Positions 1 to 63,005 of a stretch of DNA of 63,005 bases are shown one piece after another. Below the pieces are notes generated by a model. It saw only the letters and a list, made by a program, of their open reading frames with translations. It searched no databases and was not told where the DNA came from. Source of the DNA: Sphingomonas sp. LC-1 (lineage in GTDB: Bacteria; Pseudomonadota; Alphaproteobacteria; Sphingomonadales; Sphingomonadaceae); contig NZ_JANZXB010000015.1 in NCBI RefSeq assembly GCF_025371035.1, forward strand, positions 1 to 63,005. Direction: 5' to 3'. Numbering within the stretch: the stretch's first letter is position 1; every line of letters begins with the position of its first letter. The position numbers and the translations under genes are program-made.

Positions 1-2
1 CC

Positions 3-101
3 GACGACATCGACGAACGCTTCATCCGCCGCGCTGTCGCCGCCATCGCCATCCGCCGACACGCCGGCAAACTCGCCTACCAGAAAAGCCGCGCCCAATA
101 G
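3..101 (+). CDS. C-terminal fragment of an unidentified protein
   Basis: An open frame enters from the left edge and stops with TAG at 99-101, giving 32 residues that begin DDIDERFIRR and end in KSRAQ. They are rich in Arg and Ala and could be a C-terminal helix. I do not recognise the family. It reads toward the truncated ardA remnant and meets its broken end, so this gene end and the ardA break may be one rearrangement junction. The edge position and lack of a recognisable domain keep confidence low. Confidence 0.3.
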   Translation, partial: DDIDERFIRRAVAAIAIRRHAGKLAYQKSRAQ

Positions 102-316
102 CAAGACGGTCTACCGGCCACGCTTACCTCATAGTCGTGAATGGCGTATTCCTCCGCGTCCTCGACGGGGGAACGGGCAAGCATCGCGGCAATCTCGTCC
201 CTGATCTGGTCCGCGTCCTGATCCGCGTCGATCCAAGTGCCATGCAAATAGCCGTTATTGTAGGCGGCAAGGCAGGCGACATAGATGCGGGGGGTGCTGT
301 CGGATACGTTGGTCAT
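77..316 (-). pseudogene. ardA: Truncated ArdA antirestriction protein (ardA remnant)
   Basis: The 79-residue product begins with a typical ArdA N-terminus: after a short leader come RIYVACLAAYNNGYLHGTWI, DADQDADQIRDEIAAML and EEYAIHDYE. ArdA is a DNA-mimic protein of plasmids and conjugative elements that inhibits type I restriction enzymes and is normally about 165 residues. Here the likeness ends at residue 63 (base about 128). The remaining 16 residues do not resemble ArdA, and the acidic C-terminal half is missing. It is therefore probably a non-functional remnant cut by a deletion or insertion, and evidence that this end of the window came in on a mobile element. The start is the ATG at 316. 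Confidence 0.7.
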
Positions 317-508
317 TTCTCTGATCCTCGGGTCGGAAGGTCAGCGAAGCGGAACGCCGCGCCTGACCTTCTGGCCGTCGCCGAGACCGGGTGTGCAAAC
401 GGAAGGAGGCTTCGCGGGGAACCGGCTGCACGGAGCGCGGCACGCGCGTAGGAAGCTGGGCGGAAGCCTCTTGAAGTGCGCGGAGGGCAGAGCCCTAAGT
501 CTCAATCC
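317..508. other. Intergenic between ardA remnant and herA
   Basis: About 190 bases between the start of the ardA remnant and the stop of the HerA gene. A GGAG-like motif precedes the ardA ATG on the minus strand. I see no additional gene; the overlapping frames are not protein-like. Confidence 0.4.
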
Positions 509-2704
509 TCAGAAAGGAATTTCGTCATCCAGATCGGGAGAAGTGGAATTGTTCATGGGAACCGCACCCTCGCTAGATGCCGTTGGCGGTTCCGTGCTTT
601 GAGCGTCAACTGCGATAGGGGCTGTCCAGTGCCGGGCGATCCGATGCCAATCAACTTCGCGCTTGTTGGCACCTGTCCAAACATCCCAAAAATCAGGGTC
701 GGCGGATTGAGGCTGATGCTCCTTTGCCAACTCGTCGATCTCGACCAGTACGGGAATAGGCGTCGCCCATCCCAACAGGATCGCCTGTTTTGATGGCAAG
801 CTGGGCAGATCGCGCAGCAACCCACCCACGTTGTCTGGTACAAGACGCGCGACAAGGTTTTGGTCGGAATCGTTGACTATACGATGGAGAATGAAGGTGT
901 TGCACTGAGCCAAAACGGTCGGCGAAAGCTCTGATGGTCGCTGCGACGACAGCACCAGACCTAAGCCGAATTTGCGTCCCTCGCGGGCAATGCGCTCGAA
1001 AATTTCCCGGCAGAGCTGGTTAGGACTGGACGCCGGGCCTTCGTCGTCCTTACCGCGTCGAATGAAGGTGTGAGCTTCTTCCAGCACGAGGACTGTGGGC
1101 AGTGATAGCCCCTCTGCATTGAGCCGCCGATAGCGTTGCAGAGATTCAAAAATCACCCGGGCCAGCACGGCCACAACGACGTGAACGACCTCGGAGGGGA
1201 CCAAGGAAAGGTCGACGACAGCTAGCGGGCCATTGCGTGCGCCGTCATCACCGATATAACTTTTTAGCCATTCCTCGAAGCTGGTTGGCGGTACCTTTCC
1301 AATGACGCTTCCAAGCCGTTGATCCGCGAGCATGCTGCGAATACGAAGGCCAAGCGTGCTAATAAACGCCGCGAAATTTCCGCCTTGCTCGGCAGCCAGA
1401 TGATCCAGATGTTCGGCAAGCAGTGTGACATCGAATGGAACTGGAGCGTCTTCACTGATTGCGGCGGCCGCGCCGACAATATCCGGTAGGGCATCTGTAA
1501 CAACAGCGATGGCGTCACGGGCCGATTCAAGATCGCCGACCAAGAAGTCGTTAAAATAGGTCAATCCCGACCGCCGGGAGTCAACAATTTCAGTGATTGT
1601 GGCAGAAAGCGTTTGCAATAGCGTCGTCGCTGGGTCATCGACCGATGCTGCAAAATGAGCGGAATCCTCGGCGATGCCGCCCAGCAAGCGCGCGCAATCA
1701 AACCGGGGGCCGACCGCTCCGGCGAAGGCGGTGCTTCCCATATTGAGCATGGCGGTAATGCGACCACTTGAAACAAGCAGATGCCGCTTGATGGTGGCTT
1801 CTCGCGGTACATCTTCATGATGGCCGCTCTTCAGTTCTCGTATCCCGCGCAACAGAAGCGGACGTTGCGCACCCGGCTGGGCATGGGCAACGGCAGTCCA
1901 TTCATGGCCGCTCCAAAGCCATGCCGGAACATCCAGCTCTCTTTCAGTTCCAACGACTGGTGGGACTCGGAACAGACGGAGTTGATCTCCTCGATCCGCA
2001 AAGGCTTTGGCATATTCGCCATTGGGATCTAGAACGATGAAGCGCGCGTTCGGATGGCCTTTTCGGCCCGCGTCACTCATCGCTTTTGCTCCTGCGTCGA
2101 GCGACCAGCGGATCAGTCCGGCAACCGTACAGGACTTGCCACTGCCCGTATTGCCGAGCACGGCGAGATGTCTGCCGAATAGCTTGTCGGGATCGACCTT
2201 GATCTCGGCGCTCGATGCAAGGGCCGAAGTCCCGATACGGACACGCCGATCCGACTCCTTCGCACCAACGATAGCCTCGACCTGTTCAGGTGTCGGCATG
2301 AGTACCTGATCGCCCACTGACGGAAACGCGGCTACGCCGCGCGACAGTTCATACACTGTCTGCTTCGATGCTCGGTCCCGCCGAGACGTGAGTGTGCCGA
2401 CAGGCGAGACGCACATCTTTCGCAGTGGAAACGGAAGGTCGATCAGACCGAAATCTTTCAAGCCCGACCGTTTGGGATAGGGCGACCGCTCTATCCCGAT
2501 CCATGATATGTAGGCGACCGTCGCGCCGGCCTCGTTAGGAATAAGGACATAGCCATTGAGGCGAGGAAATGCGGCAGGTGTTCCTGTGTTCAGCGCCGTT
2601 GCCTGCGGTGCATCCAATTCGAGCAGGATGCGGATTTCATCAGGCGAAACAGACTCAACCGCGCCGATAACCAAGCCAGCAATGGACTCTATGGGCGTGG
2701 TCAT
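509..2704 (-). CDS. herA: HerA-family hexameric ATPase/translocase, partner of SIR2 protein
   Basis: This 731-residue protein has an N-terminal beta-rich (HAS-barrel-like) region over about residues 1-140, then a HerA/FtsK-type ATPase. Walker A is GNTGSGKS at 184-191, Walker B is TVLVLEEAHTFI, and the AREGRKFGLG and SSQRPSEL segments typical of DUF87/HerA follow. HerA proteins are ring ATPases that move DNA; in defence loci they assemble with a nuclease or SIR2 partner. Its ATG overlaps the stop of the SIR2 gene (ATGA, 2701-2704), which implies translational coupling and co-expression. The tail ends in an acidic segment, DLDDEIPF. Recombination-repair HerA paired with NurA is excluded by the neighbours. 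The family call is firm; the defence role is inferred from the partner. Confidence 0.88.
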   Translation of the reverse strand: MTTPIESIAGLVIGAVESVSPDEIRILLELDAPQATALNTGTPAAFPRLNGYVLIPNEAGATVAYISWIGIERSPYPKRSGLKDFGLIDLPFPLRKMCVSPVGTLTSRRDRASKQTVYELSRGVAAFPSVGDQVLMPTPEQVEAIVGAKESDRRVRIGTSALASSAEIKVDPDKLFGRHLAVLGNTGSGKSCTVAGLIRWSLDAGAKAMSDAGRKGHPNARFIVLDPNGEYAKAFADRGDQLRLFRVPPVVGTERELDVPAWLWSGHEWTAVAHAQPGAQRPLLLRGIRELKSGHHEDVPREATIKRHLLVSSGRITAMLNMGSTAFAGAVGPRFDCARLLGGIAEDSAHFAASVDDPATTLLQTLSATITEIVDSRRSGLTYFNDFLVGDLESARDAIAVVTDALPDIVGAAAAISEDAPVPFDVTLLAEHLDHLAAEQGGNFAAFISTLGLRIRSMLADQRLGSVIGKVPPTSFEEWLKSYIGDDGARNGPLAVVDLSLVPSEVVHVVVAVLARVIFESLQRYRRLNAEGLSLPTVLVLEEAHTFIRRGKDDEGPASSPNQLCREIFERIAREGRKFGLGLVLSSQRPSELSPTVLAQCNTFILHRIVNDSDQNLVARLVPDNVGGLLRDLPSLPSKQAILLGWATPIPVLVEIDELAKEHQPQSADPDFWDVWTGANKREVDWHRIARHWTAPIAVDAQSTEPPTASSEGAVPMNNSTSPDLDDEIPF

Positions 2705-4026
2705 GCTGTTGTTCCGCCGCCTAACAATTCGCCGAACTCATCGGTAGTCGCAGCAGCAGCGTCTGGTGCGGACGGATGCTCTGGCGGGCGGTGCTTCAAT
2801 AGTTCGGTCATGCGCCCGGTGATGTAATCAAGCGTTGGTTTCGGGAGGTAGTTTTCGATCAACGTTGTGAGGTCACCGAAATGGGGACCGATTAACAGCG
2901 ATACCTGCGCCTCGCGAGTCCGTGAAAGAAAGCCTTTCAAGCGGTCATCCGCCGAGTAAGCGAGCACCACGAGATGGGTTGATGGGATCGTCAGCATGTC
3001 GAGCAACACGCGGTTGATGTGATCGTCCCCGAAGCCATAGCCGTAAGTGACGACAACCGCATTGGGCCTGCACGTTGCGGCGGCAAAATCACGAAACAGC
3101 TCTGCGTACGGATACTGTGTCGTTTCGACATCCTTCGCCGGGTTCGGATAGATCATCACCGTATCGACCGGCTTTTTGGGCAGATCGGTGTGATCGGTGG
3201 GGGCACCGAAGGGTATTCCCTTCCGCAAAATCTTCCGATCTGTCGTGCTGAATAGCCAGTCGAGAGAACCATGAAGTTTGGTCAGGCGGATGACGCCTTC
3301 CATGAAGCGTGGTTCCCCGCGAATGCCCGGCGGGTTGTAATGCACATCAACCTCGACGCGGGTTGACCGGAAAACAGGCGTGAGCGCTCCAACAAAACGG
3401 TCGATAATACGAAGCCCGGCGAGGTCGCAACCGTGCTCAATCAACCTGTCGTAGTTCGTAGTGAAGACATGCAGCCTCTCGCGCGAAGCCGCGCGACTGG
3501 CGAAGCTGAGTAGGAACGACTGAACTGCCCCTTCTGCAATGACTCGCTTTGCCGGATCGCCGCTGATCAGACCGGCTTCAGTTTTGAGAAGTGATTCAAG
3601 GAAACCACGGAGCTGTACATCCATCGCGGATTTAAGGGTGGCGGCTTTAGCCATATCAATGATCTTCAACCCCTCATAAACCGAAAGGGCTGCCCGGAAC
3701 TGATCCTCGATATTGGCCGCACCACGCCCCATGCGTGCCGCCTCGTTCGCAGCGAAGTCGTCGATCTGCTTGTCGAACTCGCTCCCGAACACAACCTTGC
3801 CCATGCCTGTAGCATTGGCTCCGGCCATATATCCCACGGCGGTCGTGAAGCCGCTACCTATCAAAAGATTCAAGTGTTCGGCTTGAAAAACAGCGGATAG
3901 CCAAGGCTCGATCCGCTTTCGCGCTGACGCGATGAATTTATCTAGCGTATCGTCATCCGCAGGTAGATCGCTCCATGACTCGGAATGGCTCCCAACGCGA
4001 TACGCATGCTTATCATCAAGATTCAT
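2701..4026 (-). CDS. SIR2-family NAD-hydrolysing defence protein
   Basis: A 441-residue protein with an N-terminal SIR2-like Rossmann domain. Visible motifs are the nucleotide loop LLIGSGFT (Gly57-Gly59), FTTNYDRLIE (Asn191, Asp193) and RLTKLHGSLDW with the likely catalytic His252. A later TYGYGFGDDHIN segment is typical of prokaryotic antiphage SIR2 proteins. Such proteins deplete NAD+ on phage infection, and when linked to HerA they form the SIR2-HerA (Nezha) type of system. I chose the ATG at 4026, preceded by GGGGGA; an in-frame GTG at 4041 would add five residues. It starts about 40 bases after the OLD gene stop and overlaps herA by four bases. The effector role is inferred from family and context. 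Confidence 0.85.
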   Translation of the reverse strand: MNLDDKHAYRVGSHSESWSDLPADDDTLDKFIASARKRIEPWLSAVFQAEHLNLLIGSGFTTAVGYMAGANATGMGKVVFGSEFDKQIDDFAANEAARMGRGAANIEDQFRAALSVYEGLKIIDMAKAATLKSAMDVQLRGFLESLLKTEAGLISGDPAKRVIAEGAVQSFLLSFASRAASRERLHVFTTNYDRLIEHGCDLAGLRIIDRFVGALTPVFRSTRVEVDVHYNPPGIRGEPRFMEGVIRLTKLHGSLDWLFSTTDRKILRKGIPFGAPTDHTDLPKKPVDTVMIYPNPAKDVETTQYPYAELFRDFAAATCRPNAVVVTYGYGFGDDHINRVLLDMLTIPSTHLVVLAYSADDRLKGFLSRTREAQVSLLIGPHFGDLTTLIENYLPKPTLDYITGRMTELLKHRPPEHPSAPDAAAATTDEFGELLGGGTTA

Positions 4027-4064
4027 ATTTCCCCCGAACACACCCTACACGCCCTGAGGCTCGA

Positions 4065-6071
4065 TCACCCTGAAAGGTGTTTTTCAAGAGCAGCATTAGT
4101 TGCCTTGAATAGGCGCTCGAACCGGCCTTCACTTGCGGCGGGCAAAACCGACGACGGGTCGCTGGCCATTTTTTGTAGGAACAGCCGCGTTGGCCGTGTT
4201 TTGTGAAACGCAATAGTAAGTGCATCAAACGCCGCCTCGAAGCGGCGGGCTATGCGAGGAATGCGGGCATTCAATTCCAACGTTTTGCCCTTCAGTTCCT
4301 TGGCGTAGGCTTCGTGCACAAGTGCTTCGTAAACAGCCGAGTCCAGTATATCTTCAATGTCGGCTTCAGTGGGGGGAGCTTCGAATGCTTCGCTTACGAA
4401 AACGATGTTATCCGACCGGATAAGCTTGCCTTTCACCAAATCGTCGCGCGTTGCCTTGGCGTCCTTTTCGTCATCGAATAGGACAAGCACGTTCAGTTGT
4501 TCAGACGTTAGCAGCGCTACCATGTAGTGAACTTTTTGCGCGCCGCCGGCTGGCGTTATGGTCAACCGGTCATCGAGGCCAACTTTTCCTTGCTCATTCA
4601 GATATGCCGAAACCGCCGAAAGAATCCAAAAGTCGGTGACGCCTTCAACAACCAGGTTGTTCGGCCCGATAAACAGGCTTTGGGCAAGGTCGTATCCAAG
4701 CGCGGCTTGCAACGGAAACAGGGTGCGGGCGTCACCGTTCGGGTCGTTGGAAACGGTCGTGCCTTCTTCTTCGGCAATATTGACCGTTCGTACCCAATCC
4801 AATTGGTGCGTTGGGACCATGAACGGTGAGTGTGTCGTATAGACGATTTGGTTGGTGAAATCGTCTTCGAGGTGTCGAAGCAAATCACCTTGCGACCGCG
4901 CGTGGAGATAGAGACCCGGTTCGTCCAACAGCAAAATCGCGCCATCGGCTTCGCCGTCTTCGGTATCTGCCGCGAACACGACATAGAACGCGAAAAACCA
5001 TTGGAAGCCACGGCTTCTTTCATCAAGGTTCACTTCAACGTCATACGTACTGTTAGGATCGGAAATCAGCGTGTCGAAATGGTGTGCGTCGAGGTTGAAG
5101 CGTACCTTCAGTTCGCGGTCCTTCCACCGCTTGCGAATGGCGGTCGTGACGACGGCACCAGCACGGTTGGCTAATTGCCCACGTGTTTCTTGGTCATCGC
5201 TTTGCGACAGTTCGTTGAGCTTTTCAGGGCTAAGCCCGGCAACCTTACAAAGCTTTTCAAAATTTACGTCGGCGGCTGTCTGCTGCCCTTCATTTTTACG
5301 CTTGAGGAAGCGAGCAATATCTTGATGACCTCGTATTTCGGGGTAGTCTTCAAGATACATGAACTTTGGCAAGCGTTCGATAATCCAACCGCGCGCCTTC
5401 GAGTGTGCTTCTTCGCTTCCCGGGATGGCTTCGGCCATCTCTTCCAAGGACACAATTTTTTGGTCTTGGGCGTCTGTAAGTTCGATGTCCGCTGCTGCAA
5501 GCGCCTGCCGAAGCGCGGCAAGCGCCGAGGTCGCCGTTGCAGCCCATTTCGCGGCAGTCACTCCGGCACCGATGGCAACCACGAATGCGTCTGAAGCCCG
5601 CTCCAACTCGGCCTTTGCTTCGCCCGTCAACTTCGAGGCTTTTGCCTTGACCGCCGCGTCAATCTTACGCGCTTCGGCTTTAATCGCAGCGAGGTCGAAA
5701 GGGGTTTCCGGGGCGTCGATGCCAACATACCGCTTGTCGCCATATCGACGGCCAACAGTGACCTCAGACACACCTTCAGCGGCCGGCCAAATCTCAGCTA
5801 GGCGTCGCTGTTCGTACTCGCTCAATTGCCATGTGGAGTCTACAACCGGGGTGTGGTCGTTACATTCTGAAAGCTTCCGATGTCTCGGAAAATCCTTGAT
5901 GGGATTGAGCGCCTTGAAGCCGTCTGCTGGGTTTAGACTATGAAGCGCCCGCAAGACGTTCGACTTGCCGCTCTCGTTTCGACCTAGTAACGCCGTGATA
6001 CGAGAAACATCAACTTCACCGCTATCGTTGATGGATCGAAAATTCCTTACGCGAAAAGACTTGAGCTGCAT
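4065..6071 (-). CDS. OLD-family ATPase with C-terminal TOPRIM nuclease domain
   Basis: A 668-residue protein with an ABC/SMC-like ATPase: Walker A GRNESGKS (30-37), signature-like LDERSRGFQWF (349-359), Walker B LLLDEP (380-385) and switch His414 in TTHSPF. The middle, about 130-200, is Ala/Lys/Glu-rich and probably coiled coil. A C-terminal TOPRIM domain follows, with VVEGVTD (Glu476) and LVLFDDEKDA (Asp533/534), the metal ligands of OLD nucleases such as GajA. It is therefore likely an ATP-regulated DNA nuclease in phage defence. The ATG at 6071 gives MQLKSFRVRNF, the usual OLD start; a start at 6113 would add 14 residues. A run of ten G on the coding strand lies 6 bases upstream and overlaps the ribosome-binding site. 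It is first in an operon with the SIR2 and HerA genes. No GajB-type helicase is nearby. Confidence 0.85.
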   Translation of the reverse strand: MQLKSFRVRNFRSINDSGEVDVSRITALLGRNESGKSNVLRALHSLNPADGFKALNPIKDFPRHRKLSECNDHTPVVDSTWQLSEYEQRRLAEIWPAAEGVSEVTVGRRYGDKRYVGIDAPETPFDLAAIKAEARKIDAAVKAKASKLTGEAKAELERASDAFVVAIGAGVTAAKWAATATSALAALRQALAAADIELTDAQDQKIVSLEEMAEAIPGSEEAHSKARGWIIERLPKFMYLEDYPEIRGHQDIARFLKRKNEGQQTAADVNFEKLCKVAGLSPEKLNELSQSDDQETRGQLANRAGAVVTTAIRKRWKDRELKVRFNLDAHHFDTLISDPNSTYDVEVNLDERSRGFQWFFAFYVVFAADTEDGEADGAILLLDEPGLYLHARSQGDLLRHLEDDFTNQIVYTTHSPFMVPTHQLDWVRTVNIAEEEGTTVSNDPNGDARTLFPLQAALGYDLAQSLFIGPNNLVVEGVTDFWILSAVSAYLNEQGKVGLDDRLTITPAGGAQKVHYMVALLTSEQLNVLVLFDDEKDAKATRDDLVKGKLIRSDNIVFVSEAFEAPPTEADIEDILDSAVYEALVHEAYAKELKGKTLELNARIPRIARRFEAAFDALTIAFHKTRPTRLFLQKMASDPSSVLPAASEGRFERLFKATNAALEKHLSG

Positions 6072-6077
6072 TCGACA

Positions 6078-6087
6078 CCCCCCCCCC
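6078..6087 (-). repeat. Homopolymer C10 (G10 on coding strand) at the OLD gene ribosome-binding site
   Basis: Ten consecutive C on the plus strand. On the coding strand this is G10 followed by TGTCGA and the ATG, so the tract supplies the Shine-Dalgarno sequence. Such tracts can slip in length during replication and change translation. Confidence 0.75.
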
Positions 6088-6113
6088 TTGAAGCACGAGG
6101 ATAGGCGGTTCAT

Positions 6114-6648
6114 GAGCCTCTCTCAATACAGTATGTGTCATCAAGACCAGCAACGAAGCTGCTGGAGCATGACCGCATCCCTCGGACTGGCTGTGGCATA
6201 GCGTCCGTGCACTAAAGGGCGTTGGGGCGTTCCTCAATTATCAGCTAAAAGCCACAAGTGATCCTCAAGTACAGTGACCGAAAGTGAAACGGGGGGAGCA
6301 AGGGGCGCGGAACACAATCAACCAAAGCCTCACGGGTCATTTGGGAGGGCTATAGCGTAGGTGTAGTTCTCTGTTTCTTCGGCTTCGGCCCGCCAAATTT
6401 TGCTCAAGTCATTAGCTTTTTGATATTTCAGCGTTTTCGAACCCTGGCTTCCACATCTCCCGGCGACACGCATTTCGCGCGGGTCCGGTTGTCGGCGACC
6501 GACTTTCGACCGGCGCATGGTCGGTCAATTTCCTAGCCGATCGTCCTGCCGCCACGTCATCGTAAGGAAACGCGCCGGTTACTGACCTGGATCATTGACG
6601 CAGAAAAATTCGGCATGTCATCTGCAGCGATGCGGGGACCTTCTTGAT
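6114..6648. other. Long intergenic region: promoter side of the defence operon and likely island edge
   Basis: About 530 bases without a convincing gene. The left part must carry the promoter for the leftward OLD-SIR2-HerA operon, but I could not fix a -35/-10 pair. At 6432-6460 there is a stretch which, read on the minus strand, contains CCAGGGTTCGAAAAC. This resembles a tRNA T-arm and could be an attachment-site remnant. Base composition changes here from AT-richer on the left to the high-GC chromosomal style on the right. A 62-residue minus-strand frame (6330-6518) looks like a chance translation. Confidence 0.45.
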
Positions 6649-7302
6649 ATGCCGACGGCGCATTGTGTCTCTACGATCGACGGCTTCATTCTGGAGGCGG
6701 ACAGGGGCTTTCTGGACCTTGTCGGGCGCCGCGAGGACGAGATATTGGGTATGTCCTACAAGGATATAACCCACCCTGACGATCTCGATCGCAGTGGCGC
6801 GATGCTCGCGTCGCTGATCAAGCGGGCGGCCCCGGTGCGGTTGCAGAAGCGCTATATCCGGCCCGATGGCTCGTTGATCGCGGCCAATCTCTACGTCTCG
6901 CGCTTCGACAATCCCGATCGGCTGGTCAGCACCTTGTTCTGGAACGAGGTCGGGCGTGAACTTCCCCCGGCGCGCTTATGGGAAATGGCGCTGCGCGTGC
7001 GTCGGTTGCGCGAAGTGCGACGGGAGGAATTCGGCGTCGATGTCGCGATCAGCCCGCTCGGCGATATTCTGAACTGCATCTATCTGGCGGAGGCGGAAGG
7101 GCGCATCGTTGGCAGTCCGGAGATTTCCGCCGAAAGCAAATTGCCGCCCCATATCGTCACGCGGTGGGTGAACCACCTGACCGATCAGGGTGTGCTCGAA
7201 CCCGGCTCGAAGATGGGCCGGAACGTGCAATTCACCCATCTTGGCATATCGAAGATGGAGCGGATGCTCGCCTCAGCGTATGATGTGCCCGTTTCCGACT
7301 GA
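6649..7302 (+). CDS. PAS-domain protein with C-terminal winged-helix (MarR-like) DNA-binding domain
   Basis: A 217-residue protein. Residues about 1-100 form a PAS domain of the type in GGDEF/PAS sensors (DGFILEADRGFLDLVGRRED, YKDITHPDDL, IRPDGSLIAAN). Residues about 120-217 form a winged helix: SPEISAESKLPPHIVTRWV as the helix-turn-helix and LTDQGVLEP.. HLGISKMERML as the wing and final helix. It probably senses a small ligand or redox state and binds DNA directly, without a kinase. The ATG at 6649 follows a GGGGA motif; a TTG at 6595 would add 18 poorly conserved-looking residues. Its 3' end overlaps a small opposing gene by 30 bases. Targets are unknown. Confidence 0.75.
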   Translation: MPTAHCVSTIDGFILEADRGFLDLVGRREDEILGMSYKDITHPDDLDRSGAMLASLIKRAAPVRLQKRYIRPDGSLIAANLYVSRFDNPDRLVSTLFWNEVGRELPPARLWEMALRVRRLREVRREEFGVDVAISPLGDILNCIYLAEAEGRIVGSPEISAESKLPPHIVTRWVNHLTDQGVLEPGSKMGRNVQFTHLGISKMERMLASAYDVPVSD

Positions 7303-7440
7303 CGCGGCCTCGACCATCTGGATGACCCCGTCGAGATGCGCGGCAGCGACCGACAGGCCTTGCTCATCCAAGAGCGCCAGAGCCTCTTGAAGCAGCGCCT
7401 CTATCTGCGCCAGCCGCGCTTGGTCAGGAGAGGTCCGCAT
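7273..7440 (-). CDS. Small conserved-looking 55-residue protein
   Basis: A short frame with a clear amphipathic helical pattern: MRTSPDQARLAQIEALLQEA, then LALLDEQGLSVAAAHLDGVI, ending in NGHIIR. Small proteins of this kind, an ATP-independent-looking two-helix unit, are common in sphingomonads, but I know no function. It starts at the ATG at 7440 and overlaps the end of the PAS/winged-helix gene tail to tail. The heptad-like Leu/Ala spacing and third-position GC favour a real gene over a shadow. Confidence 0.6.
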   Translation of the reverse strand: MRTSPDQARLAQIEALLQEALALLDEQGLSVAAAHLDGVIQMVEAASVGNGHIIR

Positions 7441-8007
7441 TGGCTGGCTCCATCATCAATGGGTTTCCTTCGAAAGTTTAGCCGATGGAATCGCGGCGTA
7501 AATGGGAAATTTGGCAAGCCGCCAACCATCCGCCGCGAAACGCTTCGGACCGGGCGCCATTCTTTGCGAGCCGCGCCGCCCGGGGGTGATCGATGAATCC
7601 GAACGGCGCGACCTGGCATCACGACGGCCTTGCGGCAGGCTTCGTTCCATTCGGTATCGGTTGCGGAGCAATAGGAGAATGCAGGGCCTGCCAGTTGGGA
7701 GAAGAAGCAGGCCCTGCGGTCGAACGCCGTTAGGGAGTTGCGCCCGACTCGGCCCCAATAGGGTCCTTTTGAACATCTGTCATTAACAGAAGGCAAGGCC
7801 AGATTGAAACAGGGGACGGCGAGCCGCCCGATGATCCCCGGTGAAATGCCGAACGATGATCGGGTCCCCGATCATGGCCGTTGGCCGCCTGCTCATGATG
7901 CATCTGTCGCCTGAGACATGACAAAAATTCGTTCTTTCTTCATGGCGTTAAATGGGTCACCGTCATCGACGAACAGTGAATCTCATACAGGCGATTGAGG
8001 GGGCGGG
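7441..8007. other. Long intergenic region without a convincing gene
   Basis: About 570 bases. Two weak frames overlap here: a plus-strand frame at 7593-7733 (46 residues, starting MNPNGATWHH) and minus-strand frames between 7401 and 7796. None has a family match that I recognise or clear codon bias, so none is called. The last part, with AT-richer sequence around 7918-7950, should hold the promoter for the GH95 gene. Confidence 0.4.
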
Positions 8008-10488
8008 ATGTCGACCGATCTGACGCGGCGGGGCGTGCTGGGGGCAGGGGCGTTTGCGGCTGCCGCGGGTGGGCTCGGCAACCTGCCGTTGCTCGCGCAG
8101 CCAGTGGCCGCCGACGACTCGCATCGCCTGTGGTTCGATGCCCCCGCGACTCGCTGGGTGGAGGGTCTTCCGGTCGGTAACGGACGGCTGGGCGCGATGG
8201 TCCGCGGCGGGACGGATCGCGAGATCGTGTCGCTGAACGAGGACAGCTTGTGGTCGGGCTATCCGACTCCCGACACCAGTTCCGAGGGCCAGGCCGCGCT
8301 GCCGGGCGTTCGCCAAGCCACGCTGGCGGGCGATTATCACGCCGCCGACGAACGGGCGAAGCGGCTGCAAGGCCCCTATTCCAACAGCTATGCGCCGCTC
8401 GGTGATCTGGTGATCGCGCTGCCGGGGGGCGGGGCGGTGAACGAGTATCGGCGCGAGCTCGACCTCGACCAGGCGGTGATCGGTGTCGCCTATACCGCCG
8501 GCCGGACGCGCCACAGGCGCGAGGTGTTCGTGTCGCATCCCGCGCAACTGGTCGTCGTGCGGCTGACGGCGGAGGGTGGGACGATCGATGCGGACCTGTC
8601 GCTGTCCACCCTGTTGCGCGGATCAGCGCGGGCCGAGGGCCATCGGTTGATCCTGCATGGCAAGGCCCCGGCCTATGCCGCGCCCAATTACCAGCAAGTG
8701 GCCGATCCGATCCGGTATGACGATGCGGCCGGACGCGGCATGATGTTCGCGGCGTTGGCCGAAATCGCGACGGAGGGCGGGCGTGCCAGCCCATCGGGCG
8801 AGACCATCGCGGTGCGCGGCGCGCGCAGCGTCGAGATCCGCATCGCCGCCGCCACCGGCTTTCGCCGTTTCGACCAGCCACCCGACCTGCCGATCGCGAC
8901 CATCGAGGCGAAGGCGGTCGCCGCCCTGGCGGCAGCGCGGGGCAAGAGCTATGCCGCCCTTCGCGCGGCGCATGTCGCGGACCATCGCGCGCTTTATCGC
9001 CGTGCCGAGCTTCGGCTGGCGGGCGAGGCGGAGGGCACCACCGCACAGCGCCGCGCGGCAAATGAGCGGGTCAGCGATCCGGGGCTGGCCGCGCTGCTGT
9101 TCCATTTCGGCCGATACCTGTTGATCGCCAGCTCGCGCCCCGGCACCCAGCCCGCCAACCTTCAGGGCATCTGGAATGCCGAGGTGCGGCCGCCCTGGAG
9201 CAGCAATCACACTACCAACATCAATACCGAGATGAACTATTGGCCCGCCGAGGTCGCCAATCTCGCCGATTGCCATGGCGCGCTGTTCGACTGGATCGAG
9301 CATGTCGCGGTGCGCGGTCGCCGCGTCGCGCAAAGCTATTACGGCATGCCCGGCTGGTGCCTGCACCATAACAGCGACATCTGGGCGATGGCGAACCCGG
9401 TCGGCGAGGGCGATGCGACGCCGGTCTGGGCCAATTGGCCGATGGGTGGGCCATGGCTGATGCAGCATCTGTGGCAGCATTATCGTTTCGGTGGCGACCT
9501 GACCTTCTTGCGGGAACGGGCCTGGCCGCTGATGCGTGGCGCTGCCGAGTTCTGCGCCGCCTGGCTGGTCGCCGATCCGGCGAGCGGTCGGTTGACCACC
9601 GCGCCGTCCATCTCGCCCGAGAATGAGTTTCTGGCCCCCGACGGCAAGAAGGCGTCGATCAGCGCGGGTTGCACGATGGACCTGGCTTTGACCCGCGAGC
9701 TGTTCGCCAATTGCATCGCGACCGCCGATTTGTTGAACACCGACGCGGCCTTCGCGGCCCGACTACGCGGGCTGGTCAGGCGGCTGGAGCCCTATCGGAT
9801 CGGCAGCCAGGGGCAGTTGCTCGAATGGTCGCACGAATTCGCCGAGGCCGAGCCTGGCCATCGCCATATCTCGCACCTCTATCCGCTTTATCCCGGCGAT
9901 GAGTTCACGCCCCGCCACACGCCGCAATGGGCCAGGGCGGTGGCGACCTCGATGCAGCGTCGCGAGGACAATGGCGGGGCGCAAACGGGCTGGAGCCGCG
10001 CCTGGGCGACCTGCATCTGGGCGCGGATGGGGGATGCGGGCCGCTCCGGCGGGTCGATCGACGCCTTTTTCAAGGGAAGTACGCTCGACAATCTGTTCGA
10101 CACCCACCCGTCGAACAAGGGGCCGATCTTCCAAATCGACGGCAATTTCGGTATCACCGCCGCCATCGCCGAGATGCTGTTGCAAAGCCATGACGGCGCG
10201 ATCGCGCTGTTGCCCGCACTGCCCCCGGCCTGGCGGGACGGAAGCGTCCGTGGCTTGCGCGCGCGGGGCGGGGTGACCGTCGATCAGCGCTGGGCGGCGG
10301 GGATGCTGGAGCAGGCGGACCTGCTGTCCGCGCACGGCGGAGAGTTTCGGGTGCGCCTGCCCGCCGGTCGTCGCCTGCGTGCCGCGACCCGGGGCGGGGT
10401 GGCCGTCGCGACGCGTAGCGAGGCGGACGGCCTGCGCTTCACGGCACGGGCGGGGGATCGGATCACGCTGATCATCGGTGCCGCCTGA
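8008..10488 (+). CDS. Glycoside hydrolase family 95 alpha-L-fucosidase, Tat-exported
   Basis: An 826-residue GH95 enzyme, which inverts and removes terminal 1,2-alpha-L-fucose (some members act on alpha-L-galactose) from plant or host glycans. A Tat-type signal with the twin arginine in [10 protein letters not shown] (residues 5-14) is followed by an Ala-rich segment, so it acts in the periplasm or on the surface. The N-terminal beta-domain starts at [16 protein letters not shown]. The (alpha/alpha)6 core carries the catalytic-region motifs [20 protein letters not shown] (likely general acid Glu) and [16 protein letters not shown] (likely Asp). Length fits the family. It converges with the GMC gene, only 19 bases away. 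No other fucose gene is adjacent. Confidence 0.9.
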
Positions 10489-10507
10489 GCGTCACGTCAC
10501 GCCGCAG

Positions 10508-12046
10508 CTATTGCCCCGATGCCAGAAAGCGATCCGCAGTGCGCAACGACAGGGCCATGATGGTCAGCGCAGGGTTGGCGGCCAGCGCGCTGGGGAAGAT
10601 CGAATTGTCGCAGATCAGCAGGTTGGGAATGTCGAAGCTGCGCCCATCGGCATCGACGACCGCTTCGTCGCCCTTCTCCCCCATGCGGCATGTGCCGATG
10701 GTGTGCGCCGAACGATCGACCGCGAAAATGTCCTGCGCCCCCGCCGCCGCCCAGATCGCGGTCATCGTCCGGCGGGAATGCGCATCGATCGCCCGTTCAT
10801 TGTCATGATAGCTGAAGTCGATCCGTGCCTTGCGATGACCGAAGCCATCCCGCTCATCCGACAGGGTCAGGCGATTGTCGTCATGGGGGAGGCATTCGCC
10901 GTTGATGCCGATCCCGGCCATGCGGTTATAGCCGTAGAGCAGATGCTGTAGCCGCTCCCCCCAGAGCCCCGCCCCGCGCGCCAGCCCTGTCGCGAGGTTG
11001 ACCGGCAAAACGCCCAGGCTCTGGATCAGATACCCACCGGCACATCCCGCTTCGGCGGGACGCATCATGTCCTCGGTAATCAGCGAAGACGGATAGCCCC
11101 GGTTCATCCGCATATCGTCGTCGAACCGACCCCAGACCTGGGTGGCGACATGCGCCATGAAGTTGCGCCCCACCTGCCCACTGGAATTGGCGAGATCGAG
11201 ATTGAGCAGCAGGCGCGGCGTTTCCACGCCGCCCGCACACAGGAATACAGCGCGGCATCGCTGGCGGCGTTCCTCGCCCGCCTGGTGATAGATCACGGCA
11301 TCGATCCGCCCGGCATGGTCGCGATCGAGGGAGAGGACACGGCATTCGGACCGGACCTCCGCCCCGTGCGCCACGGCATAGGGGAGGTAACTGGTATCCA
11401 TGCTGGTCTTGGACGCATTCCGACATCCCTGGTGACAGGTGCCGCAGTTCACGCACGCCTGACGCTGCCCCCAATGCGGCTGGTCGCGGTCGCGGGAAAC
11501 CAGTGCGGCGGGCGCGTCGGTCGCAGTGATGCCCAGCGCCGCGCAGCCCCGCGCCATCGCATCGGCCGATGCGTTGCGTGCCACGGGGGGATAGGCATAG
11601 CGGCGCGTGTCGTCCCAAGGATAATGAGCGGGCCCGGAGACGCCGGTGAAATCCTCGACCTCCTCGATATAGGCGGTCAGCTCGGCATGGGGGATGGGCC
11701 AGTCCGCGCCCTGGCCGGTCAACGTCTTCAGCATCAGGTCGCGCGGGTCGGGCCGTGGACAGAAAGCGCCCCAATGCAGCGTCGATCCGCCGACGCCCAT
11801 GCCCGAATTGTTCGATCCGAACGCGGTGGGGTCCGCACCGCCGCTCAGCCGTTCCTCCATCCAATAAATGTCGGCGGCCACTTCGTCGGCGACATGGTCG
11901 TTGGGACGAAAGGCGCGCCCGGCCTCCAGCGCCACGACCGACAGTCCCGCCTTCGCCAGCCGCGCCAGCAGCGGTGCCCCGCCCGCGCCGGTGCCGATGA
12001 CCACGGCGTCGACCACATCCCGGCCGTCATAGGGAGGGCGGCTCAT
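10508..12046 (-). CDS. GMC-family FAD oxidoreductase (sugar/alcohol dehydrogenase large subunit)
   Basis: A 512-residue flavoprotein with the FAD-binding GTGAGG motif at 18-23 and the GMC C-terminal signature (HTIGTCRMG, then NLLICDNSIFPSALAANPAL). A cysteine cluster C-x2-C-x2-C-x3-C (CVNCGTCHQGC) lies in the middle, as in gluconate 2-dehydrogenase-like GMC enzymes. The start was set to the ATG at 12046, which overlaps the upstream stop as ATGA. A start at 12097 would add residues with no likeness to the family. It is coupled to a protein ending in a gluconate-2-dehydrogenase subunit 3 domain, so the two probably form one dehydrogenase complex. No signal peptide is obvious on this subunit. 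The substrate cannot be read from sequence. Confidence 0.85.
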   Translation of the reverse strand: MSRPPYDGRDVVDAVVIGTGAGGAPLLARLAKAGLSVVALEAGRAFRPNDHVADEVAADIYWMEERLSGGADPTAFGSNNSGMGVGGSTLHWGAFCPRPDPRDLMLKTLTGQGADWPIPHAELTAYIEEVEDFTGVSGPAHYPWDDTRRYAYPPVARNASADAMARGCAALGITATDAPAALVSRDRDQPHWGQRQACVNCGTCHQGCRNASKTSMDTSYLPYAVAHGAEVRSECRVLSLDRDHAGRIDAVIYHQAGEERRQRCRAVFLCAGGVETPRLLLNLDLANSSGQVGRNFMAHVATQVWGRFDDDMRMNRGYPSSLITEDMMRPAEAGCAGGYLIQSLGVLPVNLATGLARGAGLWGERLQHLLYGYNRMAGIGINGECLPHDDNRLTLSDERDGFGHRKARIDFSYHDNERAIDAHSRRTMTAIWAAAGAQDIFAVDRSAHTIGTCRMGEKGDEAVVDADGRSFDIPNLLICDNSIFPSALAANPALTIMALSLRTADRFLASGQ

Positions 12047-13422
12047 GCGCCGATCCCCATCCCGATTTCCGTTGCACTCTCTGCCCTGTGCTGCCACGCC
12101 TCGCGATCATTGGCGGCGGTGAGGGCATAACCCTGTTTGCGCGGGCCATCGCCACCGACCGCGAAGCCGTCATAGCCGATGGCGGCCATGGCGGACGGCG
12201 ATGCGATCCACTGGCGGACGATCTCGGCACGGACATCGGTGAACCACAGCGCCATCTGCTCGGGGGACAGGCAGGCGTCGTCACCGGCGATACCCGCCCC
12301 GCCCGCCGCCATCTGCGTCAGCCAGTCGGCCTGCACCGACCTTTCCAGCAAGGCGAAGCCGCCCGTCAGGGCGTCCAGCGTCGCCAATCCGCGCGTCCAG
12401 GCGATCGGATCGGGGGGAAGGTCGGCAAAACGCCAGCCATCGCCGGGCCCTGCGACGATGGCGGCTTCGATATGGCGCGCCAGATCATGATCGGCGCCCC
12501 GGTCGGGCAGGATATGCGCGATCAGCGTGGCGACAAGCGCGCATTGATGGTCCGACCAGCCGGTTTCCGGCCGCTCCGCCGGACGTGTCCGCTCCAGCAT
12601 TGCCGCGCGGGTTCGGCGGCTGACCCGGTTGGAATCGAGGACGTGCACGAACCCGGCGGGCAGGATCGCGGCGGCGACCGAGGCGGCATGCTCGGCGATC
12701 AGATCGGCCAGCGCGTCGGGCTGTTCATAGGGGATGAGGTGCGCGGCGCCTTTGACGACGCGGATGTCGGCATGGCGATAATGCGGCAGGTTCAGGCGGC
12801 GCTGGGCGTCCTCCCCCAGATCGCCGTCTTCCGCCCCGGCGACGATGAGCGCGGGAATGGAGATCCGACCGGCCGTCGCGCGCCAATCCTCGCGGCTGCC
12901 GCGCTCCAGCCAGCCCAGCCACGCCTCGCGGCTGGAGCGACGCACATCCTCTATCGCCTTGTCGCGCAAAGGTTCGGGCAGCGGCGCGGCCGTATTGGCG
13001 TCGACAAAGGTCTCGGCATCCTCCCGGCGGATCGGGCCATTTTCGACCCAGCCGATCATCGGCGCGCGGCGATCCTCTTCCATCGGTTCGGGCGAGGGTG
13101 GGGAGGCCGCGACCAGCACCACGCCGACCACGCCTGCCAGCCCGGCCTCGCCCGCGACAGCGCGCGCCGCGACGAGGGTGGCGATCTTGCCACCCATGCT
13201 GTGGCCGACCAACAGGCAGGCGGTCAGTCGCCGCTTGCGGATTTCATCGGCCAACCCGTCCGCCATGGCGGTGACATCCGCATAGCCTTGGTCCGCATGC
13301 TCACCGAAACCGGGCAGGTCGAGCGCGATGCCGGGCATGGGGGCAAGCCGCTCACGCACCCGATCCCATTCGCGCCCGCTAGCGCCCAGCGCATGAAGAA
13401 AAACCAATGTCGGTTGGGTCAT
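12043..13422 (-). CDS. Fusion: alpha/beta hydrolase with C-terminal gluconate 2-dehydrogenase subunit 3-like domain
   Basis: A 459-residue protein. Residues 1 to about 245 are an alpha/beta hydrolase, with oxyanion-side FLHALGASG, nucleophile elbow GHSMGG (Ser75), an acidic residue in AGAEDGDLG and the catalytic His in GAAHLIPYEQP. Residues about 255-459 resemble the small subunit (subunit 3) that accompanies GMC dehydrogenases, including GWSDHQCALV and EQMALWFTDVRAEIVRQW. One hypothesis is that the GMC partner oxidises a sugar and the hydrolase opens the resulting lactone or ester. The reading frame is continuous and no internal start with a ribosome site is evident, so the fusion looks genuine. 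It is first in the two-gene operon and diverges from dps. Confidence 0.75.
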   Translation of the reverse strand: MTQPTLVFLHALGASGREWDRVRERLAPMPGIALDLPGFGEHADQGYADVTAMADGLADEIRKRRLTACLLVGHSMGGKIATLVAARAVAGEAGLAGVVGVVLVAASPPSPEPMEEDRRAPMIGWVENGPIRREDAETFVDANTAAPLPEPLRDKAIEDVRRSSREAWLGWLERGSREDWRATAGRISIPALIVAGAEDGDLGEDAQRRLNLPHYRHADIRVVKGAAHLIPYEQPDALADLIAEHAASVAAAILPAGFVHVLDSNRVSRRTRAAMLERTRPAERPETGWSDHQCALVATLIAHILPDRGADHDLARHIEAAIVAGPGDGWRFADLPPDPIAWTRGLATLDALTGGFALLERSVQADWLTQMAAGGAGIAGDDACLSPEQMALWFTDVRAEIVRQWIASPSAMAAIGYDGFAVGGDGPRKQGYALTAANDREAWQHRAESATEIGMGIGA

Positions 13423-13617
13423 ATCGTCTCGCCCGAGTAAATCCCATGCTGGACGTTACAAAAGCGGGACCGTTCCCCGTCCCGACCGACGATCAAAAAT
13501 TAATTTGGATTATAAGTGGGATGATTTGGTTCCCGCTTTTCCGTCGATAATTTCATGGAACCCTGTCCGCCCGAAAAGCGCTTCGGCACGAACTGCATCC
13601 ATCATAGGAGTGACGTC

Positions 13618-14187
13618 ATGGCCGATACCGACCAAGCGCAGCCGCAATACAAGATCGAATATCGCGAAATCCAGGCATTCAACACGCTGAAAGACTTGCC
13701 GCTCGGGCTGTCGGACAATGCCCGCAAGCAGAGCGTGTCGATCCTCAATCAGGTGCTAGCCGACACGATGATGTTGCGCGACCTGTACAAGAAGCATCAC
13801 TGGCAGATGTCGGGCGCCACCTTCTATCAACTCCATCTGCTGCTCGACACCCATTATGAGAAGCAGGCCGAACTGGTCGACATGGTGGCGGAGCGTATCC
13901 AGTCGCTGGGCGGGATCAGTATCGCGACGCCGCACGACGTGGCCGAGATGACGAAGATCGCACGCCCGCCGCGTGGTCGCGAAGATGTGCCGACCATGCT
14001 CGCCCGCCTGCTGGAAGCGCACAAGATCGTGCTGGAAGAGGCGCATGAAGGCGCCAAGGTCGCCGACGAGTCGGGCGATGACGGCACCAACGACCTGTTG
14101 GTCAGCGACATCATCCGCTCCAACGAGCCGCAGGTCTGGTTCATCGGCGAGCATCTGGCCGCCACCGCGCTGCAACGCGCGGATTGA
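13618..14187 (+). CDS. dps: Dps/ferritin-like DNA starvation protein
   Basis: A 189-residue Dps-type four-helix protein that oxidises and stores iron and protects DNA during stress. Ferroxidase-type motifs are visible in LRDLYKKHHWQMSG (His pair) and in HYEKQAELVDMVAERIQSLGG (Asp/Glu), with a late EPQVWFIGEHL helix. The start at 13618 follows TAGGAG with good spacing. An upstream AT-rich stretch (about 13,495-13,530) is a likely promoter region shared with the divergent hydrolase-fusion gene. The family also includes bacterioferritin-like proteins, but the length and HHW motif favour Dps. Confidence 0.9.
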   Translation: MADTDQAQPQYKIEYREIQAFNTLKDLPLGLSDNARKQSVSILNQVLADTMMLRDLYKKHHWQMSGATFYQLHLLLDTHYEKQAELVDMVAERIQSLGGISIATPHDVAEMTKIARPPRGREDVPTMLARLLEAHKIVLEEAHEGAKVADESGDDGTNDLLVSDIIRSNEPQVWFIGEHLAATALQRAD

Positions 14188-14409
14188 TCCGGAAGATTTG
14201 GCGGGGAAGCTTGACCATTCCTCGCCTGTCTGAAGCGGTTCAGGTACGAATAGGGCGCAGCGCCGGGTCTGGTGGGTTATCCTTGCCCGGTGCTGATCCT
14301 GCGCCAAAGCAAACCATGTTTTCGATGGAGCGAACTTCGCTCCTATCGCCGGGCTCCCGTCTGATCCCCTGATGCGATAAGCAGAGATGGGCGGACGGGA
14401 GACGACGGA

Positions 14410-15105
14410 ATGCGGACGATCGGCTTGATCGGGGGAATGAGCTGGGAAAGCTCGGCGGAATATTACCGCATCCTCAACGAGGGCGTTCGCGACCGGCTGG
14501 GCCCCACGGCGTCGGCGTCCTGCCTGTTATGGTCGTTCAACTTCGCCGAGATCGAGGCGTTGCAGCATCACGGCGACTGGGAGGCGCTGACCGCGCGTAT
14601 GGTGGACGCCGCACGGCGGCTGCAGGCGGGCGGTGCCGAACTGCTGCTGATCTGTACCAATACCATGCATCGGATGGCGGCCGCGGTGCAGCAGGCGGTG
14701 GCGATCCCGCTTCTCCATATCGCCGATCCGACGGCGGAGCGCATCCGTGCGGCGGGCATTCGGACGGTCGGGCTGCTCGGCACCGCCTTCACCATGGAGC
14801 ATGACTTCTACAAGGGGCGTCTGGCGGAACGGCATGGCCTGAACGTGATCGTGCCCGGTGCGGAGGACCGGGCGGAGGTGCACCGGGTGATCTATGAGGA
14901 ACTGGTCGCGGGGCAGGTGACCGCCGCATCACGCGAAGCCTATCGTGCGGTCATCGCCCGGTTGGTCGCGGCGGGTGCGGAGGCGGTGATTCTGGGCTGT
15001 ACCGAGATCATGTTGCTGGTCCGCCCGGACGACAGCGGCGTGCCGCTGTTCGATACGACCGCACTCCACGCCGCCGCCGCGGTCGAGATCGCCCTGGCCG
15101 ACTGA
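14410..15105 (+). CDS. Aspartate/glutamate racemase family protein
   Basis: A 231-residue cofactor-independent racemase of the Asp/Glu/hydantoin family (YgeA-like). The two catalytic cysteines are in LLICTNTMHRM (about residue 81) and ILGCTEIMLL (about 197). The N-terminal TIGLIGGMSWESSAEYYR is diagnostic. It would interconvert L- and D-aspartate or glutamate in the cytoplasm. The start at 14410 is preceded by GGGAGACG. The gene stands alone between Dps and the ClC transporter. Which amino acid it uses cannot be told from sequence. Confidence 0.9.
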   Translation: MRTIGLIGGMSWESSAEYYRILNEGVRDRLGPTASASCLLWSFNFAEIEALQHHGDWEALTARMVDAARRLQAGGAELLLICTNTMHRMAAAVQQAVAIPLLHIADPTAERIRAAGIRTVGLLGTAFTMEHDFYKGRLAERHGLNVIVPGAEDRAEVHRVIYEELVAGQVTAASREAYRAVIARLVAAGAEAVILGCTEIMLLVRPDDSGVPLFDTTALHAAAAVEIALAD

Positions 15106-15183
15106 AGCGCCATCGTTCGTGTGCGGGAAAGCGGCCGTGCTTCGGCTGGTTTTTCCTGGCGGTCCGGGTGTAGGGATGGGCGC

Positions 15184-16545
15184 ATGGCAGACCCCCGATC
15201 GGACAATGTCGGCGCCCGGAAATGGACGCCCGCCCGTTACCGCGCGCTGTTGCGGGCGCAGGGGCCGAAGTCGGTTCGGTTTCGCACACGGCTGGCCATC
15301 CTGATCGGCGCGGTCGCGGTGGGCCTGGCCGCCAGCGCCTTTGCCCAGGCCGCCGACCTGGCGGGGGAGATTTTCGGCCATTTCGCCGCGCGCTGGCATT
15401 GGGCGCCGCTGGTCGTGACCCCGCTCCTGTTCGCGGCCCTGGTCTGGATCACGCGGCGCTTCGTGCCGCTGGCACGCGGATCGGGCATTCCGCAGGTGAT
15501 GGCGGCGCAGGCCGATCCCGACCATGCGACCCAGGGGCTGGTGTCGATGCGAACGGTCATCGGCAAGGCAGGCCTGACGCTGGCGGCGGTTCTGGGCGGC
15601 GCGTCGGTCGGGCGCGAAGGGCCGACGGTTCAGATCGCCGCCGCGATCATGGGCCTGACCCATCGTATCCTGGGCGTTCCGCTTCGCGGCGCGGTGCTGA
15701 TCGCGGGCGGCGCGGCGGGCGTGGCGGCGGCGTTCAATACCCCGCTGGCAGGCCTGCTATTCGCGATCGAGGAACTGGCCTCCGCTTATGAGCAAAAGGT
15801 GACCTTGCTGGTGATCGCCGCCATCGCCATCGCCGGGATGATCGCGCAGTCGGTGCAGGGCGATTACGTCTATTTCGGGCTGATCGGTGCGCATATGCCG
15901 ATCGTCACCGCGCTGGTGGCCGCCCCGCTGGCGGGCATCGTCGGCGGACTGGCTGGCGGCGGCTTCGCCCGATTGATGCTGATGATGGCGACGGGCACCA
16001 ACCGCGTCACTATGTGGAGCAAGCAGCGGCCGATCCTGTTCGCCGCGCTGTGCGGGGCTATCGTCGCGGGCTTGGGCGTGGGCACCGGGCTGACCTGGGG
16101 CACCGGCTATGGCGCGGCGCGAGCGATGATCGTCGGGGTCGATGCGCCCTTGTGGTTCGGCCCGGCCAAGTTCCTCGCCACGCTGGCCACGGCGGTGGCG
16201 GGCCTGCCGGGTGGTATCTTCGCGCCGTCGCTGGCGGTCGGGGCGGGCGTGGGCAATCTGCTGCGCTCGGTCTTTCCCGATTCCCCCGCCTCGGCCATCG
16301 TGATCCTGGGCATGGTGGGCTATTTCGCGGGCGTGGTCCGCGCGCCGCTGACCGCCGTCATCATCCTGTCGGAAACGACCGCCAGCCGTGGCCTGATGCT
16401 CCCTATGTTCGCCACCGCCTTCATCGCCGATGGGGTCAGCCAGTTGGTGTGCCGCGAAAAGCTGTACCACGGCCTGTCCCGCACCTTTGCGATACGGCCG
16501 GCGGAGCAGGCGAGGGATGTCCAGAAAGACCAACATGCCGGGTAG
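15184..16545 (+). CDS. ClC-family chloride/proton antiporter
   Basis: A 453-residue membrane protein of the ClC family with its three ion-path signatures: GSGIPQ, GREGPTVQ (gating Glu) and GGIFAPSL. A Glu is also present in LFAIEELAS, where the H+/Cl- antiporters have their inner proton Glu. I therefore call it an antiporter rather than a channel, by analogy with ClC-ec1. More than ten hydrophobic segments are visible. No CBS domain follows. The ATG at 15184 was chosen because the extra 21 residues from an upstream GTG at 15121 do not look coding. Such proteins commonly support acid resistance. Confidence 0.9.
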   Translation: MADPRSDNVGARKWTPARYRALLRAQGPKSVRFRTRLAILIGAVAVGLAASAFAQAADLAGEIFGHFAARWHWAPLVVTPLLFAALVWITRRFVPLARGSGIPQVMAAQADPDHATQGLVSMRTVIGKAGLTLAAVLGGASVGREGPTVQIAAAIMGLTHRILGVPLRGAVLIAGGAAGVAAAFNTPLAGLLFAIEELASAYEQKVTLLVIAAIAIAGMIAQSVQGDYVYFGLIGAHMPIVTALVAAPLAGIVGGLAGGGFARLMLMMATGTNRVTMWSKQRPILFAALCGAIVAGLGVGTGLTWGTGYGAARAMIVGVDAPLWFGPAKFLATLATAVAGLPGGIFAPSLAVGAGVGNLLRSVFPDSPASAIVILGMVGYFAGVVRAPLTAVIILSETTASRGLMLPMFATAFIADGVSQLVCREKLYHGLSRTFAIRPAEQARDVQKDQHAG

Positions 16546-16638
16546 GTTCGACGCCATTTCGTCTTGCTGAATACCGGCCGATAATTCAGCCCGTCGTTCG
16601 GCATGGATAGCCGGTTTGCCTTGTTCGTGACGTCCGAC

Positions 16639-17001
16639 CTAAGTCGATTGCAATCGGGCCAGCGCGATCCCCGCCAGATTCTGCGTCCGCTTGACGTGGC
16701 GCAGGCGGAACCGACCCGGCGGGCGGGGCAGGGCGGACCAGCGATCCCGATAGGGGCGACAGAGTGGCGGCACGCGCACCGTGCCATTCGCCTGTGCGAT
16801 GACGGCCAGCGCATCACCGAGCAGGATTGCATCGGCGATGCCCCGCTCATGCGCCAGGCGGGTGGCGGCGATCAGCGCCAGCCATTCGGCCTCCATCGCC
16901 GACCCCGGCCCCGGCACTCGCTCGACATAGGCATGTCCGCCCAGCACCACCGCCCATTCCATGCCGGAGGGGCGGTGGCCGCCGTCGAAGAAGATCTTCA
17001 C
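16639..17001 (-). CDS. RNase H-fold (reverse-transcriptase-like) protein lacking the last catalytic Asp
   Basis: A 120-residue protein with an RNase HI-like fold: first Asp in KIFFDGG (6), Glu in GSAMEAEWLAL and third acid in ILLGDALAV. The usual NxxAD near the C-terminus is replaced by NLAGIALA, so the fourth carboxylate is missing. The ATG at 17001 overlaps the stop of the upstream flavoprotein gene by four bases, so the two are co-translated. It may retain weak nuclease activity or only bind RNA-DNA hybrids; nothing links it functionally to its operon partner. Confidence 0.75.
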   Translation of the reverse strand: MKIFFDGGHRPSGMEWAVVLGGHAYVERVPGPGSAMEAEWLALIAATRLAHERGIADAILLGDALAVIAQANGTVRVPPLCRPYRDRWSALPRPPGRFRLRHVKRTQNLAGIALARLQST

Positions 17002-18617
17002 GCCCCCGCCGCGATGCTGCGTGCGACCGCCTCCGCCGTCTTGATGCCGTCGACCGCCGCCGACAGGATGCCCCCCGCATAGCCCGCGCCCTCGCCCGCC
17101 GGGAACAGGCCCGGGGTGTTCAGGCTTTGTCCGTCCTCGCCACGCGTGAAGCGGACCGGCGAGGAGGTGCGGGTTTCGACGCCGGTCATCACCACATCGG
17201 GATGATCATATCCCGCGATCTGGCGACCAAAGGCCGGGATCGCCTCGCGCATCGCCTCGACCACGAAATCGGGCAGGCATTCGGACAGGTCGGTCGGCGT
17301 CACGCCGGGGCGATAGGATGGGGTGACCGACCCCAGGCTGGTCGAGGGACGCCCCGCCAGGAAGTCGCCGACCCGCTGTGCCGGGGCCTTGTAGTTCGAT
17401 CCGCCTGCGACGAACGCCCGTTCCTCCCAATGGCGTTGTAGCGTGAGGCCCGCCAGCGGGTCGCCCGGATAGTCGCGTTCGGGATCGATGGCGACGACGA
17501 AGCCCGAATTGGCGTTGCGCTCATTGCGCGAATATTGGCTCATGCCGTTGGTCGCCACGCGCCCTTCTTCGCTGGTCGCGGCGACCACCGTGCCGCCCGG
17601 ACACATGCAGAAGCTGTAGACGGTGCGCCCGTTCCGGCAGTGGTGCGAGATGTGATATTCCGCCGCGCCCAGGATCGGATGCCCCGCCTGATGTCCGAAG
17701 CGGGCCCGGTCGATCCAGCCTTGCGGATGCTCGATACGGACGCCAATCGAAAAGGGCTTGGCCTCGACATGGACGCCGGCCGCCTGAAGCATTGCAAAGC
17801 TGTCGCGCGCGCTATGCCCGATGGCGAGGACGACATGATCGGCCTCCAGATAGCCGCCGCCGTTCAGGTGAAGCCCGCGCACCCGCCGCGTGCCCGATCC
17901 GTCGGTCTCGACGTCCAGCCCGTCGACGCGGGTGGAGAATCGGTACTCGCCGCCCAATTCCTCGATCGTCGCGCGGATGCTCTCCACCATCGTCACCAGG
18001 CGGAAGGTGCCGATATGCGGGTGCGCCTCGGTCAGGATTTCGGGCGGCGCGCCCGCCTTGACGAACTCGGTCAGCACCTTGCGGTTCAGATGGCGTGGGT
18101 CCTTGATCCGGCTATAGAGCTTGCCGTCCGAAAAGGTGCCTGCGCCCCCTTCGCCATATTGCACGTTGGATTCGGGGTTGAGGACGCTGCGCCGCCACAG
18201 GCCCCAGGTGTCCTGGGTCCGCTCACGCACCACCTTGCCGCGCTCCAGGATGATCGGGCGATAGCCTGCCTGCGCCAGGATGAGCGCGGCGAACAGGCCG
18301 CAGGGGCCGGCCCCGATCACCACGGGCCGCCGCGCACCCGCCGGCGGGGCGGAGGGCAGGTGATAGCGCGTGTCCGGCGTCCGCTGCACATCGCGGTCGC
18401 GGCGGAACCGCTCCAGCACGGCGGCCTCGTTCTTCAGGTTGATGTCGACCGAATAGACGAGTTGGATATTGTTCTTGTCGCGCGCGTCATGGCCGCGCCG
18501 GGCGACGGTGAAGCGGATCAGGTCGCGCGGCGTCACGCGCAACCGGCGACAGATGGCGGCGGGCAGGGCCTCGTCCGCATGGTGGAGAGGCAGTTTCAGT
18601 TCGCTGAGGCGGATCAT
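16998..18617 (-). CDS. COG2509-type FAD-dependent dehydrogenase
   Basis: A 539-residue flavoprotein. Residues 1-85 form the N-terminal domain typical of COG2509 (MIRLSELKLPL, RDLIRFTVARRGHDARDK). It continues with the dinucleotide motif VVIGAGPCGLFAALILAQAG, then ESNVQYGEGGAGTFSDGKL and a GLFPAGEGAGYAGGILSAAVDG C-terminal FAD motif. The family is widespread but its reaction is not established. The start at 18617 begins with the conserved MIRLSEL; an in-frame ATG at 18629 adds four residues. It heads a two-gene operon with the RNase H-like protein. Confidence 0.85.
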   Translation of the reverse strand: MIRLSELKLPLHHADEALPAAICRRLRVTPRDLIRFTVARRGHDARDKNNIQLVYSVDINLKNEAAVLERFRRDRDVQRTPDTRYHLPSAPPAGARRPVVIGAGPCGLFAALILAQAGYRPIILERGKVVRERTQDTWGLWRRSVLNPESNVQYGEGGAGTFSDGKLYSRIKDPRHLNRKVLTEFVKAGAPPEILTEAHPHIGTFRLVTMVESIRATIEELGGEYRFSTRVDGLDVETDGSGTRRVRGLHLNGGGYLEADHVVLAIGHSARDSFAMLQAAGVHVEAKPFSIGVRIEHPQGWIDRARFGHQAGHPILGAAEYHISHHCRNGRTVYSFCMCPGGTVVAATSEEGRVATNGMSQYSRNERNANSGFVVAIDPERDYPGDPLAGLTLQRHWEERAFVAGGSNYKAPAQRVGDFLAGRPSTSLGSVTPSYRPGVTPTDLSECLPDFVVEAMREAIPAFGRQIAGYDHPDVVMTGVETRTSSPVRFTRGEDGQSLNTPGLFPAGEGAGYAGGILSAAVDGIKTAEAVARSIAAGA

Positions 18618-18694
18618 GCCCCGCGCCATACAGATTTGTCGCGTGTCCCGCCATTGTGGGCCGCCATTGCGACAAGGAAACGGCGCGGGCCCCG

Positions 18695-19159
18695 TCAGGC
18701 GCCGAGCGTCAGCAGTTTCTGGACGATGCCGTCGCCCTCGCGATAGGTGCGAAAGCCCATTGCCTCATAATAGCGCAGGCCCATCGCATTGTCGGCACCG
18801 ATATAGGCGTCGATCTTGGGCAGGCCCGCCGCGACCGCCGCCTGTCTGGTCGCGGTGAACAAAGTGGTGCCCACGCCCTTGCGATGCGCGTGCGGACTGA
18901 TGTGCGTGCCGATGATCCCCCAACCCTCGGGAACGTCATAGCGGTTGCGCGGGACGGCGCGGACCAGCGACTGAAAGCCCAAGATCGCGCCATCCGCATC
19001 CAGCGCGACGCTGCACCGCACGCTGTCTCGGTTGGTGATATAATGGGACAGGACGAAGTCCGGGTCGTGCGGACGCATGCGGCCGGTCTGCGCGATGATG
19101 TCGAGCAGGACCCGGCTCATCGCCGGGGCGTCCGTTTCGATGGCGGGGCGGATCAGCAT
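18695..19159 (-). CDS. GNAT-family N-acetyltransferase
   Basis: A 154-residue acetyl-CoA-dependent N-acetyltransferase. The acetyl-CoA-binding loop is HISPHAHRKGVGTTLF (a Q/RxxGxG/A form), and the C-terminal LRYYEAMGFRTYREGD is typical of the fold. The ATG at 19159 gives MLIRPAIETDAP, the usual GNAT start; a longer frame from 19318 adds unrelated sequence. It lies 34 bases downstream of the HD-GYP gene and may be co-transcribed with it. The acetyl acceptor is unknown. Confidence 0.85.
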   Translation of the reverse strand: MLIRPAIETDAPAMSRVLLDIIAQTGRMRPHDPDFVLSHYITNRDSVRCSVALDADGAILGFQSLVRAVPRNRYDVPEGWGIIGTHISPHAHRKGVGTTLFTATRQAAVAAGLPKIDAYIGADNAMGLRYYEAMGFRTYREGDGIVQKLLTLGA

Positions 19160-19193
19160 GGCGGGGCGTCTTCGGTCATGAGGGGGGACCGGA

Positions 19194-20474
19194 TCATCCG
19201 GCAAGACGGTGATGCGGGGGTTCCGGCATTTCGGTCTGTGCCATGATCTCCGCCTGAAGTGCAGGCCAATGCGTGCCGAACCAATATTCCCCGCGTTCGA
19301 CGCGAAGGATCGCGTCATGCGCGGTCGCGACGTCCTCGACGGGCAGCATCCTTTGCTCCGGCACGTCGAAAAAGGTGCGGACGACCGGCATTGTCGGGCT
19401 TTCGCCTTCCCGCACCACGATGCCCAGCCGGTTGGAGGTCAGCCGCACCAGCGCACCCAGGGGCTGGATACCCAGGCTGGCGATCAGGGCGTGGACCATC
19501 TCCATATCGAAATGGCCGTCCCATTCGAGCATCTGCGCCAACGCCTCATGCGGCGACCAGGCGCGCTTATAGGGCCGGATCGAGGTGACCGCGTCATAGA
19601 CGTCGCATACCGCTGACAGCCGGACGAGCGGGCTGAGTTCATCGCCCTTCAACCCGTCGGGATAGCCCGCGCCATCGATCCGCTCATGATGATGGCGGCA
19701 CACATCCAGGATGCGCGGGTCGAGCCCCTCCATGTCGAGCAGGATGCTGTGGCCTATGCCGGGATGCTGGCGCATCTGGGCCAGCTCCTCGGGGTCGAGG
19801 CGGCCAGGTTTCTCGACGATGCCCGCCGCAACCTGCATCTTGCCGATGTCGTGCAGCAATCCCGCCATGCCCGCGACGCGGACATCCTCCTCGCTCCAGC
19901 GCAGATGCCGCGCCAGCCCCATCATCAACGTGGCGACCGCGACCGAGTGGATATAGGTATAATGATCCCTGTCCCTCAGTCGGGTCACCGCCACCATGGC
20001 GACGCTACCCTTCGATATGGTCTGCGCGATCTCCTCGACGATCGGGACCAGGTCGGCGGCGTAGATGACCCTACCGAGCCGCGCCTCGCCGTACAATCGG
20101 CTGACGGCGGCGGTCGCGCGTTCGGCGACGATGCCGACCAATTCCCATTCCGTTGGCGACTTACGCCGCCGAACCTTGGTCGGCGCGCTCGTGGGAACGG
20201 GGGAGGTGTAGGCTTCCACAGCAGGCGGATCGATCCGTCCGACCATGTTGCCGGCTTTGGGTTCTTTCAGCCCGCGACCTCTGGTGAGATCGATCGTGAC
20301 ATGCGGCACCGAATCCCGAATTTTCGCACGATCCTCTGGGTCGGTTAGCAGGAACGATTTTCGCCAAAATGGGCTGTTTAGCCACGAACAGTGAAGAGTG
20401 TGGACATACATTCCCAACTCAACCTGTGCCCCTTCGATACGGACGTATCGGACCTTGTGTGGCCGTTTTGTCAT
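19194..20474 (-). CDS. HD-GYP cyclic-di-GMP phosphodiesterase with N-terminal DUF3391 domain
   Basis: A 426-residue protein. Residues about 5-110 match the DUF3391 domain that often precedes HD-GYP domains (VELGMYVHTLHCSWLNSPFW). Residues about 165-350 form the HD-GYP phosphodiesterase, with LLHDIGKMQV for the HD pair, HHHERIDGAGYPDGL for the GYP signature and SAVCDVYDAVTS. It should hydrolyse cyclic di-GMP and so lower biofilm or raise motility. The start at 20474 was chosen because the 75 residues added by the longer frame do not look coding. The gene is divergent from the iron-regulated TonB receptor. Confidence 0.92.
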   Translation of the reverse strand: MTKRPHKVRYVRIEGAQVELGMYVHTLHCSWLNSPFWRKSFLLTDPEDRAKIRDSVPHVTIDLTRGRGLKEPKAGNMVGRIDPPAVEAYTSPVPTSAPTKVRRRKSPTEWELVGIVAERATAAVSRLYGEARLGRVIYAADLVPIVEEIAQTISKGSVAMVAVTRLRDRDHYTYIHSVAVATLMMGLARHLRWSEEDVRVAGMAGLLHDIGKMQVAAGIVEKPGRLDPEELAQMRQHPGIGHSILLDMEGLDPRILDVCRHHHERIDGAGYPDGLKGDELSPLVRLSAVCDVYDAVTSIRPYKRAWSPHEALAQMLEWDGHFDMEMVHALIASLGIQPLGALVRLTSNRLGIVVREGESPTMPVVRTFFDVPEQRMLPVEDVATAHDAILRVERGEYWFGTHWPALQAEIMAQTEMPEPPHHRLAG

Positions 20475-20655
20475 GAAGCCACAGGTACCAAAGGGTTGTG
20501 AAGACTTGGTTGCCGAAGCACCTTCGTCAAACCGCCTGATTTTTTCTGAACGGCCTGAAAACCTGAATCCTGTCCGAAATGGGCAATGGTTGGGGCGAAA
20601 GGTCGAAAGAGGGGTGCTGGGCAGATGCCGACCCGAGCCGCCATTCATGCGGTTA

Positions 20656-20698
20656 TGCGAATAGCTATCAATTGCATTGACGATGAGAGTGTTTCTCA
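20656..20698 (+). promoter_or_regulatory. Tandem Fur-like boxes upstream of the TonB receptor
   Basis: Two imperfect palindromes precede the receptor gene: TGCGAATAGCTATCAATTGC at 20656-20675, and TGAGAGTGTTTCTCA at 20684-20698 (TGAGA...TCTCA). Alphaproteobacterial Fur sites often have the form TGAGAAT-N-ATTCTCA or TGCGAAT-N-ATTCGCA. Their position, 29-71 bases before the ATG, fits iron repression. This is a pattern match only. Confidence 0.5.
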
Positions 20699-20726
20699 TT
20701 AGCGGCCGCGCTGAAGGGGAATATCC

Positions 20727-23132
20727 ATGTCACAAACGTTCATCGCCTTGTCGTGCGTGGGCTTTCTGGCGACCGCACCGAATATCGCCGCCGCAGAAGC
20801 GGACGGTCGTGCCGATCCGTCGAGCGCCCATGCTTCGGCCGCGCGTGGCCAGGACTCGACCGGCCAGCGCGACATCGTCGTCGTCACCGGCCAGCGCGCT
20901 ACGGGCGCGGCGACGCTGGAAAGCCCCAAGGCGACCGCGCCGCTGCTCGACACGCCGCAGACCATCACCGTGGTCAGCGAACAGACCATCCGAAAGCAGA
21001 ATCTCCAGACGCTGCGCGACGTGCTCCAGACGATTCCGGGCATCACCTTCGGCGCAGGCGAAGGCGGCGGCGGTTATGGCGACTCGATCAATCTGCGCGG
21101 CTATTCGGCGAACAACGACGTCACGATCGACGGCGTTCGCGACAGTGCCCAATATAGCCGCACCGACCCGTTCAACCTGCAACAGGTCGAGGTCTATAAC
21201 GGCGCGAACAGCGTCTTCAACGGATCGGGATCGGTCGGCGGCACGATCAACCTCGTCTCCAAGGTGCCGACGCGCGAGACGCTGACCATCATGCAGGGCT
21301 CGGTCGGCACCGACAATTATTATCGCGGCGCGATCGACAGCAATGTGCGCGTGTCCGATCTGGTCGCGGTGCGGCTGAACGGGGCCTATCACCATAACGA
21401 CGTGCCGGGCCGCGATGTCGAGAAGATGGAGCGTTGGGGCATCGCGCCCTCGGTTACGATCGGCATGGATGGCCCGACCAGCCTGACCTTGGCCTATGTC
21501 CATCAGGAGGATCGCAACACGCCGGTCTACGGCGTGCCCTATTTCGACAACGGCATGATCGACGGCTTCGTGCCGGGCGCGAGCCGCAGCGCCTATTTCG
21601 GGATCGCCAATCTCGACCACCAGGACATCACCGTCGATCGGTTGACCGCGACCTTCCGCCACGCGATCGACGATCACCTGAGCGTGCGCAACCTGACCCG
21701 CTGGCAACAGGTGAAGCAGAACAGCGTCACCTCCGCGCCGCAGGGGACGTTCTGTCTGGCCTCGACCGGGCTTCAGCCGGTGACGACGGCGGCAGGAACG
21801 ACGGTCGGCCAGGCCTGTCCCACCACCGTCCCGGCTGGTTTCTATCTGCCCTCCGGCCCGCGCGGGCTGGTGCGGAACCAGGAAAATCAGATGCTCTACA
21901 ACCAGACCGATCTTCGGCATGAGGCGGGGGCCAAGGGCGGCCTGCACAATGTCCTGAATGTCGGCCTGTCGGGCATGATCGAGAATTACCGGCTCACCCA
22001 GGGGTCGCTGCTGCGCAATGCGAATGGCAGCGCGGTATCACCCTTGCCCCTGATTTCGATCGCCAACCCGAACACCAACTATACCGGGCCGGTCAACTTC
22101 ACGATCACCGGCCAGTCGCGCAGCGAGACGCGCAACCTGGCCGTCTATGCCTTCGACACGCTGGAGCTGAATCGCTTCTTCGAAGTGAACGGTGGCGTGC
22201 GCTGGGAAACGCAGGACGCGAATTTCCGCGCCCTGCCGCTGACCGTCGTGCCGCCGGGCTCGACCCAGTTGACCGCGCTCCAGGCTCGACCCCAGCTGAG
22301 CAGCGAACGGCTCTTTTCCTGGCGGGTCGGGGCCGTGTTCCACCCGGTGGAGAATGTCAGCGTCTATGCGGGCTATGGCAATGCCAAGTCGCCCTCGTCC
22401 ACGACCGTTCGTCTGGGGTGCGGCGTGCCCGCGACCGCGACGGCGGCCGATCCGTGCGCCGTCGCGCCCGAAATCGCCAAGAATTACGAGGCGGGGATCA
22501 AGGCCGGGCTGTTCGACCGCCATCTGGAGTTGACCGCCGCCGTCTTCCGCAACGAGCGGACCAATTACCGCGTCCCCTCCAACGATCCCTCGCTGCCCGC
22601 CAATCTGCAGGTGCTCGACGGACGCAGCCGGGTGGACGGCATCGCGCTGGGGGCGTCGGGGGCGATCACCCATGCATGGACGATCTTCGCCAACTACACC
22701 TATCTCGACGGCAAGGTGCTTCAAAGCATTTCCAACCGCGACAAGGCGGCGGGCGTGGTCGATCCTCAGGCGGGCACCCAGCTCTTCCAGACGCCCAAGC
22801 ATTCGGGCAGCCTGTTCACCACTTACAAGCTGCCCTTCGGTCTGGAGCTGGGCTATGGCCTGACCTATCAGGGATCGTTCGCGACCAATGCGCCGGTCGC
22901 GGCCAATCCGGTCCAGTTCCATGTGGACGATTATCTGATCCACCGCGCCTTCCTGGCTTATACCCTCGCGCAGCGCTGGACCTTGCAGCTCAACGTCCAG
23001 AACTTCACCGACGAGAAATATGTGACGGGCGTGCGCAACAATGTGAACGCGACGACCGGCATCGTCACCGGCGGCTGGGCGGTGCCCGGCGACCGGCGGC
23101 AGGCAACGCTGAGCCTGTTCTACAATTTCTGA
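20727..23132 (+). CDS. fiu: TonB-dependent catecholate siderophore receptor (Fiu-like)
   Basis: An 801-residue outer-membrane receptor with a cleavable signal peptide (about residues 1-25, ending APNIAAAEA). The plug domain carries ESPKATAPLLDTPQTITVV, NLRGYSANNDVTIDGVRD and NSVFNGSGSVGGTINLVSKV. A 22-strand barrel follows, ending in LSLFYNF with the terminal aromatic. It imports ferric catecholate-type siderophores energised by TonB-ExbBD. The downstream PiuC-like dioxygenase gene, 18 bases away, is the usual companion of Fiu/PiuA receptors. Fur-like boxes upstream suggest induction by iron starvation. The exact siderophore is inferred only from family and neighbour. Confidence 0.85.
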   Translation: MSQTFIALSCVGFLATAPNIAAAEADGRADPSSAHASAARGQDSTGQRDIVVVTGQRATGAATLESPKATAPLLDTPQTITVVSEQTIRKQNLQTLRDVLQTIPGITFGAGEGGGGYGDSINLRGYSANNDVTIDGVRDSAQYSRTDPFNLQQVEVYNGANSVFNGSGSVGGTINLVSKVPTRETLTIMQGSVGTDNYYRGAIDSNVRVSDLVAVRLNGAYHHNDVPGRDVEKMERWGIAPSVTIGMDGPTSLTLAYVHQEDRNTPVYGVPYFDNGMIDGFVPGASRSAYFGIANLDHQDITVDRLTATFRHAIDDHLSVRNLTRWQQVKQNSVTSAPQGTFCLASTGLQPVTTAAGTTVGQACPTTVPAGFYLPSGPRGLVRNQENQMLYNQTDLRHEAGAKGGLHNVLNVGLSGMIENYRLTQGSLLRNANGSAVSPLPLISIANPNTNYTGPVNFTITGQSRSETRNLAVYAFDTLELNRFFEVNGGVRWETQDANFRALPLTVVPPGSTQLTALQARPQLSSERLFSWRVGAVFHPVENVSVYAGYGNAKSPSSTTVRLGCGVPATATAADPCAVAPEIAKNYEAGIKAGLFDRHLELTAAVFRNERTNYRVPSNDPSLPANLQVLDGRSRVDGIALGASGAITHAWTIFANYTYLDGKVLQSISNRDKAAGVVDPQAGTQLFQTPKHSGSLFTTYKLPFGLELGYGLTYQGSFATNAPVAANPVQFHVDDYLIHRAFLAYTLAQRWTLQLNVQNFTDEKYVTGVRNNVNATTGIVTGGWAVPGDRRQATLSLFYNF

Positions 23133-23150
23133 GCAGGCTAGGCTGACCCC

Positions 23151-23834
23151 ATGCTGATCGTCCTTCCCGACATTCTCGATCCGGCGGGAGTCGCCGGGCT
23201 CCGCGCCGTCATCGACGCGGGCCCCTGGGCGGACGGCAATGCGACCTCCGGCCCGCAGGCGGCGCTGGCCAAGCGCAACGACCAGTTGCCGGAGGATTCG
23301 GGGGCCGCGATCGAGGCGGGACGGATAGTCCTGGACGCGCTGGGGCGTTCGCCGCTGTTCGTGGCGGCCGCCTTGCCGCTCAAGGTCTATCCGCCGCTGT
23401 TCAACCGCTATGCCGGGGGGCAGGCCTTCGACACCCATGTCGACAATGCCGTCCGGCTGAAGCGGGGTAGCGACTTTCGGATGCGTTCGGACCTGTCGCT
23501 GACCCTCTTCCTGGAAGATCCCGACGCCTATGATGGCGGCGAGCTGGTGGTCGAGGATCTGTATGGCGAGCAGCGGGTCAAGCTGTCGGCGGGCAGCGCG
23601 GTGCTCTACCCGGCCTCCAGCCTCCACCGGGTCGAGCCGGTGACGCGCGGCACGCGGGTGGCATCCTTCCTATGGATCCAGTCGATGGTCCGCGACGATG
23701 GCGAGCGGCGCATCCTGTTCGACCTCGACCGCGCAATCCAGCGGGTCGGGGTCGAGAAGGGGCAGGGCGATCGTTCGGTGGTCGAATTGACCGGCGTCTA
23801 TCACAATCTGCTACGCCGCTGGGCCGACGCCTGA
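23151..23834 (+). CDS. piuC: PiuC-type Fe(II)/2-oxoglutarate-dependent dioxygenase
   Basis: A 227-residue PKHD-type hydroxylase. The iron ligands are His96 and Asp98 in FDTHVDNAV and His159 in [12 protein letters not shown], with a nearby Arg for 2-oxoglutarate. The family regularly follows catecholate-siderophore receptor genes, as here, and is thought to help process iron-siderophore uptake; the substrate is not established. The start at 23151 lies 18 bases after the receptor stop, so the two form an operon. It ends 13 bases before the opposing second receptor. Confidence 0.9.
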
Positions 23835-23847
23835 CGGCCCGACGGCG

Positions 23848-25956
23848 TCAGAACCGCCCGCGCAGCGTCACCCGGACATTGCGGGGCGCACCCGGCATCG
23901 TCCACACATCGGCATAGCTGCTGCTGATGTAATAGGTGTCGAACAGATTCTCGAGGTCGAGCCGCACGTCGAAGCGCGGGTTGACCGCCCAGGTCGCATC
24001 GGCCCGCACGATCGTATAGCCGGGCAGGCGATAACCGCTGGCAAAGGGATCGCCGTTGCGCGCGCCGACATGGGTGACGCCGCCGCCGACCGTCACCACA
24101 CCCACCCGCTGATGCAAGTCGAGTGCGGCGAGATGCTTCGGGACATTGGACAGCGTCGTGCCGATCAGCGCGGCGTTCTTGTCGTTGCGCACCGTGGCAT
24201 CGGTGTAGGTATAGGTCGCCGTGCCGGTCAGCCCGCCGGCCAGCCGCAGATCGGCCACCGTCTCGACCCCGCGCGACCGCTGGCGGCCGATCTGGGTCTT
24301 GGTGAAGACGTCGGTGGCATTGGGGTTCAGCACGTTGCGCTTGGTCATGGTGAACAGCGCGGTCTGGCCGGTCAGCGCGCCGCCGAACAGGGCATATTTC
24401 GCGCCGACCTCGGTCGAATTGCTGCGCTCGGCGTCGAAGCTGCTGATCCCGTCCGAAGGGTTGAGGCGCAGCGACTGGCCCCAGCTGGTGAACAGTGAGA
24501 ATTGCGGGCTGGCCGCCCAGGTCAGCGCGGCGCGCGGAGTGATGCCGCGATCGACCGTGTCGAGTCGCAAATCGCCGCGCAGATAGTTGGTCATCGTCTC
24601 GCGAAAGCTGTTCCACCGCGCGCCGACCAACGCGGTGAACGCGCCGAAGCGGATCAGGTCCTGCGCATAGACGCTCTCGCTGCGAAACGAGGAGTAGCGG
24701 TGCGCGAAGGGGGCGGGCACGGGCAGCGGCTGGCCATAGACGGGATCGAAGGCGTCGATGGTCAGGATCGGCGCGCCAGGGCGTCCGCGAGCCTGGTCCA
24801 TGCGGAAGTCCATGCCGTGCCGCACCCGGTCCACGCCGAAGCGCAGATCGTGCGACATGCCCAGCCAGTCGAGCTTGGCGGTCAGCTCGGCGCGCGCGGT
24901 CAGGTCTTGCCAGCGGAAGTCATGGAACCGGCGCGAACGACCGATGGTCCGCCCATTCGCCTGAACCCCGCGCCCGCCGAAGTCCGGCTGGGTTGCGAAA
25001 CCGCTCAGGAAACCGTCACGGCTGGACAGTCCGGCCTCCAGCGAGACCCGGTCGGACAGTGCGGCGAAGACGCTGCCCTGCTGCCACAACATGCGCTGCG
25101 TCATCCGGCCATCGGCGGGCTCGCCCAGGAAGGTGTCGCGGTCCATCGCCCGCGCATCGCCCTTGATCGCCGCCACGCCGCGGTCGACCGGTGCGCGGTT
25201 GCGCATGAATTCGGCCTGATAGAGAAAGCGCAGGCTCTCGATCGGCGTGAACGACAGCGACGGCGCGAGCAGCAGCCGGTCGGTATGGACATAGTTGCGG
25301 AAGCTGTCGCCTTCCTCCGATACGCCGATCAGCCGGGCGGACAGGGTGTCGGTGATGGGCCCGCTGATGTCGCCGGTCGCGCGCACCCGGTTCCAGCTGC
25401 CATAGCTGAGCGAGGTTTCGCCTTGGAAAGTGGTGGTCGGGGTCTTGGTGACGATGTTGAGCGATCCGCCCGGTTCCCCCAAACCCGACAGCGCGGCGGC
25501 GGCGCCTTTCAAAAACTCGAACCGCTCGACCGTGGCGACATCCACCGGCGCGTTGAAGCCGAGATTGCTGTTGAAGCGATTGATGAGGATGTCGGGGCCG
25601 CTATTCTCGTTCCCGGCAAAGCCGCGGATCGAATATTTGTCCCACAGTCCGCCAAAGTCGTTCTGCCGCGCGACCCCGCCCGCCAGATCGATCGTGTCGT
25701 CCAGTCGGGTCGCCCCCACCCGATCGATCAGCGACCGGTCGATGACGCGCAGCGATTGCGGATAGCGTGTCGGCGGCGTGTCGGTGCCCGTGATGCTGGC
25801 ATTGGCGTCGCGCAGGCCGATGACGACCACGTCGCCCCGATCCTCGACCCGCTCATCCCTATCGGGCTGGCCGATACCATTTACGGCTTGCGCATGCGCC
25901 GCTTGTGCAAGCGTCGCCCCGGCCAGCAGCATGGCGCGCCAAATCGCCTTCGACAT
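23848..25956 (-). CDS. TonB-dependent siderophore receptor (hydroxamate/ferrichrome-type)
   Basis: A 702-residue outer-membrane receptor with a signal peptide (MSKAIWRAMLLAG...AAHAQ). The plug has TRYPQSLRVIDRSLIDRVGA, IRGFAGNENSGPDILINRF and FEFLKGAAAALSGLGEPGG, typical of FhuE/FpvA-type siderophore receptors. The barrel ends in NVRVTLRGRF with the final Phe. The ATG at 25956 gives a proper signal sequence; 25977 would add seven residues. A Fur-like box lies about 45 bases upstream. It is convergent with the PiuC gene, so the cluster has two iron-starvation promoters pointing inward. The ligand is not determined. Confidence 0.85.
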   Translation of the reverse strand: MSKAIWRAMLLAGATLAQAAHAQAVNGIGQPDRDERVEDRGDVVVIGLRDANASITGTDTPPTRYPQSLRVIDRSLIDRVGATRLDDTIDLAGGVARQNDFGGLWDKYSIRGFAGNENSGPDILINRFNSNLGFNAPVDVATVERFEFLKGAAAALSGLGEPGGSLNIVTKTPTTTFQGETSLSYGSWNRVRATGDISGPITDTLSARLIGVSEEGDSFRNYVHTDRLLLAPSLSFTPIESLRFLYQAEFMRNRAPVDRGVAAIKGDARAMDRDTFLGEPADGRMTQRMLWQQGSVFAALSDRVSLEAGLSSRDGFLSGFATQPDFGGRGVQANGRTIGRSRRFHDFRWQDLTARAELTAKLDWLGMSHDLRFGVDRVRHGMDFRMDQARGRPGAPILTIDAFDPVYGQPLPVPAPFAHRYSSFRSESVYAQDLIRFGAFTALVGARWNSFRETMTNYLRGDLRLDTVDRGITPRAALTWAASPQFSLFTSWGQSLRLNPSDGISSFDAERSNSTEVGAKYALFGGALTGQTALFTMTKRNVLNPNATDVFTKTQIGRQRSRGVETVADLRLAGGLTGTATYTYTDATVRNDKNAALIGTTLSNVPKHLAALDLHQRVGVVTVGGGVTHVGARNGDPFASGYRLPGYTIVRADATWAVNPRFDVRLDLENLFDTYYISSSYADVWTMPGAPRNVRVTLRGRF

Positions 25957-25999
25957 GTTCAACAACCCCCGAATCAATCGATTTCGGCGGCGCAGTATC

Positions 26000-26019
26000 G
26001 ATAGTGATAATAACTCGCA
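26000..26019 (-). promoter_or_regulatory. Fur-like box upstream of the second siderophore receptor
   Basis: The plus-strand sequence GATAGTGATAATAACTCGCA matches the classical Fur consensus GATAATGATAATCATTATC at most positions of its first two hexamers. It sits 44-63 bases upstream of the receptor ATG on the minus strand. Iron-dependent repression is inferred. Confidence 0.6.
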
Positions 26020-26138
26020 ATCTTAAAATAGGCCGATTGGAATTGCCTGTCATGTCATGCCTCTGCCATGTGAGGCTGCCAGGGGCGGCCATGGCCATTT
26101 CCGATGCGGGCGGCCCCATTTGCGTAAGGATGGCGATC

Positions 26139-26996
26139 ATGAAGGCGTGGCGGTGTGTACGAAATGGCATGGCGCTGGTGGCGGCGCTGCTCGCCCCGGT
26201 GGCGGCCGGAGCCCAATCGCTCAAGGTCATGACGTTCAACGTCCGCTATGCCTCGGACGAAGGGGAGCAGCGTTGGGCGGTACGGCGGCCTGTCATGGTC
26301 GAACTGCTCCGTCGCGCCGCGCCCGACGTGATCGGGACGCAGGAACTGCTTCAGCGGCAGGGCGACGACATCGTGCGGGCGCTTCCCGGCTATCGCTGGT
26401 TCGGGCGCGACCGGCGCGGGGGGCATGATAATGAGCATATGGGGATCCTCTATCGGGCCGACCGTCTGACCCTGATCCGGCATGGCGATTTCTGGCTGTC
26501 CGACACGCCAGACAGAGTGGGCAGTCAGAGCTGGGGCACCGACCTGCCACGCATGGCGAATTGGGCGGTGTTCGAGACCAAGGGCGCGGAGCGACGCCAG
26601 TTCCTGTTCCTCGACACCCATTTGCCGCATCGCGACGAGGATGCGGAGGCGCGCGACCGCGCCGCCAGGCTGATCCTGTCGCGTCTGCCCGCGCTGGCAC
26701 GGGATATGCCGATCATCGTGGCGGGCGACATGAATGCGCGTCCCGAAAGCGCGGCCTATCGGACGCTGGCCGCCGCCCTGACCGATGCCTGGACCAGCGC
26801 GGCCAAGCGGGAAGGGCCGGACAAGACCTTCCACGACTTTACCGGCACGGCGGACCGGCGGATCGATTATCTCTTCGTGCGCGGCTTCCGGGCGGAGGCG
26901 ATCGCCGTCGATCGCTGGCATCGCGGCACGACCTATCCCTCTGACCATTTCCCCGTCCGCGCGACCCTGTCCTTCGCGGATCCCGGCGGCCGGTAA
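26139..26996 (+). CDS. Secreted endonuclease/exonuclease/phosphatase-family hydrolase
   Basis: A 285-residue protein with a signal peptide (MKAWRCVRNGMALVAALLAP...AGAQS). The EEP fold shows LKVMTFNVRYASDE, IGTQELLQ (metal Glu), FLDTHLPHRDEDAEARDR, IIVAGDMNARP and the final SDHFPVRATL with the catalytic His. Exported members of this subgroup act on phosphate esters or as phospholipase/nuclease-like enzymes; the substrate is not readable. The ATG at 26139 follows AAGGA with 8-base spacing; an ATG at 26130 would add three residues. It precedes the sialate-esterase-like gene by about 100 bases. Confidence 0.85.
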   Translation: MKAWRCVRNGMALVAALLAPVAAGAQSLKVMTFNVRYASDEGEQRWAVRRPVMVELLRRAAPDVIGTQELLQRQGDDIVRALPGYRWFGRDRRGGHDNEHMGILYRADRLTLIRHGDFWLSDTPDRVGSQSWGTDLPRMANWAVFETKGAERRQFLFLDTHLPHRDEDAEARDRAARLILSRLPALARDMPIIVAGDMNARPESAAYRTLAAALTDAWTSAAKREGPDKTFHDFTGTADRRIDYLFVRGFRAEAIAVDRWHRGTTYPSDHFPVRATLSFADPGGR

Positions 26997-27095
26997 CGTC
27001 TTTGCGATAGCGTTATCATTTCCGCGATCCTATGATCGGCGAAACAGCCGATGGCCGCGAACGGGTGGCCTGACGGACATAGGAGAGGGATGAGG

Positions 27096-29069
27096 ATGCG
27101 AAAGGGGCAATGGCGTTCGGGCTCGGGGCGTTACGCGATTCTGACGCTGGCATGGGGCGCGGCGGCGGCATGGCCCGTCATGGCCGAGGCCCGGCCCCGC
27201 ATCCTGACCCCGATGAGCGCGCACGCCGTCCTGCAACGCGGGGCTCCGATCACCGTCGAGGGCATGGGCGATGCGGGCGAACGGGTGACGGTGACACTGG
27301 GCGACCAGAGCGCCGATGCCACCGCCGACCGTCAGGGCCGTTGGCGCGCGACCCTGCCCGCCATGGCGGCAATGGCCACCCCGCTGACCCTGACCGCGAC
27401 CGGCAAGGACGGTGCCGTCGACACGATGGACGATCTGCTGATCGGCGATGTCTGGCTGTGTTCGGGCCAGTCCAACATGGAATATCCCACCAAGCAGGCG
27501 CTGAATGGTGAGGGGCTGGTCGCCATGTCGGCCAATGATCGCATCCGCCTGCTCGATATAGCGCATCATGTCGGATTGTCCGCCGACGAGATGTTGGAGA
27601 AACGCCCCGTCTGGGCGGCGGCGGGCCCGACCAGCGTCGCCAATTTTTCGGCCGCCTGCTATCTGATGGTCAAGGACATGGCCGCCAAGTCCAACGTGCC
27701 GATGGGCGCGATCGATTCGAGTTGGGGCGGCACCAAGATTCTTCCCTGGGTCGCGGGCAGCGATGCGCGCAAGCTGCCGGGCCTTGCCGCCGATGCCGAT
27801 CTGCTGGCGCTCTATGCCCGCGATCATGCGGCGGGGCTGCGCAGCTTCGGGGATCGCTGGGGCGAATGGTGGCGCAAGGCGAGCGGGACCAGGCGCGGAC
27901 AGGAGCCGTGGAACGCACCCGATCGCCTGACCTGGGCTCCCGTTCCCAAGTTCAGCCCCTGGGAGGAATGGGGCGTGCCCGCGCTCGCCGATTATAACGG
28001 GCTGGTCTGGTTCCGGCAGGGCTTCGAGCTTCCCACCGCTCCGAGCGGCGACGGGGTGATCGAGCTGGCGGGGATCGACGAACTCGACACGGTATGGGTC
28101 AACGGCGTGGTGGTCGGCGCGACCTTCGGCTGGGGCGACTGGCGGCGCTACACCGTGCCGCGCGCGGCGTTGAAGAAGGGGCATAACGAAATCGTCGTCG
28201 GACTGGGTGACACCTATGGTCCGGGCGGTATGTTCGGCCCGGGCGACAAAATCCAATTCACTCCCGCCGGGGGGCAGCCCATCCCGCTCGGGTCGGGATG
28301 GCGCTATTCCATCTATAAGGCGAACGACCAGAGCTATCCGCGCAGCCCTTGGGAAAGCCATGCGGGGCTGGGGACGCTGTACAACGGCATGATCGCGCCG
28401 CTGGGGCCGATCGGGTTGAAGGGCGTCGCCTGGTATCAGGGAGAATCGGATGTCGGTCTCGCCAGCTATGGCGACCGGCTGGCCGCGCTGATGACCGGAT
28501 GGCGGCGGCAGTTCGGCAATCCCAACCTGCCCTTCCTCATCGTCCAGCTCGCCAATTTCGGCGCGCCGCCGATCAGGATCGAGGATAGCAGCTGGGCGGC
28601 GTTGCGCGAGGCGCAGCGGCTGGCGGTGCTGCGCGATCCCCAGGCGGCGCTCGCCACGACGGTGGACATCGGCGTGCGGAACGACATCCACCCGGCTGAC
28701 AAGAACGAACTGGCCAAGCGGTTGGTCTTTGCGCAAGCGCATCTGGAGGCGGGCGACCGTGCCAATGCGTCCGGCCCGATGATCGCCTCGGCGACGCGAG
28801 GCCAAGGCGAGGTGGTGCTGCGCTTCACCGGGGTTCAGGGGGCGCTTCATGCCTGGAGTGCGGCGGCGCCGATCGGGTTCGAGCTGTGCGACGCCACCGC
28901 CTGCCGCTACGCCAATGCCCTGGTGAACGGAGCCGAGGTGCGGCTGGCCGATGCCAAGCCGGGCGATGTGCGGGTGCGCTATGCCTGGGCCGATGCGCCG
29001 GTGGTCAATCTTTATGACGAAGCACCGCATCCGGTGGTTCCGTTCGAGGCGGCGATCGCGGGGAACTGA
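27096..29069 (+). CDS. Sialate O-acetylesterase-family secreted carbohydrate esterase
   Basis: A 657-residue exported esterase with a signal peptide ending near PVMAEARP. The SGNH-type catalytic region begins at WLCSGQSNMEYP (Ser nucleophile) and the Asp-His pair is in RNDIHPADKNELAKR. A beta-sandwich insertion (IELAGIDELDTVWVNGVVVG) splits the hydrolase domain, as in SIAE-family enzymes. In plant-polysaccharide degraders this family often removes acetyl groups from xylan or pectin rather than sialic acid, and the xylose and fucosidase genes in this window favour that reading. The start was set at 27096, nine bases after AGGAGA; 27090 is possible. Confidence 0.85.
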   Translation: MRKGQWRSGSGRYAILTLAWGAAAAWPVMAEARPRILTPMSAHAVLQRGAPITVEGMGDAGERVTVTLGDQSADATADRQGRWRATLPAMAAMATPLTLTATGKDGAVDTMDDLLIGDVWLCSGQSNMEYPTKQALNGEGLVAMSANDRIRLLDIAHHVGLSADEMLEKRPVWAAAGPTSVANFSAACYLMVKDMAAKSNVPMGAIDSSWGGTKILPWVAGSDARKLPGLAADADLLALYARDHAAGLRSFGDRWGEWWRKASGTRRGQEPWNAPDRLTWAPVPKFSPWEEWGVPALADYNGLVWFRQGFELPTAPSGDGVIELAGIDELDTVWVNGVVVGATFGWGDWRRYTVPRAALKKGHNEIVVGLGDTYGPGGMFGPGDKIQFTPAGGQPIPLGSGWRYSIYKANDQSYPRSPWESHAGLGTLYNGMIAPLGPIGLKGVAWYQGESDVGLASYGDRLAALMTGWRRQFGNPNLPFLIVQLANFGAPPIRIEDSSWAALREAQRLAVLRDPQAALATTVDIGVRNDIHPADKNELAKRLVFAQAHLEAGDRANASGPMIASATRGQGEVVLRFTGVQGALHAWSAAAPIGFELCDATACRYANALVNGAEVRLADAKPGDVRVRYAWADAPVVNLYDEAPHPVVPFEAAIAGN

Positions 29070-29229
29070 CCTGCTCTTCCTCTCCTTCCAAGGGAGGACG
29101 CGAAGAAAACGCCATCACTCGACGCGATCCATCGGACGAAGCGCACCAAAAGGCGCTTGAAATAAAATTCCATCGGGTTGAAAGATAGCAACGACCCGGT
29201 GGAATCGGGCGAAGCGTTGAGGAGAGAGC

Positions 29230-30525
29230 ATGGCCGTGCCGCCGGAAGCCATTTCGCGCGCCAATCTGGCCCCGTTGCAACTGCATGTGCCCGAGCCGAA
29301 ATTCCGGCCGGGTGATGCCGTCGACTTCGCCGGTGTCGAGGTTCCCCCCGCCGGAGCGCAACGCCGCCCGGACACCGCCGCGCCTGCCGACAGCTTCCAC
29401 GAACTGGCCTACACGCTGGTCCGCGTGCTAGATGACGAGGACCGCGCAGTCGGCCCCTGGGACCCCAAACTCTCGCCAGAGCGCCTTCGCCGGATGCTGC
29501 GTCACATGGTGTTGCTCCGCGCGTTCGACGAGCGCATGTTCCGCGCGCAGCGCCAGGGCAAGACCAGCTTCTACATGAAGGCGCTGGGCGAGGAAGCGGT
29601 CGCCGTCGCCGCCGCCCATGCGCTCGACTATGAGGATATGTGCTTCCCCTCCTATCGCCAGCAGGGGCTGTTGATCGCGCGCGACTGGCCGCTGGTCGAC
29701 ATGATGAACCAGATCTACTCCAACAGCGCGGACCGGCTGGGCGGCAAGCAGCTGCCCATCATGTATTCGGCGAAAGAGGCCGGGTTCTTCTCGATCTCGG
29801 GCAACCTCACCACCCAATATCCGCAGGCCGTGGGCTGGGCGATGGCCTCGGCCGCCAAGGGCGATACCCGCATTGCCGCCGTGTGGTGCGGCGAGGGCTC
29901 GACGGCGGAGGGCGACTTCCACTCGGCCTGCACCTTCGCCGCCGTCTATCGCGCGCCGGTCGTGATGAACGTCGTCAACAACCAATGGGCGATTTCCAGC
30001 TTCTCCGGTTTCGCGGGCGCGGAGGCGACGACCTTTGCGGCGCGCGCGATCGGCTATGGCATTGCGGGCCTCAGGGTCGACGGCAATGACGCGCTGGCGG
30101 TCTATGCCGCCACCCAATGGGCCGCCGAGCGTGCGCGGACCAATCAGGGCGCGACGCTGATCGAGCATTTCACCTATCGCACCGAGGGCCATTCGACCTC
30201 GGACGATCCCACGCAATATCGCTCGGCGGGCGAGCCGACCGCCTGGCCGCTGGGCGATCCGATCCGGCGGCTGAAGGACCATCTGATCGCGCTGTGCGAG
30301 TGGGACGAGGAACGCCACGCGACCCAGGACCGCGAAGTCGCCGAGGAAGTGCGCGCCGCGCAAAAGGCGGCCGAGGCGAACGGGATTCTCGGCCACGGCC
30401 TGCACCAGCCGCTCGACAGCCTGTTCGACGGCGTGTTTGAGGAGATGCCCTGGCATTTGCGCGAGCAGCGCCAGCAGATGCTCGACGAGGAACAGGCAAG
30501 CGGGCGGCCATGGGCGCGCAAGTGA
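29230..30525 (+). CDS. bkdA1: Branched-chain 2-oxoacid dehydrogenase E1 component, alpha subunit
   Basis: A 431-residue thiamine-diphosphate enzyme subunit. The TPP motif runs from GEGSTAEGDFHSACTF to VVNNQWAIS, and the phosphorylation-loop region is TYRTEGHSTSDDPTQYR. Its N-terminal extension of about 60 residues is usual in the alphaproteobacterial branched-chain enzyme. With E1-beta and E2 downstream it decarboxylates the 2-oxoacids of Val, Leu and Ile to acyl-CoA. Start 29230 follows GAGGAGAGAGC. The 127-base gap before E1-beta holds a dispersed inverted repeat. No E3 (lipoamide dehydrogenase) gene is in the window, so E3 must be shared from elsewhere. Confidence 0.92.
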   Translation: MAVPPEAISRANLAPLQLHVPEPKFRPGDAVDFAGVEVPPAGAQRRPDTAAPADSFHELAYTLVRVLDDEDRAVGPWDPKLSPERLRRMLRHMVLLRAFDERMFRAQRQGKTSFYMKALGEEAVAVAAAHALDYEDMCFPSYRQQGLLIARDWPLVDMMNQIYSNSADRLGGKQLPIMYSAKEAGFFSISGNLTTQYPQAVGWAMASAAKGDTRIAAVWCGEGSTAEGDFHSACTFAAVYRAPVVMNVVNNQWAISSFSGFAGAEATTFAARAIGYGIAGLRVDGNDALAVYAATQWAAERARTNQGATLIEHFTYRTEGHSTSDDPTQYRSAGEPTAWPLGDPIRRLKDHLIALCEWDEERHATQDREVAEEVRAAQKAAEANGILGHGLHQPLDSLFDGVFEEMPWHLREQRQQMLDEEQASGRPWARK

Positions 30526-30539
30526 CCCCCTTGCGGCAC

Positions 30540-30641
30540 CACCCCGGCGAAGGCCGGGGTACAGACGCCACGTCCCCGCGACCGCAGGGCATCGCGCGCC
30601 TCCACTCGTCTTGTAACTGGATCCCGGCCTTCGCCGGGGTG
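30540..30641. repeat. Pair of inverted REP-like repeats between E1-alpha and E1-beta genes
   Basis: ACCCCGGCGAAGGCCGGG at about 30541-30558 recurs as its reverse complement at about 30623-30640. Each copy is itself near-palindromic. This sequence type is scattered between genes in many sphingomonad genomes. It could fold into a large hairpin in the bkd message. Confidence 0.75.
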
Positions 30642-30652
30642 GAAGATAATCG

Positions 30653-31711
30653 ATGAGCGATCTTATCACCGAAACTGCCCCCGAAGCGGGCGAAACCACC
30701 CGCATGAACATGATCCAGGCGATCAACTCCGCCATGGACGTGGTCATGGCGCGCGATCCGGATGTGGTCGTGATGGGCGAGGACGTCGGCTATTTCGGCG
30801 GCGTCTTCCGCGCGACGGCGGGCCTTCAGAAGAAATATGGCAAGACCCGCGTGTTCGACACGCCGATCACCGAATGCGGCATCATCGGTGTCGCGGTCGG
30901 CATGGGTGCCTATGGCCTGCGTCCGGTGCCGGAGATTCAGTTCGCCGATTACATCTACCCCGCGCTCGACCAGCTGGTCAGCGAGGCGGCGCGGCTGCGC
31001 TATCGCTCGGCGGGCGAGTTCACCGCGCCGATCACGGTGCGCTCGCCGTTCGGCGGTGGCATTTTCGGCGGCCAGACGCACAGCCAGTCGCCCGAGGGCA
31101 TCTTCACCCATGTCTCGGGCATCAAGACGGTGATCCCGGCGACGCCGTACGATGCCAAGGGCCTGCTGATCGCCGCGATCGAGGACAATGACCCCGTCCT
31201 CTTCTTCGAGCCCAAGCGCATCTATAACGGCCCGTTCAACGGCCATTGGGATCGCCCGGCCGAGAACTGGTCCAAGCATCCCGGAGGCGAAGTCCCGACC
31301 GGCTATTACCGCATCCCGCTGGGCAAGGCGGCGACGGTGCGCGCGGGCGAGGCGGTGACGATCCTCTGCTATGGCACGATGGTCCATGTTTGCGCCGCCG
31401 TGGTCGCGGAGATGGGCGTCGATGCCGAGATCCTCGACCTGCGCACGCTGATCCCGCTCGACATCGCGGCGATCGAGGAGTCGGTGAAGAAGACCGGCCG
31501 CTGCATGATCGTGCATGAGGCGACGCGGACGGCGGGCTTCGGCGCGGAATTGTCGGCGCTGGTGCAGGAACGCTGCTTCTACCACCTCGAAGCGCCGATC
31601 GCGCGCGTGACCGGCTTCGACACGCCTTATCCCCACAGCCTGGAATGGGCCTATTTCCCCGGCCCGGTCCGTATCGGCCAGGCGCTCAAGACCCTGTTGA
31701 AGGACGCCTGA
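30653..31711 (+). CDS. bkdA2: Branched-chain 2-oxoacid dehydrogenase E1 component, beta subunit
   Basis: A 352-residue transketolase-like beta subunit. It shows MGEDVGYFGGVFRATAGLQ, FDTPITECGIIGVAVGMG, PEIQFADYIYPALDQ and the C-terminal LDLRTLIPLD, with IVHEATRTAGFGAEL. It pairs with the alpha subunit to form the alpha2beta2 E1 that decarboxylates branched-chain 2-oxoacids. It ends one base before the E2 ATG (31713), so the two are tightly coupled. Confidence 0.93.
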   Translation: MSDLITETAPEAGETTRMNMIQAINSAMDVVMARDPDVVVMGEDVGYFGGVFRATAGLQKKYGKTRVFDTPITECGIIGVAVGMGAYGLRPVPEIQFADYIYPALDQLVSEAARLRYRSAGEFTAPITVRSPFGGGIFGGQTHSQSPEGIFTHVSGIKTVIPATPYDAKGLLIAAIEDNDPVLFFEPKRIYNGPFNGHWDRPAENWSKHPGGEVPTGYYRIPLGKAATVRAGEAVTILCYGTMVHVCAAVVAEMGVDAEILDLRTLIPLDIAAIEESVKKTGRCMIVHEATRTAGFGAELSALVQERCFYHLEAPIARVTGFDTPYPHSLEWAYFPGPVRIGQALKTLLKDA

Positions 31712-31712
31712 C

Positions 31713-33026
31713 ATGGCTCGTTTCACCTTCCGTCTGCCCGATATCGGCGAAGGCATCTCCGAGGCCGAGATCGTCGCCTGGCACGTCAAGCTCGGTGATC
31801 GGGTGGAGGAGGATCAGTCGGTCGCCGACATGATGACCGACAAGGCGACGGTCGAGATGGAATCGCCGGTGTCCGGCACGGTGGTCGAGCTGGCGGGTGA
31901 GGTCGGCGACCAAGTGCCGATCGGATCGGCGCTGATGGTGATCGAGACCGATGCGGTCGAGGAGGCTGCCTCGCCCGCGACGGAAGAGGCGGTGCTCGAA
32001 GCCGAGAACCCCGGCGTCGAAGAAGCGCAATCTCTTTCTCCCCTCCGGGGAGAGGGTCGGGGTGAGGGGATGCCGCAAGCTGAAACCTCCGACGAATCGC
32101 CTGCCGTTGCCCCTCACCCCGGCCCTCTCCCCGGAGGGGAGAGGGAGCAGGAGAAGAAGGTGCTGGCCTCGCCCGCCGTCCGCGCGCGGGCGCAGGATTT
32201 GGGGGTGGACCTGTCGAGCGTGAAACCCGCCGAGGGCGACCGCGTCCGCCATTCGGACCTCGACGCCTTCCTGCGCTACGGTTCGGGGCAGGGCTATACC
32301 CCCGCCCGCCCGCCCCGCGCCGACGAGCAGGTCCGCGTCATCGGCATGCGCCGCCGCATCGCAGAGAACATGGCCGCCTCCAAGCGGGCCATCCCGCACT
32401 TCACCTATGTCGAGGAAATCGACGTCACCGCACTGGAGGACACGCGCGCGCAGTTGAACGCAGGCCGGGGCAATCGGCCCAAGCTGACGCTGCTTCCCCT
32501 GTTGATCGTCGCGATCTGCAAGACGCTGCCCGACTTCCCGATGCTCAACGCGCGCTATGATGACGAGGCGGGCGTGGTGAACCGCTCGGGCGCGGTGCAT
32601 ATGGGCATGGCGACCCAGACCCCTGCCGGGCTGATGGTCCCCGTCATCCGCAATGCCGAGAACCGCAATGTCTGGCAGCTCGCGACCGAGATCGGCCGTC
32701 TGGCCGACGCCGCCCGCGCGGGCAGCATTGCCAGCACCGACATGGGCGGCGGCACCATCACGCTGACCTCGCTCGGGCCGCTCGGCGGGATCGCGACGAC
32801 GCCGGTCATCAACCGGCCCGAGGTGGCGATCATTGGCCCCAACCGGATCGTCGAGCGGCCGGTCTTCCGCTCCGACGGACGCGGGGGCGAAACGATCGCA
32901 CGGGCCAAGCTGATGAACCTGTCGATCAGTTGCGACCACCGGGTGGTCGATGGCTATGACGCGGCGAGCTATGTCCAGGCGTTGAAGCAGTTGCTGGAAA
33001 CGCCGGTGATGCTGTTCGCGGATTGA
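31713..33026 (+). CDS. bkdB: Dihydrolipoamide acyltransferase E2 of the branched-chain 2-oxoacid dehydrogenase
   Basis: A 437-residue E2. The lipoyl domain is residues about 2-80, with the lipoyl-lysine in MMTDKATVEMESP. The peripheral-subunit-binding domain (LASPAVRARAQDLGVDL, RHSDLDAFL) is about 150-190. The catalytic acyltransferase core is about 205-437, with active-site SCDHRVVDGYDAA. It transfers the branched acyl group to CoA. The linker between the first two domains (about 109-145) is unusual: it encodes SPLRGEGRGEG and PHPGPLPGGER, translations of the two arms of a palindromic DNA repeat inserted in frame. The function should survive because the linker is flexible. Confidence 0.93.
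   Translation: MARFTFRLPDIGEGISEAEIVAWHVKLGDRVEEDQSVADMMTDKATVEMESPVSGTVVELAGEVGDQVPIGSALMVIETDAVEEAASPATEEAVLEAENPGVEEAQSLSPLRGEGRGEGMPQAETSDESPAVAPHPGPLPGGEREQEKKVLASPAVRARAQDLGVDLSSVKPAEGDRVRHSDLDAFLRYGSGQGYTPARPPRADEQVRVIGMRRRIAENMAASKRAIPHFTYVEEIDVTALEDTRAQLNAGRGNRPKLTLLPLLIVAICKTLPDFPMLNARYDDEAGVVNRSGAVHMGMATQTPAGLMVPVIRNAENRNVWQLATEIGRLADAARAGSIASTDMGGGTITLTSLGPLGGIATTPVINRPEVAIIGPNRIVERPVFRSDGRGGETIARAKLMNLSISCDHRVVDGYDAASYVQALKQLLETPVMLFAD
32037..32142. repeat. In-frame palindromic repeat inside the E2 linker
   Basis: A 33-base arm at 32037-32069 pairs with 32110-32142 with a single mismatch, leaving a 40-base loop. The sequence type (CCCCTCCGGGGAGAGGG with GGGGTGAGGGG) is a common dispersed intergenic repeat in GC-rich Proteobacteria. 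Here it lies inside a coding region without breaking the frame. Confidence 0.85.
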
Positions 33027-33084
33027 GGACGTTTCCCTTGGCCTTCGGCTATGCCCAGGCTGAACGGGGTGGGGGGTCACCATT

Positions 33085-33116
33085 CCGTTTGCGCTGAGCG
33101 AAGTCGAAGCGCACGC
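33085..33116. repeat. Dispersed sphingomonad-type repeat
   Basis: The segment contains GCGCTGAGCGAAGTCGAAGC, a form of the short GC-rich repeat (CTGAGCGAAGTCGAAGC) found scattered between genes in many sphingomonads. It sits in the 139-base gap between the E2 and mini-bactofilin genes. Function unknown. Confidence 0.6.
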
Positions 33117-33165
33117 GTGAACCTATCCGCCGAGAGCGCGTCTTTCCCCAGAGCAGGAGGATGCC

Positions 33166-33396
33166 ATGCGCGGAATGACGGCGGGATCGCTGGAAATGAC
33201 GTCGGACGCTACGGTACGTGGAATGGTCGGCGGGGATGTCGTCGTCGCGCCGGGCGTCCATGCCACGATCAAAGGCATGGTCGCGGGCGACGTCATCGTC
33301 GAGCGCGGCGCATCGGTGCGGATCACAGGCATGGTGTCGGGCCGGGTCGTCAATCGGGGCGGTGCGGTCGAGGTGAGGGGCATGGTCGCCGGGTAA
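33166..33396 (+). CDS. Mini-bactofilin-like 76-residue beta-helix protein
   Basis: The protein is almost entirely a repeat: GMVGGDVVV, GMVAGDVIV, GMVSGRVVN and RGMVAG recur about every 18 residues, preceded by xVR or xIK. This is the pattern of a bactofilin/polymer-forming beta-solenoid, but bactofilins are usually longer than 100 residues and have disordered tails. Start 33166 follows a strong GCAGGAGG at 5-base spacing. No membrane segment or peptidase partner is adjacent. It may be a minimal self-assembling scaffold; its function is unknown. Confidence 0.65.
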   Translation: MRGMTAGSLEMTSDATVRGMVGGDVVVAPGVHATIKGMVAGDVIVERGASVRITGMVSGRVVNRGGAVEVRGMVAG

Positions 33397-33441
33397 CGCC
33401 CCGGCTTGCCATCCGCGTCCCGAGCGTCGACAGAGTGCGGC

Positions 33442-34335
33442 ATGACGACCGACCGCACCGCGCGCACCGGCCTGTTGCTCGGCATCGGGGCCTATGTCTC
33501 CTGGGGTATCTTGCCCCTGTATCTCAAGCTCTTGAAGGGCGTGCCCGCACTTCAGGTGCTGGCCCATCGGATATTGTGGTCGCTGTTGCTGCTGGCCGTG
33601 GTCGTGCTGATCGCCCGGCGAGGGCCCGCGATTCGGGCGGCGGCGCGGGGGCGGACCCTGCTGTTGCTGTGCGCGAGTGCCGCGCTGATCGCGGTCAACT
33701 GGCTGATCTATATCTGGTCGGTGCAGCATGATCATGTGCTGGAGGCCAGTCTCGGTTACTTCATCAACCCGCTGATCAATGTCGCGCTGGGTGTCGCGCT
33801 GCTCGGCGAGCGAATTCGGCGGGGACAGGCGGTCGCGGTCGGGATCGCCGCGCTCGGCGTCGCGATACTGGCTGTCAGCGGGGGCGGCGCGATCTGGATC
33901 TCTCTGGCGCTGGCGCTGTCGTTCGGCTTTTACGGTTTCGTCCGCAAGATCGCCGCGATCGATGCACTGGGCGGGCTGACGGTCGAAACCGCGCTGCTCG
34001 CCGGGCCCGCATTGGCGGTGCTGGTCCATGCGAGCGCCAGCGGTACGGCCGCCTTCGGAACGGACCGGCATCTCGACCTGCTGCTGATCCTGGCGGGAGC
34101 GGTGACGGCGGTGCCCCTGCTGATGTTCGCGGCGGCGGCGCGGCGGATGCGCTATGCAACGCTGGGGCTGCTGCAATATCTCGCGCCGACGCTGCAATTC
34201 GCGCAGGCCGTGCTGCTGTTCGGCGAGCCGCTCAGGCCCGTCCATATCGTCACGTTCGCGCTGATCTGGACGGGGTGTGTGCTCTACGCTGTCGATAGCG
34301 TGCGAGGGAGTCGAACGCCGGCGCCGGCCGAATAG
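33442..34335 (+). CDS. rarD: RarD-type EamA-family permease
   Basis: A 297-residue membrane protein with about ten hydrophobic segments. RarD hallmarks are visible: GIGAYVSWGILPLYLKLL, LAHRILWSLLLL, LEASLGYFINPLINVALG and LGLLQYLAPTLQF. RarD was named for chloramphenicol sensitivity but its substrate is unsettled; it is a drug/metabolite transporter. Start 33442 is chosen by the conserved N-terminus; twelve upstream residues in the longer frame are not RarD-like. It converges with the SDR gene. Confidence 0.9.
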   Translation: MTTDRTARTGLLLGIGAYVSWGILPLYLKLLKGVPALQVLAHRILWSLLLLAVVVLIARRGPAIRAAARGRTLLLLCASAALIAVNWLIYIWSVQHDHVLEASLGYFINPLINVALGVALLGERIRRGQAVAVGIAALGVAILAVSGGGAIWISLALALSFGFYGFVRKIAAIDALGGLTVETALLAGPALAVLVHASASGTAAFGTDRHLDLLLILAGAVTAVPLLMFAAAARRMRYATLGLLQYLAPTLQFAQAVLLFGEPLRPVHIVTFALIWTGCVLYAVDSVRGSRTPAPAE

Positions 34336-34404
34336 GTTCGGACCCAGCCACAGGCTGCCCATCTCGACGATCAAGCGGCTCCGCGCCTCTGCGCGAACAA
34401 AAAC

Positions 34405-35184
34405 CTATCGCCGCCCGCTCTGCAATTTCGCGACCGCCCGCCGAAGAACGCCGCGCGGCGCCACCCGCGTGCTGGCGGCGGTCAGGCGGTTGAGCAGGCC
34501 GGATACCATCACCGCTTGCCCTCGCTCCAATGCCGCCAGGCCGTCGCGCACCACCTGTTGGGAGTCCGATGCGAAGCGGGTGAAGAGCGGCGTCTCCCCC
34601 ATCCCCGCGACATCGGCGAATTCGGTCCTGGTCGGCCCCGGGCACAGCGCGGTGACGGTCACGCCGCGCCCTTTCACCTCTTCGTGTAGTGCTTCGGAGA
34701 AATGCAGCACGAACGCCTTGCTGGCATAATAGACCGCCATATACGGCCCCGGCTGAAAGGCGGCGGTCGAGGCCACGTTCAGCACCGCGCCGCGTCCGCG
34801 CGCCAGCATTGGCGGCAGCAGCGCATGGGTCAGCGTCACCAGCGCCCGGACGTTCAGGTCGATCATCCCGGTCTGCGTCGCCAGATCGCCATCGGCAAAG
34901 TCGCCCAATGCGCCATAGCCCGCATTGTTGATGAGCGTGTCGATATGCAGGCCGCGATCGGCCACCGCGTGGAGCAGCGTCGCGACCCCCTCGGCATGGC
35001 CCAGATCGGCGGAGATGACTTGCACCTCCACCCCCGGCCGCTGCGCCAATTCGTCGGCCAGCGCGGTCAGCCGCTCGGTCCGTCGGGCGGTCAGGACCAA
35101 CGTCACAGGCTTCTTCGCCAGCGCCCGTGCGAAGTCCGCGCCCAGACCGGCGGAGGCTCCGGTGATCAGGATGGTGTCGGTCAT
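34405..35184 (-). CDS. Short-chain dehydrogenase/reductase
   Basis: A 259-residue SDR of the DltE/YqjQ-like group. The cofactor loop is ITGASAGLGADFARAL, LTARRTERL suggests NADP(H) preference, the structural motif is INNAGYG, and the catalytic Ser and YYASK are in NVASTAAFQPGPYMAVYYASK (as separate motifs). It reduces or oxidises an unidentified carbonyl or alcohol. The gene stands alone. The ATG at 35184 is the only sensible start. Confidence 0.9.
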   Translation of the reverse strand: MTDTILITGASAGLGADFARALAKKPVTLVLTARRTERLTALADELAQRPGVEVQVISADLGHAEGVATLLHAVADRGLHIDTLINNAGYGALGDFADGDLATQTGMIDLNVRALVTLTHALLPPMLARGRGAVLNVASTAAFQPGPYMAVYYASKAFVLHFSEALHEEVKGRGVTVTALCPGPTRTEFADVAGMGETPLFTRFASDSQQVVRDGLAALERGQAVMVSGLLNRLTAASTRVAPRGVLRRAVAKLQSGRR

Positions 35185-35697
35185 GGCCGCGCTCCCAACA
35201 GGGGCGGCGGCTCATCGTTCAGCCGGCCGCCGGTAAAACCTGCCCGTTGCAATCCCCGCCGGAGGTGCGGGTTCCGCCGCATCGTCCTCCAGACCGGGCC
35301 ATGCGGTGATTCTCGGCCATCGCGACCATGGGTCCCTGATCGATGCCCGGATCCTCTTTGTCGATCCTACCGATACCGGGGACGATGCACATTTGCTTCA
35401 ACGGCCCGTGCGGCGCGTTGGCGAAGGATGTGCGGGGCGAGACGGTTGGGAGGCAGGAAGGGGCGGCCCGCCATCGGGCCGCCCGGCATCCTCTCCCGGC
35501 ACGGAGCCCGCAGGCTCCAGATGCCCGATGTCGACCTGTGCCGGCCGATCATCATGACATGGAGGTCATCTAGTCCCGACCTGCCGGGCCACTCAAGCAC
35601 CTGATGATAGGTTCCGGTACGAAGCGCGGCGGGTGTGACTTTCGAGCAACGGGTATGGTGGTGGCGTCGTGCCAGACTATCGCGCTATGAGGACTGT
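35185..35697. other. Long intergenic region with a strong hairpin
   Basis: About 510 bases without a convincing gene; the frames present are short and unlike known proteins. At 35462-35485 there is a perfect 10-base stem (GGGCGGCCCG and its complement) with a 4-base loop, not followed by a T run. It may be a terminator-like or RNA structure. The 3' part carries the promoter and ribosome site of the crotonase gene. Confidence 0.45.
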
Positions 35698-36465
35698 ATG
35701 AATGTGGAAATTCGCCATGACGGACCTGTCGCGATCATAACGCTACGGAATCCGCCAAATAATCATCTGGGACTGGGAACCATTTCGCAATTGGCGGATG
35801 CGTTCGATGCCGCCGATGCCGATCCTGCGGTTCGGGCAATTCTTCTTCGATCCGAGGGTAGGGTTTTTTGTGCGGGGGCCGATCTGGTCAACGCCAACCC
35901 GGTCGCCGATCCTTTGCCGGAGGGCGAGCGCAGCCCCTTCTACATGGCGGCGGCGCGGTTGTTCGGCGTGGCGACCCCGATCGTCGCGGCGGTGCAGGGG
36001 GCGGCGGTCGGCGCGGGGCTGGGCCTCGCGCTGGTCGCCGACTTCCGCATCGCCACGCCCGAGGCCCGGTTTGTGGCGAACTTTGTGGCGCTGGGGCTGC
36101 ATCCGGGGTTCGGGATTTCGGCGGTGCTGGAGCGGGTGATCGGGCGGCAACGCGCCGCGATGATGCTGTTGACCGGCCGACGCATTCGCGGCGAGGAAGC
36201 CGAGCGCTGGGGTCTGGTGGATCAGCTTGTGTCTGCCGAGGCGCTGGACGAAACGGCGCTGGCTCTGGCGCAGGAGATCGCAGCGGCCGCGCCGCTGGCG
36301 GTGGCGGCCACCCGCCGGACGCTGCGCGGCGATCTGCGGGCGCTGGTCGAGGCGGCGACCGATCACGAACTGGCCGAACAGGCGAAGCTGATGCGGACCG
36401 AGGATTTCGCCGAAGGGGTGCGCGCAGTTGCCGAGCGGCGACCGGGGCGGTTCGTGGGACGGTAA
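35698..36465 (+). CDS. Crotonase-family protein lacking both hydratase glutamates
   Basis: A 255-residue crotonase-fold protein: EGRVFCAGADL forms the CoA/oxyanion part and AAVQGAAVGAGLGLALVADFRI the core. In enoyl-CoA hydratase two Glu (rat Glu144 and Glu164) do the chemistry. By aligning the motifs by eye, the first is Gly here (GAGLGLALVAD for GGGCELAMMCD) and the second is Phe (RFVANF for QFGQPE). It is therefore unlikely to hydrate enoyl-CoA and probably catalyses another CoA-thioester reaction. The ATG at 35698 follows GAGGA; a start at 35635 adds 21 unrelated residues. Confidence 0.8.
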   Translation: MNVEIRHDGPVAIITLRNPPNNHLGLGTISQLADAFDAADADPAVRAILLRSEGRVFCAGADLVNANPVADPLPEGERSPFYMAAARLFGVATPIVAAVQGAAVGAGLGLALVADFRIATPEARFVANFVALGLHPGFGISAVLERVIGRQRAAMMLLTGRRIRGEEAERWGLVDQLVSAEALDETALALAQEIAAAAPLAVAATRRTLRGDLRALVEAATDHELAEQAKLMRTEDFAEGVRAVAERRPGRFVGR

Positions 36466-36483
36466 TACGGCAATTCACCGAAG

Positions 36484-36519
36484 CCCCCACCCGTCGTTCA
36501 GCCTGAACGGCGGTGGGGG
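36484..36519. terminator. Hairpin between convergent crotonase and DUF1289 genes
   Basis: CCCCCACC...TCGTTCAG pairs with CTGAACG...GGTGGGGG around a tiny loop. It lies between two convergent genes and could stop both. There is no T run, so the call rests on stem strength and position. Confidence 0.5.
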
Positions 36520-36562
36520 ATTGTCGGCAAGCGCGGATCAGCAGCGGAGTCGCGGTTGGGCC

Positions 36563-36784
36563 TCAGCCTTTGCGCGCCGCCAGTTCGGCCTGGCGCGCGG
36601 GCAGCGCGGCCAGGATCGCGCGGCGTTCCTCGGCGGGCTTGGCGCTCCAGTTAGAGATTTCACGGATCGTCCGCGCGCAGCCCAGGCACCAGCCGGTGGC
36701 CTTGTCCATCGTGCAGACCAGGACGCACGGGCTGGCAAGGTCCACCGGTTGCGGTTCGACGAAGCTGATGATGTCGAGCGACAT
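36563..36784 (-). CDS. DUF1289 family small protein
   Basis: A 73-residue protein with the DUF1289 cysteine pattern SPCVLVCTMDKATGWCLGC, followed by RTIREISNW and EERRAILAALPAR. The four Cys suggest a small metal-binding fold. The family is very common but uncharacterised. Its ATG at 36784 lies 7 bases after the helicase stop, so it is the second gene of that operon. Confidence 0.9.
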   Translation of the reverse strand: MSLDIISFVEPQPVDLASPCVLVCTMDKATGWCLGCARTIREISNWSAKPAEERRAILAALPARQAELAARKG

Positions 36785-36791
36785 GGGACGG

Positions 36792-38207
36792 TCAGAGTCC
36801 GAACGAAACCTTCAGGAAGTCCGGGATCGGGCCGTTCCAGCCATTATCGTCCGCCGCCTCATCGCCGCCCGAGCGACGACGGTCGCGGTGCGGGGTTTCG
36901 GCACGCGGTGCGCGCGGTTCCTCGAACCGGGGTTCCTCGCGGCGCGGACGCGGCGTCCGGGCGCGGGGTTGTTCGGCCTGGGGAACAGGCGCGTCCTCGG
37001 CCTGGGGAGCGGGCGCTTCCGCCTCGGCCTGACGTGCGCCGCGATCGCGGCGAGACCGGCGCGGCGCGCGCTCTTCCTCGGCGGGGGCGGGGAGTTCGAG
37101 GCGATCGATCTTCTGTCCGGTCAGCTTCTCGATATTGTCGAGATTCTCGGCATCGTCGGGCGCGACGAAGGTGTAGGCGACGCCCGTCGCACCGCCGCGA
37201 CCCGTGCGGCCGATGCGATGGACATAATCGTCCGGATGCCAGGGCGCGTCGAAGTTGAACACATGGCTGACGCCCTTGACGTCCAGCCCGCGCGCGGCAA
37301 CGTCCGATGCGACGAGGATATTCACCTCACCCCGCTTGAACAGCTCCAGCTCGGCCAGACGCTGCGGCTGTTCCATGTCGCCGTGAATCTCGCCCGAGCG
37401 GAAGCCGTGCTGCTTGAGCGACTTGTTCAACTCGCGCACGGTCGTCTTGCGGTTGCAGAAGATGATCGCGGTGCGGACCTCGTCCTGCTGGAGCAGCTGG
37501 CGCAGCCGCTTGCGCTTCTCGAACGACTGCGGCGCGACGGGTACGACCCATTGCTTGATGTTGATATTGGTCGAGGCGGGGCGGGCCACCTCGATCGTCT
37601 TGGGGTTGTCCAGGAACTTGTCGGCCAGCTTCTTGATCGGCGGCGGCATGGTCGCGGAGAAGAGCAGGGTCTGGCGCTGCGAGGGCAGCTTGGTGCAGAT
37701 TTCCTCGATGTCGGGGATGAACCCCATGTCGAGCATCCGGTCCGCCTCGTCGATGACCAGCATCGAACAGCCGGTCAGCAGGATATTGCCGCGCTGGAAC
37801 AGGTCCATCAACCGGCCCGGCGTCGCGATCAGCACGTCGACGCCCTTTTCCAGCGCCTTGATCTGGTCGCCCATCGACACGCCGCCGATGAGGAGCGCCA
37901 TGGAAAGCTTGTGGTTGGCGCCGTATTTCTCGAAATTCTCGGCCACCTGCGCGGCGAGTTCGCGCGTCGGCTCCAGGATCAGGCTGCGCGGCATGCGCGC
38001 GCGGCTGCGTCCATGCGCCAATATGTCGATCATCGGCAGCACGAAGGAGGCGGTCTTGCCCGTGCCCGTCTGGGCGATGCCGATGATGTCGCGCATCATC
38101 AGGACGGACGGGATGGCGGAGGCCTGAATCGGCGTCGGCTCGGTATAGCCGGCGTCGTTCACCGTCTTCAGGAGTTCGTCGGAGAGGCCGAGATCGGCAA
38201 AGCTCAT
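36792..38207 (-). CDS. rhlE: DEAD-box ATP-dependent RNA helicase (RhlE-like)
   Basis: A 471-residue DEAD-box helicase: Q-motif GYTEPTPIQASAIP, motif I AQTGTGKTAS, PTRELAAQ, motif II VIDEADRMLDMGF, motif III SAT, and motif VI HRIGRTGRGG. The C-terminal 90 residues are Arg/Glu/Pro-rich (RRSRRDRGAR, RPRREEP), typical of RhlE-like tails that bind RNA. It remodels RNA in ribosome assembly or mRNA decay. The start at 38207 gives MSFADLGLSDELL, the common RhlE start. Confidence 0.93.
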   Translation of the reverse strand: MSFADLGLSDELLKTVNDAGYTEPTPIQASAIPSVLMMRDIIGIAQTGTGKTASFVLPMIDILAHGRSRARMPRSLILEPTRELAAQVAENFEKYGANHKLSMALLIGGVSMGDQIKALEKGVDVLIATPGRLMDLFQRGNILLTGCSMLVIDEADRMLDMGFIPDIEEICTKLPSQRQTLLFSATMPPPIKKLADKFLDNPKTIEVARPASTNINIKQWVVPVAPQSFEKRKRLRQLLQQDEVRTAIIFCNRKTTVRELNKSLKQHGFRSGEIHGDMEQPQRLAELELFKRGEVNILVASDVAARGLDVKGVSHVFNFDAPWHPDDYVHRIGRTGRGGATGVAYTFVAPDDAENLDNIEKLTGQKIDRLELPAPAEEERAPRRSRRDRGARQAEAEAPAPQAEDAPVPQAEQPRARTPRPRREEPRFEEPRAPRAETPHRDRRRSGGDEAADDNGWNGPIPDFLKVSFGL

Positions 38208-38328
38208 GCAGTTTTCCGAGATATGGCGGGATGGGAATCGCCCCGCGCTCGCCCAGCAGCTTTCGGGCGCTTGCGGATTTGGCGGGAAAAGTCAAGTTTT
38301 CTCCCGAATCGGGAGCATTGCGGCCCGG

Positions 38329-38775
38329 TCAGCGGATGGGCGTCAGCAGGCGGAAGCGCTGAATCTCGCAGGTCTGTCCGGCTCGGGTGCGAATGGGGTC
38401 GCGGTCGGCGCAAATCTGTCCGTCCAGCCCAGGGCGGATATAGAAGCTGGAATAATAATCGATCTGCCGACAGGCACGGGCCAGCTTGGCGCGCACCCGC
38501 TTGCCACCGGTCAGGACGATGTCGATCGTCCCCTCGTCGCCGGGCAGGGCCCCGGCCAGTTGCTGGGCGGGGATACAGCGCGGGCCCTTGCGCTCCTTCC
38601 AGCGGATCGGGGCAGCGGGGCGGATCGGCGTGCGGGGCACGCGGATGACGACATGCTCGCGCACGATCATCTGCGCATATTGCACACGCACCGGCACATC
38701 CGCCGCCCCCAGCAGAGCGGGCGTCGTCAGCGTCATCGACGCGATGGCGGCGAGGTTTCGTGTGCGGCGCAACAT
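38329..38775 (-). CDS. Exported hypothetical protein
   Basis: A 148-residue protein with a likely signal peptide (MLRRTRNLAAIASMTLTTPALLGAADV). The mature part has Arg-rich RVPRTPIRPAAPIRWKERKG and four Cys (in PRCIP, ARACRQ, QICAD, QTCEIQ) that could form two disulfides in the periplasm. I recognise it only as a conserved-looking sphingomonad type; function unknown. It is divergent from the FAD oxidoreductase gene. Confidence 0.65.
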   Translation of the reverse strand: MLRRTRNLAAIASMTLTTPALLGAADVPVRVQYAQMIVREHVVIRVPRTPIRPAAPIRWKERKGPRCIPAQQLAGALPGDEGTIDIVLTGGKRVRAKLARACRQIDYYSSFYIRPGLDGQICADRDPIRTRAGQTCEIQRFRLLTPIR

Positions 38776-38842
38776 GTCAGCAAGAGCCCTTCATAAGACC
38801 CATCGTTGAACGCTTTATGAACCTGGCCTAGGCGGATGCATC

Positions 38843-40267
38843 ATGAACCCCGCCCAGACCGCCCTGATCCATGCCCTGTCGCCTATTTTGGGTGAAAAGG
38901 GGATCGTCACCGACCCCGCGCTGATCGCGCCGTGGGAAGTCGACTGGCGCCGTCGCTTTTCGGGCCACGCCCCTGCGATTCTCGCGCCCGCCGATACCGG
39001 GCAGGTTCAGGCGGTACTGCGCGCGGCAGCCGAGCATCGGGTGCCATTGGTCCCGCAAGGGGGGAACAGCTCGATGGTCGGCGGGGCGACCCCGCCGGGC
39101 GACGGATCGGCGGTGATCCTCTCCACCCGCCGGATGAACCGAATTCGCCGCATCGACGCCGACGCCCGCATGGTGGTGGCCGAGGCCGGCGTGATCCTGG
39201 CCGATCTGCACGCCGCCGCCGAGGGGGAGGGGGCACGCTTCCCGTTGACCCTGGGGGCGAAGGGCAATGCGACTGTGGGCGGGCTGGTGTCGACCAATGC
39301 CGGCGGGACGCAGGTGCTGCGGTTCGGCACGATGCGCGGACTGACGTTGGGGGTCGAGGCGGTGCTGCCCGACGGGACTCTCCATGACGGCCTGTCGGCG
39401 CTGAAGAAGGACAATCGCGGTTACGATCTGGGGCAGTTGCTGATCGGGGCGGAGGGGACGCTGGGAATCGTCACGGCGGCGGCGCTGCGGCTGGCACCGG
39501 GGATCGCGGCCAGCGCGACCGCCTGGGTCGGCCTAGCCGATCCCGCGGCCGGGCTGGCGCTGCTCCGCCGGTTGCAGGCGGCGAGCGACATGATCGAGAG
39601 CTTCGAGATCATGCCCGCCGAAAGCCTGGCCGCCGCCGTCGCGCATCTGCCCGGTGCGCGCCGTCCGCTGGAAACCGACCATCCCTGGCACGTCCTGATC
39701 GAGGCCGTGACGGGCGACCCCGACGTCGATCCGGCCACGATGCTGGAGACGCAATTGGGCAGGGCGCTGGCCGACGGCATCGCCGCCGATGCGGTGATCG
39801 CCGCATCGCAAGCGCAGAGCGAGGCTTTCTGGCTTCTCCGCCATTCGTTGTCCGATGCCGAGCGGGCGCTGGGCCCGGCGGTGCAGCACGACATTGCCGT
39901 GCCGGTCGAGGCGATGCCGCGTTTCATGGTGGAGGCGGCGGCGGCATGCGATGCGCGCTTCGCCGGCACCCATGCCTCGGGCTTCGGGCATCTCGGCGAT
40001 GGCAATATCCATTTCCATGTCCGCGCCGCCCCCGGCACCGATCGCGACCGCTTCTATGCCGAGCAGGCCGCGACCATCACCCGCTTCGTCCATGATCTGG
40101 TCATGGCGGCGGGGGGGACGATCTCCGCCGAACATGGCATCGGCCAGATGAAGCGCGACGAACTGGCCCGCCTTTCGCCCGAACGGGTTGCGGCGATCCG
40201 CGCGATCAAGACGGCGCTCGATCCGCACGGCCTGTTCAATCCGGGCAAGCTGATTGCTTGCGCATAA
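38843..40267 (+). CDS. FAD-binding oxidase/dehydrogenase, GlcD / D-2-hydroxyglutarate dehydrogenase type
   Basis: A 474-residue VAO-family flavoenzyme. The N-terminal PCMH FAD-binding domain carries LVPQGGNSSMVGGATPPGD and LGAKGNATVGGLVSTNAGGT. The C-terminal FAD-oxidase domain carries ASGFGHLGDGNIHFHV and GTISAEHGIGQMKRDEL. Such enzymes oxidise D-2-hydroxy acids (glycolate, D-lactate, D-2-hydroxyglutarate) and pass electrons to the respiratory chain. The lone gene, without glcE/glcF, favours a D-2-hydroxyglutarate or D-lactate dehydrogenase type. Start 38843 lies just after TGCATC. Confidence 0.88.
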   Translation: MNPAQTALIHALSPILGEKGIVTDPALIAPWEVDWRRRFSGHAPAILAPADTGQVQAVLRAAAEHRVPLVPQGGNSSMVGGATPPGDGSAVILSTRRMNRIRRIDADARMVVAEAGVILADLHAAAEGEGARFPLTLGAKGNATVGGLVSTNAGGTQVLRFGTMRGLTLGVEAVLPDGTLHDGLSALKKDNRGYDLGQLLIGAEGTLGIVTAAALRLAPGIAASATAWVGLADPAAGLALLRRLQAASDMIESFEIMPAESLAAAVAHLPGARRPLETDHPWHVLIEAVTGDPDVDPATMLETQLGRALADGIAADAVIAASQAQSEAFWLLRHSLSDAERALGPAVQHDIAVPVEAMPRFMVEAAAACDARFAGTHASGFGHLGDGNIHFHVRAAPGTDRDRFYAEQAATITRFVHDLVMAAGGTISAEHGIGQMKRDELARLSPERVAAIRAIKTALDPHGLFNPGKLIACA

Positions 40268-40272
40268 GGCTC

Positions 40273-40293
40273 CGGCCCCATAGACACGGGGCC
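40273..40293 (+). terminator. Hairpin after the FAD oxidoreductase gene
   Basis: GGCCCC and GGGGCC pair around the 8-base loop ATAGACAC just after the stop codon. No T run follows, so it is a weak terminator call. Confidence 0.4.
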
Positions 40294-40342
40294 AGGACGC
40301 GCGGCCGGGGGGCTCGCGTGACTTGAGTTTTTGGAGATCATC

Positions 40343-41116
40343 ATGGCCAGCGCGCCGTCCCTTCCCCTTTTCTACAATGGCCTGGAGCCGCTTTCGAGCG
40401 AGGCGCACGCCAATTACAAGGTTCGTCCGCAGGAGACGGCGCCCTTCCTCGTCGGTCAGCACGCGATTCCCGTCACCGTCGACGAATTCCCGCTGGTGCA
40501 GCGTTTCATGCCGATCGTCTTCTCGGTCGGTGAGCAGCCGATCCCGCTGGCGCTGATGGGCCTGAACGAAGGCGTCAACGTCTTTGTCGACGACGAAGGT
40601 CGCCTGACCGAGACGAACTTCTACGTCCCGGCCTATATCCGCCGCTATCCCTATATGCTGGCCAGGCTGCGTCCCGAAGCGGAAGAGCTGTCGCTGTGCT
40701 TCGATCCGACCTCGCCGACCATCGGTGCGTTCGACGAGGGCGATGCCCTGTTCGACGGCAACCAGCCCAGCGAGCTGACCAAGAACATCCTGTCGTTCAA
40801 CGAATCGTTCGAACAGGCGGGCGCCCGCACCCAGAACTTCATGACCGAGCTGACCGAAATGGGTCTGCTGATGGACGGTGAAGTCTCGATCCAGCCGGAT
40901 GGCGCGGATCAGCCCTTCGTCTATCGCGGCTTCCAGATGATCAACGAGGAAAAGCTGGTCGACCTGCGCGGTGACCAGCTGCGCAAGATGAGCCAGTCGG
41001 GCATGCTCCCGCTGCTCTATGCGCATCTCTTCTCGCTGTCGCTGATGCGCGACATCTTCGCCCGTCAGGCGCAGCTGGGCAAGATGCCGCAGCCGCAGCT
41101 TCAGCCGGTCGGCTGA
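40343..41116 (+). CDS. SapC family protein
   Basis: A 257-residue cytoplasmic protein of the SapC family, named for S-layer-associated proteins of Campylobacter. Its parts are LFYNGLEPLSSEAHANYKVR, QHAIPVTVDEFPLVQRFMPI, YVPAYIRRYPYMLARL, and DGEVSIQPDG near the end. In alphaproteobacteria it often lies near TonB receptors or tryptophan-halogenase clusters, but here its neighbour is cytochrome b561. Function unknown. Start 40343 follows GGAG; an in-frame ATG four codons upstream is less well placed. Confidence 0.88.
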   Translation: MASAPSLPLFYNGLEPLSSEAHANYKVRPQETAPFLVGQHAIPVTVDEFPLVQRFMPIVFSVGEQPIPLALMGLNEGVNVFVDDEGRLTETNFYVPAYIRRYPYMLARLRPEAEELSLCFDPTSPTIGAFDEGDALFDGNQPSELTKNILSFNESFEQAGARTQNFMTELTEMGLLMDGEVSIQPDGADQPFVYRGFQMINEEKLVDLRGDQLRKMSQSGMLPLLYAHLFSLSLMRDIFARQAQLGKMPQPQLQPVG

Positions 41117-41120
41117 TCCG

Positions 41121-41660
41121 ATGCGCGGACCGGTCGCCGCCAGTCCGCGCTACAGCCAGGTCGCGATCGTCTTTCACTGGACGATCGCGGCGCTGGTCGT
41201 GGCCAATCTGGCCATCGGGCTTCTCCATGAGAGCCTGTTGCAGGGGACGATTCCACTGCACAAGGCGATCGGGTTGACCGTGCTGGCGTTGACCGCCGCG
41301 CGGATCGTCTGGCGGCTGGGACACCGCCCGCCGCCCTTGCCCGCAGAGATTCCCGTCTGGGCGCGGGGCAGCGCCCATGCGCTCCACGCCACGCTCTATT
41401 TCCTGATGATCGCCATGCCGATGACCGGCTGGGCGATGGGGTCCGGCCGCGACGTACCGCGTCCCGTCAGCTGGTTCGGCCTGTTCGACGTGCCGCCCCT
41501 GCCGATCGGCAAGGCCGCCGCCGGGTTCGGTCACGAAGCGCATGAGATATTGGGCTGGGTGATGCTGGCGCTGGTGGCGATCCATGTCGCGGCGGCGCTG
41601 CGCCATCACTATCTGCTGCGCGACGGTCTTCTGGCGCGTATGGGTTTTCGCATAGGCTGA
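41121..41660 (+). CDS. Cytochrome b561
   Basis: A 179-residue membrane cytochrome with four transmembrane helices. Heme-ligand histidines lie in IVFHWTIAAL, LHKAIGLTVL, HALHATLYFLM and GHEAHEILGWVML, with AIHVAAALRHHYLLRD at the end. It would pass electrons between quinone and a periplasmic partner, possibly as a superoxide:ubiquinone oxidoreductase. It starts four bases after the SapC stop, so the two are in one operon. Confidence 0.92.
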   Translation: MRGPVAASPRYSQVAIVFHWTIAALVVANLAIGLLHESLLQGTIPLHKAIGLTVLALTAARIVWRLGHRPPPLPAEIPVWARGSAHALHATLYFLMIAMPMTGWAMGSGRDVPRPVSWFGLFDVPPLPIGKAAAGFGHEAHEILGWVMLALVAIHVAAALRHHYLLRDGLLARMGFRIG

Positions 41661-41863
41661 GCTGCTTTACCCGGCTTTACGAGGCGGCGTCCCCGACGGA
41701 TCGGGTGGTCGGGAACCATCGCTCCATGATCCGTTGCTCAGGAGCAGCCCAAATGGCCGGATTTGGGCGTAAGCGGAACGTCCATTCGTGGTAGTTTGCG
41801 GAACGGGAACTTTAGTCTGTTCGGTGTTGAAACGGCGGCGCTCATCCGCCTACCATCATCTGC

Positions 41864-42490
41864 ATGGGCGACACCCACAGCAGGATCATGGCGGCGGCTG
41901 CCAAGAAGCAGTTAGCCCCGCTGGGCTTTCGCCAGCAGGGGCGATCTCGCCTCTGGTTCGCAGACCGTGGTTCGTGGCTGAACGTCGTGGAGTTCACCCC
42001 GAGTAGATGGTCAAAGAGCGTGTCACTGATGAACGCCGCTCACTGGCTGTGGATAGGCGCTGGCTTCATGAGTTTGAACGAGGCGGTTCCGTCGCAATTA
42101 CACGTGGAGTTTGAGACCGAAGAGCAGTTTGAGGGGGCGGCGCGGGAGATCGCGCAGGCCGCACAGATCAACGCCTGCCTGATGGACGAGCGCTTTCCGT
42201 CGTTCCAAGCCATTGCCGAGTTCGTGATCGAGCGCGCCGAGAGTTCTCCCGAACGCTTGGGGCTGAGTTGGTGGGGCTACGAGGCCGGGGTTGCCGCTGG
42301 ACTGCTCGGTCGAGTTGACGAGTCCAGTCGCTTCTTGCGCGGACTTACCGATGATCGGGTTGTGAGCCGAGCCGCGAACCTTCTCCCTCTAATCGGGAGG
42401 CTGGACGCCTTCAGTAGCGCGGTGAACATAAACGTCGCAGAGGAGCGCGCGAGATTGAAGCTGGTGGCGCTTGAACCGCCTGCATTCTAA
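41864..42490 (+). CDS. DUF4304-like hypothetical protein
   Basis: A 208-residue soluble protein. The first half (IMAAAAKKQLAPLGFRQQGR, RLWFADRGSWLNVVEFTPSR) follows the pattern of DUF4304-like proteins; the second half is helical. I cannot give a function. Base composition is lower in GC and codon use looser than in the neighbours, as in recently acquired genes. The 200 bases upstream hold no gene. Confidence 0.6.
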   Translation: MGDTHSRIMAAAAKKQLAPLGFRQQGRSRLWFADRGSWLNVVEFTPSRWSKSVSLMNAAHWLWIGAGFMSLNEAVPSQLHVEFETEEQFEGAAREIAQAAQINACLMDERFPSFQAIAEFVIERAESSPERLGLSWWGYEAGVAAGLLGRVDESSRFLRGLTDDRVVSRAANLLPLIGRLDAFSSAVNINVAEERARLKLVALEPPAF

Positions 42491-42506
42491 CGACCGCCTC
42501 TGGGCG

Positions 42507-42761
42507 TCAACGGTCGCGTTGTCGATAGCGAAGGAAGGCATTGATCGTGCCTCTCGCGGCGACGCCAATGATCCCGGATATGGCTGCGGCGGCTGCGATC
42601 ATCTTCCAGCCATCGATGCAATCCGCTTCCGGGATGCAATGCCCCATCGAAGCATAGATAAATGCGGCACCAAGAAGGGGGAGGCCGGTGATGGCTGCCA
42701 CCGCGCAGCCGAGCTTTCCTCCCGCGGTTCCGCTACCCTGGTAAGCGCTGTCATTCGGCAT
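42507..42761 (-). CDS. Small two-transmembrane-segment protein
   Basis: An 84-residue protein starting MPNDSAYQGSGTAGG. Two hydrophobic helices (AVAAITGLPLLGAAFIYASM and MIAAAAAISGIIGVAARGTI) flank a loop with two Cys (CIPEADC), and the tail is basic (RYRQRDR). Function unknown. The frame is open to 42887, but the ATG at 42761 gives the cleanest membrane-protein start. It converges with the DUF4304-like gene and shares its lower GC. Confidence 0.5.
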   Translation of the reverse strand: MPNDSAYQGSGTAGGKLGCAVAAITGLPLLGAAFIYASMGHCIPEADCIDGWKMIAAAAAISGIIGVAARGTINAFLRYRQRDR

Positions 42762-42955
42762 TGGTTGACACTGGGGAATCGGCCATTCGGCAGCAAGCGA
42801 ATCCCGTCCGGGAGCGGCAAGCAATGGACGTCGGCAGACGGGCAGCTTCCGGATTTTCCGGACCGAATTCGCCGGCGCTCGCCTCATGTAGGGAAGCCGC
42901 GCGCCGGCTCCGCCATCACCCGTGACGAAAAAATGACGAATTGTGCGATGCGGGG

Positions 42956-42987
42956 TTGAACCAAATAGGCCCCTTCTTATTTATATC
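42956..42987 (+). promoter_or_regulatory. Candidate sigma70-type promoter of the small RNA
   Basis: TTGAAC at 42956-42961 and TATTTA at 42978-42983 (16-base spacing) or TATATC at 42982-42987 form an AT-rich promoter just upstream of a terminator-ended non-coding stretch. Confidence 0.45.
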
Positions 42988-42989
42988 CT

Positions 42990-43102
42990 GTACGACGTCG
43001 TGTCCCCCCTTTCGCGATGTCGTATGACACGCTTTCAGCGTGTCTCCTCCCTGAACCTTGGCCACCTCGCGCTCCTCCCCCTTTGCGCGAGGTGGTTTTT
43101 TT
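42990..43102 (+). ncRNA. Candidate CUCCUCCC-motif small RNA
   Basis: A transcript of about 110 nt is predicted from the promoter at 42956-42987 to a strong intrinsic terminator. It has a perfect 7-bp hairpin (GACACGC/GCGTGTC, 43026-43044), an unpaired CUCCUCCC at 43044-43051, and a second CUCCUCCCC at 43072-43080 in the loop of the terminator hairpin. Alphaproteobacterial trans-acting RNAs of the CUCCUCCC (anti-Shine-Dalgarno, Cuckoo-like) group show this layout: motif in the loop, Rho-independent end. They pair with ribosome-binding sites of stress or cell-cycle genes. No reading frame is evident. The call is from structure only. Confidence 0.6.
43062..43102 (+). terminator. Strong Rho-independent terminator
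   Basis: Perfect 10-bp stem CCACCTCGCG/CGCGAGGTGG with a 14-base loop, followed by seven T. It ends the candidate small RNA and lies just downstream of the opposing N-formylglutamate amidohydrolase gene. Confidence 0.85.
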
Positions 43103-43109
43103 ATCTGGG

Positions 43110-43964
43110 CTATTCCGCCGCCAGCGCGACTGGCTGGCCCAGCGCCTCGGCATTGACGGCGGACAATATATTGCGCACCAGCGTAACCGTCGCGTCGAAG
43201 CCCGCCCCCGGCGCCTCGAGCGCTTCGTCCAGATAGAGCGAACGATCGAGTTCCAGCTGGATCGCATGGATTCCCCGACGCGGGGCACCATGGCGCTGTA
43301 CGATATGGCCCCCGGCATAGGGCGCATTGCGCGTCGCCGGGACGCCCGCCGCGCGCGCCTCGGCCTCGATCCGCCGGACAAAGCGCGTGTCCGCCGTCAA
43401 CCCGTGACGATCGCCGATGACGATCCGTGGCATGAGGTCGGCGGCCCCCAGCGGTGGCATCGAGTGAAGGTCGAGCAGCACCGCCACGCCGAACTGCGCC
43501 TTGGCCTCCGCCAGGGCATCCGAGAGCGCCTGGTGATAGGGGCGATGATCGGCGGCGATCCGCTCGATCATTTCCGCATCGGTAAAGCGGCGGGTCCAGA
43601 TGTCGCCATGCCCGGCGACCCGGCGCGGCACGAGCCCCAGGCCGCTGCGCAACTTCGCCGAAGCGCGCCCCTGTGTTCTCGCCCCCAGGTCAATGACCGG
43701 ATCGCGTTCCTGCTCGTCCCGGTTGAGGTCGATCCAGGCGCGGGGCAGCCTCTGGACCAGCGTCGGTTCGTGCCGACGTGCCGCCAGGGCGACCCGATCG
43801 ATCAATCGATCCTCCAGCCCCATCACGGCCGACACCGGCACGCGCAGCGCCTCGATCAGCGCGGGGGGATAATCGCGCCCGCCATGCGGCACCGAAATCA
43901 CGACCGGGCCCTCCACCGGTCCACAAAGGCTTTGAAAAGATGCGCCGGGGTTTTGGCTGGCCAT
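43110..43964 (-). CDS. N-formylglutamate amidohydrolase family protein
   Basis: A 284-residue zinc-type amidohydrolase. The motifs are VVISVPHGGRDYPPALIEAL, DRLIDRVAL, AWIDLNRDEQERDP, LDLHSMPPLG and GGHIVQRHGAPRRGIHAIQLE. HutG-type enzymes hydrolyse N-formyl-L-glutamate at the end of histidine degradation, but no other hut gene is near, so the actual substrate may differ. The ATG at 43964 gives MASQNPG; a longer frame from 44045 overlaps the divergent regulator's promoter. Confidence 0.88.
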   Translation of the reverse strand: MASQNPGASFQSLCGPVEGPVVISVPHGGRDYPPALIEALRVPVSAVMGLEDRLIDRVALAARRHEPTLVQRLPRAWIDLNRDEQERDPVIDLGARTQGRASAKLRSGLGLVPRRVAGHGDIWTRRFTDAEMIERIAADHRPYHQALSDALAEAKAQFGVAVLLDLHSMPPLGAADLMPRIVIGDRHGLTADTRFVRRIEAEARAAGVPATRNAPYAGGHIVQRHGAPRRGIHAIQLELDRSLYLDEALEAPGAGFDATVTLVRNILSAVNAEALGQPVALAAE

Positions 43965-44046
43965 TGTGCGCGACAGTAGGTCGGGCCGGGAAAGGGCGCA
44001 ATGGTCTGGAAATATTAACCAGCTTTTCGCTAAGCTCGACGCCAAG

Positions 44047-44442
44047 ATGAATCGGAATCACGACATGTTTCACATCCTGCTGGCCGAAGACGACGACGTC
44101 ATGCGCGAATATCTAACCCGCGCGCTGACCCGGTCGGGTTATCGGGTTTCGGCGGTCGATCGCGGGACGGCGGCCTTGCCGCTGCTGGAGAATGAGCGCT
44201 TCGATCTGTTGCTGACCGACATCGTGATGCCCGAAATGGACGGCATCGAACTGGCCCAGCGCGCTGCCGCGATCGTCCCCGACCTGCGGGTGATGTTCAT
44301 TACTGGCTTTGCCGCCGTCACGCTGAAGGCCGGTCAGGCCGTGCCCAACGCCCGCGTCCTCTCCAAGCCCTTCCACTTGCGCGACCTGGTGATGGAGGTC
44401 GACCGACTTTTTCACGCAGATTCGGTCGATGGCGCAATTTAG
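44047..44442 (+). CDS. cpdR: CpdR-like single-domain response regulator
   Basis: A 131-residue stand-alone receiver domain. Acidic pocket EDDD (HILLAEDDDVMREYL), phosphorylated Asp in LLTDIVMPEMDG, and Lys in RVLSKPFHLRDLVMEV. It closely follows the CpdR pattern; in Caulobacter CpdR controls ClpXP-dependent proteolysis in the cell cycle through the CckA-ChpT relay. The ATG at 44065 (MFHILLAEDDD) is an equally good start, giving 125 residues. It is divergent from the N-formylglutamate amidohydrolase gene. Confidence 0.85.
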   Translation: MNRNHDMFHILLAEDDDVMREYLTRALTRSGYRVSAVDRGTAALPLLENERFDLLLTDIVMPEMDGIELAQRAAAIVPDLRVMFITGFAAVTLKAGQAVPNARVLSKPFHLRDLVMEVDRLFHADSVDGAI

Positions 44443-44486
44443 GGGTTGCCAGCCCTGAACAACCTGCTAATTGGCCGGCCTCCGGC

Positions 44487-44561
44487 GGGCGTGTAGCTCA
44501 GTGGTAGAGCACTGTGTTGACATCGCAGGGGTCGCAAGTTCAATCCTTGCCACGCCCACCA
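44487..44561 (+). tRNA. tRNA-Val (GAC)
   Basis: A full cloverleaf: acceptor GGGCGTG/CACGCCC, D-stem GCTC/GAGC, anticodon stem CTGTG/CGCAG with loop TTGACAT giving anticodon GAC, and T-arm CAAGTTCAATCCTTG. The 3' CCA is encoded (44559-44561). It reads valine GUC codons. An intrinsic terminator follows at once. Confidence 0.95.
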
Positions 44562-44564
44562 TCG

Positions 44565-44600
44565 AAAACCCCGCTAGGCCAACGGCTTAGCGGGGTTTTT
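44565..44600 (+). terminator. Rho-independent terminator after tRNA-Val
   Basis: AACCCCGCTA and TAGCGGGGTT form the stem, followed by T residues to 44600. It starts four bases after the tRNA CCA. Confidence 0.85.
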
Positions 44601-44755
44601 GTTGTTGGCGAGCTGGCCGCTTCGATTGGCGGGTTTCGGTATCTTGCCGTCTTATGGCATCCATTGAGCCCCGGAGCGGTGCGAAGGCAACGAGCGATCG
44701 CCCTTGCGCGAAACGCGGATGAGGGGATTGGCGGGATTTTGCGTATAATGGGATC

Positions 44756-45040
44756 ATGACCGATCCCTTCGACCGTGATCTTGCCCGGTTGGCCAGCCTT
44801 GCGCCGCCGGATTCCCTGTATGGGCTGGAGGACCGGGTGGCGTCCGCCATCGGGGCGGACGTGCCGGCCGGCCGGTCATCCTCCCTGCGGGGCATGGCCG
44901 TCGCGGGTAGCGCGGCGTTGCTGCTGGGGCTGGCCGGGGGCGGGGTGATGGCGGGGCGGATCGAGGCGCGGGAGCGGCCCGTCGCACTTGTCGCGCTGGA
45001 TGCGGGGCTGGCGCCCTCGACATTGCTGCTGGGGCGGTGA
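44756..45040 (+). CDS. CnrY-like small membrane anti-sigma factor (candidate)
   Basis: A 94-residue protein with a soluble N-terminal half (MTDPFDRDLARLASLAPPDS...LEDRVASAIGADV) and one transmembrane helix (AVAGSAALLLGLAGGGVMAG). This is the layout of the small anti-sigma factors CnrY/NccY. It is followed without a gap by a CnrX-like sensor (stop and next start share TGATG) and an ECF sigma gene. The role, membrane sequestration of the sigma factor, is inferred from order and topology; sequence likeness to CnrY is not visible by eye. Confidence 0.65.
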   Translation: MTDPFDRDLARLASLAPPDSLYGLEDRVASAIGADVPAGRSSSLRGMAVAGSAALLLGLAGGGVMAGRIEARERPVALVALDAGLAPSTLLLGR

Positions 45041-45471
45041 TGCGACAGAATCTCCTGACGTTGGTCATCGCCTTTGTCGCCGCGCTGGCGGGGGTGGCGA
45101 TCGGGTGCCGGGTTTTGATGCCCGCCGAGCCGCAGGCCAGCGATCTCCACACGCTGGTTCATCACGAGATCCCGCTCGATCCGGCACAGAATGTCGCGCT
45201 CGACCGGTTGGAGGCGCGGTTCGCCGCCACCCGTGCGACGCTGGAGGCGCGGTTGCGTGGTGACAATGCCCGGCTGGCGGCAGCGATTGAGGCCGAGCAT
45301 CGCGACGGTCCGCGCGTCACCCAGGCGATCGACGCGGTCCATCACAGCATGGGCGATCTGCAAAAGGCGACGCTGGCGCATGTCTTTGCCATGCGCGCGC
45401 AGTTGCGCCCGGATCAGGCGGCGACCTTCGATCGGCTGGTCGTGGCCAAGCTGACCGATAGCGACCATTGA
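45040..45471 (+). CDS. CnrX-like periplasmic heavy-metal sensor
   Basis: A 143-residue membrane-anchored protein with an N-terminal helix (LLTLVIAFVAALAGVAIGC) and a helical-hairpin periplasmic domain. Candidate metal ligands match CnrX: HTLVHHE (two His four apart), a Glu in the first long helix, and H-x3-M in LAHVFAMRAQL. CnrX binds Co/Ni (and Cu) and releases the sigma factor through CnrY. The ATG at 45040 overlaps the preceding stop; an adjacent GTG at 45037 is possible. It lies 10 bases before the sigma gene. Confidence 0.8.
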   Translation: MRQNLLTLVIAFVAALAGVAIGCRVLMPAEPQASDLHTLVHHEIPLDPAQNVALDRLEARFAATRATLEARLRGDNARLAAAIEAEHRDGPRVTQAIDAVHHSMGDLQKATLAHVFAMRAQLRPDQAATFDRLVVAKLTDSDH

Positions 45472-45481
45472 GCCGGGCGGG

Positions 45482-46042
45482 GTGAGCCGCGATCTGGCGG
45501 GACTGGCCGATGGCGATCTGGTGGCGTTGGCACGGAGCGGCCGCCCCGGCGCCTATGCGGCGATCGTCACGCGGCAGAAGGCGGCGCTCTACCGTCTGAT
45601 CCTGGCGCATGTCCGCGACGCCGACGAGGCGCTGGATCTGGTGCAGGAGAGCTTCGTCGCGGCGCATGACGCGCTGGCACGCTTCGACGAGACGCGCTCG
45701 CTCCGCGCCTGGCTCAGCCGGATCGCGCTCAACAAATGCCGGGACTGGGCCCGGCGGCGGCGGGTGCGCGCGATGCTGTCGCGTGTCTTGCCGGTCGAGG
45801 CGGCCGCGGCGGTTGCCGATGACCGGATCGGAGCCGAAGCGGCGGCGATCGAGCGCGATTCGCTGGCGCGGACGCTGGCGGCGCTGGACGACCTGCCCGA
45901 GGCGTTGCGGGTGCCGCTGATCCTCTGCGCGATCGAGGGGCTAAGCCAGATGGAGGCGGCCGAAGCGCTGGGCCTGAGCGTCAAGGCGATCGAGCTTCGC
46001 ATTCGCCGTGCGCGCGCGGCGTTGCGCGATGCCATTCCCTGA
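45482..46042 (+). CDS. ECF-family sigma factor (CnrH-like)
   Basis: A 186-residue ECF sigma factor. Region 2 includes LILAHVRDADEALDLVQESF and SLRAWLSRIALNKCRDWARR. Region 4 includes LPEALRVPLILCAIEGLSQM and AEALGLSVKAIELRIRRAR. It begins with GTG at 45482, right after the sensor gene, and would direct transcription of the metal-resistance genes when the sensor detects metal. The copA ATG follows by about 50 bases, so autoregulation of the whole operon is likely. Confidence 0.9.
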   Translation: MSRDLAGLADGDLVALARSGRPGAYAAIVTRQKAALYRLILAHVRDADEALDLVQESFVAAHDALARFDETRSLRAWLSRIALNKCRDWARRRRVRAMLSRVLPVEAAAAVADDRIGAEAAAIERDSLARTLAALDDLPEALRVPLILCAIEGLSQMEAAEALGLSVKAIELRIRRARAALRDAIP

Positions 46043-46090
46043 ATTTCCGCCATGGGTGAGGGGGCGGCCCAGCCCGCGCGTATAAGGGGC

Positions 46091-47899
46091 ATGACCGACA
46101 CCGCGATTTCGATCCGCCGCCGTGAGATTCTGGCTGGCGGCATGGGGCTGAGTGCCCTGGCGGCACTGCCCGCCTGGGCACAGAGCCATGGCGGCGGGCT
46201 GGCGCATGGACCGGCCGCCATGACGAACCCGCGTGAGATGCTGACCGGTCCGGACGTGACCCTGACCGTCGCGCGGCAGATGATGCGGATCGACGGCAAA
46301 CCCTATCATGCGATCGGGATCAACGGAGCGACGCCCGCGCCGTTGATCCGTCTGCGTGAGGGGCAAAAGGCGCGGATCACGGTCGTCAACACGCTGGATG
46401 AAGAGACGTCGATCCACTGGCACGGGCTGCTCCTGCCGTTCCAGATGGACGGAGTGCCGGGAATCAGCTTTCCCGGTATTCCGGCAGGCGGGCGCTTCAC
46501 CTATGAATTTCCGGTCGTGCAGGCGGGGACCTATTGGTATCACAGCCATTCGGGCTTGCAGGAGCAGGAGGGGCATTACGGCCCCATTGTCATCGATCCC
46601 GCCGGTCCCGATCCGATCCTGTCCGATCGGGAGCATGTCATCGTCCTGTCGGATCACAGCCCGCTCCACCCCCATGCGATCTTTCGGCGGTTGAAGCTGC
46701 AGGGCGGCTATTTCAACTATCAGAAGCAGACGGCGTCGGGCCTGCTGGCGGGGCGGGACCAGCCGCTGGCGGAGCGGTTGCGCTGGGGCGCGATGCGGAT
46801 GGATCCCAGCGACGTGTCGGATGTGACGGGTTCGACCTATCGCTACCTGATCAACGGCCATGGTCCGGCGGACAATTGGACCGGCCTGTTCGCGGCGGGC
46901 GAGCGGGTGCGGCTGCGGGTGGTCAATGCCTCGGCCATGACCAACTTCAACCTGCGGATACCGGGCCTGTCGCTTCAGGTGGTGCAGGCCGATGGGCAGA
47001 ATGTCCGGCCCGTCGCGGTCGACGAACTCCAGATCGCGGTCGCCGAAACCTATGACCTGATCGTCACGCCGACCGAGGACCGCGCCTATACGCTGGTGGC
47101 GGAGGCGTGGGACCGTTCGGGCATGGTGCGCGGAACTCTGGCCCCGCGCCCCGGCATGGTCGCCGCCGTGCCCGCGCTCCGCCCGCGTCCGCTGGCGACG
47201 ATGAAGGATATGGGGATGGGGGATATGGCCACGATGGACCATGGCGGAGGGGGCGGCGGCTGCGCTCCCGAGCATGCCGCCATGGGGCATTGCCAGCCCG
47301 GCGCCGCGCCTACGATGGACCACGGCGCGATGAAGCACGACATGCGCGACTTCGCCAATGCGCCCGGCCTGCCGCGCACGCCCGTCGTCCAGACGGTGTC
47401 GCCGATGCCGGTCGACCGGACGGGCGAGCCGCCGCAAGGGCTGGCCGATGTCGGGCACCGCGTGCTGACCTATCGCGATCTCGTGAGCCTTGCCCCCAAT
47501 CCCGATCGACGGGTGCCGTCCCGCGCGCTGACCATCCACCTAACCGGCAATATGGAACGCTATATGTGGGCGTTCGACGGGGTGAAGCTGAACGCGGTGA
47601 CCGCCCCCATCCCGTTCCGGCTGGGCGAGCGGGTCCGCGTGACGTTGGTCAATGATACGATGATGGCGCACCCCATCCATCTTCATGGCCATTTCTTCGA
47701 GCTGGTGACGGGACATGGCGATCATGCTCCGCGCAAGCATACCGTCAATGTCGCGCCCGGCGGCACGGCCAGCTTCGACCTGACGGCGGATGCCGAGGGC
47801 GACTGGGCCTTTCACTGCCATCTGCTGTATCACATGCATGCGGGAATGATGCAGGTCGTCACCGTGCGACCGGACGCCGACGGGGAGGCGGCGGCATGA
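46091..47899 (+). CDS. copA: CopA-type multicopper oxidase for copper resistance
   Basis: A 602-residue periplasmic multicopper oxidase with a Tat-type signal (IRRREILAGGMGLSALAALP). Copper sites are visible in order: TSIHWHGLLLP, TYWYHSHSGLQEQ, HPIHLHGHFFEL and DWAFHCHLLYHMHAGMM, which holds the type-1 and trinuclear ligands. A Met/His-rich stretch (MKDMGMGDMATMDHGGG) and one CAPEHAAMGHCQPG motif lie at about 375-405. It oxidises Cu(I) to Cu(II). The ATG at 46091 gives the signal; its stop overlaps the copB start as ATGA. Confidence 0.93.
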   Translation: MTDTAISIRRREILAGGMGLSALAALPAWAQSHGGGLAHGPAAMTNPREMLTGPDVTLTVARQMMRIDGKPYHAIGINGATPAPLIRLREGQKARITVVNTLDEETSIHWHGLLLPFQMDGVPGISFPGIPAGGRFTYEFPVVQAGTYWYHSHSGLQEQEGHYGPIVIDPAGPDPILSDREHVIVLSDHSPLHPHAIFRRLKLQGGYFNYQKQTASGLLAGRDQPLAERLRWGAMRMDPSDVSDVTGSTYRYLINGHGPADNWTGLFAAGERVRLRVVNASAMTNFNLRIPGLSLQVVQADGQNVRPVAVDELQIAVAETYDLIVTPTEDRAYTLVAEAWDRSGMVRGTLAPRPGMVAAVPALRPRPLATMKDMGMGDMATMDHGGGGGGCAPEHAAMGHCQPGAAPTMDHGAMKHDMRDFANAPGLPRTPVVQTVSPMPVDRTGEPPQGLADVGHRVLTYRDLVSLAPNPDRRVPSRALTIHLTGNMERYMWAFDGVKLNAVTAPIPFRLGERVRVTLVNDTMMAHPIHLHGHFFELVTGHGDHAPRKHTVNVAPGGTASFDLTADAEGDWAFHCHLLYHMHAGMMQVVTVRPDADGEAAA

Positions 47900-49263
47900 T
47901 CGCGCTGATGCTGATGCTCGCCGATCCGACGATGCAGCATCAGGGCATGGCCATGCCCGGCATGACGATGCCCATGGCAAAGCCAAAGCCTGTGGCCACT
48001 CCCAAGCCCTGGCGCGGTGGTTCGCCGACGCCGGCCAAGCGAGGCAAGCCCGGTGGGGTTCGGCCCGCCCGGACCGAATCATGTTCGGCGGAGCACGCAG
48101 CGATGGGGCATTGCCGCCCGACTGCGGCCACCCCGACCGGGGAGCATGACGACATGGCTCACGGCGCGATGCCACCCATGACCATGCCATCGCCAGCACC
48201 CGCTTGCTCGGCGGAGCATGCGGCGATGGGGCATTGCCGACCGGGGGTGGACGCCGCGGGGGGAATGTCGGGCCAAGACCATGGCGCGATGCCGGGCATG
48301 GCGCCCGCCGCCGCGCCTGCCTGTCCTCCCGAGCATGCGGCGATGGGGCATTGCCAGCCGGGGGCGGACGCTGCGGGGGGAATGTCGGGCCAAGACCATG
48401 GCGCGATGCCGGGCATGGCGCCCGCCGCCGCGCCTGCCTGCCCTCCCGAGCATGCGGCGATGGGACATTGCCAGCCGGGCGCCGCCATGGGCATTGAGAT
48501 TGTCATGGATCACGGCGCCATGCCCGGCATGACCGACGCGCAGCAGGCCATTGGCCATGCGCCGCCGCCAGCACCGCCCGGGGACCGGGCGGCCGATCGC
48601 TTCTACGATCCCGCCACGATGGCGGCCGCCGATCGGCAGATGCGGATGGAGCATGGCGGCATGCGCTTTTCGCAAATTCTCTTCAATCTGGCCGAGGTGC
48701 AATGGCGCGACGGCCGCGACGGCTATCGCTGGGATGGCGAGGGCTGGTTCGGCGGCGATGTCGACCGGCTGGTCGTCAAGACAGAGGGGGAGGGCACGCT
48801 GGGCGGACGGATCGGCGCCGCGGAGGTGCAGGGGCTCTATTCCCGCGCGATCGACCCCTATTGGAACGTACAGGCGGGCGTCCGGCAGGATGTGGGCGTC
48901 GGTGCGCGGCGGACCTATGCGGTGCTGGGCGTCGAAGGGCTTGCCCCTTATTGGTTCGACGTCGAAGCCACGCTGTTCCTGTCCGACAAGGGCGAACTCC
49001 ATGGCCGGGCTGAGGCATGGATCGATCAGCGCATCACCCAGCGCGCCATCCTGCAGCCTCGCGCCGAGGTGAATCTGGCCGCACAGGACGTCCCCGAGCA
49101 GCGGATCACGGCGGGCGTCTCCAGCCTCGAACTGGGCCTGCGCCTCCGCTACGAGGTCGCACGCGAATTCGCGCCCTATGTCGGCGTCAACTGGGAGCGG
49201 CGCTACGGCGCGGGCGGCGGGGGCGGTGCAGCGCTGGTGCTCGGTGTCCGTAGCTGGTTCTAG
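47896..49263 (+). CDS. copB: CopB-type outer-membrane copper-binding protein
   Basis: A 455-residue protein. The N-terminal 215 residues are Met/His/Cys-rich and hold four copies of the motif C-x2-EHAAMGHC. The C-terminal 240 residues form the CopB beta-barrel, from YDPATMAAADRQMRMEHGG through RDGRDGYRWDGEGWFGGD to ALVLGVRSWF. It binds copper at the outer membrane with CopA. The first residues (MIALMLMLADP) are hydrophobic but short for a signal peptide. The last codons overlap the opposing acyltransferase gene tail to tail: both stops use the CTAG at 49260-49263. Confidence 0.88.
   Translation: MIALMLMLADPTMQHQGMAMPGMTMPMAKPKPVATPKPWRGGSPTPAKRGKPGGVRPARTESCSAEHAAMGHCRPTAATPTGEHDDMAHGAMPPMTMPSPAPACSAEHAAMGHCRPGVDAAGGMSGQDHGAMPGMAPAAAPACPPEHAAMGHCQPGADAAGGMSGQDHGAMPGMAPAAAPACPPEHAAMGHCQPGAAMGIEIVMDHGAMPGMTDAQQAIGHAPPPAPPGDRAADRFYDPATMAAADRQMRMEHGGMRFSQILFNLAEVQWRDGRDGYRWDGEGWFGGDVDRLVVKTEGEGTLGGRIGAAEVQGLYSRAIDPYWNVQAGVRQDVGVGARRTYAVLGVEGLAPYWFDVEATLFLSDKGELHGRAEAWIDQRITQRAILQPRAEVNLAAQDVPEQRITAGVSSLELGLRLRYEVAREFAPYVGVNWERRYGAGGGGGAALVLGVRSWF
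48214..48490 (+). repeat. 117-base tandem repeat inside copB
   Basis: The sequence GAGCATGCGGCGATGGG starts at 48214, 48331 and 48448, exactly 117 bases apart, and the intervening DNA is nearly identical. Each unit encodes 39 residues with the CxxEHAAMGHC motif and a DHGAMPGMAPAAAPAC segment. A fourth, diverged copy of the motif lies at about 48,082-48,115. Confidence 0.9.
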
Positions 49264-50441
49264 AGATAGCGGAGCCAGTGCAGGTCGCGGCGGCGGCGCT
49301 TCAACTCGGCGAACCATTTGGTCGGGACGTAAAGCGGTACGATCAGCAGCAGGTACATCAGCCACATCGCCCCGACCGATGGAAGGCCGAACACCTCCCC
49401 GTGATTGGGCCCCCAAATCGCGATCGCGCCGGTATACAGGATGCGCAGGACGTAGAGATGGAGCAGATAGAAGAACATCGGCGCCCCGCCCATTATCGCC
49501 AGCGTCTGCGTCACCGGGCCCTTACGCCCCTCGAACGATGCGAGCAGCAGCGCGGCGACGCCCAGCGTGGGTAGCAGGAACAGAAGCGATGGCGGATATT
49601 TGGTCAGCGCCATAAAGCTCATGACGCTGCGCAGCGTATCCCCCGGCACCGGCGCCCAGGGGACATCGCCATAGCCGTTGATCGTCCGAAGCAGAACGAA
49701 GGCAAGGATCAAGGCGAAGCCCAGCGAAGCCAACCAGCGCCGCCGCTCTTCGGCAGTGCGTTGGAACCAGGGGCCGATCGCATAACCGAGCGCGATGACG
49801 CCGATCCAGGGAAGGACCGGATAGCTCGTCTTGATCGTAATCCCCATGAAGGCGAATGCGGAGCGCTGGTGGATCATCGCCCAGGGTTCGAACCAGGGGC
49901 TGCCGGGGGTCAAGACGATGGGGTCGAGCAGGTTATGCCCCGCGACGATCACGCCCCCGATCATGGCGATCGCGATGCGCGGCAGATGGATCAGCCCCGC
50001 CAGCGCGATCATGCACACGCCGATCGCCCAGATGACCTGCAACCACAGGGTCTGCGGCGGCAACCGCCCCGACCAGGCGAAGCTGACCAGGGTCACCTCC
50101 AGCAGCATCAGGAACAGGCCGCGCGTCAGCAGGAAGCGGCTCGTCTCCGCGCGGCTGTGCGTCTGGCCGTAGAGCCACGCCGATAGGCCGGTCAGCGCGA
50201 TGAAGGTCGGAGCGCAGAGCGACGCCAGCGTCCGGCTGAAAAAGAGGGCAGGGGCAACGATCCGCGCGTCCATCGGGTCACCGACCTGCCAATGGGTGCA
50301 GAAGGTGTCACGCACATGGTCGAGCAGCATGATGACCATGACCAGCCCGCGCACAGCATCGATGCCGGTCAGCCGAGCGGTCGCGGCGGCGGGGCGCGCG
50401 ACCGTCCGGGCCGCGTCATGGGGAATGGTCAGGCTGGTCAC
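49260..50441 (-). CDS. DUF1624-type multi-pass membrane acyltransferase-like protein
   Basis: A 393-residue membrane protein with about ten hydrophobic segments. It resembles the heparan-alpha-glucosaminide N-acetyltransferase-like DUF1624/YeiB group: RLTGIDAVRGLVMVIMLLDHVRD near the start is the hallmark, and PMFFYLLHLYVLRILY is near the end. It may move acyl groups across the membrane to a glycan. The start is a GTG at 50441 overlapping the DUF1826 stop as GTGA, so the two are coupled. Confidence 0.8.
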   Translation of the reverse strand: MTSLTIPHDAARTVARPAAATARLTGIDAVRGLVMVIMLLDHVRDTFCTHWQVGDPMDARIVAPALFFSRTLASLCAPTFIALTGLSAWLYGQTHSRAETSRFLLTRGLFLMLLEVTLVSFAWSGRLPPQTLWLQVIWAIGVCMIALAGLIHLPRIAIAMIGGVIVAGHNLLDPIVLTPGSPWFEPWAMIHQRSAFAFMGITIKTSYPVLPWIGVIALGYAIGPWFQRTAEERRRWLASLGFALILAFVLLRTINGYGDVPWAPVPGDTLRSVMSFMALTKYPPSLLFLLPTLGVAALLLASFEGRKGPVTQTLAIMGGAPMFFYLLHLYVLRILYTGAIAIWGPNHGEVFGLPSVGAMWLMYLLLIVPLYVPTKWFAELKRRRRDLHWLRYL

Positions 50442-51064
50442 CCCTCCCGCTCCGGCCATTCGGCATCGATGACCAGCAGCAGCCGATCCTCGCCCGACCC
50501 CGCGATCGGCGGCGAGCGATGGATGATCGCCTGGTCGCCGGCGCGCTCGCACCCCTTGAACAGCCCGACGTCTCCGGCCGACAGCGCACGGGGCTCGGCG
50601 CCGGCCGTCGCGCCCTGGGGCAGCCACTGGGTCGCCTGTCCGCAATAGGTGGTGATCAGGCGAAGCGCGACATAGTCGGCATGGAATTTCCAGCAGCCAT
50701 TGCCCGTTACCCGCTCGACACGGACATCCACCCGGTCCTGCCCGGTGAGCGCGGCATAAAGCAGGGCCAGATGCTGCGCGTCGGCGGCGAGCAGGTGATG
50801 CCAATCGCGCGGCGGCAGCGGCGCGAGCGCCTCCGCGATCCGGTGCGCGACCGATCGCATGTCACAGGCGAAACGCAGGGCCGGAAAGTCTTCCAGCGTC
50901 GGGCGGGTCAGCGGGGAGGCGCGTTGCCAGATGGCGAGGGTCACGGCCGGATCGTCGATCCTGCCGAGGATCGAGGCGTCACCGCCGATACGCACATGAT
51001 CGGGCGAAATGGGGGCCGTGCGGGGAGCTTCGAATTCTATGGTCTGGATCACGCCTGCCATCAT
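50438..51064 (-). CDS. DUF1826 family protein, probably Zur-controlled
   Basis: A 208-residue protein with the DUF1826 pattern: GNGCWKFHADYVALRLITTY followed by CGQATQWLPQG, and ALSAGDVGLFKG. The FHxD and ending HRSPP resemble a cupin/2-oxoglutarate-oxygenase-like ligand set. In other bacteria DUF1826 genes lie in zinc-starvation regulons with CobW-type GTPases. A perfect palindrome of Zur type lies 11 bases upstream. Start 51064 or the next codon, 51061. Function unknown; a role in low-zinc metabolism is inferred. Confidence 0.8.
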   Translation of the reverse strand: MMAGVIQTIEFEAPRTAPISPDHVRIGGDASILGRIDDPAVTLAIWQRASPLTRPTLEDFPALRFACDMRSVAHRIAEALAPLPPRDWHHLLAADAQHLALLYAALTGQDRVDVRVERVTGNGCWKFHADYVALRLITTYCGQATQWLPQGATAGAEPRALSAGDVGLFKGCERAGDQAIIHRSPPIAGSGEDRLLLVIDAEWPEREG

Positions 51065-51074
51065 CAGTCATCAG

Positions 51075-51089
51075 TGTTACGGTGTAACA
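51075..51089 (-). promoter_or_regulatory. Zur-like palindrome upstream of the DUF1826 operon
   Basis: TGTTACGGTGTAACA is a perfect inverted repeat with a 3-base centre. It resembles alphaproteobacterial Zur sites (TGTTAT...ATAACA). Its position, 11-25 bases before the ATG, would overlap the promoter and block transcription when zinc is sufficient. Confidence 0.6.
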
Positions 51090-51201
51090 TTACCAGATGG
51101 CGTCAGAGAGCGAAAGACCGTCAGGGAAGGGCACGTCCATAAGGAAAAGGGCGGCACCTTTCGGCACCGCCCCATCCGTCCGTCTGCCGAAGCGACGCGG
51201 A

Positions 51202-52512
51202 TCAGCCCGCGTCTTCGTCGGGGAAGGCGTTGGTCGGCTTCGACCCCCAAAGTGCGTAGAACAGGATGTAGAGTTCGCACACCGCCGTCAGCAGGAACGA
51301 CTCCTGCAGGCCGTAATGATCGGCCAGCCAGCCATGCACCGCGACCAGCGCGCCGCCCGCGATCGCCATGATCAGTAGGCCCGAACCCTCCTCGGTCAGC
51401 GGACCCAGGCCACGGATGCCGAGCGTGAAGATGGTCGGGAACATGATCGAGTGGAACAGGCCGACGAGGATCAGCGACCACATGGCGACGGTGCCGGTGG
51501 TGAAGACGGTCGCCAGCATCACGATGAATGCGCCGATCGAGAAGACGGCCAGCACGGTCCCGGCGGGCACCTTCTGCATGATCGCCGAGCCGACGAAGCG
51601 ACCGACCATCATCCCGCCCCAGAGCAGGGTCAGGTAACGGCCCGCGGCCTCGGTGGTCATGTTGCCGATGTCGGGGCGGCTGACGAAGTTCACGAACAAA
51701 TTGCCCACGCCGATCTCGGCGATCAGATAGATGAAGATCGCGCCGATGCCGAACACCAGATTGCGATGCTTCCACAGCGAGTGATTCTGGCGATCCTCCT
51801 TGGCGACGCGGCTGGTCGCCGAGCCCATGGCGGGCAGGGGGAAGCGGGCGATGACAAGGGCGAGGACGACCAGCACGACCGCGACCAGCCCATAGGGCAG
51901 GACCACGGCATGGGCGTCGGCCAGGCGTTCGGCCTGGGTCAGCGCGGCGCTACCGGCTTCGGCCGTGCCGCCCTTCGACCGGCCGAGGATCAGATAGGCG
52001 CCGAACAGCGGGGCCAGCATCGTGCCCATCGAGTTCATCGCCTGGACCAGATTAAGGCGCGACGACGCGGTGTCCGCCGGGCCCAGCACGGCGACATAGG
52101 GGTTGGCCGCGACCTGCAGCAGCGTGATGCCGCTGGCGATCACGAACAGCATCAGCAGCGTGACGCCGTAAGAGGGCAGCGACGCCGCCAGCATCATGCC
52201 GACCGCACCCGCCGCCATGATGAGCAGGCCGGTCACCAGCGACTTCTGATACCCGATCCGCTCGATCAGCTTGGCCGAAGGGATGGAGGCGAAGAAATAG
52301 GCGATGAACCACACGCTCTCGATCAGCGAAGCCTGGAAATAGCTCAGCTCGAACACGCTGCGCAGATGCGGCAGCAGCGTCCCGTTGATGACGGTGATGA
52401 AGCCCCACATGAAGAACAGGCTGGCCAGCAGGGTCAATGCCGACCCGTAATTGGTCGTCCCTCCTCCGACAGGCTGTGCGCCGGTGGCGCGGGACGTGAC
52501 GGGTGCGGCCAT
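51202..52512 (-). CDS. FHS-family sugar/proton symporter (FucP-like)
   Basis: A 436-residue major-facilitator transporter with 12 hydrophobic segments of the fucose/glucose/galactose (FHS) family. Hallmarks are SLFFMWGFITVINGTLLPHL, LLQVAANPYVAVLGP, LNLVQAMNSMGTMLAPLFG and GLFHSIMFPTIFTLGIRGLG. It probably imports the pentose fed into the downstream pathway. The start at 52512 follows AGGAGAGG. It is divergent from the mutarotase gene, and both share a putative regulator site (52581-52593). Confidence 0.9.
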   Translation of the reverse strand: MAAPVTSRATGAQPVGGGTTNYGSALTLLASLFFMWGFITVINGTLLPHLRSVFELSYFQASLIESVWFIAYFFASIPSAKLIERIGYQKSLVTGLLIMAAGAVGMMLAASLPSYGVTLLMLFVIASGITLLQVAANPYVAVLGPADTASSRLNLVQAMNSMGTMLAPLFGAYLILGRSKGGTAEAGSAALTQAERLADAHAVVLPYGLVAVVLVVLALVIARFPLPAMGSATSRVAKEDRQNHSLWKHRNLVFGIGAIFIYLIAEIGVGNLFVNFVSRPDIGNMTTEAAGRYLTLLWGGMMVGRFVGSAIMQKVPAGTVLAVFSIGAFIVMLATVFTTGTVAMWSLILVGLFHSIMFPTIFTLGIRGLGPLTEEGSGLLIMAIAGGALVAVHGWLADHYGLQESFLLTAVCELYILFYALWGSKPTNAFPDEDAG

Positions 52513-52580
52513 GCATTCCTCTCCTACGGACCGGTGATCATCATCAAAAGATGTTCGTCGACCGGCTTGCTCCTGATATT

Positions 52581-52593
52581 TTGTCTGACTATA
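52581..52593. promoter_or_regulatory. Candidate FadR/GntR operator between permease and mutarotase genes
   Basis: TTGTCTGACTATA contains GTC-T-GAC, the core expected for FadR-subfamily GntR regulators. A related GTCGGAGTA sequence precedes the dehydrogenase gene at 60023-60037, next to the regulator gene itself. Confidence 0.45.
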
Positions 52594-52641
52594 GTGATGC
52601 CTAAGGCGCGTCAATGGCGTCGGGCGACGGAGGGATGAGGC

Positions 52642-53790
52642 ATGTCGATGGCGTCAATCAAGAGCTTTCTTACTTTGGTAGCGGTAACCTCCGCAATGAC
52701 TTCTACGGCCGCTCTGGCGAGCGAGGCAAAGCGTGCGCCCGCCGGCTATTCGGTCGAGGGGACGGGCGTCGAGTCGGTGACGCTGACCAACAAGGCCGGG
52801 CTGTCGGCGCGCGTGCTGACCTATGGTGCGACGCTCCAGTCGGTGATGGCGCCCGATCGCGAGGGCAAGCTGGCCGACGTGCTGCTCGGCTATGACAAGG
52901 CCGAGGATTATGTGAACCATCCGAACTTCTTCGGCGTGACGGTGGGGCGCTTCGCCAACCGGATCGGCGGTGGCCGTTTCACGCTCGACGGGCGCCCCTA
53001 TCAGCTGACGCTGAACGACAAGGTCAATTCGCTGCATGGCGGGACCAAGGGCTTCGACAAGCATCTGTGGCGGATCGTGTCGATGAAGGACGGCCCGACC
53101 GCCAACGTCGTCATGGCGCTGACCAGCCCCGATGGCGATCAGGGTTATCCGGGCAAGGTCGATGCCACCGTCACCTATTCGCTGGACGAGGCGGGGTCGC
53201 TGACCATCGCGTTCGAGGCGAAGACCGACAAGCCGACCATCGTCAACATGACGAACCACGCGATCTTCAACCTGAACGGCGAAGGCTCGGCCCTGGGTGC
53301 GACCTTCCACAAGCTGACCATTCCCGCCGCCGCCTATACCCCGGTCGATGCCAAGCTGATCCCGACCGGTGAGCGCAAGCCGGTGCAGGGCACGGTGTTC
53401 GATTTCCGTGCGCCCCGCGTCGTCGCCGACGGCATCCGCGACGGCAATGACCAGCAGATCCGCTACGGCCAGGGCTATGACCATAATTTCGCGCTCGACA
53501 AGGGACTGACCGCCACGCCGCAACTGGCCGCGCGCCTCGAGGACCCGGCGTCGGGCCGCGTGCTCGAAGTGTTGTCGACCGAACCGGGCGTGCAATTCTA
53601 TACGGGCAATTTCCTCGACGGCACCTATGTCGGCAAGAAGGGCCATCTGTACCGCATGGGCGACGGCATCGCGCTGGAGCCGCAGAAATTCCCCGACTCG
53701 CCCAACAAGCCCGATTTCGTCTCGCCGCGCGTCGATCCCGGCAAGCCCTACCGGCATACCATGATCTACCGCTTCTCCACCGTTCGCTGA
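52642..53790 (+). CDS. galM: Periplasmic aldose 1-epimerase (mutarotase)
   Basis: A 382-residue galactose mutarotase-type enzyme with a cleavable signal ([20 protein letters not shown]...ALASEA), so it acts in the periplasm. Active-site motifs are [52 protein letters not shown] and the Glu in [14 protein letters not shown]. It speeds interconversion of sugar anomers before uptake or oxidation. It lies 13 bases before the XylD gene, in the same operon. Confidence 0.92.
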
Positions 53791-53803
53791 CCGAAAGCCT
53801 GAC

Positions 53804-55594
53804 ATGACCGACACGCCCAAACTGCGCAGCCGCGCCTGGTTCGACAATCCCGAGAATATCGACATGACCGCGCTCTATCTGGAGCGGTATCTGAACTTCG
53901 GCCTGTCGCTGGAGGAGCTTCAGTCGGGCAAGCCGATCATCGGCATCGCGCAGACCGGCTCCGACCTCTCGCCCTGCAACCGCCACCACCTGGTGCTGGC
54001 CGAGCGGGTGCGCGAGGGCGTGCGCGAGGCGGGCGGCATCGTCCTGGAATTCCCGGTCCACCCGATCCAGGAAACCGGCAAGCGCCCGACCGCGGGCCTC
54101 GACCGCAACCTGGCCTATCTGGGCCTGGTCGAGGTGCTGTACGGCTATCCGCTCGACGCGGTGGTGCTGACCATCGGGTGCGACAAGACGACCCCGGCCG
54201 CGCTGATGGCCGCTGCCACCGTCAACATCCCCGCGATCGCACTGTCGGTTGGGCCGATGCTTAACGGCTGGCACAAGGGTGAGCGGACCGGCTCTGGCAC
54301 CATCGTCTGGAAGGCGCGCCAGATGCTGGCGGCGGGCGAGATCGACGATGCGGAGTTCATCCGCCTGGTCGCCTCGTCGGCGCCGTCGACCGGCTATTGC
54401 AACACCATGGGCACCGCGACCACGATGAACTCGCTGGCCGAGGCGCTGGGCATGTCGCTGCCCGGCTCGGCCGCGATCCCCGCGCCCTATCGCGATCGCC
54501 AGGAAGTCGCGTACCTGACCGGCAAGCGCATCGTCGAGATGGTGAACGAGGACCTCAAGCCCTCCGACATCCTGACCAAGGAGGCGTTCCACAACGCGAT
54601 CAAGGTGAACTCGGCGATCGGCGGCTCGACCAACGCGCCGATCCACCTGGCCGCCATCGCGCGCCATATCGGCGTCGACCTGCCCGTGCAGGACTGGGAG
54701 ACCGAGGGGCACAAGATCCCGCTGCTGGTGAACCTGCAACCGGCGGGCGAATATCTGGGCGAGGATTATTACCGTGCAGGCGGCGTGCCCGCCGTGGTCA
54801 ACCAGCTGATCGAGCAGGGGCTGATCCACGAGGGCGCGATGACCGTCAACGGCAAGACCATGGGCGAGAATTGCCGTGGCAAGGCGATCGAGGACGAAAA
54901 GGTCATCCGCCCCTTCGCCCAGCCGCTCAAGGAAGAAGCGGGCTTCATCGTCCTGTCGGGCAATCTGTTCGACGCCGCCGTGATGAAGACCAGCGTGATC
55001 TCGGAGGAATTCCGCGAGCGCTATCTGTCCAACCCCGACGATCCCGATGCCTTTGAAGGTCCGGCGGTCGTGTTCGACGGGCCGGAGGATTATCACCACC
55101 GGATCGACGATCCCGCGACCGGCATCACGCCGCAGACGCTGCTGTTCATGCGCGGCGCGGGGCCGATCGGCTATCCGGGTGCGGCGGAAGTCGTCAACAT
55201 GCGCCCGCCCGCCTATCTGATCACCGAGGGCGTGCACTCGCTGCCCTGCATCGGCGACGGGCGTCAGTCGGGAACGTCGGGGTCCCCCTCGATCCTGAAC
55301 GCCAGCCCGGAAGCGGCGGCGATGGGCGGCCTGGCGCTAATCGAGACCGGCGACCGGGTGCGGATCGACCTGAACAAGGGCACCGCCAACATCCTCATCT
55401 CCGACGAGGAACTGGCCGAGCGTCGTAAGGTGCTGGCGGCGGCGGGCGGGTATAAATACCCCGCGTCGCAGACCCCGTGGCAGGAAATCCAGCGCTCGGT
55501 GGTCGGCCAGATGTCGACCGGCGCAATCCTGGAGGGCGCTGAGAAGTATCAGCGTATCGCCCAGACCCAAGGCCTTCCGCGCGACAACCACTAA
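53804..55594 (+). CDS. xylD: D-xylonate dehydratase (IlvD/Edd family)
   Basis: A 596-residue Fe-S dehydratase. The cluster cysteines lie in [21 protein letters not shown] and [15 protein letters not shown], with [14 protein letters not shown] following. The N-terminus ([20 protein letters not shown]) and length match the Caulobacter XylD/L-arabinonate dehydratase branch. It converts D-xylonate to 2-keto-3-deoxy-D-xylonate. The co-localised XylB, XylC and XylX proteins support xylose over arabinose as substrate, although many members act on both. A hairpin follows the gene. Confidence 0.93.
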
Positions 55595-55607
55595 GAGCAG
55601 GCAAGAA

Positions 55608-55647
55608 CGAGCGGATCGAGTGAATACCCCAACGCTCGGTCCGCTCG
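55608..55647 (+). terminator. Hairpin after xylD
   Basis: CGAGCGGATCGAG (55608-55620) pairs with CTCGGTCCGCTCG (55635-55647), leaving a 14-base loop. There is no T run. It lies between xylD and the opposing gene at 55663, so it may end both transcripts. Confidence 0.55.
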
Positions 55648-55662
55648 GGCCTGACTGAGCGG

Positions 55663-56046
55663 TCAGCTATTCTCCAGCCAGGCCAGGGCGGCGTCATAGG
55701 ACAGGAAGGCGTCGAGATTTTCCAGCGGATAGCTTTGGCGCACCTGCGACTTGAGCGGACTGGAATCGACGACCAGGGCAAGGCGGTCGCCGGGGACATA
55801 ATAGATGACGATGCCCTCGCGCATCTTCTCGACCATCGCCATCGGCATGATCGGTGCGCCCCGCCGGTCGATCAGCGCCTTGGCATGGCCGAGATGCGCC
55901 CGAGACTCGATCAGGAAAGGGTGGAAGGCGGGCCAGTAACGGTCCGCAATGTCCGGCGTCCAAATGCCGCGCGCCCGGACATGGATGATGTGATGATCGC
56001 CCATCGCGATCTCGAATGCGGCGTCCTCGACCTTTTCCGGTGTCAT
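55663..56046 (-). CDS. Hypothetical SpoIIAA/STAS-like protein
   Basis: A 127-residue protein starting MTPEKVEDAAFEIAMGDHHI. It alternates strands and helices (IIHVRARGIWTPDIADRYW, GHAKALIDRRGAPIMPMAM, YYVPGDRLALVVDSS, LDAFLSYDAALAWLEN) as in SpoIIAA-like/STAS proteins that many sphingomonads carry in multiple copies. The catalytic or binding partner is unknown. It is inserted in opposite orientation between xylD and xylX. The ATG at 56046 follows GGAGAGCC; earlier in-frame ATGs are possible. Confidence 0.65.
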   Translation of the reverse strand: MTPEKVEDAAFEIAMGDHHIIHVRARGIWTPDIADRYWPAFHPFLIESRAHLGHAKALIDRRGAPIMPMAMVEKMREGIVIYYVPGDRLALVVDSSPLKSQVRQSYPLENLDAFLSYDAALAWLENS

Positions 56047-56195
56047 CCGGCTCTCCCGACGCATTTCCATCGCATTCCGGGCGATGACAGGATTAATACC
56101 AAAACCGACCATATGCGAATCGCCGCGTAAGGCCAAACCATGTTGCCGGCTTTGGTACAGCCAAGGCAAAGCCCGCGACTGTTTCGAACGAGACC

Positions 56196-56231
56196 TTGAC
56201 CTGCGAACCACACCAATCGATACCGCTAACA
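56196..56231 (+). promoter_or_regulatory. xylX promoter with LacI-type operator over the -10
   Basis: TTGACC (56196-56201), a 17-base spacer and GATACC (56219-56224) form a promoter. CGATACCGCTAACA (56218-56231) overlaps the -10. Its complement, TGTTAGCGGTATCG, matches the LacI-family palindrome TGTTAGCGCTAACA at 11 of 14 positions, as for XylR-type repressors. Confidence 0.55.
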
Positions 56232-56250
56232 AAGTATGCGGAGAGGATAT

Positions 56251-57396
56251 ATGCCGATCGAATTCACCGACCTGATCAGTGCGCTGCCGGAAGACTGGCG
56301 CGAGGGGCGTTTTGTCGGTCGGATCGACCGGGGCGAAGGTCCCTGTCCCATATTGGTCAAGGGCGGCAAGGCCTATGACATGAGCCGTGTCGCACCGACC
56401 GTCTCCGCGCTGCTGGCGGGCGGCACGGTCGATGCATCGCAGGGCGAGGCGCTGGGCGAACTGACCGAACTGAACCTGTCACCCGAACAGGGTGCGGCCC
56501 ATCGCCTGCTCTCGCCGATCGATCTGCAATGCGTGAAGGCGGCGGGCGTGACCTTCGCCGTCTCCGCGCTGGAGCGGGTGATCGAGGAGCGCGCGCGCGG
56601 CGATTATGGCAAGGCGGCCGAACTCCGCGCGACGCTGGAACAGGCGCTGGGCGGCAATATCCGCTCGGTGGTGCCCGGTTCGCCCGAAGCCGCGCAGCTC
56701 AAGGATGCGCTGATCGCCGAGGGGCTGTGGTCGCAATATCTGGAGGTCGCGATCGGCCCGGACGCGGAGATCTTTACCAAGTCGCCGGTGCTCTCGACCG
56801 TAGGCTGGGGCATGCCGGTCGGCGTCCGCTCCGACTCGACCTGGAACAACCCCGAGCCCGAGGTGGTGCTGGTCGCCGATGCGCATGGCAAGGCGGTCGG
56901 CGCGACGCTGGGCAACGACGTCAATCTGCGCGACTTCGAAGGCCGTTCGGCGCTGCTGCTCGGCAAGGCGAAGGACAACAACGCCTCCTGCTCGCTGGGG
57001 CCGCTGGTCCGCCTGTTCGACGACGGCTTCACCATGGACGATGTCCGGTCGAGCGAGGTCAAGCTGACCATCACCGGCACCGACGGCTATGTGCTGGAGG
57101 GGGCCAGCTCGATGGACCAGATCAGCCGCGATCCCGAGGACCTTCTGGGACAGGCGCTGAGCGAGCATCATTATCCCGACGGCTTCGTCCTGTTCCTCGG
57201 CACGCTGTTCGCGCCGACCCAGGACCGCGACGAGCCCGGTCGCGGTTTCACCCACAAGGTCGGCGATAGCGTCGTCATCACCAACCCGCGTCTCGGCACG
57301 CTGGTCAACCCGGTGACGACCTCCGCCGACGCCCCGGCCTGGACCTTCGGTCTGGGCGAATTGATGCGCAATCTGGCCCGGCGCGGCCTGTTGTGA
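56251..57396 (+). CDS. xylX: 2-keto-3-deoxy-D-xylonate dehydratase (FAH family)
   Basis: A 381-residue fumarylacetoacetate-hydrolase-fold enzyme closely resembling Caulobacter XylX. Motifs include the metal-binding LSPIDLQCVKAAGVTF, NPEPEVVLV, GNDVNLRDFEGRSALLLGKA and GFVLFLGTLFAPTQDRD. It dehydrates 2-keto-3-deoxy-xylonate to 2-oxoglutarate semialdehyde, the third intracellular step of the Weimberg pathway. The start at 56251 follows GGAGAGG. Its stop overlaps the GTG start of xylB as GTGA. Confidence 0.92.
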   Translation: MPIEFTDLISALPEDWREGRFVGRIDRGEGPCPILVKGGKAYDMSRVAPTVSALLAGGTVDASQGEALGELTELNLSPEQGAAHRLLSPIDLQCVKAAGVTFAVSALERVIEERARGDYGKAAELRATLEQALGGNIRSVVPGSPEAAQLKDALIAEGLWSQYLEVAIGPDAEIFTKSPVLSTVGWGMPVGVRSDSTWNNPEPEVVLVADAHGKAVGATLGNDVNLRDFEGRSALLLGKAKDNNASCSLGPLVRLFDDGFTMDDVRSSEVKLTITGTDGYVLEGASSMDQISRDPEDLLGQALSEHHYPDGFVLFLGTLFAPTQDRDEPGRGFTHKVGDSVVITNPRLGTLVNPVTTSADAPAWTFGLGELMRNLARRGLL

Positions 57397-58196
57397 CGGA
57401 GTCGGACGAAATGTTGCAGAAGACCAGCGCGGCGGACATGACCGCACGCTATCCCAGCCTGATGGACAAGCGCGTCATCGTGACGGGCGGCGGATCGGGG
57501 ATCGGCAAGGGGCTGGTCGAGGCGTTTGTGGCGCAGGGCGCCCGCGTCGCCTTCGTCGACATCGCCGAGGAGGCGAGTCAGGCGCTGGTCGACCGGATGT
57601 CGGCCGATGCTCGCCATGCGCCGATCCATCGCCGCTGCGACCTGACCAATCTCGATCACCTCAAGACGGTCTTCGCCGACCTGGAAGCGGCATTGGGCGG
57701 GGTCGATATCCTGGTCAACAATGCGGGCAATGATGATCGCCACAACATCGAAGACGTCACCCCGGCCTATTGGGACGAGCGGCTGAACGTCAATCTGCGG
57801 CACCAGTTCTTCGCCGCCCAAGCGGTGATCCCCGCGATGAAGCGCGCCGGGGGCGGCGCGATCCTGAACTTCGGGTCGATCAGCTGGCACCTCGGCCTCA
57901 ACGATCTGGTCCTCTACCAGACCTGCAAGGCGGCGATCGAGGGGCTGACCCGCAGTCTCGCGCGCGATCTGGGCCGCGAGAATATCCGGGTGAACACCAT
58001 CGTTCCCGGCAACGTCCAGACGCCGCGCCAGGAAAAATGGTACACGCCCGAAGGCGAGGCGGAGATCGTCGCGGCGCAGTGCCTGGACGGGCGTATCCAG
58101 CCTTCGGACGTGGCGGCGCTGGTGCTGTTCCTCGCCTCGGACGATGCGAAGATGTGCACCGGCCACGATTATTTCATCGACGCCGGTTGGCGCTGA
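57393..58196 (+). CDS. xylB: D-xylose 1-dehydrogenase (SDR family)
   Basis: A 267-residue NAD-dependent SDR almost motif-for-motif like Caulobacter XylB: RVIVTGGGSGIGKGL, VDILVNNAGNDDRHNIEDVT, AYWDERLNVNLRHQFF, ILNFGSISWHLGLNDLVLY, RQEKWYTPEGEAEIVAAQCL and CTGHDYFIDAGWR. It oxidises D-xylose to D-xylonolactone. I use the GTG at 57393, which overlaps the xylX stop; an ATG at 57411 would give 261 residues and is nearer the usual length. Confidence 0.94.
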   Translation: MTESDEMLQKTSAADMTARYPSLMDKRVIVTGGGSGIGKGLVEAFVAQGARVAFVDIAEEASQALVDRMSADARHAPIHRRCDLTNLDHLKTVFADLEAALGGVDILVNNAGNDDRHNIEDVTPAYWDERLNVNLRHQFFAAQAVIPAMKRAGGGAILNFGSISWHLGLNDLVLYQTCKAAIEGLTRSLARDLGRENIRVNTIVPGNVQTPRQEKWYTPEGEAEIVAAQCLDGRIQPSDVAALVLFLASDDAKMCTGHDYFIDAGWR

Positions 58197-58225
58197 CAAA
58201 CCGGGCGAGAGCATAGGAGAGAGTG

Positions 58226-59089
58226 ATGCAGCAGGCCCAACACTGCCTGACCGTGGGTGCGACGCTGGGCGAAGGCCCGATCTGGGTCGATGACGCGCTG
58301 TGGTTCGTCGATATCAAGCAGCAGCGCATCTATCGTCACGATCCGGTGGCGGGCACGCTCGATCACTGGGCCTCGCCCGAAATGGTCGGTTGGGTCGTGC
58401 CCGCGCAGCGTGGCGGTTTCGTCGCGGGGTTGAAGTCGGGGCCGCATCACTTCGATCCCGCGACCGGCGGTTTCGAGCGGCTGGCGGAGGTCGATGCGCA
58501 TCTGCCCGCCAACCGCCTCAACGACGCGTGCGTCGACGGGCAGGGGCGTATCTGGTTCGGTACGATGGACAATGACGAGACCTCGCTGTCGGGTCGCTTG
58601 TTCCAATGGGCCGCCGGGCTGGTAACGCCGACCAGTGCCGACGCGGTGTGCATCACCAACGGCCCGGCCATCTCGCCCGACGATTCGACGCTCTATCACG
58701 TCGATACGCTCGGCAAGGTGATCCTGGCGCATCCGATTCTGGGCGACGGCACGCTGGGCCCCGCGACCGAGTTTGCGCGCTTCGGCGATGCGGACGGGCA
58801 TCCCGACGGTGCGATCTGCGATTCCGAGGGCGGCGTGTGGGTCGGTTTCTTCGGCGGCTGGGCGGCACGGCGCTATGGCCCGGACGGCGTGATGACCGAT
58901 GAGGTCCGCTTCCCGGTGTCGAACATCACCAAGATCGCGCTGGGCGGTCCCGATGGCCGCACCGCCTATGCCACCACCGCGCGGCAGGGTTTGTCGGAGG
59001 AACAACTGGCCGAGCAGGTGCAGGCGGGGGACATCTTCACCTTCCGCGTGACCGTGCCCGCCAAGCCGGTGCACCGCGCGGCGCTCTGA
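58226..59089 (+). CDS. xylC: D-xylonolactonase (SMP-30/gluconolactonase family)
   Basis: A 287-residue beta-propeller lactonase. Metal and active-site motifs are GEGPIWVDDALWFVDI, LPANRLNDACVDGQGRIWFG, PDDSTLYHVDT and HPDGAICDSEGGVWVGFF, with the expected Glu, Asn and Asp ligands. It opens xylono-lactone to D-xylonate. It lies 29 bases after xylB; an ATG at 58226 or the GTG just before it starts the protein. A hairpin terminator follows. Confidence 0.93.
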   Translation: MQQAQHCLTVGATLGEGPIWVDDALWFVDIKQQRIYRHDPVAGTLDHWASPEMVGWVVPAQRGGFVAGLKSGPHHFDPATGGFERLAEVDAHLPANRLNDACVDGQGRIWFGTMDNDETSLSGRLFQWAAGLVTPTSADAVCITNGPAISPDDSTLYHVDTLGKVILAHPILGDGTLGPATEFARFGDADGHPDGAICDSEGGVWVGFFGGWAARRYGPDGVMTDEVRFPVSNITKIALGGPDGRTAYATTARQGLSEEQLAEQVQAGDIFTFRVTVPAKPVHRAAL

Positions 59090-59121
59090 CCCATTTGGCT
59101 TTCGAACCCGGCGTCTCGGGT

Positions 59122-59148
59122 CGGCCCGCTCCCTTTCGGGGCGGGCCG
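59122..59148. terminator. Hairpin between xylC and the GntR regulator
   Basis: CGGCCCGC and GCGGGCCG form an 8-bp stem, followed on the plus strand by GCTTCTTATT. It lies between convergent genes. Confidence 0.6.
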
Positions 59149-59152
59149 CTTC

Positions 59153-59950
59153 TTATTCCTCCATGGCGCTGCGGGTGTCCTCCAGCGCCAGATCGACGAG
59201 CAGCCGCATGGCCTCTCCCGCCCCCTCGACATCGCCCGCCGCGATCGCGTCATAGACCTTCACATGGTCGGGCACCGGATTGCGGGGCAGCGCGCGCGAA
59301 CGCTGCTTGAACTGGGTGGTCCAGGCGACCGCCGCGCCGATGCTGGCGGTCAGCACGACCAGCGCATCGTTGCGGGTCGCCGCCAGCACCGCGTTGTGGA
59401 AATCGCGGTCCGCCGTCCGCCCCGCCTCGGTCGCCAGCGTATGGCGGCGCATCGCGGCCAGCGCGTCGCGCATCTCCTTCAGATCCGCCTTGTCGCGCCG
59501 CTCCGCCGCCAGCCGCGCGGCGGCGGGCTCGACGATCGACCGCAACTCGAACAGGCTGCGCACGAACTGAATGTCCGGCTCGCCCGAAAAGGCCCAGGCG
59601 AGCACGTCGGGGTCGAGCAGATTCCAGCGGTTGCGCGGCAGGACGCGGGTGCCCGTCTTGGGACGGCTTTCGACCAGCCCCTTGGCGGTCAGCACCTGTA
59701 CCGCTTCACGATAGGCGCTACGCGATACGTCGAGCGCTTCGGAAAAGGCGACCTCGCCCGACAGCGTGTCGCCGGGGCGATACTCGCCCGACACGATCGC
59801 CGCACCCAGCTTGTGCGCGATCGCGCCGTGCAGGCGGCGGCCGGTTCCGCGCCGTGTCCGGGGCGAATTCGCCGCGCCCGTCGTCGTCGCGTCATCACCC
59901 GTCTCTACTGCCGGGGAAGGGGGGGTATCCTGCCTGTCGATGTCGCTCAT
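59153..59950 (-). CDS. FadR-subfamily GntR transcriptional regulator of the pentose locus
   Basis: A 265-residue regulator with an unusual 35-residue acidic/Ser-Thr-rich N-terminal extension. The GntR winged helix follows (GAIAHKLGAAIVSGEYRPGD, VSRSAYREAVQVLTAKGLVE) and then a C-terminal FCD ligand domain (FELRSIVEPAAARLAAERRD, DRDFHNAVLAATRND, DHVKVYDAIAAGD) with Asp/His metal-ligand positions. It probably represses the pentose genes and is released by a sugar-acid intermediate. It is divergent from the dehydrogenase gene, and GTC-GA-type sites lie in both flanking intergenic regions. Confidence 0.88.
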   Translation of the reverse strand: MSDIDRQDTPPSPAVETGDDATTTGAANSPRTRRGTGRRLHGAIAHKLGAAIVSGEYRPGDTLSGEVAFSEALDVSRSAYREAVQVLTAKGLVESRPKTGTRVLPRNRWNLLDPDVLAWAFSGEPDIQFVRSLFELRSIVEPAAARLAAERRDKADLKEMRDALAAMRRHTLATEAGRTADRDFHNAVLAATRNDALVVLTASIGAAVAWTTQFKQRSRALPRNPVPDHVKVYDAIAAGDVEGAGEAMRLLVDLALEDTRSAMEE

Positions 59951-60022
59951 TCCCTGTGTTTCACCTCTCCACCCCTATCTTGGCGCACAACGTTTAACAT
60001 TGCCATCACTCCGTCAAATGAA

Positions 60023-60037
60023 TATGTCGGAGTAATA
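60023..60037. promoter_or_regulatory. Candidate GntR operator upstream of the semialdehyde dehydrogenase gene
   Basis: TATGTCGGAGTAATA shares GTC-GA-TA with the site at 52581-52593. It lies inside a larger inverted repeat, ACTCCG (60008-60013) with CGGAGT (60028-60033), and just upstream of the ribosome site AAGGAG at 60040-60045. Confidence 0.45.
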
Positions 60038-60053
60038 TAAAGGAGCTTCCCCT

Positions 60054-61577
60054 ATGACCGATTTCCGTTCGATCGACGCCGCCACCGGCCAGCCGGTGGG
60101 CGACGCCTTTGCGGTGCACGGACCGGCCGATGTCGACGCGGCCTGTGCCGCGGCAGAGGAGGCGTTCGACGTCTATCGCGCCACCAGCCGCGAAGAGCGC
60201 GCCGTGTTCCTCGACAAGATCGGCGCCGAGATCATGGCCATTGGCGACGATCTGATCCAGGCCGCGATGCGTGAAAGCGGTCTGCCGCGCGCGCGTCTGG
60301 AGGGCGAGCGTGGCCGCACGGTCGGCCAGCTCGGCCTGTTCGCCAAGGTGCTGCGCGCCGGGGCCTATCTCCAGGTTCGCATCGACCCCGCCATGCCCGA
60401 CCGCCAGCCGCTGCCGCGCCCCGATCTGCGCCTGCGCATGGTGCCGCTGGGCCCGGTCGCGGTGTTCGGCGCGTCCAACTTCCCGCTCGCCTTCTCGACC
60501 GCCGGTGGTGACACGGCGTCCGCGCTGGCCGCCGGTTGCCCGGTCATCGTCAAGGGCCACCCCGCCCATCCGCAGACCGGCGCGTTGGTCGCCGCCGCGA
60601 TCGCGCGGGCGGTCGAAGCTTGCGGCCTGCCCAAGGGCGTGTTCGGCCATCTGACCGGCCCCAGCAATGAGCTGGGCGGTGCGCTGGTCCGTGATCCGCG
60701 CATCACCGCGGTCGGCTTCACCGGCTCGCGCGCGGGTGGCCTCGCGCTGGTCAAGATCGCGCAGGAGCGGCCGGTGCCGATCCCCGTCTATGCCGAGATG
60801 TCGAGCATCAACCCGGTCGTGCTGATGCCCGAGGCGCTGAAGGCGCGTGGTTCGGCGCTGGGCACCGCCTTTGTCGGCTCGCTGACCATGGGCGCGGGCC
60901 AGTTCTGCACCAATCCGGGCCTGTTGCTGGCGATCGAGGGCGAAGGGCTGGACGCATTCGTCGAGGCGGCACGCACGGCGCTGACCGATGCGGCAGCGCA
61001 GACCATGCTGACGCCCGGCATCCACGCCGCCTATACCAAGGCGTCGGAGTCGCTGGCGAGCCACGACAAGGTCGAGACGGTCGCGCAGGGCAAGGTGGGC
61101 GAGGGCGTCACCGCCGGTCGCGCCGCCTTCTTCCAGACCACGGCCGAGGCTTTCCTCGCCGACGAGGCGCTGGGTCATGAAGTGTTCGGCGCGTCGTCGA
61201 TCCTGGTCCGCTGCCGCGACGAAGCGGAACTGATCGCGGTGCTAAAGGCGGCCGAGGGCCAGCTGACCGCGACGATCCAGATGAACGAGGGCGATACCGA
61301 CATGGCCGTGCGGCTGGTCCCGGTGCTCGAACGCAAGGCGGGGCGGATCCTGGCCAATGGCTGGCCGACCGGCGTCGAGGTGGCGCATGCGATGGTCCAT
61401 GGCGGCCCATTCCCCTCGACCTCGGACGCGCGCACGACCTCGGTCGGCAGCCTCGCGATCGACCGGTATCTGCGGCCGGTGTCCTATCAGAACCTCAGCG
61501 CGGCGCTGCTGCCCGAGGATCTGAAGGACGAAGCGGCGGGCACGCTGCCCCGTCTGGTCGACGGCCAGCCGGGTTAA
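60054..61577 (+). CDS. 2-oxoglutarate semialdehyde dehydrogenase (NADP-type)
   Basis: A 507-residue aldehyde dehydrogenase of the alpha-ketoglutaric-semialdehyde group. Motifs are [45 protein letters not shown] with Glu248, and [10 protein letters not shown] with nucleophile Cys285. It oxidises 2-oxoglutarate semialdehyde to 2-oxoglutarate, the last step of the Weimberg and oxidative L-arabinose pathways. It is divergent from the GntR gene and followed by a strong terminator. Confidence 0.92.
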
Positions 61578-61585
61578 GGAATGAC

Positions 61586-61620
61586 GGGGCGCGTTCCGGA
61601 CCGGGGACGCGCCCCTTTTT
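61586..61620 (+). terminator. Rho-independent terminator after the semialdehyde dehydrogenase gene
   Basis: Nine-base stem GGGGCGCGT/ACGCGCCCC followed by five T. It ends 29 bases before the next ATG, so the AraD1-type gene may be expressed by read-through or its own promoter. Confidence 0.85.
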
Positions 61621-61648
61621 GTTGAAAAGACGATAAGGGGAGGAATTC

Positions 61649-62641
61649 ATGGCTGATCGCCTGTTGCAGCACCGCGCACCCGACGGCACCCGTTCGGTCA
61701 TTCTGGCCCGGGGCGACCAAGCGGCCTTCGTGCCGGGCATCGACACGGTCATTGCATTGGCGCAGCGTGCTATTGCCGGCGGGCAGTCGCTGCTCGACAC
61801 CGCACTGGCCTGCGGCGAGGGCGCGGCCGTCGATTTGAAGGCGGAGCTGGCGGCGGGCCATCTGATCGCGCCGATCGACCATGAAGACCCCGCGCACTGC
61901 GTCATGACCGGCACCGGCCTGACCCATCTCGGCTCGGCCGAGGGGCGTGACAAGATGCATCGCGACGCGGCCGCCGCGGCGCACCAGACCGACTCGATGC
62001 GCATGTTCCTGGAAGGCGTCGAAGGCGGCAAGCCCGGCGAAGGCCAGGTCGGCCAGCAGCCCGAATGGTTCTACAAGGGCGACGGCTCGCAGCTGGTCGG
62101 CCCCGGCGACGCGCTTGAAATGCCCGCCTTCGCGCAGGATGGCGGCGAGGAACCCGAGCTGGCGGGCATCTATCTGATCGGCCCCGATGGCACCCCACAT
62201 CGGCTCGGCCTGTGCCTCGCCAATGAATTCTCGGACCATGTAACCGAGCGGCACAATTATCTCTGGCTCGCGCACAGCAAGCTGCGCCCCGCCGCGCTAG
62301 GCGCCGAACTGCTGCTCGGCGAGGTGCCCGAGCATATCGAGGGGAGCAGCAAGGTCGTCCGTGACGGTGAGACGCTGTGGGAAAAGCTCTTCCTGTCGGG
62401 GGAGGCCAATATGTCGCACAGCCTGGCGAACCTCGAGCATCATCACTTCAAATATGCGCTGTTCCGTCGTCCGGGCGACGTGCACGTCCACTTCTTCGGC
62501 ACCGCGACCCTGTCGTTCGCCGACGGCATCCGAACGCAGGAGGGCGATGTGTTTGAAATCGCCGCGGCACCCTTCACCCTGCCGCTCGCCAATCCGCTGG
62601 CGCGAACCGAGGACAAGCCGGTGACGGTCGGACGTCTCTGA
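61649..62641 (+). CDS. AraD1/GguC-family FAH-fold protein
   Basis: A 330-residue FAH-fold protein of the AraD1/GguC group: DHEDPAHCVMTGTGLTHLGS, QQPEWFYKGDGSQLVGPG, EEPELAGIYLIGPDG, LANEFSDHVTERHNYLWLAH and SGEANMSHSLANLEHHHFKY. GguC lies beside the ChvE-GguAB sugar transporter in Agrobacterium, and AraD1 in arabinose loci. A role as a 2-keto-3-deoxy-L-arabinonate dehydratase-like enzyme is plausible but not shown. The start at 61649 follows GGGGAGGAA. The carboxylate metal ligands of the fold seem present. Confidence 0.85.
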   Translation: MADRLLQHRAPDGTRSVILARGDQAAFVPGIDTVIALAQRAIAGGQSLLDTALACGEGAAVDLKAELAAGHLIAPIDHEDPAHCVMTGTGLTHLGSAEGRDKMHRDAAAAAHQTDSMRMFLEGVEGGKPGEGQVGQQPEWFYKGDGSQLVGPGDALEMPAFAQDGGEEPELAGIYLIGPDGTPHRLGLCLANEFSDHVTERHNYLWLAHSKLRPAALGAELLLGEVPEHIEGSSKVVRDGETLWEKLFLSGEANMSHSLANLEHHHFKYALFRRPGDVHVHFFGTATLSFADGIRTQEGDVFEIAAAPFTLPLANPLARTEDKPVTVGRL

Positions 62642-62668
62642 TCGTCCCAATTCCCGGCTGTAATGTCA

Positions 62669-62703
62669 CCAGGGCGTCCTTTCCCAACGGGAAAGGCGCC
62701 CTT
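62669..62703 (+). terminator. Hairpin terminator after the AraD1/GguC gene
   Basis: AGGGCG..CCTTTCCC pairs with GGGAAAGG..CGCCCT around AAC, followed by TTGTTG. It closes the pentose locus. Confidence 0.75.
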
Positions 62704-62857
62704 GTTGCGTCTGGCGCGAGTGATTCTAGGCGGTGATTCGGTGTTGTGACGTATGGGACGGGATAAGGTTCCGGTTGGTGCGGGACTGCCGATGTCTGCC
62801 AACACATTGTTTTTAGGTGATTTTCTCCATTTTTTGCAGAAAAGTGAAAATCGGCTG
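62704..62857. other. Intergenic region upstream of the putative rRNA promoter
   Basis: No gene is seen. The right part (62,806-62,850) is rich in T and A runs (TTTTTAGG, CATTTTTTGC, AAAAGTGAAAA), as expected for an UP element in front of a strong stable-RNA promoter. Confidence 0.4.
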
Positions 62858-62887
62858 TTGACGGTTTGGGTTGGGTAGGCCTAGAGG
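62858..62887 (+). promoter_or_regulatory. Putative rRNA operon promoter
   Basis: TTGACG (62858-62863), followed at 17-18 bases by CTAGAG/TAGAGG (62881-62887). The GC-rich discriminator and the AT-rich upstream stretch fit stringently controlled stable-RNA promoters. The leader that follows has a boxA-like end. Confidence 0.55.
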
Positions 62888-63005
62888 GGTTTCACCGCAG
62901 CGGTGGTCGCAACGACTGACCGATGCAGTCACGACAGATCGGCGCACTTGGGGCCCTGGGAACGGGGTTGATGAAGTGTTGCCGGTATTTGTTGTCGGCT
63001 CTTTG
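62888..63005 (+). other. Putative 16S rRNA operon leader, ending in a boxA-like sequence
   Basis: A non-coding, structured stretch ending GTCGGCTCTTTG at the window edge. GCTCTTT(G/A)AC is the boxA-type antitermination sequence just upstream of 16S genes in many Proteobacteria. The rRNA genes themselves are outside the window. Confidence 0.55.

Follow-up and report, generated by a model that had tools for sequence, protein, structure and literature searches.

Class 1 OLD proteins are described as single genes that stand apart from other defence genes, according to the portion of PMC10568477 available to us. Members such as Thermus scotoductus OLD (Protein Data Bank (PDB) 6P74), P2 Old and Escherichia coli YbjD combine an ABC ATPase with a C-terminal Toprim domain. 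SIR2 and HerA form another kind of module, described in excerpts as an assembly of 12 SIR2 and 6 HerA subunits (PMC12198126) and, under the name Nezha, as depleting NAD+ (PMC11559045). In its accessible part, the latter source lists Gabija, a system whose GajA belongs to the OLD family, as the neighbour of SIR2-herA on an island of classical Vibrio cholerae. There, SIR2-herA still protects when the remaining island is deleted and provides the main protection, with a minor contribution from Gabija. SIR2 and HerA are also listed among the cargo of defence hotspots in the portion of PMC9122126 available to us, which introduced PARIS.

Here we analysed a 63,005-nucleotide stretch of DNA from Sphingomonas sp. 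LC-1, hereafter the window, in which an OLD-family gene directly precedes a SIR2–HerA pair. This triad very probably represents two defence modules of which each is already known (an OLD nuclease on its own and a SIR2–HerA pair), and which act separately and lie side by side on a conjugative element next to the antirestriction gene ardA.

Gene layout of the locus

The open reading frame (ORF) list contains three frames on the minus strand, 6113–4065 (682 aa), 4041–2701 (446 aa) and 2704–509 (731 aa), in agreement with a preliminary description of an OLD, a SIR2 and a HerA gene closely coupled on the same strand. Comparison with relatives set the starts used in Table 1. The OLD ORFs of three relatives (L033, L034 and L039) open at the methionine equivalent to window residue 15 (position 6071). 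The SIR2 frame runs from a GTG at 4041, whereas L032 and L054 share a start at the window's ATG at 4026, which follows a G run. SIR2 and herA overlap by the four bases originally reported, and the OLD–SIR2 gap, given earlier as about 40 bases, measures 38. A terminator scan listed no minus-strand terminator in this gap.

Table 1 Features of the locus (window coordinates)
Feature	Coordinates	Strand	Evidence
Contig-end sequence unrelated to ardA	1..127	.	Probable insertion-sequence end
ardA antirestriction gene, 5′ part (residues 1–63), interrupted	128..316	-	L033 relative matches Pfam ArdA (4.1e-41)
HerA stop to second exchange joint (391)	391..508	-	Window versus relatives
HerA gene of SIR2–HerA pair	509..2704	-	731 aa; PADLOC PDLC04098 1.2e-304; Pfam DUF87/HerA central domain 3.3e-21
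HerA residues 286–440, swapped between close relatives	1385..1849	-	Identity and dN versus L054
SIR2 gene of SIR2–HerA pair	2701..4026	-	441 aa; PADLOC PDLC04079 9.5e-200; Pfam SIR2_2 4.2e-7
OLD stop to SIR2 ATG gap, 38 bases	4027..4064	-	Contains neighbour-module exchange joint 4054
OLD-family ATPase/Toprim gene	4065..6071	-	668 aa, start as in homologues; ORF reaches 6113 (682 aa)
Upstream leader common to L032, L033 and L039	6114..6395	-	Similarity ends at ~6393–6403

Between the window and L032, the two loci in which the triad is intact, dN/dS (computed dN divided by computed dS) was ~0.08 for OLD, ~0.11 for SIR2 and ~0.09 for HerA. Since the three proteins also match their profiles, we regard the triad as more than a chance array. 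All three genes are of defence type, and SIR2–HerA is a recognised pair, as had been proposed.

The OLD protein

The N-terminal ATPase of OLD matches Pfam AAA_15/AAA_21, and the Toprim profile scored just below its cut-off; a Toprim fold match came from the predicted structure (mean pLDDT 67.9). Among PDB sequences, 6P74 comes nearest (E 3.7e-9); it is also the top Foldseek match (E 9.9e-4) and a record of 528 aa, compared with 668 aa in the window. Counted from 6071, the Toprim ligands proposed in the preliminary description, Glu476 and Asp533/534, are all present. Across an alignment of 23 OLD proteins, Glu476 and Asp533 never change, whereas Asp534 varies. An ABC ATPase followed by a C-terminal Toprim domain with conserved acidic residues is the class 1 architecture. 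As far as SIR2 and HerA are concerned, its relatives mostly have no fixed partner: most of 22 lack both genes, and some lie beside restriction or PARIS-like genes. Unlike described class 1 members, the window OLD adjoins and precedes a SIR2–HerA pair.

We considered whether OLD instead comes from a class 2 (Gabija) or class 3 (retron) system and has lost its partner, an origin that we judge improbable. Directly downstream of OLD, where GajB, a UvrD-like helicase, would lie, SIR2 and HerA come next, and Pfam detected no such helicase in the neighbours that were profiled, a minority of those at the 22 OLD loci. Matches to the retron and PtuA models of NCBIfam score far below the cut-offs, and no minus-strand ORF of at least 80 aa lies between 6113 and 6595. 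Retron features were checked by Rfam and the ORF list only; Rfam gave no match near the locus.

The SIR2–HerA pair

Judged by sequence, the SIR2 and HerA genes are an ordinary SIR2–HerA (Nezha) pair. They are adjacent on one strand, match the PADLOC profiles for defence SIR2 and HerA, and keep intact motifs: TTNYD with Asn191 and KLHGS with His252 in SIR2, and GNTGSGKS at 184 and LVLEEAH at 539 in HerA. The numbering Asn191/Asp193/His252 given previously holds from the ATG at 4026, and the HerA Walker A motif is intact, as stated then. We take Asn191 and His252 to be NADase-type residues, and the TTNYD, KLHGS and HerA Walker A and B motifs to be catalytic.

The pair shares with Nezha its SIR2-then-herA order, the four-base overlap, the NADase-type Asn and His and the HerA Walker motifs. 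It differs in matching the NCBI equivalogs NF042942 and NF042944 only below their cut-offs (112.8 against 500 bits for SIR2, 219 against 850 bits for HerA) and in lying far from the pairs of known structure, with top PDB matches at E 1.9e-19 for SIR2 and 1.1e-50 for HerA. On these grounds we assign it to another clade of the SIR2–HerA kind.

One HerA segment, residues 286–440, is only 41% identical to its counterpart in L054, whereas the flanks are 97% and 95% identical; dN is 0.59 versus 0.02. Swapped between otherwise near-identical proteins, this segment is a candidate for the part that contacts phage or DNA.

Exchange joints and the mobile element

Two genomes (L033 and L051) match the window from 6403 or 4931 to 4054 and then from 391 to 127, with AriA/AriB-like genes in between. 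A second defence pair thus replaces SIR2–HerA while OLD is kept, in one genome by its 3′ part only. In L033, AriA matches PDLC04164 (4e-37) and AriB matches PDLC02983 (1.8e-7), giving the AriA ATPase and AriB Toprim that define PARIS; we call the module PARIS-like because AriB has no Pfam match. Since the L051 genes are near copies of these (AriA 98.8%, AriB 95.2%), we count the two loci as one exchange. The PARIS-like pairs occur in Devosia and Arboricoccus records. Beside such a pair, the L033 OLD remains under purifying selection (dS 0.195, dN 0.013).

In L032, the whole block is 96.4% identical to the window over 6271 bases amid different flanking DNA, so it moved as a unit. The OLD–SIR2 joint of the window recurs in L039, which brings it to three genomes, though by one descent; in L039, SIR2 has decayed and OLD is open over 668 codons (dN/dS ~0.07).

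On the far side of the block, the window begins at a contig end (G000:C7:1) and ardA is broken at about base 127, with a second ardA fragment (residues 59–176) at G000:C11:123-470. Bases 1..127 probably belong to one end of an insertion sequence, and the point at which similarity ends upstream of OLD is probably an end of the element. As in the defence hotspots of mobile elements covered in the available parts of PMC12629846 and PMC9122126, flanks are fixed, defence cargo is exchangeable and anti-defence genes are close by. The difference is that the element here is alphaproteobacterial and its slot lies between OLD and ardA; our literature search found no published account of this element.

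Distribution of OLD and SIR2–HerA

Among 22 loci with an OLD relative, one holds the full triad (Sphingopyxis, 98%), one a decayed SIR2 and 20 neither SIR2 nor HerA, two of these 20 ending too early to judge (L037 at 74 bases and L047 at 394 bases past OLD). In L048, the relative lies beside type I restriction genes. SIR2–HerA occurs without a window-type OLD in L054, L055, L058–L063 and L081, plasmids being among the carriers. L054, from the same genus, has SIR2 at 90% and HerA at 79% identity, no OLD, and the pair 12 bases after an MTase/XhoI-type restriction pair. L123 carries an OLD (49%) and a SIR2–HerA pair (48%/44%) within 7 kb, but the two are encoded on opposite strands and separated by a Tn3 transposase; its pair lies 7 bases behind a Tn3-family recombinase gene.

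Order-level samples (396 genomes) contained SIR2 relatives in 33 genomes (E ≤ 0.001) and OLD in 10 (E ≤ 1e-30), together only in the genome of the window (G000), with ~0.8 expected by chance. In class-level samples (385 genomes; E ≤ 1e-50 for each), OLD occurred in 8 and SIR2 in 1, again together only in G000. Plasmid searches listed 40 of 362, 50 of 63, 40 of 205 and 60 of 195 records, and the plasmid loci opened were six SIR2 matches from the 362-record list and one record found in both lists. No plasmid record covered the triad DNA to 80% among the matches listed (40 of 205).

The preliminary description had proposed a true three-component system with OLD as obligate first gene, in which phage DNA is sensed or processed by the OLD nuclease and HerA while SIR2 depletes NAD+; in the form considered here, the first two would license SIR2 to do so. 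The shared strand, the short terminator-free gap, and a triad intact in two genomes at dN/dS ~0.1 and moved as a block all fit this proposal. We nevertheless consider it very improbable, because regular co-occurrence in this order was not found in the OLD loci, the two genome samples or the plasmid records listed, and both arrangements named at the outset as telling against it occur: the pair regularly lies without OLD, and OLD, mostly without the pair, has other partners (a PARIS-like pair for L033 and L051, type I restriction genes for L048). The open OLD beside a decayed SIR2 in L039 argues in the same direction.

A milder alternative is that two independent modules were joined in one lineage as a working operon, with shared expression and layered defence but no physical dependence, OLD acting first and the SIR2–HerA or PARIS-like pair serving as abortive back-up. 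This is possible, if less likely than separate action. The short gap, the block transfer, the slot behind OLD filled twice by other defence pairs, and SIR2 starts that, at six of seven loci measured, follow another gene by 7, 12, 21, 38, 38 and 65 bases (113 at the seventh) are consistent with it. Plain cargo stacking, however, predicts the same layout, and OLD and SIR2 do not co-occur in excess in the order samples.

Block transfer in L032, the joint shared by three genomes, the lack of a terminator-like site between the genes and the presence of both modules in L123 are the observations that count against two separate modules.

Discussion

Under the preferred reading of two separate modules, the locus would form the cargo-bearing end of an integrative conjugative element, on which a class 1-like, solitary OLD ATPase/Toprim nuclease is followed in tandem by a SIR2–HerA pair. 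By analogy with published systems, OLD would act as a nuclease, and a HerA hexamer would hold SIR2 and switch on its NAD+-consuming activity during infection. The modules may share a transcript through read-through, and each would function alone. The block probably arose when SIR2–HerA inserted between the OLD 3′ end and the ardA leader, a slot occupied by the PARIS-like pair in relatives. The V. cholerae island with Gabija and Nezha, as far as the available part of PMC11559045 describes it, likewise places an OLD-family gene beside SIR2-herA; it differs in that its OLD protein is GajA, accompanied by GajB, and the two systems act separately there.

More speculatively, and in our view unlikely, OLD could be the constant first layer on these conjugative elements and the OLD–ardA slot a socket in which the second, abortive layer can be exchanged (SIR2–HerA, or the PARIS-like pair in Devosia and Arboricoccus). 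The two layers would then be co-transcribed and guard one another, so that a phage or incoming anti-restriction proteins defeating one layer would trigger the other.

The analysis removes a false lead towards a new three-part system and illustrates how easily island neighbours are misread as operons. Its more interesting by-products, both open to testing, are the swapped HerA segment and the clean module exchange, the latter defining a conjugative-element slot where defence pairs swap at fixed joints.

Genes of the locus

The three minus-strand open reading frames, OLD, SIR2 and HerA, are real and intact in the window. Counted from the start that relatives use, OLD has 668 aa; profile searches matched it to Pfam AAA_15 (4.1e-19) and PADLOC Old (3.2e-23), and the Toprim residues noted in the preliminary description, Glu476 and Asp533, are unchanged across 23 aligned OLD proteins. 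SIR2 and HerA match PADLOC PDLC04079 (E 9.5e-200) and PDLC04098 (E 1.2e-304), respectively. Both match NCBI equivalog models of the pair with scores below the model cut-offs, and the solved SIR2-HerA and HerA structures are only distant relatives.

OLD and SIR2-HerA occur apart

An OLD scan of genome contigs yielded 22 loci, each tested by tblastn with the OLD, SIR2 and HerA proteins. Complete SIR2 and HerA were found in one, from Sphingopyxis yananensis (L032; 97–98% for all three proteins), and a SIR2 remnant of 72 residues in another, from Thalassospira (L039). Neither gene was detected in the other 20 of 22, among which L037 and L047 stop 74 and 394 bases past OLD and L051 and L053 contain OLD in part only. 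The Thalassospira piece is a leftover of an OLD-SIR2-HerA arrangement as in the window. Order-level samples (396 genomes each) contained SIR2 relatives in 33 genomes (E ≤ 0.001) and OLD in 10 (E ≤ 1e-30), together only in the window's genome, G000 (chance expectation ~0.8); class-level samples (385 each, E ≤ 1e-50) contained OLD in 8 and SIR2 in 1, both only in G000. The 5.6-kb triad DNA matched 205 plasmid records, none reaching 80% coverage among the matches listed.

The pair also occurs away from this OLD. In G047, of the same genus, SIR2 and HerA are 90% and 79% identical to the window proteins and start 12 bases past a methyltransferase/XhoI-type restriction pair, with no OLD within 19 kb; G008 carries a pair (SIR2 54%) with ardA behind it. 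Six SIR2 plasmid matches were examined among those listed (Rhizobium, Methylocella, Sinorhizobium, Bradyrhizobium, Xanthomonas and E. coli), and an OLD relative at E ≤ 1e-20 was absent from all six loci; the HerA match is split into two frames in plasmid locus L060 and two distant pieces in L062. One plasmid record among the matches listed, of 165 kb from Enterobacter asburiae (L123), holds both, with OLD (49%) on the strand opposite to SIR2-HerA, 4.3 kb away across a Tn3 transposase, and a recombinase gene ending 7 bases ahead of SIR2.

With the full triad in 1 of 22 OLD loci and both parts only in G000 in the samples, the proposal that OLD is an obligate part of a composite system with SIR2-HerA is not supported; the underlying observation was correct, and the parts are ordinary. 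Some observations speak against two separately acting modules. The L032 block is 96.4% identical to the window over 6,271 bases beside unrelated flanks, and therefore moved as a unit; the OLD-SIR2 joint is also present in L039, and a terminator scan found no terminator-like site in the OLD-SIR2 gap. These observations make it possible, if rather unlikely, that OLD and SIR2-HerA would be expressed as an operon with additive effect.

Features of the window and related loci
Feature	Coordinates	Remark
ardA fragments	window 1-316; G000:C11:123-470	at two contig ends; a few codons found on both sides
Divergent HerA segments	window 1385-1849 (residues 286-440); window 512-664 (residues 681-731)	vs L054, the G047 locus
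Chromosomal genes	window 6595-14187	beside element; ordinary PAS protein, GH95 glycosidase, GMC oxidoreductase, ferritin-like protein
PARIS-like pair	L033:9505-12053; L051:10862-13414	slot between OLD and ardA, filled by SIR2-HerA in window
SIR2 remnant	L039:12049-12264	decayed start after intact OLD; tRNA-Ser ~200 bases beyond
Large serine recombinase	L051:14381-16087	extends into tRNA-Ser gene 3' end
SIR2-HerA	L123:11732-15763	beside recombinase gene and Tn3-family transposase, in manner of transposon cargo
OLD in type I restriction operon	L048:1237-7679	MAG labelled Armatimonadetes

Other partners of OLD

Two loci, L033 (from a MAG labelled Devosia) and L051 (from Arboricoccus pini), match the window as far as 4054 and then again from 391, in the ardA leader. 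The interval between these joints is occupied by a PARIS-like pair: one gene encodes an AriA-like ATPase (PDLC04164, 4e-37), and the other is AriB-like (1.8e-7). Because the copies are 99% (AriA-like) and 95% (AriB-like) identical, the two loci count as one exchange. The pair adjoins an antirestriction gene; PARIS is set off by an anti-restriction protein, according to the accessible text of PMC9122126. The L048 OLD relative (61%) lies between HsdS (4-base overlap) and HsdR. OLD keeps its low dN/dS irrespective of neighbour genes (dS/dN 0.113/0.009 for L032, 0.195/0.013 for L033 and 0.150/0.010 for L039).

A probable mobile carrier

The window's ardA is interrupted at about base 127, and a second fragment (query residues 59-176) begins G000 contig C11; the split, with codons on both sides, looks as after an insertion sequence landing in ardA. 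C11 encodes a relaxase with DUF3363, TraG, a TrbB-like ATPase, TrbL and a large serine recombinase, and its relatives of RepA and TraF are 97% and 88% identical to L054. We infer that C11 and the window contig, C7, form one element. Similarity in the OLD leader vanishes at about 6395 in L032, L033 and L039, as an element end would give, and this position is the putative end; in L051 the element end sits at a tRNA gene. ardA occurs at 13 places in 12 of 366 genomes, with SIR2-HerA close to three (G000, G047 and G008) and OLD to one (G000); the other ten loci, each covering the region surrounding ardA (L122 only 5.8 kb), gave no match to OLD, SIR2 or HerA at E ≤ 1e-6.

Swapped segments in HerA

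Between the window and L054, HerA is 97% identical over residues 1–285, 41% over 286–440 and 95% over 441–680 (dN 0.019, 0.59 and 0.025, with 0.78 over 681–731). The 286–440 segment, positioned between Walker A and Walker B, is closer to L058 and L059 (55–57%) than to the sister L054; it was replaced via recombination between near-identical proteins. It is probably the helix bundle, and the swapped segments are a candidate recognition part.

Comparison with known systems

OLD proteins are classed, in the accessible parts of these sources, as single genes (class 1), GajA with GajB (class 2) and retron OLDs (class 3) (PMC10568477); the class 1 protein YbjD gives phage phenotypes when expressed, with Toprim dispensable (PMC13261556). 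The SIR2-HerA assembly is described there as a HerA hexamer bearing 12 Sir2 (PMC12198126), and SIR2+HerA as one of the hotspot cargoes (PMC9122126). On a Vibrio cholerae island, Gabija and SIR2-herA are neighbours, and most protection is retained with SIR2 herA alone, as far as the accessible text goes (PMC11559045). The window OLD, like GajA there, adjoins SIR2-herA, whereas the island system is Gabija. Titles and abstracts of the literature searched, mostly outside subscription papers, hold no description of an OLD-SIR2-HerA unit. Rather than a new three-part system, the window locus is best read as a further example of what is already known, a solitary OLD beside a SIR2-HerA pair.
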